Of a stretch of DNA of 37,284 nucleotides, positions 1-37,284 are shown piece after piece (position 1 is the stretch's first letter; every line of letters starts with the position of its first letter). The stretch is taken from NCBI RefSeq assembly GCF_000485595.1, contig NW_014577326.1, forward strand, positions 83,899 through 121,182, given 5' to 3'. The notes under the pieces were generated by a model that had not been told where the DNA came from, ran no database searches, and saw nothing but the letters and a program-made list of their open reading frames with translations. Both the position numbers and the translations under genes were made by a program. This stretch comes from Priapulus caudatus. Taxonomy: Eukaryota > Priapulida > Priapulimorpha > Priapulimorphida > Priapulidae.

Positions 1-94
1 GGCCGGGCACGCGGGGGACAGGCGGGCGACGCACTGGGGCGCGCATGAACGGGCGGGGGCCAGACGGGCCAGAAGAAAAAGACGCTAATAGAGA

Positions 95-355
95 GAGCCT
101 TCCACGAGGCACACAGCTAGAGGAGGGGAACCTTCCACGAGGCACACAGCTAGAGGGGGAGCCTTCCAAGGGCACGGCTAGAGGAGGGGAGCCTCCACGA
201 GTCACACAGCTAGAGGAGAGAGAGCCTTCCACGAGACACACAGCTAGAGGAGAGGAGCCTTCCCGAGGCACACAGCTAGAGGAGAGAGAGCCTTCCACGA
301 GACACACAGCTAGAGGATGGGAACTTCACGAGGCACACAGCTAGAAGAGGGGAGT
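95..355. repeat. Minisatellite, ~32 bp unit, about 8 copies
   Basis: Units built around CTTCCACGAGGCACACAGC followed by TAGAGGAGGGGA recur about eight times with small indels and substitutions (for example AAGGGCACGGC in the third unit, GAGTCACAC and GAGACACAC later). The first 60 bases of the window are also strongly GC-rich, unlike the AT-rich DNA that follows. The reading frame open across the array results from the repeat and resembles no known protein. Confidence 0.85.
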
Positions 356-572
356 AATTAATTAATTAATTGGATCCGGATCACCACCAAAATCTAATCA
401 ATTCTAAGTTAGTCCATTTCTGACCTATCCTGAAAATTTTATGACAATCCGTCCATAACTTTTTGAGTTCGGCTGTACACAAACAAACAAACGCGCAAAC
501 CCACAAACCAACAAACACACGCCGATGAAAGCATAACCTCCTGCCAACCCCTTGGCGGAGGTAACAACCATA
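355..572. mobile_element. Repeat resembling a non-LTR retrotransposon 3' tail
   Basis: After a short ATTA microsatellite comes a segment with GGATCCGGATCACCACCAAA, then AATCCGTCCATAACTTTTTG, a run of ACAAACAAACAAAC-type repeats, and a terminal CATAACCTCC...TTGGCGGAGGTAACAA. From memory this order (GATC start, 'CCGTCCATAACTTTTTGAGTT', ACAAA-rich stretch, GGAGGTAA end) is a tail shared by dispersed repeats in many invertebrate genomes. No reverse transcriptase coding is present. It lies in the kinase-gene intron just upstream of the exon at 617. Confidence 0.4.
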
Positions 573-616
573 TTCATTCATATATCTTTTTTACATTAAA
601 ATTGCTTCTTTTACAG

Positions 617-2245
617 GACATGTAGTACTGACTTACTTTAGTAAATGGGGATGTGTGGACAGTGTTCTCCATCAGGAAGCACTGGAAAACTATTATGCTG
701 CCCCAGGTATACTGTCTACTTCTACTTACTTATAATGCATACGAGACTCTATAACTCTCTTACTTGTTACTGGGTGTTGCTGTGTTAGCCCATTAAAATC
801 TTTTGAAAGCTGCTTTTGTCTTAGACCTTTTACTTTTTAAGTTTTATACGCAAATCATGCTCTATTGAAACCGTGATGCTGAAGGGGATTTTTATCATAT
901 TACCATTGAACTATGAACCAGCAGTCTAAATTGCAAGACATGTTAACATGTATATCATGCGTACTTGGCTCCCCTATAAAGAAAGTACATGTGTGGAATG
1001 ATAAGATCGGCCACTTTAAACCATTATGAACAGTTGATTCTTATGCATAATATCCAGCGTTAAAACTGGTGATATTCAGTTTAGTAGGGACCTTGAGTCT
1101 TTAATGGCTTGCTATGTTTACAGAGGTCTGTGGCATTTTTAATGTCAGCTGTCTATGTGACTGGTGGAGTGTAGGAGCATTAGCCTACGAACTACTCACT
1201 GGCAGGGTAAGCTATGCCTATGGAGGTCACCGCCACACTGCGTACACTGTGTACATGGCGAGAACAAGCAGAGTATCTGCGCAAGCTGCATTTTTCAATA
1301 GTTTCATTATTAGTATTGCCATCAATGTTGTCATCAGTAAAATTTGGTGCACTTCTGTTTTCCTGAGCATAGGTGGTGTATATGCACCGAAGTATGACAA
1401 TACTTTACAGAGATGCACATCTCTGCACATATAATCGGATACACCAAAGTAAAGAAAATCCAGAAGAAAATCGATATTTATAAATGCTAAATAACAGTAA
1501 TACTGGACTTAGTTGTTGTTGATATTGACCTCATTTTGTCATTGTTGGGATGCGAGGATTCTATTCAGTTTCTTATTTTTTTGAGATCATTGTGTGGTTT
1601 GTTTTCTTGAGCCACCCACTCTTTGTGGTAGAACCGTGTGTAGGTGGCTGTCTGAACTGAGCTGCCTCTGTGCTTTCAGGCCCTCGTATCCTGTCATCCG
1701 AGTGGAATCAACAGCCACACCACAATCAATGTTCCACAGTTTCTCTCTCCTGAAGCAGGAAGCCTCATCACTGAGGTACATCCTCCCGTGTGACGTATGT
1801 TGTCATGGTAATCATCGTGGCACCATACGATGCTTGACATAATAGTAGCATTACACGTATTACGTATTACACGTAGTAGTGACTCGTATTACCTGTGTAA
1901 GCTGAGTGTGACATGTGTTATCTAGGTGAGCAGTGATGCTGTAAGCTGTACTGGTTGATAGGTGGCAAAAATTTCCTTTAATTTGAAAAATACATTCAAA
2001 TACTGTGCCCTGTGATTTGGCAGTAGCGTCAGCTCTTACTGAAACTTGTGGAGCAGTTTACCCTAAATGTGGGATTCTTGTGTGCTTACATTCAAGCAAT
2101 GTATTGAAACATAATCCCCTGCTGCGGTTTACAGTTGTTACGGTACAATCCCAATGAGAGGCTAGGGTCAGGAATCAATGGCGATGAGGAGATCAAGGCT
2201 CATCCGTTCTTCGTCGGGCTTGACTGGAGCAAACTGCAGCGGTGA
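617..2245 (+). CDS. RPS6KC1: RPS6KC1-like (RSKL1) kinase, C-terminal exons, 5' partial
   Basis: Four exons can be read: 617-706, 1124-1206, 1680-1775 and 2135-2245 (TGA at 2243-2245). All have AG/GT borders and phases that join. They encode the C-terminal half of the kinase domain: [11 protein letters not shown] in the activation-loop region, [23 protein letters not shown] (helix F), [19 protein letters not shown], and [13 protein letters not shown] ending at [13 protein letters not shown]. This order and wording match recalled RPS6KC1/RSKL1 rather than canonical S6 kinases. The loop has LTYF where DFG is expected, as in that family, so catalytic competence is doubtful. The PX, MIT and kinase N-lobe exons must lie left of the window. 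The frame enters 617 with one base supplied by an upstream exon. The related RPS6KL1 cannot be fully excluded. Neighbour: tail-to-tail with the C1orf198-like gene. Confidence 0.85.
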
Positions 2246-4322
2246 CATTAGCGAGGTAGGCTTGTGAGGGACACTCCAGCATGTTTCAACCACCAGCGGT
2301 TCTCTCTCCAGGTATGCATCATGTAACATACATTCCTCATCATGCCCACCCAACTGCAATGATCGGTATAGTAGAGATGATTGTGCATTGTCAGAATAAC
2401 GGTAATTTCATGAGAAGTTTGAGCAGCTGCATGCAACTCACGATAGTGCTGCGATGTAGTGAAGGTGTTGTGATACACACATCAAAACTGTTCATTCATC
2501 GTTCTCTAGGGAAAGTAAAATTTGCGTTTGTGACCATGGTTGCACAATTACGTTTTAATGATTCGATTCTTTACGCAGGGTAATGTGATCATGGCTGATG
2601 TGAATGGCTGGTGCGAAGCAATTGAAACAGTGGAGAATTTATATGGCATCATGCATATGCAGTATCGTAGATAGGTCAGGATTACACCAGGATGGGTGTG
2701 CATTTAGTTTAAAATACATAAACGAAACAATTGCGCGCGTGTATCTGTGACGAACACACTGATAATGTATCACTTCAGAATAGTTGTGCCAGCTCGTGCT
2801 AAATCTTATAGTAACATCATAATGTCGACTTTTTGTTCATTATTCTCATCGTTGTCTCGTGTTTGCCGGGGAAATTATACTTAGCGTGCATGAACCAGTG
2901 ATGTTCCCCTCTCCTACATTTTCTCCATATTGATCTGCATTGTTTCAGGCACTATCATACATGTTAGATGAGCATACAAAATCAGATCAGTGTTAGTAAA
3001 ATAATCGCCATTTGGTAGTGTATGAAGTTGCATTTCCTATTTATTGAAATAATAGCAACTTGATGTTTACGTCATTGTTTCTGTAATTATTTAAGGTATA
3101 TATGTAAGTGTGAGGTCTAATGAATTCAATTTCATTTAGCTATGATTCTCAATATCTTTGATTTAATTTAATATAATGTTTTTTGAGAAAAATTGCAATA
3201 TTGTGGTTAGTACTTATTTTCAGCATTGGAATGCACTGTTTAAAACGTTTTTTAAAGACGAAACTCATGTAGGAACATTCCCAATCGTGTACACAAACAA
3301 AGGCACGTCTGGTTCCTGTAGGGTAAGATTAGCTTCATTGTTAAGAATCTCCTTCAATCCATCAAAACATCCCGAAGCTATATAAAACACACAGAGTGTT
3401 TAGGTTAATTAAGAGGACAACCTGCCTCGTATATATTGTCCTAATTTGTGGTTATGACCGTTGTGATATATATGTACATTTGTAGTGAATAGTAGTAGAT
3501 GAATATCAGACTGAGCAGACAGTTTATATATGTATTATTAATTAATAATATTTGTGAGGAAGCAAACATCATAATCTTTCTATTGTTATAACTTGCACAG
3601 TTCATGGATACTGTAGCATTGGTTATACAGGATGGGGCCCGTTGGGATACTTCATGGTACTTATGTGGAAGATAATGTTTATTCTGTTATAATCAGTGGC
3701 GCAGTGGTAGCCAGTGCCAAAGCAATTCATATATATTTTGTCATTATTAGCTTGTAGCTGTTGTTAGGTCGGTAGCTGTGATAGGTCGGTAGCAAGGTGT
3801 TGACTGACAGTTTAGGCAGTAGTATAAATTGGCTGCAAAACGTCAAATGTTGTTGTCCAAGAAAACCTATCATTTTCTTTTTTCCATCTCTCTCTCTCTC
3901 TCTCTCTTTCCCCCCGTCTCTTTGGCTCACGTCGATTTCCCCTGGTCTCTCAGCTTCAATACTCTCATAAAGGTGTACTGGTGTTCGCATAAGCAAGCTG
4001 CTAATAGTTGGCTGGTTTAATGTTATCTTGATGTTATCATCACAATGATTGAGATGAGAAAGACACTCGGTGTATCATTTTCATTTCTTGAAGTAGTCAT
4101 TTTCTGAAGTGACATAGGTATTGACGTGGTTGCCCGTGGTATCCGTTATCTGTGGTAGCTCAACATGTAAACAACTTAATTAGTAATTGCCCATATTAAA
4201 TTTACAATGCTTGCCACGTGACAGAGGCGTGAATACCTGCCGTGATTTGCCTCTTGTTATATTGCTACACGAGATGAAATTGCAAGTGGTATAACAGTTT
4301 CCATTCCATGTTTTATTATACA
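2246..4322. other. Non-coding stretch, no gene seen
   Basis: AT-rich sequence with stops in all frames apart from short chance frames. It is 3' UTR or intergenic if the kinase gene ends at 2245, or intron if the splice to 5210 is used. It holds a CT microsatellite (about 3887-3907). I found no further coding exon. Confidence 0.5.
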
Positions 4323-5100
4323 CTAGCAGGATACCCGGCGTTGCCCTGGGAAATCAGTGGCGTTACCTAGCTGGTGACCCTTGTGAAAAGAAAATACACG
4401 CAAAAATCTATCTAAATCTATCCATGCATCCATCCCATTCCATGCCAATGTCATCCCATCCCATCTGCACCACAGTCCCATCCCATCCCATTCCCATAAC
4501 ATTCCAGTGCCCACCATGGCCATGCCATATCCTTATATCAATACTCCCATCCATGCATCCCATCCAAACAGAAAACAATAATAAGAAATCAAAAGATAAA
4601 AGGACATAAAAATAAAAATAATAATAAACAAAAAATAATATTAATTAAATAAATTAATTAAACATTAAATAATGAATAAAAACATAAAATAATACACTAC
4701 AAAGCAGGTACGGTAAAGGGAAAAGAAAGAAAAAAACGAACATCCCAACTATATCTATGCATGCATGCATGCATCCATCCAATTCCATGCGCATCCCATC
4801 TCATCACATTTCATGCGCAATCCATGTCATCCCATCCATTCCCATCGCATCTTGCCATCCCATGTCATACCCATCCCAAACATAAAAAAAAGTAAAATCA
4901 AAGAGATAAAAACATTAAAAAATAAAAATAATTAATAAACTAAAAAAATAATTAATTAAATAAATTAATAAATATGAAAAAAACATTCTAAAGAGGTAGG
5001 TAAAGGGAAAAAAGGGAATAAGTTCCCAGCTGGGACTCAAACCGGAATCCAGGGAGAACGGATTGTTGACGAATGAGCCAACTGCGCCATCAACGTATAC
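4323..5100 (-). mobile_element. tRNA-derived SINE-like element
   Basis: On the minus strand there is an RNA polymerase III type A box TGGCGCAGTTGG (complement of 5078-5089) and, about 35 bases on, a B box GGTTTGAGTCC (complement of 5033-5043), spaced as in tRNA genes. The tRNA-like head is followed by an A-rich and CCATC-rich body and ends near 4323 with a tail reading GCAACGCCGGGTATCCTGCT. From memory that motif is shared by tails of several SINE and LINE families. Two similar segments with GGTAAAGGGAAAA (about 4713 and 4999) suggest an internal duplication. It is not scored as a functional tRNA because acceptor-stem pairing is not evident. Confidence 0.6.
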
Positions 5101-5209
5101 CACATGATCAGACGTGATTTGTGTCACGTAACGCTGACCGCCAGGTGCTATTGATCAATAGAATTTTATAATGGATTTCACTTTTAAACTTATTAAACTT
5201 TTGTTTCAG

Positions 5210-5264
5210 CCAGAAGCCACCTCCCAGACCTGCTGTCTTTGAAATATCTTTAGTTTTCCTCTAG
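5210..5264 (+). CDS. Candidate alternative last exon of the RPS6KC1-like gene
   Basis: A good acceptor (TTTTGTTTCAG at 5199-5209) precedes an open stretch. If spliced from a donor at 2242 (CG|GTGACA), it continues the kinase as LQR-QKPPPRPAVFEISLVFL and stops at 5262-5264. The residues after DWSKLQR then resemble the basic, proline-rich start of an AGC-kinase C-terminal tail. Splicing would remove the TGA at 2243-2245, which overlaps the donor. The donor is weak (GTGACA) and the recalled vertebrate protein ends at the equivalent of LQR, so this is only a candidate. Confidence 0.3.
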
Positions 5265-7280
5265 CTGCCTGCGCGTAGTGCTTCTAGTTATGCGCGAACA
5301 CACAAATTCGACTGAACAACTTTAATATAAGATGCAACGGCCATATGCATGAATTCACATCTTCAATACTTGTATGATATTACATATGCTCAATTCTGTC
5401 TATTATATAATGACCTGTATTATCTCTACAGAACTGCATTGTAGTGTTGGAAGTATCTGAAGCAATCTAACCTCATCAAATGTACACTACTCGGTACTTG
5501 TTTGTCTATTTATTGATGCTTCTGCTATACCTGTACAGTTTAAATGCTACTTGTGCACGTGCATATTGTAAAACAATACTGTAAATTTTGTGTCTATTAA
5601 GGTCATAAACCAAATAAAAATATGTATGTATGTAAACAGACGTGCAGTAATACTATTATATATCAAGAGTGGATAATAAGACTCGCATCTCTATAATCAC
5701 TCTTAGATATATATATATATATACACACAATACATACATATGTATATTATATTCATGTAACCCATTAGTGTTACAGTGAAGTGAAATATCACAGGTGACA
5801 AGCAACAGTTTTTGCAAAGAACAACCACGTAGCAACTTTTAGAGTAGAAAATTTTAAATGTAAATTATAGTTTCCAGCACTACAGCACAATGGCTCCTAA
5901 ATGCCGAGACATGTCTATGGACATGCAGTTATAATTACTAATAATCCATGTTAAATTGTCCTGAAGCAAGTCTATCATAAAATCACCAATGCAAATAACT
6001 GTCTATCCAGTACAAAACATGACACCTTTGATTATACTGAAGTAGTTATAGTATAAGTAAAAATATTTTTAAATAAATATGCAACCAAGCAAAAAGTCAA
6101 ATAAATATCATTTATAAAATTGGCTGACCATACACATACACAACACATACAATAGGCAAGCATAACAATGATACTACCAATGCACTTGCATGCATTCCAT
6201 TTTGAAGTTGACAGAAAAGCAGTATACAAAAAATTACATGAATTGAAGGATAGATGCGAGAGGTTTTTATGTAATACAGCTACAAAAGTAGACGTCATCA
6301 AGATTACCTAATGCTTGATAGACATACCTAATGAACAAGCTGGATAAAGAGATTCTCAGAATAAATAACAGCTATCTCCATCTTATACAATATTTAGCAA
6401 ATACAGCAACCACTTTGCACATAAATACATTCAACAGCAGCTACTGCATTTACTGGCAAGGAAATGTATAAGCTTACTAAATGTTCACATAGATATAATT
6501 ATATATATTAACATCTATGTACATGTTAAGACATAGCTAATGTCGCCAATATCAAGGCCACTGCACGATTGGGAAGACTTTCAATACAACTTTAGGTTCA
6601 CAAATAAAGCTAGTCGACCACACAAAAACACTTGCACTCACAGACACAACTAGTGGACACATAGTTTTACTCGGAAACAATATTACAACACAGACACGAA
6701 GTTAATTAAAAGTACCATTTTTAAATATATTGGATACATAGATAAGTTACATGTATATGGTGTGATGTACATAACGTGTCATTTTTGGTCGATAGTAGTG
6801 TCTGATAGGAAGTAGATTAAAAATGGAAAGAGTTGTGCCATCATTCCAAGAGAATCTGCAGCCAAATAATTTTCCTCGATTCATTGGCTTCAGTCATAAA
6901 TTTGTCATAAACTGTATGCATCATTAGCGCAGTTAACATTACACAAACTTGAAAATTGTACTTGCAACAATTTTTTTGCAGTTTTGTAGTCGCAAACCAC
7001 ATCAAAAATATCCAGCACTACTCTGCACCCACTAAGGCTGTAAGGTGCCTTATTTTGGATATTACCATATTTCAGGTAAGTGTGACTGCCTATTTAGGGT
7101 GTAATTAGATTTTGTCATTATGTGTACCTGATGTGGGCTGGTGCTGCTGAAGAGCATTTCAAGCAAGCACACAATGTTCTACCCTATAAATTAACACGGT
7201 ATGTTCCCTATCTGCATGTTAAATGGTTCCAATTCTTTCAACCATATTGGATAGAGACATCTTGCTATGGATGACGATCA
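5265..7280. other. Intergenic region between convergent genes
   Basis: AT-rich, no convincing coding exon on either strand. It contains a TA/CA microsatellite (about 5703-5730) and must include the 3' UTR of the minus-strand C1orf198-like gene, whose stop is at 7281. Confidence 0.5.
5613..5618 (+). terminator. Possible polyadenylation signal AATAAA
   Basis: The AATAAA hexamer lies about 350 bases after the stop of the candidate exon at 5210-5264, a plausible 3' UTR length. It only matters if that exon is used, and chance occurrence is likely in AT-rich DNA. Confidence 0.25.
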
Positions 7281-10200
7281 TTACCAGTTGTCAAGGAAAT
7301 CAAATCCTGATTTAGTATCCTGAAAATAGTCAATCAGAGAGGCAGATTTTATTAAATATGACTTTTCTGTCTGTTATATAGTACACTTGACAATGATGAC
7401 TAACACATTATAAAACAAAATAAGACCATCAGTTGTAATTACACTTAATCATTTAATTAGCATCTTTTCATGCACGTATTTAGGAAACTGACACGAGTTT
7501 ATTTCGATCTTGCTAGAAAAATGTGATTGCATTTGTGCACCATGCAAAGGTCGACATTTTCTATCATACACAAGCACGCTTATGCACGTATATAGTAGGC
7601 AAGAATGCATTCACACACGCACACACACACACACACACATGAACACACGCGCACACGCACGCACACACGCACACATGCACGCACGCACACACACACACAT
7701 TCGTATGTAAAAGGTTTACCTGGGTTGATGACTGCCTACTGAAACCAGCTAGGGGCTCATTCCATATCTCGTCTGCTACCGGACACTCCTGCTGGGTCTG
7801 GGTATCCGACACCTCGCTAACATTGTCTGAACTGTCGTCTCGGTTGACGTAGCTGAACAGGGATCCGCCGGTGAAGGCCGACACTGGGTCAGGCGCTGCC
7901 TTGTGCGAATTTTTGGCAGATTTGCTGCCGGGCTTCTTGTTTCGGTCCGGACAGGGTGGAGCAGCTTCCTTCGGTCTCGGAGGTGGCGGCTTGGATGGCC
8001 GGTTGAACGAAGGTTGATACTCTGCTACACGCTTCCTTCCTGCAAACACACGATGCCAATGAGACTGAAACCTTGTTTGGCATCACTGTAGATAGACTGT
8101 AATGAAACAAGTGCAAGTACGTAGATGTTCCATCTCTCTAAACTATTCCTAAGATGACAGACAAGTAAGAAGAATCAAGATTTTAACGCCACGTCCACGA
8201 ATCTCTATGAAACATTTTTCAACACTCGGATGCAACATCACTATTACAAATAAATTACCACTACTGATGGAAGTGCATTGTACACGCAAAACTTGTACTA
8301 GAAAACCCAACAGTCCACCATGTTTAGCTACTAGAAGCATCTCATAATAACATAGCGGTAACCACCTGCATCTGTCTCCTCTGCTAAATTCGGAGGTGGC
8401 TTGGAGAAACTCATTGAAATTTGTCCTAGTAGGTCTTCACTCACAGCCAGCTTTCCAGGATTATCCTTCTTAGCAAGCACCTGTATGAGGAAGGGTCATA
8501 ACAAACAGAACAGAGTGAAAAATTGGCGAACTGTAATGAAACGATGGTTCGAGAAACAACTACAGTGTTTCTGTTTTGTTCAGCATATCAGACCATCTGT
8601 GATAACTCTGCACTAGCTGTTACCAATCCAGAATATTAACAAGAGCAAGATAATAACACAGTCGTATAATCAACTTCTAATATTATATAACTGAATCCAC
8701 TAAGACATTGATAGTTACATCTAGAAACAATGACTTTGATTTAGGAATCACATGAGATATATGTTAACAATTGCTGATATACCGTGTCTTCTAAATGCCA
8801 GGAGTCAAGATCCATGTCCAGAATTTCTGACCGGTTGGCCGGTTGCTTGTAACCAGAATCTGACTCCCCGGCCACACGTAGGTTCATTTGGCTCTGCATA
8901 CACAGACAGACATTTGCTGAGCACTAAACAAATACTTCTGCAGTATTTAGGGGTCTGATATGTGTAATACAGGAGCTGTACCGTATAGTAGGATCTACTG
9001 CATACATGAAAATCAAAAGTTAAATAATTGTATTAAACCAATCATTAACCTCTTTGTGGTGGGTTACATACTACATGCAAAATTAGCAAATGATAAGATG
9101 CAAATTTTAACATTACAAGTGCGACTGTAAATGTCATTTTATGATGAAATATGGGTTTTACTGTTGCGCAACATGCCTACCATAGTTTCCCAAGAGAAAG
9201 GAGTAGAATGTTCATCTCTCCATGTTAATCCCTGTTGGGAAAATATATAGAAATTAAACATTTTCCAACCACATTAACCACACAACCACAGAAGTAACAT
9301 TAATGTACACCAAGGCCTAGTGATACTAAGTAGTGAACAGCTATAATACATATAATTCATGCATTAAATGGCTGCTTGCACTCAGTTGTAGCACAGTCAA
9401 TTGCTCTGCGTTTCTATACGCCAACAAGTTGATAAAAGACGAAACTCTTTTCAAACAAAAGCCGTATTCACGAATACACCGAAAATGATCACTCAAAACT
9501 AAATAGTTTTAACTAATCAACAGTATGCAAACTCAAACTCTTGTATAAAAACCTTGCATTTCACATGAAGCTACTTGTCTTCACAAAATCAATAACGATA
9601 AATAACCTAATACAAGGATTTCTAAGTTAAGTACCGTTGCCTTGCTGTTTGAATCCTCGGCACAGTCTGCGACATCAACGACAACCCTGTTTCCAGTCGA
9701 CAGCACCAGCTTTGGAAAGGACGGTGGATACGGTGTCGTAGGCGAACCGTCATCTCCACACTGCTTGCCGTGAGCATTGATCAAGTTGTTATTGATGATC
9801 TCATCTTGCTCATGAATGCTGAGTGTTTGCCAAGCATCTCCATACTTTGATTTCACCTTAAACAAACATGTTTCATATTCATATAATACAGGCATGAGAC
9901 AGACAAATGCTGAAAAGGGAGGAAGGGGAGGGTGTGGGGGCATGCCCCCCCAGATAATTTTTGAAAATTATAAGCCGTGAGATGCAAACTAGAGCCATTT
10001 CAGGGTACTCCAATAGCTTACAACTAGCAACACTTTTTGGTGGAAAAGGAAAAAATTATGTAAAATTTACCTACTGTAAAATTTTGATGGGCACTGGGGA
10101 ATACCGTCTGTGTTGAGTGTGTCCAAAGTAAATGTATTTTGTAGACATACAAGCTCTTACGTAGGGAAGCTTTTATTTAGCTACACCCCGTATAAAATGT

Positions 10201-11361
10201 ATATAGTTTTTCCAAACGTTAAAAACAATATGACACGGTTAAACCTGTGTAGTGTGACAAGGCTGTACTGCTGTTTGCATGACTAGTAAGTAATACGACG
10301 TGCTTTGCAGCTACAGTGACTTATGTGTGTACTTGAGACCATTATTATTATTTACTGTATAATTCAACATGATATATTACCTAAATCTTCTTAATATTAT
10401 TTTAAAACAGTATACTGAAGTGATCGTTTGTTAACTACCAGTGATACTTTATTGTTTACATCCAAACGTGAAATGCGCGGGGATGTGCGAATTACTCCAC
10501 AACCTAGCGCACGTGAACAGTGAGCGTGCTGCACGACACGTGCACGTAAATAAACCCTGGCCAACACAATGTATGGGTCACTACCACTGGCCAAAAGTAA
10601 GCTCCACCCACTTCTTATCGATTTTTGGTATGCCAACGCTGCTACTGGATTCAGGAACCTGTGCTAACCTGTGCGTCCGAACATCTCACGCACGTTTCTT
10701 GAATGCCAACTCAAGTTTGGCAGTACCCTGCTTTTATCATTATGTTAGCAAGCATACATTAAGACAATAATACGAGTAGAAGCGCTCCGGTTAGTTACCG
10801 AGTCACAGTGTGTTCACATGTACGCGATCGTCAGAGACCACGGAGGTATTCTTACCCCCCCCACCCCAAAAAAAAATATCCTAGAATTTACACTGATCTC
10901 AGAAATGGTCTCTGGAGTTCTAAAATGGCCTGAAATCCGCCGAACTGCGGAAATGTCTCATGCCTGATAATATACAATACTTGTGTTTTACATTTTCCAA
11001 AATTCAAACCAAAACTTATCAACACACCAATACTTACACATATGACACTGAATTGTATTCAGTATAATAATATTCTGTAAATTGTAGGAACACTCAGCAG
11101 GGGTAGAAATGAACTTTTGAACAAGGGAGTCCAACGGGAGTCCCTTCCCTCAAAAAAGAGGGAGTCCTCAGGAAAATGAGGGCGTCTGCAGTCTGAACTT
11201 CAAAATTAAAGATATTCACAATAACGCATGTGCTTATTTTCAGTTTTAAAACTTGAAAATATTTCTAATAAATATTGAACCATAAAACATTTTACGAAGC
11301 GTAATTTTATCCTATCTTAGCTGAAAATATCTGAAGAACCTAGAGAAATGTATCCCTTTAA

Positions 11362-11456
<95 letters not shown>

Positions 11457-13779
11457 GAGTTAATAATGACAAAAATTTGACTCGAATTTGGTACCGATTT
11501 CACTACATTTTTGTCGTACGAGTTCGATGTGAATAAAAATACAAATGTATACAAACATGAGCTTCTTTTGTTCACTGGTCCTTATTCTATCTAAAATCAT
11601 TGTGCGAAAAGCTACAATCGGCTGGAGCGTCGGTTTACTCATAACGATTCATACACACCATTCCTCCACGGGTGAAGTAGTTCAGATATTTTACCAGCGC
11701 AGCGTTTATTTTAAAAAAAACTGCTGGATTCAACCACAAAAACAAGGCATTCTAACTATAGTTTAAATGTAAAATAGTTTTAATTTTTAAAACGCGTAGC
11801 TTCCTTCGTGTTGACATAAATCATACTTTTGCACAACATGGTTTTCATGTTATTTTTCATCCTCTGGCGAGCCTAAGCGGTAAATTCGCATACACAGCAA
11901 CTGGAAGGAGACGCGGCAGGGATCGCCTCAGGCAGCGCCAGCGGCAACTGTACGCGGGCTATAGTTACTAGAGCTAACGGTTGCTATGCAAAACACATGT
12001 GCGAAAAGCTACAATCGGCTGGAGCGTCGGTTTACTCATAACGATTCATACACACCATTCCTCCACGGGTGAAGTAGTTCAGATATTTTACCAGCGCAGC
12101 GTTTATTTAAAAAAAAACTGCTGGATTCAACCATAAAAACAAGGCATTCTAACTATAGTTTAAATGTAAAATAGTTTTAATTTTTAAACCTAGCATGGGC
12201 ACAACGAAACATAATTTCTAAGCGCATTTTCTGCACTCTGCTAGACTATACGGCCTAAATTCCCTGCCGTGCCTCCTTCGAGTTGCTGTGTATGCGAATT
12301 TACAGCTTGGCCTCGCCAAAGGACGGTAAATAACGTGAAAACCATGTCGTGCAAAAGTATGATTTATGTCAAAACGAAGGAAGCTACGCGGTTTGTAATA
12401 CTACCGGAAGATAGAATAAGGACCAGTGAACAAAAGAAGCTCATGTTTGTATACATTTGTATTTTTATTCACATCGAACTCGTACGACAAAAATGTAGTG
12501 AAATCAGTACCAAATACGAGTCAAACTCCTTTGTCATTATTAACTCCTGATATATATATATATATCAGCGTTTCCCCTGGCCAAACAGGTCAGTGAGGCG
12601 GTAAAAATTTGTTTGGTGGTTTCGCAATCCGAGAAGCAAGCAATGCGAGCACCGAAGGTGATAGCCATGCTAGGGGGGGGGGCATGCTCCCCTGGAAATT
12701 AAAAAAAAGGTGCATTCTAAGCTATTCTGAACACATTATATGACACTCTTGAATCCGTTTTTCAAGCTGTCAAGAGGAACAAACAAGCTTCTGGGAAAGG
12801 TTTTACTTTCGTTTTTCTCCTCCCCAGTCCTGGGTACCCCATGCATAGATCAATGCTGCCGCATATCCGCAAAGTTACAAGTGCCTAGAATCTTGAAGTA
12901 CTTACAGTTTACAATGCTTCTAGATATCTAACTGAATAAAAATAGTCGACTTTCTACGTAAAGAAAAGTGCCGAATTCAGTTAACAGCTTTGATTACGTG
13001 CATGTCAGGTGTCACTGGTCGTGCCCTCACTCCCCACGATAACCCCTGCGACATATGAACTTATTGTCAGGCGGTCATAAAAACACTGGGCTACACTGGG
13101 CTTCGCAATCGATTTCTAAGACTGTCACAAGGTTTTGTTCGTGTGGCGAATCATGCGTTGAGGGAGTTCACGCCCTCGGCTCTAGATGTTTTGGATATCC
13201 TGTCTACGTTCAGGAACGGAGCGTATTAAAATGCGCTCCCGTTTACAAGTCTGTCTAAACTGCCGTTGCGATATTCATAACCGTAGTATTTCAGCGTAAT
13301 ATGAGGGGAAAAAGTGCGGTCAGGAGGACCTGCCGTTTCGTAGAGATGGCGGCCGAAGCAAAAACTTGGTGGCCTCGGGCCTCCGGGTCGGCACTAATTC
13401 GAACGCTGTCAATAAAGTGTAGTTTATTGATGGAAGAACAGTAATTTTCGTCAGCGAGGCGGTGTTTTTTGATAAATTTCTGCGTGGCGAGTGAGATTTG
13501 AGCGAGGCGGCCGCCTCGCTCGTGTCAATGCAGGGGAAACACTGTAGTCTGTATATATAATACAATATCATGAATATGCAAACATAGTAGTACTAGTAGT
13601 ACCAATATTGAATACAACTTGAACTTCGTGTACAGTACATTTTTGGGTTGGGCGTCTACAGTTTCACAGTAACACTAACACAACAATCAACACACCTGTT
13701 CCTGGTCATTGATGATTTTTCTGGCAATGGGATTTATTGAGGAAAAGTAATCTCGAAATCGCTCTTCTCTGGTTGTCAT
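7281..13779 (-). CDS. C1orf198: C1orf198-like protein (DUF4706), complete, 7 coding exons
   Basis: Coding exons in transcript order: 13779-13696, 9856-9635, 9231-9181, 8893-8783, 8480-8366, 8039-7720 and 7319-7281. All have GT-AG borders. They total 942 nt, or 313 aa plus stop, close to the recalled human length of 327. Recognition rests on RFRDYFSSINPIARKII (residues 8-23), KSKYGDAWQTLSIHEQDEII (30-49), GLTWRDEHSTPFSWETMSQM (about 103-122) and the C-terminal SGFDFLDNW, all at the expected places. Residues from about 195 are Pro/Ser-rich and probably disordered. ATG at 13779-13777 is chosen because it is the first in-frame Met before the conserved core. A good acceptor just upstream (exon border at 13801) implies a further 5' exon, probably UTR, which I could not place. 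Molecular function is unknown. It is head-to-head with PUS10. Confidence 0.88.
7611..7702. repeat. CA/TG microsatellite (with CG interruptions)
   Basis: ACACACAC runs interrupted by ACGC and ATGC. In the minus-strand C1orf198-like transcript this is a UG-rich tract starting about 18 nt after the 5' splice site of the penultimate coding exon (7720). Confidence 0.95.
9889..10966. mobile_element. Non-autonomous DNA transposon, ~1.08 kb, 13-bp TIRs
   Basis: Ends are CAGGCATGAGACA (9889-9901) and its exact reverse complement (10954-10966). Flanking ATAATA occurs on both sides (9883-9888 and 10967-10972), consistent with a target-site duplication, although the AT-rich setting makes this weak. CAG...CTG ends suggest a hAT-like family. 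No transposase is encoded. It sits in the first coding intron of the C1orf198-like gene, ending only about 31 nt from the acceptor of exon 2 of that gene. Confidence 0.7.
11362..11452. repeat. CT then TA microsatellite
   Basis: About 25 bases of CT repeat run directly into about 65 bases of TA repeat. The foldback element at 11453 begins where the TA tract ends, and a shorter TA tract follows its other end at 12550. Confidence 0.95.
11453..12550. mobile_element. Foldback-type element, ~1.1 kb, with ~140-bp terminal inverted arms
   Basis: The outer arms 11453-11592 and 12409-12550 are inverted copies at roughly 93 percent identity, starting TCAGGAGTTAATAATGACAA. An inner pair, 11795-11922 and 12261-12391, is also inverted (shared GCTGTGTATGCGAATTTA) but more diverged. 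Between them a ~191-bp unit occurs twice in the same orientation (11601-11791 and 11998-12188), nearly identical. Both ends abut TA tracts, consistent with insertion into TA repeats. No coding capacity is seen. It lies in the first coding intron of the C1orf198-like gene. Confidence 0.85.
12566..13544. mobile_element. hAT-like non-autonomous element, ~980 bp (copy 1)
   Basis: Left end CAGCGTTTCCCCTG and right end CAGGGGAAACACTG are inverted repeats with one mismatch in 14. Interior landmarks (GTCAGTGAGGCGGTAAA, GCATTCTAAGCTATTCTG, GCCGCCTCGCTCGTGTCAAT) are shared with a shorter copy at 17938-18240. It lies immediately right of the foldback element. No transposase is seen and no clear target duplication is visible. 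The right part includes GTTTACAAGTCTGTC and other sequence absent from copy 2, so copy 2 is an internally deleted relative. Confidence 0.75.
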
Positions 13780-14058
13780 TTCGCGCTCTATTTCAGTAGG
13801 GCTAAAATAATAATAATAACAACACAATTTTCTCGTAACACTCAATATTCCTAATTATAACCTCTTTGGAGATGCTTCACTAAGTCACATAATCTTGAGA
13901 TTAAATAATTTTAATATACAGCTAACAGTCTTACTAAAACAAATGATTAATGTTTTAAAATTTAAAAATCTATTTATAATAATACCATAAATACATGTTT
14001 AAGCTACTAGAATTATATAATTTATAAAAATGTGCAACTTATCTGGTTAGATGTCAAC
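13780..14058. promoter_or_regulatory. Bidirectional promoter between C1orf198-like gene and PUS10
   Basis: Only 279 bp separate the chosen start codons of two divergently transcribed genes, so this interval, perhaps with the first 5' UTR exon of the minus-strand gene, must contain both promoters. At its right edge AACATGGCGGC (14056-14066) matches the YY1 consensus AANATGGCGGC and includes the PUS10 ATG. No TATA box is obvious. The interval is otherwise AT-rich. Confidence 0.6.
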
Positions 14059-17000
14059 ATGGCGGCGCCTTTAACGCAAAACATGGCATTGTTGTTAAAC
14101 AACAAGGTAATGGTCAGGGAAGTTACTGATATTTGTGCATATATCCATTGTGGGGCGCTAAAATGCAATCTACGTGTTGTAAATTAATTCTTACTATATT
14201 GGACGTTAGTAGGTCGTTATAACAATCTCATTTCGATCAGGCATGATCGGTCTCCGTCGACGTCGTAGCCGTAGGGGCCTGTCATAATGATTACTGAGTT
14301 GTCTATCTGTTAGTTAGATATTATGACAGGGCCTGTACTCATTTGAGTCATTGTACTCGTACTACTACTAGTACTAGTATTATAGCCCGACCAGGCTGTG
14401 CGACGGATTGTCTATACAGCCTGACACCTTTCCATACAAAAAACCTATCACCTCTGCAGATCTAGATGAATAACTCATTGACTTGCCTTGTTTGAAATAT
14501 GATTCTATTATGAACATTAACTCACAGTTGTCCTGCTTCTAAACTAGAATGTATCTCTTAATTCATGGTATAATCTGCTAATTCTCACAGCATATTAACT
14601 TTCCAATCAGCTTTACCCGTCATGTTTACACTGCGCATTCTAGCTCCAAGAAACGGTATTGCTAGGGTTAGAATACCGTTTCGATTTCTTGCCCACAATT
14701 CCTTGTAGTTGGCTGAAAGAGAGACACGGAAAAGACTCGCTAGAAAATACTACAGAAATAGTACAATAGCTGCACGATGGCTCTCACGGCAATTACACAC
14801 CAAAGCAAGTGAAACGATGTTCACAAATGTCTGGCCATTTGTAAAAACCTTAGATGACAGTTCTCGGATGTAGGGGTGGTTTAACATGAGGAACCGCAGA
14901 TCGTTTAATTCCCTTGTTCGATCCATTGCGGATTTTAGTCACAGTCCGGAATGATAGCAAACATGGTGGCAAATTCATAAATTTTTGCATTTGTATACTG
15001 ATTCATTTGGTTTATCACATGTAAAGTGTTCTGTGGCGATACTTGGCAAATAAGACAACTACGTGTTTAGCTGCAGCCAATGTTTGAAACGGTATTCTAA
15101 CCCTAGCAATACCGTTTCTTGGAGCTACTAGTACTAGTACTATTACTACTATAGTACTAGTACTAGTACTAGTACTAGTACTATAGTAGTAATACTACTA
15201 GTGCTAGTAGCTCCAAGAAACGGTATTGCTAGGCTAAGAATACTACTAGTATCAGTACTACTCAGGCCTCGAATTAAGCGACAAGAGGGGCAAGGCAATT
15301 TTTTGGGGGCATGTGAGAAATTGCCTTGAATTTTCTCTAAAATGGATGGGCACCGAGGCAATTTTAAAAGGCATCAAGGCAACTCTCACAATTTGAGAAG
15401 AGCACCAAGGCACTTTAGTTTTTTACCGTGTATGTACAGACTGTCTCCCACCCTCATGTACATCGTCTTCCGCCCCATGTAAGCTTACACCGTAACACCG
15501 ACCCCTGTACCCCCCTCTGCTAATGGAAGTACAGTAACAGGGTTCAACATTAACTTTTTATTTCACTAGACCATTGGGCTAGTAACTGAGGAAAACCACT
15601 AGCCCTGACCTAACTTTCACTAGGCCAGACCCAGACCATTGTTATGAAAAACTTTCTGTCATCGTATGAATTCTACACAAGCTACACACCGTACAGATCA
15701 CAGCTGACCATTCTTGCGCGAGCGTTGTTTCCTGCGCTTTAAATCGCGCGCGGGCCGAGTCCACGTGCAGCATTTAAATATTCGTGTTTTACCACGGGCA
15801 TACACAGGCGCACGATTTATCGATCGTCTACTGGCAGCGGTTGGCAGCAAGCCACGTTATATATTATTGTTTTTGCCGAAAGGTAGACTGGTATCCGGCC
15901 ACACGCTCTGCTAGACAATGTACACGCTCTGCGACAAACAGTGCGGCCGCGAACCAGTCTAGCCAGAAGCACCGACGGCAATTACAGTAAAGGGCAAGGC
16001 AGGTGACTGCCGTCGGTCGGGTTGGATTTTCAAGGGCAGTACGGCGACTGATAGGAGCACCGACGGCAATTGCCGTCGGTGCCGTCGGTTAATTCGAGCC
16101 CTGGTACTACTAGGTTTTGAGTCAGTATATACTATTACTAGTAATTAATTCGTATATATTCCCTGCGACAGAAACGTGATGCAGAAACAGCCTGTGGTGA
16201 CTGAGCATTTCTGTCTTGCCCACAATCTGTAGTGACTGGCCATCTGTTGGACCACATTGTGTAGCGTGATAGCAGTCTGGTGACGTTACACTACAGGGTT
16301 CCTTATACATAACTTTATAAGAGGCACAGTGGCGCACTGCCATTGTCAAATTTAACATTGCCGTTGTGAAAATGTTCCTGTATTTACCCGCCGTTGTCAA
16401 AATAGTGTCAACCCAAAAATAAATAGATCACTACATGCTAATGGCATATTTAGATTGCCATGCCTGAGCCCCCCTCCCCCCGCGTCCTCATGCGTGCCTA
16501 TGGCACGCCTTCGAATCCATCATGCACGTTTTTCCAAACTGGCCATTACCTCCTTTGTCTAATTTCCCCTCAGAAGAAACCCTCCACTAGTGGTGCCTAA
16601 GCCTAAAGCATTTCTGTTCAAACATAAAGTGATAATTATTAAGTGGTTTATCTTCCTGTTTATCAGACGTTGAATTATTTATCCGACTGACTTTACCTTG
16701 TCAGTCACTCTAATTTGTTGCATGTATCAAGTTTTTGGAGCTGTCTTCCAATTTCAGATGCAACTTTTTTCTGGAAAGGTGGATAAGACAATACCTTGGC
16801 ACAGTGTACTCGAAACCCTCTGTCAGGTTGGGTGTTGCTCACGCTGTGTACTTCGCTTACTTGGAGCCAATATTGACATCATCTGCAAACCAACTGAGGT
16901 TCTATATGAGAAATTCCTATTATAGCTGATATCTTTTTTATAATACATTATCCTGTATATATTGCCCATATTGGCAAAATATAAACATACATTTAAAAAT

Positions 17001-20000
17001 TGTGAATTATTTTTCCACCAACATATCTGTAATTTAGTAGTTTCTGCACATTTAAAACTTGTAAGGGTAGTAATGTAACAATTATGCATTTTTCAGGTTG
17101 TAGATGCTATTGTTGATAACCTAAAGTCAGAACAGCTGCTTTTAAATGTTATTGAGGGCTGCACATCACAAATTGAAGATCCGTGCAATAGTGAACTCTC
17201 ACACACGGAGCAGGTAATTGATATTGTGATATATAATTTATGCAGAACAATAGCTACAACTAATAAAGAAATTGTGAATCTAGTGTATTTCAGGTAATTC
17301 AGTTAAGTAGTGAACACATTTTCTTAAACATATATGTGTCTTTCTAGTATGCTGCTAGTGAAGAACCTTTAGCTCACCCAGAGATCTGTGTCACATGCAT
17401 AGGTTTGCTCCAGGATTATCATAACAAAAGATGCATTGATCAGGTAATGAGCTATTGATGCTTTTAGTTATTTTGGTGAATTTTATGTTCAGAAAATGTT
17501 TTAACAGCTGAATATAGTTATATCATGTGATCAACAACAAATAATCTGTAAATACTTTAATGTTATGTGTAGTTAAGTGTATTATATTACTATTGAGCTC
17601 ATTATATTTCACGTTCCTGCAGATTGATTTACAAAGCCGTCGTGAATGGAAAACACATTTGGCATAGTGACTACTCAATCTAAAGCTAGCCAGTGCTCAA
17701 GCAATTGCATATGCCTGCATCTTTACTTCTATCTCTGTCTGATATTATATATTTTTACGTATGTTAAATCATCTCACTTATAAATACCCCATTTTTCAGA
17801 TCAGACAGAAGGTAGAGAAAGAACAATTTGAGTATGACTCATTCCGTTGCAGCATCTACCTTCCACTTTCTGTAGTGCTGCGTGAGGTAAGATTGTGTTT
17901 GTGAATAGCATTTGATAAATCTTATACCAGTGTTTCCCTTGGCCTGAAAGGTCTGTGAGGCGGTAAATTTGTGTGTGGCGTGTTTGCGTGTTTAGATGTC
18001 CGAGCAAAGTGAGCAGTGCATGTGCTTGGCCAGCTAAGGGGGTGAATTTTTGAAAAAATGATGCAATTTGGTGCATTCTAAGCTATTCTGGACACATTGT
18101 ATGAGACTCTTGAATCTCTTTTTCAAGTTGTTAAAAGTTTTGTCAGCGAGACGGTGTTTTGGACAAATTTCTGTGTGGCAGCTGAGAATTTTTTATGCAA
18201 GGCGGGCCGCCTCGCTCGTGTCAATGCAGGGGAAACACTGCTTATATAATGGGATTGTTATAAACTGGTAGTAGCAGCAATCATTTGTGATATTTCTATG
18301 TACGATGTTTGGTTGTTGATAACTATGAATATTATAATGTTGTTCTGTATTTTTGCAGCATGCTGTATTTGTTGAGTTGGCAAAATTGCACCCTAATATA
18401 AGGTAAGTTTAGATAGATACATATGTGTACAGTATGTCTCTCCAAGATATGAATACCATGAGATTTCATTTATAATACATGTCCTTAGACTCATTTTATT
18501 ATGTGTCCAAGTACATAATATATATATATATATATATATAGGGTTCTGCAAGCTTTTTCATTATAGCATGGGGGTGCTGCCTTTACGGTCCTAGTTGCAA
18601 ATCGCGGAAGGCGGTTTGCGTGGTAGGCGGGTCCGGGGGCACCCCCCCCCCGGAAAATATTGGAATTGTAGAAGCTCTGAGATGCAATCTGGACACTTCT
18701 TGTGTATACACCAGAGCGGCAGCTTGATATTTAGGCAGTGCCGGCGGTGGCTGTAGTTTTTTTTTTGTAGGTGTTCTGTTTTGTGTTCTTTTTTTTTTTT
18801 TTTTTCGCTCGATCTGATTAGTTCTCTTGTCGGCTTTGTTCCGTCCAGTGCTATTATTATTGTGCTCTGGAGTAAGTCCTTGATATTATTATTATAATAA
18901 ATACTATACTCTGTGTGTATTTTGTGAAGATCCTTTCACATGAAGTGCAAAGCTATAATATGCAGTAACAACATGTAGTGTTTATACTTTGGATTATATC
19001 AAGATGGGTGGATTGTGTTAAAATAAATTACGTTTTGTCTTAGGGGCGAATACATGTCACAACAGGGAAGCAAGATAGTATCGGTGAAAGAGGTGTGGAA
19101 GCGTCTCTCAGGGCCTGCGATAGAATGTCAGTTGCGTGCTCCTTTTAAAGCCTTTGTAAGTTAACACATTAATATTATTTTGTATGACAGCTGAGGTGTA
19201 AGTAAAAGTATGTTAGTGTACTTTTCGTTGCATTTTCTTTAGATTAATATTAATTCATGATTAAAATATATTATATCATATATTATATTTAAGAATTATA
19301 TTACAGAAATACTTGATGCAATAAAAATTGGTCCAGTTGCATGAAAATGTGAACGTTTGTGTGATTATAGCAACTCTGTTTAATTGTTAGGGGCATAATA
19401 AATCGTAAAATGAGCCATCCATAGATTAACAATAGCAAGAATGATTTTTACTTTCACATTTCAGAGTCCATTTGAAATTGAGATCATGCATGTCCTAACA
19501 CAAGACAAGCAAGTCCTGTCTCAAGTAATGTTAGTATAAATTGTTGTTTGTTTGTATTTTCCTTTAGATGTCTCATCTGAAGTTAGTGGAAATGAAAGGA
19601 TATTTCATTTTTCACATTTTCATCAGTCCATATCAAGGGCGAATAAAAATAAATTGTTTTTTATTTGTTTATAATTTGTTATATAAACATTTGTTTTACA
19701 GTTTTAGTGACTCCTGTCACCCACTTCTACCAAAATTGATCAATGACAGCTATATTTTGTATAAAGTGGGTTGTAATTCTTAATTTAAATAAATATTATG
19801 CACTTTAACTTACATTACATGTTTGTAATCTTTCTAGCTCAGAAGTGAAGGATGCACCTAAAAAGCATAGATCTCGCACTGCATTAAAGAGAGAGCATGT
19901 GGTTAGTATAACTGTCTACTGGAGATGTAATTTAGAAGTTTTTGTCAAACATTGCTTAATTAATTAATTAATCAAATTATTTAATTAATTAAGCATCTGT

Positions 20001-23000
20001 GTAAACATTTATGGGTGTGATCATCCGATATAATTTAATTTTAACTCATAATAATGTTAGTTGGTACTTGTGTTATTTGCATTGAGGGTGAGAGCTCTAT
20101 ATCACAACTGTAGCATCTGAAATTAATGCAATTACTTTGGCTGTAGAAACAACAGAGAGAAACTCTGAGGCTAGAAAAAGATGGAGTAGAGGTGCCAGAT
20201 CAATTGTCCATTGATGGCAAAGGGGTAGCTCCTCCCATCAAAATGGGCCCACAAGAGCTAAGGAAGCTGCTGATAAATTTACCAGATGCAAGGTTTTCAG
20301 AGTAAGTGCCAAACTAACTCATAATTTTTAGCTCACCTTGACATCGTCAAGATGAGCTATTGGCATGGGGCGTCGTCCGTCCGTCCGTCAACATTTGGCT
20401 ACGGTCAACGATAACTTGAGAACCGCTTGACCCACATGTTTCAAATTGCATACAGTTGTTACTCCTATGGGAGAGATGTGAACGTCCTATTTTAGGGCAC
20501 GCCAGTTGACCTACTTTCTAGCCACGCCCACCTTTTGGCCAAAATGGAAATGGCCATAACTCAGTTCATGTTCAACAGATTTTGCTCATTTTTGGTATGT
20601 GAATGAATAACGACTGGCCCCCAAAACATATCACAGGGGTTTTGATATTTTTTTTAAATTATGCAAATTATGTAGATTTTGGCAATTTCACTATGCATTT
20701 CAGTGTCTGCCTACGGTCAACGATAACTCAAGAACCGTTTGACCCACATGTTTAAAATTGCATACAGTTGTTACTCCTATGGGAGAGAGTGAACGTCCTA
20801 TTTTGGAGCACGCCAGTCGACCTACTTTTGAGCCACGCCCACTTTTTGGCAATAATGGAAATGGCCATCTAGATTTATACGATTTTGTTAAATTTACCTA
20901 CCTACCTACATATCATACCTACGTGTAATACTGTGTTTTAGATTCTTTGTTACAGTAAATTTGACTGGAATATTTTATTACTTTTATTTGCGCGATAATC
21001 GAAAACCAAAATGGCGATCATTTAGGCTTAGCGCCATCTCTCGCCCAGATTTCAGACTTTCAGATCTGAAACATTTATTTTCACATCAAAACTAACCCTG
21101 AAACAAAACAGTAAAATTTCTATTAGTATAAAACAGGGAATAAGGACTTTTGATCACATTTTGGTCCGTCATAAATGAAACACATACCAAATTTTAAATA
21201 TCATCTCCCTCTTCTATCACACCCAAGGTGAGCTATAGTGTCATTGACACTTTCATTATATTAGGTCTGTGTGTATCTATATATGTCTATGTCGATAGGA
21301 AGCAATAACCCAGTGTGGAAGAATTGCAATGCATACTGATGGCAGTACGTTGTTCTTCCAGATTATTCCAGGCTACTACAACCAAACCAACATCAGGCTG
21401 TGATATCGGTACCATAAAGTGCAATTACACATCTCTGTATTTGGCAGGTTTGCTCATTAAATTTTTTAATTACATTAAAGGGTTAGCCAATATTTGCAGA
21501 TATTTTTCTTGTTAAAATACGTACTATAATTATTTCAATTACATCGATAATTGCTAACCATTTTCTGACTATTCATATCAAGACACCATGCACCTACAGA
21601 TCACTTCACGTATAGTTTAATAAAATACCATTGTAATGTTAATTTCGTTATCATTACGACCTGCACCAATTTCATGCATATTTTGTTTGTGTTTGCAGGA
21701 AGATACAATAAGTATTCCAGGATGTTGTGCCAGACTCCGTGGATCATCGATGGTGAGAAGAAGATGAATACATCTGTGGAGGAAATAATTACTCAGCCAC
21801 TGAATTGCATGATAAGGGGCGACGGTAAGAGAGAGCTTACTGTGATAACTACACTCACACGTTAGTTAGAAAGATTTGATTGCTCATCAGTGGAATTCGC
21901 AGTTCTTTTAGGAGCAGTACGAGATATCGTTTGTAGTTAATTCTGATCAATTTATGACTACTTTTATAAAAACATAGTTTCGTTACACATGAGCGATTTA
22001 TATACGAGTGGTTTTGTTTTATGCAATATATATATATATATATCCATGACGTGAAAGGGTGGGGAGCGTTACGCAATTTGCCACCACATCCCTAAAAGCC
22101 AACCGTTCTTGGATTTATTTACACTGCATTCAGAGACAAGGTTCGCCTCATCAGGACGAGAAGACGTAGATGTGAGAACGCTCGGGAATGGTCGGCCATT
22201 TGTCATCGAGTTCATCAATCCAAGAAGGCATAAACTTGGTCTCGAAGCAGTGGCAAAACTACAGCAGGTAAGTGCTGTGTGATATACTGACCTGATCACA
22301 GATAATATTATAGTAGCCACGAATTAGGGTGATGTTGACACGTATGGTTTTCATGCTCTGTCAGATTTGAGCATACCAAAGTATATAGCTCTGTACACGA
22401 TGGAAACAAATCATTTAATGAAGTCACTGTATATCAGCTTATTAAACCATTAACTAAGCTATTAGTAATATTTACATTCACTGATTGATTAGTAAATTAT
22501 GTAAACCTGTGTTTAATTGCTTGTAATGTGGTCAGTAAAGGTGTAGCAATATTTTCTTGTCTCTTTCAGGAAATTAATTCCTCGACTAAAGATGTGAAGG
22601 TTAATGATTTACAAGTTGTAGAAAAGTAAGCAATTCATTATTTATGTGCGTCACTTGCACGTCTGTACCTGATGTAGTAAGTCATGCTAACTGAAGAAAA
22701 GATATATATAAATATCCAGTTAAACTATTGATTCATAATCATTCAACACACAAGTCTTCTATGATGCTGTGATCTTTACCTGACACACCATGGCCAAATA
22801 TCACACATAATTTATGGATGGGTCATTAGCTCTGCAATGTTATTGTAGGGAGAAGACGAGACTGCTAAAGGATGGAGAGGAAAACAAGACGAAGCGATAC
22901 TTTGCTCTGTGCTGGTCCTCATCCTATCTTACTGCTGACATGTTGCAGCAGCTTGATGCCAAAATGGTAAGAAGAGAATTTGGGATGTATGATGTATTTT

Positions 23001-25534
23001 TTGAGAAACAAGGCAATTCTGAGACTCATCACTTTTTGAGTCTACAGACAACAGTGTTTCCCTAAAGACCTTGCATTTACTATAAATTAAGTTGTGCACA
23101 AGTTTGATTTAGTGCAACCAGTTAACATGAACTTGAGAATGAACATTGAACATGAAACATTGAACATTGAACATAGACTCATCACTTTTTGAGTCTACAG
23201 ACAACAGTGTTCCCCTAAAGACCTTGCATTTACTATAAATTAAGTTGTGCACAAGTTTGATTTAGTGCAACCAGTTAACATGAACTTGAGAATGAACATG
23301 AACTTGAACATTGAACTTTGAACTTGAACATGAAACATTGAACATTGAACATTGAACATTGAACATTGAACATAGACTCATCACTTTTTGAGTCTACAGA
23401 CAACAGTGCTCTCCTAAAGACCTTGCGTTTACTATAAATTAAGTTGTGCACAAGTTTGATTTAGTGCAACCAGTTAACATGAACTTGAGAATGAACATGA
23501 ACTTGAACATTGAACATGAACTTGACGTACATACTGTACGTCAATGTTCTGTGCAACCAGTCCGTGGTAGATGTCTTCTCCATGCAATGATGACATTCGT
23601 GGTTTTATGCACTAATATATTTTTTCCAGAATCTAGAGATAGAGCAAAAAACTCCAATTAGGGTATTACACAGGTACTGTAATGTATATTTTGTAAGCTT
23701 GTCTAATGTAATTATACTCGCATGTTGTGCATAATTATGGCATAAGTATGCTGTATATATTTCTCAATATATTGTGTCATGTTTTACCATTATCACGATT
23801 GCATAACTGCACATGCGTGTTATCGTACTTTTACAGTAGCAAAATTCAAACCAGCAATTGATGTATTTCTGCACGTGTTCATGACAGGCGACCATTACAC
23901 ACAAGAAAGAGATTGGTTCTGGAAATGAAGTCGACGCTCATAGACAAGCACCATTTTAATTTGGAATTGGAAACCAATGCTGGAACGTATCCTTCTTCAG
24001 TGTCTTTTTGTTCACAATTCTGAAATGAAAATCAGTTAAGTTAGGTTGCTGTGGTTTTGCGATAATGGTAAGGTTAGTTCAGAAAACAGTGTAGCCTATT
24101 GTATATTGATGTGGTGTACACTTGTTGGCTACGGGGAATGTACAGTTAATTTTTGCTATCGCTCCGAATTTGTGCAATTTAATCTGTTTGAGAGACCTCT
24201 CTGTTTAAGACATACTGTACGTCATGAATGCATACTGTGTGTGGCTAGCAGTCCTTGATCATGCATTCAGTTACGTTAAGGAGTTCATTCACGGAGATTT
24301 CGGCCGAACTGTTCCTAACTTGACAATGCTGCTGAATGTAGAGACAGACATACTTGAGCTAGATGTCCTTGTGAGTAAAAACGTAGCTGCATGTGATTTG
24401 AGAAGACAGTAATTTTCTCACTTGTATTATACTTATTCACTAATCACAGCATGCACTCACATAGTTTCATTATATCTAAACAGGCACCATTATAAACCCT
24501 CGACCTATTATTATACTAAGTTGTGCGTTGAGGTAAAAATTAAGACAACACTTAACTTATTTGCATTCACTTTTTCATGATAAACTGCTTATATCAGTTT
24601 ATATTATATTATATATTATATTATATCATATCATATCATGTATTATAGTTTATTGTATTACTATTGCATATATCATAGTGACTCCAATCCTGGTCTTTGA
24701 TGCAGCTGTTAAATTAGCAACATGTTGCATAATTTATTTATAAACTAAAGTTTAAACTAAAACTAAGTTTTATTGTTTAATAAGTTAATTGGCAGTATTG
24801 TCACTTAAAAAATGTTCAAACACTGTTTCACGTATATGCATGTGTTATGCACACATACTGATTATATTGTTTGCTAAACTCATGTCTATCAAAGGCCAAG
24901 ATTTGTATCAAACATGTATACAGAATGTGTAATTTTCTTTTTGAATGTACTCTTTATTATAGTTGATATATAATTTACTTACATTTACTAATGCAAGGTG
25001 TATTATATAATAAGCTAAGCTTTGCTTGCTAAAAAAAACCACTAACCTACATAAAAAATCGCAGATGTTCTCTGAGGCATTCATGCATGAAATATCTGGT
25101 GCCACGGATCAGTTGCCTTACACAATCAGTTTTCAGTGTGAGTCTGACTGCACATAAAAACATTACAAATCCCACGTTGCAATAAATGGCGGGACCGTTT
25201 ATCAAGTTAATTGTGTTTAGTTGCTAGAAGATTATTTTCGGTTGTGTTATTTACTAAATTCCTGATCTAACTTTATGTTCTAAATCTGCCATCTCACTTT
25301 TGTTCTCGTTTGAATTCAACCAACCATATATGTTTAAACATGACATTTTAGTAATAAAAACTATTGGAGTGGTTTAGATAAGAAGTATAGAATAGTCTAT
25401 TGATTACAACATCATCAATAATCACCTTTCACTTATTCATCCGATTGTAGTTCATTTTAAGATATTTACTATTTGTAATGTTTTCATATTTTCAGTCAGT
25501 GAATGTTGATTGGCCACCTCCTGTTTCTTGCTGA
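14059..25534 (+). CDS. PUS10: PUS10, tRNA pseudouridine synthase, complete, 19 exons
   Basis: Exons: 14059-14106, 16827-16898, 17097-17213, 17348-17443, 17800-17886, 18359-18402, 19044-19155, 19465-19529, 19838-19901, 20147-20301, 21362-21447, 21699-21824, 22134-22267, 22570-22625, 22849-22966, 23630-23673, 23888-23986, 24271-24370, 25496-25534. They sum to 1662 nt, or 553 aa plus stop, with every phase joining; human PUS10 is about 529 aa. The family isomerises uridine in the tRNA T-arm (positions 54/55) and in vertebrates has also been linked to microRNA processing. The N-terminal zinc-type cysteines are present as C20-SR-C23 and C93-VT-C96. The catalytic-domain signatures are AGRYNKYSRMLCQTPWIIDG, SGREDVDVRTLGNGRPF (about 364-380, containing the family's catalytic Asp), HHFNLELETNAGTYVKEFIH and HGDFGRTVPN, ending DWPPPVSC. 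Residues about 214-287 are longer than in human, charged, and lack the CPDC pair I recall there. The end of exon 2 is the least certain border. Confidence 0.95.
14274..14335. repeat. Small imperfect inverted repeat
   Basis: GGCCTGTCATAAT and, about 35 bases on, ATTATGACAGGGCC can pair with a single bulged base. It lies in PUS10 intron 1 and may be a hairpin remnant of a MITE. Confidence 0.5.
14643..15125. mobile_element. MITE with perfect 40-bp TIRs and TA target duplication
   Basis: The first 40 bases (14643-14682, starting GCTCCAAGAAACGGTATT) are identical to the reverse complement of the last 40 (15086-15125). Each end is flanked by TA (14641-14642 and 15126-15127), as for Tc1/mariner-type insertion. 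Each TIR is itself nearly palindromic: AAACGGTATT, 11 bases, AATACCGTTT. The 483-bp element has no coding capacity and lies in PUS10 intron 1. Perfect TIR identity suggests recent activity or gene conversion. Confidence 0.92.
15126..15245. repeat. Palindromic TACTAG microsatellite plus a solo TIR fragment
   Basis: A self-complementary TACTAGTACTAG array (15126-15209) is followed by a third, truncated copy of the preceding MITE's terminal repeat (15210-15243, GCTCCAAGAAACGGTATTGC then diverging). Confidence 0.85.
15263..16103. mobile_element. hAT-like MITE, 841 bp, with 8-bp target duplication
   Basis: Left end CAGGCCTCGAATTAA and right end TTAATTCGAGCCCTG are inverted repeats with one mismatch. 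They are bordered by identical 8-bp copies GTACTACT (15255-15262 and 16104-16111). Eight-base duplications and CAGGGCTCGAA-type ends are typical of hAT elements. The interior has AAGGCAA-rich repeats, several GACGGCAATTGCCGTC-type palindromes near the right end, and a nested start-like motif AGGGTTCAACATTAACTTTT near 15540. No transposase is encoded. It lies in PUS10 intron 1. Confidence 0.92.
16112..16826. other. Remainder of PUS10 intron 1
   Basis: No exon or complete element seen. A C-rich patch at about 16466-16490 (GAGCCCCCCTCCCCCCGCG) looks like the edge of another dispersed repeat. Confidence 0.4.
17938..18240. mobile_element. hAT-like non-autonomous element, 303 bp (copy 2)
   Basis: Starts CAGTGTTTCCCTTGGCC and ends GCAGGGGAAACACTG. 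Interior blocks GGTGCATTCTAAGCTATTCT and GCCTCGCTCGTGTCAATGCA are shared with 12566-13544. Flanks CTTATAC (17931-17937) and CTTATAT (18241-18247) look like a slightly decayed target duplication. It is in the PUS10 intron between exons 5 and 6. Confidence 0.85.
18515..18900. mobile_element. Repeat fragment with C-rich and T-rich tracts
   Basis: After a TA tract (18518-18540) comes GGGGGCACCCCCCCCCC, then GAGATGCAATCTGGACAC, then two poly-T runs (18757-18766 and 18789-18805). The C-run followed by GAGATGCAA is also seen inside the element at 9889-10966 (about 9940-9990), so the two probably share a family. Ends are not defined. PUS10 intron 6. Confidence 0.45.
20331..21233. mobile_element. Mariner-like MITE, ~900 bp, with internal direct duplication
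   Basis: Ends GCTCACCTTG and CAAGGTGAGC are perfect inverted repeats, each flanked by TA (20329-20330 and 21234-21235). Inside, about 158 bp beginning TACGGTCAACGATAACTTGA occurs twice in direct orientation (about 20400-20558 and 20711-20868) with moderate divergence. GTCCGTCCGTCCGTC follows the left end. No coding capacity. It lies in the PUS10 intron between exons 10 and 11. Confidence 0.88.
23023..23520. repeat. Tandem repeat, ~150-200 bp unit, three copies, with nested TTGAACA microsatellite
   Basis: Units begin AGACTCATCACTTTTTGAGT at 23023, 23175 and 23374. Length differences come from variable numbers of the nested 7-mer TTGAACA. Shared cores include AAGTTGTGCACAAGTTTGAT. The copies are highly similar, so expansion is recent. 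The array follows PUS10 exon 15 by about 55 bases, within the intron before exon 16. Confidence 0.92.
23522..23544. repeat. Perfect 10-bp hairpin palindrome
   Basis: TTGACGTACA, a 3-base loop TAC, then TGTACGTCAA. The string CATACTGTACGTCA recurs at 24211-24224 in a later PUS10 intron, suggesting a small dispersed element. Confidence 0.75.
23987..24270 (+). other. U12-type (minor spliceosome) intron of PUS10
   Basis: The donor GTATCCTTCT (from 23987) fits the U12 consensus GTATCCTT exactly. TCCTTGAT at 24252-24259 fits the U12 branch-site consensus TCCTTRAY, with the branch A 12 nt before the acceptor end at 24270, inside the normal U12 window. The intron is 284 bp and interrupts the Thr codon of AGT-YVKEF in the catalytic domain. 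Confidence 0.9.
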
Positions 25535-25828
25535 CAAAAGTATCTTGGAGTCTTTTGAATACATTTATTTTCCAAGGCTAAAAGTGGGAGATAAATCGTT
25601 ATGGCATAATTAAGTGCATGTGTGCAATAATCAATGTCACTAGTGCTTCAATTATGTGAATTCTATGCACTTAATTAACTTAGTAATACTAAAAGTACTT
25701 ACAGTGCTTATCTTAATATTTGAATTCACTCAAGTGTGTAAGAACTGTATAAAGAATTAATTTGAACGTTACAGTAATATCCTTTCTCAAGTAGACAGCT
25801 TATTATAACATTAAAAATGTGCTGTCAT

Positions 25829-25834
25829 AATAAA
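25829..25834 (+). terminator. Likely PUS10 polyadenylation signal AATAAA
   Basis: A canonical hexamer about 295 bases after the PUS10 stop codon, a plausible 3' UTR length. Chance occurrence cannot be excluded in AT-rich sequence. Confidence 0.45.
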
Positions 25835-28800
25835 TCAATCACACTGAAATAGTTGGGATGTCAGCATATATCTTTATGTCCTCAATCTTGTGTTTTTTTG
25901 ACTCAACAGGAATGATACAGCTTGGTGAAAATACTCACGTGCACCCATGCAGTGATTTGTCTAGCAATTGTAAATGACGTGTAAATTATATTGGTAAATA
26001 CAACTGTGTTCAAAAGTGAAATTCCATAAATAGAGCGCGTGTCGAAGTACCCACATCTGTGTACATGTACAAGCTCTGGCTACACTTTGATGCATTTGGA
26101 TTAGTAACAAAATACAGGTCATCTAATATACGTTCAATTTAAAGTAATTATCGAGAGGAAATCTTTAAATGTTATTAACCTACATACCAGTAAAACGTTT
26201 GGCCGTTAATGGTATTGTTATAAATAAACTACTTTTACAGGGAAAGCGTTTGTTCTCATATGATACTTGAGTAAACTCTCAACAAAAATTGAGCAGTTTT
26301 ATTATAATGTGAAAGATAACCTGATCGTATTACTATTTTAATTTATAGTGATGGTCGAGCTCATCAACAGTTCTACGATATACTTGCAGAGAAATTGTAT
26401 TACCTACAAAATATCTGCTGACATATGAGGTGGCTGACTAAATTTAGAACGTATTATTAAAAAAGACGTGAAATTAGCAATATTGCTAAATCCAATACTG
26501 CAATATGCAATACGTGAAATTAGCATGACTGTAGGGTTCATTGGATATTTTCAGTAGTTTCAGTTTAATATAGGTTAAAATTACGCTACATAAAGTTTTA
26601 TGGTTCAATATTCAATAGAAATCTTTTTTTTTAATGTTTCAAAACTAACAGCTATACCGTTGCTTACAACGACGGTGTCGCCACTGGCAGCGCATCCACA
26701 GAAAAAGTTGTGCAAAGCAACTTTTCGGCTGCAGGCTACAGACCGAGGGTGTTTCTTATTTATTAATTTAAGAGCAGAAGGATTGCAATATCTTATAAAC
26801 GACACTTGGTTTCAGTTATAATATGGACGAATTTGTCCTAAAATAAATATTGTTCGGTTAAATAGCATTTAGGTAGAAATATAATTGCACTTTTGTAATT
26901 AGCCCTCGGTCTGTAACGTGCAAAATAAATGTGCAAATGTGCAACTTTTTTTAGGTTGGCAGCACAATTGCTGGTGTCATGTCAGCACCCAAAAAATGAA
27001 GGTTTTGAAATTCGATGTTATTTTATGACGAACGTGAATGCGTAATGATAGAAATTTGTAGGTATATGCTATTATTTATGCATTTACTATCATAATATAC
27101 TCTAAAATTCTAGGGGAAAGTATCCCTTTAAGCTGACTCGCGTCCTTTAAACTTACATGCTGCCTGATATGTCCCCGAAACCGAAACATGTAAATACGTT
27201 GAATAAAAACACTTGGATATCAAGAACGCACCGATGAAATACATACATACAAATGCTGTGTGGAAGCATAGATATCAATAAAATTTCCAGGCTGGATTTT
27301 AACCTGGCAGCTTTCAAGCTAAAGTTTTCTCGTAATCTCAGAGACGATGACCGGACACGAATAGTACGTGTGAAGCCATTTACATGAATACTGCTCTCAT
27401 TGGCAGTCAGACACTGCACACGGACACCAATGCTTACGGTGAATCGTACGATTTCACGTAAGATTCCTCGTGGCTTTAGTTAAAAGCTGAGTTAGGAACG
27501 ACGCATCACGGGCTGTTAATCGGAAGGCGAAATGACCGAACCATGTACGGTCGTACTTGCACCATGTGTGTTCGCGTGTGCGTCGTGATTTAGGTTGTTA
27601 GTCAAGCTGTTTATGAACAATTATAACTGGATCTAATTCCCGCTAAAATTGATATAATGACGGCCGTTATTAGCGTCGTGATAATCGGTCAATTTGTTAT
27701 ATTGCGTATAATTTCCACGTAATTTTCATATAATACGCGTAACAACCACCTCAAGGACTCCCGCGTGATTATTCCGTGAAGCTACTATACATGTTCGACA
27801 GCTGTCGTGTAATTGTGACCTCGATACAAAAATACTGGCAGGCATGGTTGCAGCCGCGTGAATCGAAAACAGAGCTGCAATTATCTTGGTTTACATCCGA
27901 ATAACTTCAAGTACATCATTGTTTATGTATATCACACGTTGTCATATTCGTGGGATTTAAATTTTGTTTAGAAAAATTTTATTTTATTGCACGCTACTCT
28001 CGCTTGTTAGAACCAGAATGCTGCGCGGATATGAGAAGGAAAACGTTTTACGTTAAATGAGATATTTGCTCAAAGCATTTACTTATCATATTGAAGGCCA
28101 TTTCGTATTGTCAGACTTAAAAAACCAAAGGTCATACACAATCCACTTGTATATCGAAATTGTATAGGATAATGTGCGCCGTAGACATTTGTACTTCAAT
28201 TTATTCGTGAGACTCGCCAACTTTTTCTTACTATCAATTGCGCTTTGTTAGCAATACTCTACAACGGTTTTTAAATGTAATAATACGCGGTTCAATATCA
28301 AGCTTCTGCTCACAATTAAACGCTCCTGTTACCAGCAATACTATTCCCTACGAAATCATTTATAGTTTCTCGTTTGGTAGAACCAATCCAGCGTCGTAAG
28401 TCGTAACTAGAGAAACTAATCACATTATATGTATAATAGCTGGAAGATAGAATCTTCAAATAATTCGAACGACATACGAACTATAATAACGCGCATAAAA
28501 AACTAATCTCGTGACATTTCAATTTCTGAAAGTATAATAGAGATGTGTGCTCTCGGCGCGGTAATTCGAAAAGCAAATCGTATAGTGTAGCGTATCACGT
28601 AACCTGGTATCAAATATCAACCTACCGCAAACATTGGCGATCAGCAACCCAACTGCCCATGCTTTTAAAAAAGGTTCTTAAATCCGGCGTCCTCGCCATG
28701 CCACAGCTTATAAGCTCTTATCATACGTAAGTAGGTAATTGATGTCTATATAGCTACAATACGCAGCGTCACAGCGAGATCTTGACCTGTGACCGCTCCG

Positions 28801-30530
28801 GTCGCTGTGGTGTGATGAATAGTTTACTCTTCCACGGTTTACACAGCAGGCGCTTCTCTCTCTGCCTATCGAGACCGAATGAATGAATTCCATAGAGAGA
28901 CACGCGTGTAGATTCAAAAGTGTCGTCAATTACCACGGATAATCAGGTTTGTGGAACGGCGGCGATGTATATAAACAAAATGCCACCATTTCAAAACTGA
29001 TGCCGAACGTGTGGATGGATGCAGTAGTAGGTGCGCCTGAATTTCTGTGACTTGTGCGAGCAAACTTACAACGCAGGCAGGCGCGGTGTAAGCGAACCAA
29101 CGAGAACAGCTCGCAACGAGATCTCCATAAGGTAGATCGATTTATCCCGAATTAGTTCGCGATGTTTTTTATTACTTTTAATATCATGAATATAGTATTT
29201 ACATACAATTTCATCAAGTCGACATGTTTTATTTTTATACTGGTAATTAATTTTCATACTATTTGTTATCCGCTATAAAATTATCATTCTATTTTAAATG
29301 TATCGACTAGTGTATGTAATATCTAGTGTATGTATGTATAACCATACCGAATATATGTCAGTTGATATAGCCATAAACTCCATAAATTTACCCTGAAATA
29401 TTATTATTTATTCCATCGTTATAACTTAGCAATATAAAAAAGCTATACGCAAGAAATAAAACAGTTGAAATATTTCTCGTCGTTACTATATAACTAAATA
29501 TTACGAATATATATACGTAATATACACATAGTGCGAGTTCACTCCTTTGATGACGCACACAGCAACGAACACGCACTTAATTATAGTGCAACATGCATTT
29601 ATTAAAACTTTCAATTTCAAAAAGCAAATCCAAGCACGATTTGAACGAAAATGTAAAAGCAAGAGTGAACTATTGAGTGTTCCTAAACATGCAAATATTT
29701 TCGAGACCATGTCGGTCCACATGTGATGCGACATGGAATAGGGTGCCTACAGAAGTTTATCTTGATAATATAAGCGCTCTAAGAATAGGCAAATAACCGC
29801 ACGTATCCTATCTTATTATATAAAATGCTGGGTGGAGTGAAGGAAGATTGCTGTTAATACGGAAGGGATATATTTTTCATTTCCTCTTATTCTGGCCGTT
29901 TCTGTATGGCAACATGAAGAAAACGATATTTTTCCCCCGGGCGGCGCTTTCAGCAACAAACAGAACGAGTATTTACACACACACACTAAGGCTACATAGG
30001 CCTACTGTCGGCGGCTGACAATGGAGTAGTTGTGTGGAAGTGCTTGCGTTCAGGCATGCATGCATGGACAAATAAGCACTTCTTATCATCTCGAATTATA
30101 GACAATACCTGTTCGGACCTCCACATGTCACGAGGTCAGTTAGGTCTTACGGCAATCAGCCAGAGCGCATGTGTTGATAAAATTTCAACATAAAACTGTG
30201 TCATGCTAAAAAATCGAACACACTCGCCCAATTAGGTAGTAATTCTGCTTGTTCGAGAAAATAGGTTGGCACGAACAGTTTAAGTGAAACCGAAGGCGGT
30301 AATTTTACAAACAACTCCATGAGTAATTTCGCCAAACAACACATTATTACCATCGTTTTAGGTATTTTACCTACACAAGTTTGAAGGCTCCTGATAGGAA
30401 AAAAATCACATAAGTGTACTATTTACTTTACTAACTGTCTTTTCACAGATGTTTACACTATGCGTAGGCGGTTCAGGAATGATGCATGAAACACTTCGCC
30501 CGTAGTTGACGCGTAATTGATATTGTTTCA
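25835..30530. other. Gene-poor region between PUS10 and the secreted-protein gene
   Basis: Apart from the inverted-repeat segment near 26.7 kb, no coding exon is recognisable on either strand; the open frames are short and unlike known proteins. It probably contains the promoter and any 5' UTR exon of the gene at 30571. Possible promoter-like strings are TATATAAA at 28968-28975 and 29817-29824, and a hairpin with GACCG/CGGTC at about 28790-28802. None can be assigned with confidence. Confidence 0.5.
26685..26960. repeat. Inverted-repeat (foldback) segment
   Basis: TACAGACCGAGGG (about 26738-26750) and CCCTCGGTCTGTA (about 26902-26914) are exact inverted copies. Outside them AAAAAGTTGTGCA and TGCAACTTTTTT also pair. 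Together they would form a long stem around a loop of about 150 bases, as in a MITE. Exact ends and target duplication are not resolved. Confidence 0.55.
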
Positions 30531-30570
30531 GGGATAACGCGTTGTGCTGCTGTGCAGAGAAGAATCCGCA

Positions 30571-33500
30571 ATGAGAGCCGTGACATCTATAGGCCTGCTG
30601 CTGTTGATCCTGGTAAGAACTATATGTATATTGTATGGTAGTATACTATATATTGTATCAGTAGTGAATAAAAACAATGTGTTTGTTCATTCCTGACAGT
30701 ATATACCGTATACCCCGCGAGTAATTTCTTGCAAATCTATATGCAGTGTGATCGATCTGCATGTTCATAAGGTACGTGCACGTGCTCAACATACGTATAC
30801 TATTGCCCTTTTTCGTATACTCCCAAATTTACTATCAGGTTGAAATGGCTTTCATCGTAGATGCATATACGTCTAGGTTACTGGTAAGAACTGTTAAGCA
30901 ATGGGATCAAATTGATGTTCACACTTTTGAATGATATATATGATAGCCCCTTTTTACATGGGGTTGATTCCGTGATTCAGTGACTGGGATTTTGTAACAT
31001 TGTGACAAATCGGCAAGAAACGCATTCCCGAGTTTTTCATGGCGCAGCATATATTACGTGCTTACGCGTGTATCTACAATCTACGTTACTTTTCGCGCAG
31101 GTGACCGCAGAAGCAGTGCCCTCGTTGTTCAGATACCCGGTTCCTACTCGGCATGCGGACCAACCTCATTCCGCCTCCAGGGAAACCGGCCTCGTATCGC
31201 CACGCACGCGAGAGGTCGCTCCGAGCGTCAGCACTTACACGAGCAGGAGGGATAGCGTATACGGGCCGAGCTCAGCAGTGCATCGAAATCCGATTACCAA
31301 CATCCGGGGAATAAGACGCGATCCGGCGCCGCCGTCGCGTCCGTCTAGACCTGCGACGTACGATAGCTCGCGGACGAGGCAGTACGAACAGCAGCCGTTC
31401 CAAGTATTGCAGAGGGAGACGACCCCGCACAGTCCCGATCTGTACCCTGCTCCTGCACCTCCCACTCGCGCTACTTACGAAGCATCTAACGAGCAGTCGT
31501 ACACTCAGCCATCGCGTAATAAGGACGTTTACAACATACCACCGTTCTACGAAGGGCCGCTGCCGGGCGTATATAATGATGCAGTCGCGTTCAGTAAACA
31601 GCAGCAGATTCCGTACCAGGCGGAGCGCCCTCCGGCAACATCAAGGTATACACGACCACAGGAAACGTACGCGAGGCCAGTTCAACAACAACGCGAACCA
31701 TCAGAAAACCGGGGTGTATATATCCAATATTCATCACCCAGCCGCGGGCAAGTAGAATACGAAAATTCATATCAGCGACCCACACAAAGATATCAACCAC
31801 GCGAGGCGCCACCAGCATACGCAGGGCCTCCGCCAAGGCAAGAATTCAACGCAAGACAACAGGAATCACAGCCGCAAGCCACCACTGAACATCCGTTGCT
31901 TGCGGGAATTGATTTTCTCTCATTTGGAGACCCAAATGCCCCAGGCAATGAGGGCATACTAGGTCGCGAAAAAATTGTATACAACGAACCAGTGAGATAT
32001 CAACAATTACCAGCGAAAGAAATAACATATTCGTTTCCACCGAGGACACCGCGGTACGGCGGTAACGGCCAGCAAGTGCAACAGGCACCAGGAAGAGTAG
32101 GCCTACCTCTAACGCAACGATACGAGGCACCGCCACATGCTGATAGACAAAACGTTAGATACGAGGCACCGCCACATGCTGATAGACAAAACGTTAGATA
32201 CGAGGCACCGCCACATGCTGATAGACAAAACGTTAGATACGAGGCACCGCCACATGCTGATAGACAAAACGTTAGATACGAGGCACCGCCACATGCTGAT
32301 AGACAAAACGTTAGATACGGGGCACCGCCACCTGCTGATAGACAAAATGTTAGATATGAGGCACCGCCACCTGCTGATAGTCAAAACGTTAGATACGAGG
32401 AACCGCCACCTGCTGATAGACAAAATGTTAGATATGAGGCACCACCACCTACTGATAGACAAAATGTTAGATATGAGGCACCACCCGCGCCAACAAGTCA
32501 ACCAAGGCCCTATAAATTAAGATTAGACAATGGTAGGATTGACACCGATGATTCATTGTCCTACACCCAACGACCGACTCATAACAAACCGATCAGATCT
32601 CCTCTGGAATTTTCGCTTCCCGCGATAAAAATACTTCCACCAGATTTCAAGCATCCATCTTTAAGCGGATTTGAGTTCCCAGGCTTTCCAGGGTTTGGTC
32701 TAAATCCGCCGGAAAAGGCCACGGAATATAAACAACCAGATGTGAATAGCGAGGAATCATATGGTCAACCGAAACCTCAAGACGAGTACAATCGTAACAC
32801 TCCTCCCGTACGTGCAGTAAAGGACCCGCGAGACTCTGCACCAGCGTACAGACAGCCTCCACCACGCCAGCCAGAACACCAGCAGCCTACTAGTAAGCAA
32901 AGCTACGAACTTCCTCCGCTTTTTAGAGAGCTGACAGCTGAGTACGAAAAGCAACTAGCTGCAAAATCTGAACGCCCCCCAGATGCTCCACCATCTGATA
33001 GACAGATCTATGCAGAGCCTCCGAAATATGTTGAACAACGTCCGGTGCAATACGAGAAGCTGCCGCCAACATACAATCAACAGCACGAAACACCACCATA
33101 TCCGAATGTCAGAGATGCAAGGGTACCCGAATACCCAAGCCAAAGCCCGGATGTTCCAACTACATATTCTAGCCAAAGTTATCAAGGTCCATCTCCTACC
33201 TCTAGCCAAAGCTATGATCGCCAACCCGCATACGCGAAACAAGACTATCAAGGTTCTCCCACATCTACTGGTCAACTCTATGATAGTCCACCTGCACTCA
33301 CTGGTCAAGTATACATTGGTCCACATACATCTATCGACCAGATCTATGCAAGGCCACGAACATTTTCTAGCAAAACCTATTCTGGACAAAATTATGATAG
33401 TGCGTCATCGAATCCGGGAGCTCAGTATGAAAGACCACCACCATCCGACCGAGCATACGAAAGCCCACCAGTTCGCACTGTCCAAGCTGAGAACTCCAGG

Positions 33501-34286
33501 CGAGACTATGAACAGCAAGCGCCTCCTCGCCCCACGTATGAAAGACCACCTTCCAATGCAGGTCAAAGTTACGAGGTGCCAACATTTCCAAGGGAAAGCT
33601 ACAAAAGAGCACCTCAGCCTCTGAGGCAAACTTACGAGGAAGGACCACCTCCCAGTGCAAAATACGAGAGGCCAGCTCCGAGGCAAATATATCAGCAGCA
33701 CCCACACTTATCTACTAGAAAAAGATACGAAGTTTCAGCGCCAAAGGCACCGAGCCAAATATATGGAGCTCCTGCACAACTCATTGTTGAGGAAGAAGCG
33801 GAGAGCAATGTCCAACCACAGGCTCTTCCACGGCCCACCACGTACAGCCAAAACCCGGAGGGAATAGCACCAATTTTGTCACCATATGAATCCGTTAGAC
33901 CGTTCAGCCAGCGCCCTGCTCCTGCAGTAAGTGATCCTTCAGCTGAACATCAGCCTCGGCTACCGTATATTGCACCCCCACGATACGACCCGGCAGTCAG
34001 ACGTGACGAGCCGTCTGCACGTGTGGCACCACCCCCTTCTCCCACTCATCTAATAAGCAACACACAGAAAAGCAGTGCAGCATCGACCCCCGATCGAAAA
34101 GATACAGTTACAGTTGAAACATCCGATCCATCCTCAAAGAATTTGCGCGGACCATATTTTAACGACACACCCAGAGGATATTTTGGCAACAGCGCGCCCA
34201 GTAACCCATTCTTCCAAGCGTTTCCGGGATATAAGTACGCAGTCGACGCTTTCAAGACAGACGATTCAACTGCAAAGATAGAATAG
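30571..34286 (+). CDS. Secreted Tyr/Pro-rich repeat protein, cysteine-free, probably extracellular matrix or adhesive
   Basis: Exon 1 (30571-30612) encodes MRAVTSIGLLLLIL and ends at GT; exon 2 (31101-34286) follows TTTTCGCGCAG and continues in phase as VTAEAVPSLFRYP. The product is 1075 aa. Residues 1-19 form a classic signal peptide, with likely cleavage after VTAEA. The rest has no cysteine or tryptophan and no recognised domain. It is rich in Pro, Tyr, Gln, Ser and Arg and dominated by Y-x-x-P-P motifs, such as RYEAPP, QIYAEPPKY and TYERPPS. Nine 13-residue repeats occupy about residues 354-470. Two hydrophobic islands (PLLAGIDFLSFGDP; LSGFEFPGFPGFGLNPP) and an aromatic C-terminus (RGYFGNSAPSNPFFQAFPGY) break the disorder. 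An ATG at 31002 in the intron is in frame but lacks a proper signal peptide, so the spliced start is preferred. An AG at 30530-30531 may end a 5' UTR intron. Function is inferred from composition only. Confidence 0.85.
32118..32468 (+). repeat. Nine in-frame 39-bp repeats encoding RYEAPPxADRQNV
   Basis: Nine consecutive 39-bp units lie inside the secreted-protein gene, followed by a partial tenth (RYEAPPAPTSQ). The first five units encode the same 13 residues and are practically identical in DNA; later units vary (His to Pro, Ala to Thr, Arg to Ser, Glu to Gly) and carry synonymous changes. This gradient points to recent expansion at the 5' end of the array. The unit length is a multiple of three, so copy number can change without a frameshift. 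Confidence 0.97.
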
Positions 34287-34363
34287 TACGGAGAGGAGGA
34301 AAGCATTTCTTCAAATTCCGAGTCTTCTGTGTAGATTACGCAAACACACAGCACGTGTATAAA

Positions 34364-34366
<3 letters not shown>

Positions 34367-34414
<48 letters not shown>
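34367..34414. repeat. AT microsatellite in the 3' UTR region
   Basis: About 24 AT dinucleotides, beginning 80 bases after the stop codon of the secreted-protein gene. Confidence 0.97.
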
Positions 34415-34420
<6 letters not shown>

Positions 34421-34594
34421 CTTTGTCGCTGATGACAGGTATTTGTTCTGATCAGTATGACAATTACAAAATTATTTTTCTGAATCTCCGATAGATTTAG
34501 CAAATAGGGTGCGTATCTATGATGACCTATTGTGAGTGTAGGTATAGCAGAGTCTTATTCTTGGAATATGATTATAGCAGATTAATTGTCATCG

Positions 34595-34600
34595 AATAAA
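34595..34600 (+). terminator. Likely polyadenylation signal AATAAA of the secreted-protein gene
   Basis: The AATAAA hexamer lies about 310 bases after the stop codon at 34284-34286 and is the first canonical signal downstream. Confidence 0.5.
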
Positions 34601-36055
34601 AATCCATATTTTTATATGAAAGTTTTATTCAGTGCATGTTTATATAAAATTTAAAAACTAAAGGTTTTTAAATATTCCAAAATTTTCTTCATTATGTTTG
34701 CATCGTGTCAGCATCGTCTGTAACTCTAGTAACTATAATGATAAATATAAATGCTGTGGTGCGTAACACTGATATAGTAATAATTTTACTCTGCTTCCTG
34801 AGCAATAGCTATAGACTATGTAGAAAGATAACGGAGAAATAATTTCATTCCACGAAGATATTTCATTCGCCCTATGAATCAATTTATATATATAAATAAG
34901 TCTATATTATATATATATATAATTGTTAAACCGTTCAAACAAAAATGAGCTCTAAATTATATTAATTATACTTTAAATTTTATACATGATTATACATTGT
35001 ACATGTAATACAGTGTATTATAAAATTGTTACTGTGCATAATTTTGTAAGTATGTTTGTAAATATGCACATACAGTGTATATTATATATTTGCAGTTTAC
35101 ACGCACACGCATGTATGTGTGTAATTGTGTGTATGCGTGCGTGCGTGCGCGTGTGTGTACATATATATACGCACGTGCACTCGCGTGCATAAAACAGTAG
35201 AGTAGTCGCCGCCCCCCGTCTCTCGGGTAAAAGGGCCGCTAAAATGCCGAAATTAAGCACAACCAAGATTGTGTACGAGGTTTTGTAACAAAACTGATAG
35301 TAGAGCATAGAGGGAATGCAACAAGAGGTATTAATGTTTTCTGTGGCATACGCCTCCACCCCACTGCAGCATGTTCCCGTGATTGTAACAGTTGCATACA
35401 CGGTTCGCATTGGTTATGTCACGTGTTGATATCTTATATGTAGCCCAATTAAAGCTGCTTTGTTATTTCGTCTGTAATTGAGATTGAATAAGTAAACTGA
35501 AAATTAGCTCTATATATGGACCCTTGTTTGAAATACTGTATACTATGAATGTAATCTTCTTCTTGTAACATTATGCAGAACTACCTTGTAGCCTCATCAC
35601 TACGCGTATACCCGCGTATGTAGACTGTTACTGAAAGCAGTCCTCTCTGGGCTCGGCCATGTTTATGCTAAGCACGAATAAATGTTGTGTACCTAATTAT
35701 GGCTACGTAATCGTGGCACTGAGGTCGGTGCAGACAAATTCGAAATTCTCGCTCCTGGCGCTGGCCAACACACTGTCAATGTCATACAGATGTTCACCGG
35801 AGTGTTATTTCAACACTGCGATGGTCTTTACCGCTGCCACCATGTAGGTATCTGATGTCCAGACATAATTAGGTACACAACGTTTATTTATGCTAAGCAT
35901 GTGATGTGACATGATGTGGCATGATATGTGACATTTTTTACTTAAAGTGTGCACTTCATGAAAGAAGCATGAAAATTTGTTCTAGGGGGGTTTTGAGTAT
36001 GCTGATTTCAAAAATTGCGGGAAACACGATGTCACTTCAACGGTTCTCTTACAGC
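34601..36055. other. Non-coding stretch with microsatellites
   Basis: AT-rich, no gene seen. An alternating purine-pyrimidine tract of TG/CG/TA repeats lies at about 35098-35190, and variants of ATGTGACATGATGTGGC repeat near 35900-35935. Confidence 0.5.
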
Positions 36056-36059
36056 TGAT

Positions 36060-36480
36060 TTGTGCCCCGATTACCAGATCTTGGCGTCTATACCTATGTT
36101 TTTGAAGACAAAGAATGCAATAAAACTCTTGTCAAATATCATAAGATATATCTTCCTGCCAAAAAGTTGAAAATTCAAAATGGCCACCACAAAACACAGT
36201 TTTGCCCATAAATCAGCTGTAAGTGCACCAAGTATCATGATCTTGGTCTCTATACATATGTTTTTGAGGTCAATGAACCCCATAGAACGGGTATAGAACA
36301 CATTGTGATCTATCATAACATCTTCCCGCCCAAAAAATTTAATCCAAAATGGCTGCCACAAACGCATTTCTTTGCCATAAAATGGCTATACGTGCCACGA
36401 TTACCAGGATCTATAGGTATCTATGCCAGTTTTTATGTCAAGAAACCTGATGGAAAACATGCAATATCCTAACATACATC
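36060..36480. repeat. Diverged tandem repeat, ~165-bp unit, about 2.5 copies
   Basis: Three aligned starts are visible: TGTGCCCCGATTACCAGATC (near 36060), AGTGCACCAAGTATCATGAT (near 36222) and CGTGCCACGATTACCAGGAT (near 36391). Each is followed by a version of TATACCTATGTTTTTGA, CATAAnATnTATCTTCCnGCC and CAAAATGGCnnCCAC. Divergence is substantial, so the array is older than the other tandem arrays in the window. Confidence 0.8.
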
Positions 36481-36707
36481 TTCAAATTAAACAAATACAA
36501 TATAAAATGTTTTTAGGTCAAAGAACTCTGTTACACATATGTGAAAAATCATGATGAAAAATAATGCCATCTATACTTCTGTTCATAATTTCTGTTACAC
36601 TTTGAAAGGTACGCCTGCGTGCCTGCCAAAACGTCGTTCCTTAGATCACAGCGTGAACAAAAATATGTTGCCTATGTGTTGTGTCACTTGGAAAGATTAT
36701 TCCGTGA

Positions 36708-37284
36708 ATGTTCGCTCTTGACCACTATCACTATGCTCGCTGGATGACGGTTCATGTGAGAGATAAACTTGCCCTCGAGATTAACTGCCCTGCCACACAT
36801 GCAGAGTTTCTCAAAGGCAACTTTGTGACACAGAAAACCATGCACAAATTCTCAGAACTAGCCCATAATCAAGTTCATGAACAGCTGAATGCAATGGTGA
36901 AGGGAGATGGAGGCGTAATAGGTATCACTGAAAATGAAGCAGCACTGAGACGGTGGATGGTGGCAGGTCCAGAAACAGCTAGACTATTAATGGAGTATGA
37001 TGACAAACATTCAATTAAAAAGAAGGACACAGAACGCCACCATGAACAAATACCACGTGTGCAGAAGGCTTTCTTGATACCAAACAGATAATGTCCGATA
37101 GTGTGGTAGATACTATAAGGTCCGCAGAAGACATAGGCAAAGCACAGTACCAGAACTTTGTTGCGGAGCGTATCAATGACAATATCACTGCATTCAATGA
37201 CACCATACATAGGTACAATATGCCTCTGTTGAATTCTAGTTCAAGAACAAAACCTGCGAAGTCCACTTCCAATATTTCCAACCT
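36708..37284 (+). pseudogene. Broken fragment of a transposon-associated protein, runs off the right edge
   Basis: A frame at 36708-37091 encodes FALDHYHYARWMTVHVRD, then AHNQVHEQLNAMVKGDGG, then ITENEAALRRWMVAGPETAR. From memory this series (ALDRxxYARWxxVHxRD, HEQxNAxVKGDGG, LTENxxALRRWM) belongs to a multi-copy protein family in cnidarians, molluscs and fish that behaves like a mobile-element gene; its enzymatic role is unknown to me. After PRVQKAF the frame stops at 37091, but homology-like sequence resumes in another frame (FLDTKQIMSDSVVDTIRSAE, then GKAQYQNFVAERI) to the window end. The usual residues between these two blocks are missing. This indicates an internal deletion with frameshift, so the copy is probably dead. 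No clear coding start upstream was found. Confidence 0.7.

What the first reader, a model, noticed from the sequence alone, without database searches (positions are those of the whole stretch)
30571..34286. Undescribed cysteine-free, tyrosine/proline-rich secreted repeat protein
The sequence shows a signal peptide on its own small exon followed by one large exon of 1061 codons with no Cys or Trp, very many Tyr in Y-x-x-P-P contexts, and in-frame tandem repeats. I recognise no homologue. By analogy with known Tyr-rich adhesive, shell-matrix, cuticle and egg-case proteins, it could be an extracellular material cross-linked through tyrosines (DOPA or dityrosine). That role is inference from composition.
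Basis: partly seen in the sequence, partly recalled or inferred. Interest (0 to 1): 0.85.

Follow-up and report, generated by a model that had tools for sequence, protein, structure and literature searches.

The report
Tyrosine-rich secreted repeat protein, penis worm
This is a real gene of the marine penis worm Priapulus caudatus for a secreted, floppy, tyrosine- and proline-rich repeat protein for which no convincing relative was found, most likely a cross-linked structural part of the worm's cuticle or another outer covering.

Summary
The window is Priapulus caudatus (named by the protein match). The gene has a 14-codon first exon (30571-30612), a 488-base phase-0 GT-AG intron and a 1061-codon second exon (31101-34286). 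The 1075-residue product starts with a signal peptide and has no Cys, no Trp, 77 Tyr and 177 Pro. RefSeq already holds it as 'PREDICTED: extensin-like isoform X2', with the same junction and one 13-residue repeat fewer. Three word-seeded protein searches returned only itself; its own genome gave itself and two weak repeat-array matches judged coincidental. Tyr recurs about every 11 residues well outside the perfect array, so much of the protein looks like an old, decayed repeat array. Best reading: a disordered extracellular structural protein fixed through tyrosines by heme peroxidases, of which the genome has several but none found beside it. The closest working analogue is the nematode epicuticlin Asu-EPIC-1 (PMC9612446), with a similar gene layout, but its GYR and YGD motifs are absent. 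Secretion and disorder are well supported. Cross-linking and cuticle location are inference.

The parts
30571..30612 (+). Exon 1, coding part: 14 codons, n- and h-region of the signal peptide
   Evidence: upstream in-frame stop at 30535 and no other ATG; identical N terminus in RefSeq protein P0001
30613..31100 (+). Phase-0 GT-AG intron, 488 nt
   Evidence: donor and acceptor bases; length; same junction in P0001
31101..34286 (+). Exon 2: 1061 codons plus stop, the whole mature protein
31101..31115 (+). Last five residues of the inferred signal peptide (VTAEA, cleavage before VPS)
   Evidence: A-x-A rule (recalled) applied by eye to the translation; no SignalP available
32119..32482 (+). Near-perfect 39-bp / 13-residue tandem array, unit RYEAPPHADRQNV; copies 1-5 identical at DNA level
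   Evidence: RefSeq isoform X2 lacks one copy
32496..32780 (+). Tyr-poor stretch between the repeat regions (exon-2 residues 466-560)
   Evidence: no other protein at E <= 10 among 24 candidates
32736..33848 (+). Degenerate repeat region (residues 560-930), Tyr at lag 11 (and 22, 27), loose unit Q-x-Y-E-x-P-P
   Evidence: (11 Tyr pairs at lag 11 against 2.8 expected), listing; (overlapping 32781-33980): no second copy in the genome at E <= 10
34595..34600 (+). Probable poly(A) signal AATAAA
   Evidence: 309 bases after the stop codon
29817..29824 (+). Possible TATA box (TATATAAA); would imply a 5' untranslated exon with an acceptor near 30531
   Evidence: string match only, weak

Best explanation
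A single-copy priapulid gene for a secreted, intrinsically disordered structural protein of an apical extracellular matrix, most likely the cuticle. Shown by sequence and searches: the signal peptide, the two-exon layout, no Cys or Trp, a long Tyr/Pro/Arg/Gln-rich chain built from 13-residue and older ~11-residue Tyr-centred repeats, and no convincing relative. Inferred: the chain is secreted by epidermis, condenses through its many Tyr and Arg side chains (98 Arg, 77 Tyr), is kept extended by Pro, and is then made insoluble by peroxidase/dual-oxidase coupling of tyrosines, giving a strong but moultable layer without disulphides.
For: Gene model, composition and repeats; RefSeq model with the same junction. 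Disorder: mean hydropathy 0.362 against a Uversky boundary of 0.416 for the mature chain; AlphaFold gives mean pLDDT 33.8, the signal peptide as the only helix and six short strands, all in or next to the array (single-sequence model, so weak evidence). Tyr regularity outside the array, 0 of 5000 shuffles. The genome has 46 heme-peroxidase (PF03098) exon matches on 12 contigs; the 14 control genomes gave none. Analogy: the Ascaris epicuticlin gene has a 55-bp exon 1, an intron and a tandem-repeat exon 2, with repeat number varying between clones; its protein has a 20-residue signal peptide, is disordered, and dityrosine antibodies label the layer (PMC9612446: abstract, sections 6, 7, 14 and passages). 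In C. [quoted passage not shown] In a decay experiment of 7.5 months the outer cuticle of Priapulus stayed generally intact (PMC5011709, passages).
Against: No expression or tissue data; no proteomics. No chitin-binding or other matrix domain. No peroxidase match on its own contig C266, and no tyrosinase-like gene seen nearby in an incomplete scan. Epicuticlin motifs GYR and YGD and insect YLP are absent. Low complexity alone does not prove a structural role; salivary, gland and egg-coat proteins can look like this.
Confidence: 0.5

Rival explanations
1. Secreted and disordered, but of another extracellular place: egg coat, adhesive or mucous gland, or pharyngeal lining, with or without tyrosine cross-links.
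For: A literature search on Tyr/Pro-rich dityrosine proteins gave two papers, both with eggshell or chorion in the title (listing only).
Against: Adhesive, resilin and cuticlin motifs recalled from memory (YPP, SYGAP, AAP[AIV], G[YG]G) number 0 in it. No positive evidence for any of these tissues.
Confidence: 0.33
2. An intracellular protein related to the pre-mRNA cleavage factor PCF11 (RFEG repeat).
For: Pfam PF20844 matches the array alone at 45.6 bits against a cut-off of 43, and the database lists PF20844.3 for P0001.
Against: Below cut-off for the whole exon product (35.4 bits) and for P0001 (30.8). The flanking 338 and 593 residues match no family at E <= 10, so no other PCF11 domain was seen. 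Signal peptide present. Arrays of quite different residues that repeat every 13 also score against the same stretch (L002, L003), so a shared period favours such matches.
Confidence: 0.03
3. A spurious long reading frame or a bioactive-peptide precursor rather than a structural protein.
For: Some basic pairs (RR 4, KR 2) could be processing sites; repeats with small differences recall peptide precursors.
Against: The frame is far longer than chance, the splice junction agrees with RefSeq, codon-position GC is 0.61/0.52/0.40 in exon 2 against 0.38/0.40/0.39 upstream, and the 13-residue units hold no dibasic sites. A spurious frame is very unlikely; a precursor is merely unlikely.
Confidence: 0.06

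Closest known systems
Nematode epicuticlins (Asu-EPIC-1; C. elegans EPIC-1 to -3)
   Same: Ecdysozoan secreted protein; signal peptide mostly on a short first exon; second exon of tandem repeats; disordered; Tyr at regular places; no Cys in some members; repeat number varies between clones (PMC9612446), as between the window and RefSeq X2.
   Different: Repeat unit 49-51 aa there, 13 and about 11 aa here; GYR and YGD motifs absent here; 1075 aa (mature pI 8.85) here against 373 aa and pI 4.28; no epicuticlin among the hits. No direct alignment to an epicuticlin was made.
C. elegans CUT-2 (low-complexity, non-ZP cuticlin)
   Same: Secreted low-complexity ecdysozoan cuticle protein linked to dityrosine formation (PMC11304992, passage and cited title).
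   Different: Its AAP[AIV] motif (recalled) occurs 0 times here.
Insect resilin / pro-resilin
   Same: Disordered Tyr/Pro repeats joined by dityrosine (recalled).
   Different: Gly is only 3.8% here; SYGAP 0, GGRP 0, YGAP 2; no PF00379 chitin-binding domain matched.
Mussel foot protein 1
   Same: Secreted Tyr/Pro decapeptide repeats (recalled).
   Different: Lys-poor here (2.7%); YPP and YPPTY occur 0 times.
Plant extensins, the RefSeq name
   Same: Pro/Tyr-rich; Extensin_2 (PF04554) scores 23.8 bits against a cut-off of 20.8 on the array alone, with no single stretch passing on its own.
   Different: No match on the whole exon product; SPPP and SPPPP 0; a plant family, so the name describes composition only.

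Membership tests
Nematode epicuticlin | Signal peptide, short first exon, repeat-bearing second exon | tested here: met
   layout of Asu-epic-1 from PMC9612446
Nematode epicuticlin | GYR and YGD motifs in each repeat | tested here: not met
   GYR 0, YGD 0, YLP 0 in 1075 residues; PF02756 not matched
Nematode epicuticlin | Intrinsically disordered | tested here: met
   charge-hydropathy; AlphaFold without fold (weak because single sequence)
Nematode epicuticlin | Located in the outer cuticle | not testable with these tools
   needs in situ or proteome data
PCF11 | Whole-protein score over Pfam cut-off, and other PCF11 domains | tested here: not met
   35.4 against 43 bits; flanks match nothing at E <= 10; array alone does pass (45.6 bits)
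Plant extensin | Ser-Pro(3-4) repeats | tested here: not met
   SPPP 0, SPPPP 0 (motif recalled)
Arthropod CPR (R&R) cuticle proteins, including pro-resilin | Chitin_bind_4 (PF00379) domain | tested here: not met
   no match listed at E <= 10
Tyrosine cross-linked matrix protein (functional class) | Dityrosine, DOPA or other Tyr cross-links in the native material | not testable with these tools
   chemistry needed; only Tyr content and spacing shown

The most novel reading that the evidence does not exclude
Priapulids armour their cuticle with a lineage-specific, Cys-free Tyr/Pro/Arg polymer that evolved independently of, yet converged in gene layout and chemistry with, nematode epicuticlins and insect resilin, in a genome where no arthropod-type R&R chitin-binding domain was found (without a positive control). 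Tyrosine coupling of this protein would be part of what makes the priapulid cuticle so decay-resistant, in living worms and perhaps in Cambrian fossils.
Probability: 0.25. Interest if true: 0.75.

Novelty: new variant of a known kind. Interest (0 to 1): 0.5.

Why it matters
Priapulids belong to Scalidophora, one of the main branches of moulting animals, and their tough cuticle matters for the reading of Cambrian worm fossils (PMC5011709, passages). My six literature searches that paired priapulids with cuticle chemistry or tyrosinase turned up no account of a priapulid cuticle protein (open-access library only, judged mostly from listings). A named, apparently single-copy candidate makes 'what is a priapulid cuticle made of?' directly testable by exuvia proteomics. 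If confirmed, it would suggest that ecdysozoan phyla arrived separately at disordered Tyr-rich cuticle polymers.

Tried and rejected
PCF11 relation: rejected because the match lies in the array only. Paralogues L002 (E 1.3e-7, 31% identity) and L003 (E 1.9e-4, 25%) from the genome search: rejected, but with results to tell. Both match only the 13-residue array (exon-2 residues 346-463 and 337-467). The L002 frame that aligns best has the unit PPGGRGCVNWSAS, with Cys, Trp and Gly and no Tyr; the L003 unit is KQAAESQKLKEQA, with no Tyr and no Pro. When I permuted the 13 columns of our array alike in every copy, keeping the period, 6 of 1000 permutations reached the L002 score and 0 of 2000 the L003 score (126 against a maximum of 121). 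So period alone does not fully explain L003; that it was the pick of a whole genome, its Lys/Ala/Glu make-up and the lack of any flanking match are my reasons. The first L002 test used the wrong strand and was redone for all six frames. The open frame of 6500 codons given for L002 runs through unknown bases (1495 N in the 3354 bases fetched). RefSeq isoform X2 as evidence of alternative splicing: not accepted. 164 placements of a 39-nt deletion give X2, of which 4 have GC-AG ends, 4 AT-AC and 0 GT-AG, so a repeat-number allele, a sequencing artefact or a forced mini-intron are all possible. Solved structures: none of 177635 distinct sequences at E <= 1. AlphaFold: no usable fold, so no fold search was made. 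Rfam (gathering thresholds) and tRNA scans of the window: nothing. Tyrosinase (PF00264), GYR motif (PF02756) and CBM_14 (PF01607) searches of the genome did not complete.

Full report
WHAT IT IS. The window is from Priapulus caudatus, a priapulid worm: the protein search returned one hit, 'PREDICTED: extensin-like isoform X2 [Priapulus caudatus]', 99% identical over the whole of exon 2. The window lies at 83899-121182 of contig C266 (332460 bases) of an unnamed 385-Mb genome. The contig recorded for the hit is 343715 bases long, so the genome held here may be another version of the assembly. The hit stands for two member sequences; I saw only isoform X2.

OBSERVATION. The gene model, residue counts and repeats are as claimed. 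An in-frame stop at 30535 with no ATG between supports the start, and a probable poly(A) signal lies at 34595. The open frame of 1100 codons compares with a maximum of 263 in 200 simulations of the exon. Two corrections: the first exon carries 14 of about 19 signal-peptide residues, and the gene is already a RefSeq prediction.

INTERNAL STRUCTURE. Nine 39-bp copies and a broken tenth encode RYEAPPHADRQNV-like units; copies 1-5 are identical, and of the 8 positions that vary among copies 1-9, 4 are at codon position 3, 3 at position 2 and 1 at position 1, which says little about selection. Outside the array (933 residues, 67 Tyr), Y..P occurs 28 times (shuffles 11.0), Y..PP 11 times (1.8), Q-x-Y 15 times (5.6; 1 of 5000 shuffles reached it), YE 16 times (4.3), and gaps of 10-11 residues between Tyr 20 times (4.7); apart from Q-x-Y, none of 5000 shuffles reached these values. 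In residues 560-930, 11 Tyr pairs lie at lag 11 against 2.8 expected, with further peaks at 16, 21, 22 and 27. So much of the protein looks like an old, decayed Tyr-centred repeat array within which one unit has recently re-amplified. The RefSeq isoform lacks exactly one 13-residue unit. This could be repeat-number polymorphism, as reported for Ascaris epicuticlin clones (PMC9612446, sections 6 and 14), or an annotation artefact.

RELATIVES. No convincing one. Three protein searches returned only itself: whole exon product at E <= 0.001, 1 of 7988 scored candidates, the candidate list having been cut to those sharing most words; residues 466-560 at E <= 10, 1 of 24; residues 900-1061 at E <= 10, 1 of 691. 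The tool needs shared 5-residue words, so remote relatives can be missed. In its own genome the whole exon product finds itself and two arrays that also repeat every 13 residues, at E 1.3e-7 and 1.9e-4; their units carry no Tyr and quite different residues, and I judge them coincidental, although one of them scores just above 2000 period-keeping permutations (details under tried and rejected). The 400-residue stretch 32781-33980 finds only itself at E <= 10. No solved structure is similar in sequence. Pfam gives only the PCF11 repeat, below cut-off for the whole exon product. On the array alone both the PCF11 repeat (45.6 bits, cut-off 43) and Extensin_2 (23.8 bits, cut-off 20.8) pass, while both flanks match nothing. 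I read these as compositional.

NEIGHBOURHOOD. Of contig C266, bases 1-281182 of 332460 were held (102246 of them N) and scanned for open frames of at least 60 aa (window), 80 aa (L004-L008) or 110 aa. Twenty hand-picked frames out of those lists were scanned with Pfam. They show a sulfotransferase gene, a DEAD-box helicase piece and, upstream of our gene, PX and protein-kinase pieces (16.8 bits each, both below cut-off) that by recall suggest an RPS6KC1-type kinase. No tyrosinase, peroxidase or cuticle gene was seen. Small exons would be missed, so this is weak negative evidence.

CROSS-LINKING MACHINERY. The genome has 46 An_peroxidase (PF03098) exon matches on 12 contigs, none on C266; the 14 control genomes gave none. 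The number of genes is not known. The R&R chitin-binding domain PF00379 gave 0 candidates, but the tool warns that this does not show absence. The tyrosinase search did not complete despite many repeats.

MECHANISM. Best supported: secretion as a disordered chain (charge-hydropathy well on the disordered side; AlphaFold mean pLDDT 33.8 with the signal peptide as only helix), then assembly into an apical extracellular matrix. Inferred: condensation by Tyr/Arg contacts and covalent fixing by tyrosine oxidation with peroxidase or dual oxidase. In C. [quoted passage not shown] The cuticle is my first choice because it is a dominant secreted material of this phylum and stayed generally intact in a decay experiment of 7.5 months, with some fraying of the trunk (PMC5011709, passages), not because of direct evidence.

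WORKS LIKE VERSUS BELONGS TO. It works most like a nematode epicuticlin in gene layout and chemistry, but is not filed as a member: GYR and YGD are absent and no epicuticlin was among the hits. It is not an extensin, CPR or resilin, or PCF11, by the tests listed.

LITERATURE. Six searches in the held open-access library paired priapulids with cuticular proteins and chitin (0 papers), dityrosine (0), tyrosinase (0), sclerotized and chitin (5), epicuticle (2) and cuticle protein (3). Judged from the listings, and for PMC8588615 and PMC11226638 from passages, none appears to describe a priapulid cuticle protein. A broader search for Priapulus caudatus with cuticle gave 42 papers, of which 30 were listed, and one with peroxidase gave 10; only the listings were seen, apart from the passages cited. 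Subscription literature on priapulid cuticle histochemistry could not be checked.

VERDICT. A real, apparently single-copy, lineage-specific gene for a secreted disordered Tyr/Pro-rich repeat protein; a plausible and testable candidate for priapulid cuticle; role unproven.

Noticed in passing
window 36708-37284 (+): Two overlapping open frames (36708-37088, 127 aa; 37046-37282, 79 aa) in different frames, which read to me like pieces of one interrupted mobile-element gene; no significant Pfam match.
   Followed up: partly
window 1105-1431 (+); L004:5618-5908; L004:8915-9190: Likely exons of a kinase gene upstream (weak Pkinase and PX matches below cut-off for the first two, none for the third), by recall like RPS6KC1.
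   Followed up: partly
window 7567-8082 (-): 172-codon open frame that reads like a coding exon in its upstream part, then runs into a CA repeat; no Pfam match.
   Followed up: partly
window 95-354 and 23140-23525: A 33-bp tandem array (8.1 copies) and a 199-bp duplication containing TGAACAT heptamers.
   Followed up: no
window 34367-34414: Perfect AT microsatellite of 24 units inside the probable 3' untranslated region.
   Followed up: no
G000, whole genome: No Chitin_bind_4 (PF00379) candidate in the Priapulus genome although its cuticle is usually said to be chitinous (recalled); no positive control, so absence is not shown.
   Followed up: partly
G000:C12:1101595-1114280: Cluster of heme-peroxidase exons suggesting at least two tandem genes; 46 matches on 12 contigs in all.
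   Followed up: no
L002 (G000:C109) and L003 (G000:C2): Other repeat frames of 13-residue period in the genome, with units PPGGRGCVNWSAS (L002, minus strand of the locus) and KQAAESQKLKEQA (L003); the L002 repeat is open in five of six frames over the matched stretch and runs into unknown bases.
   Followed up: partly
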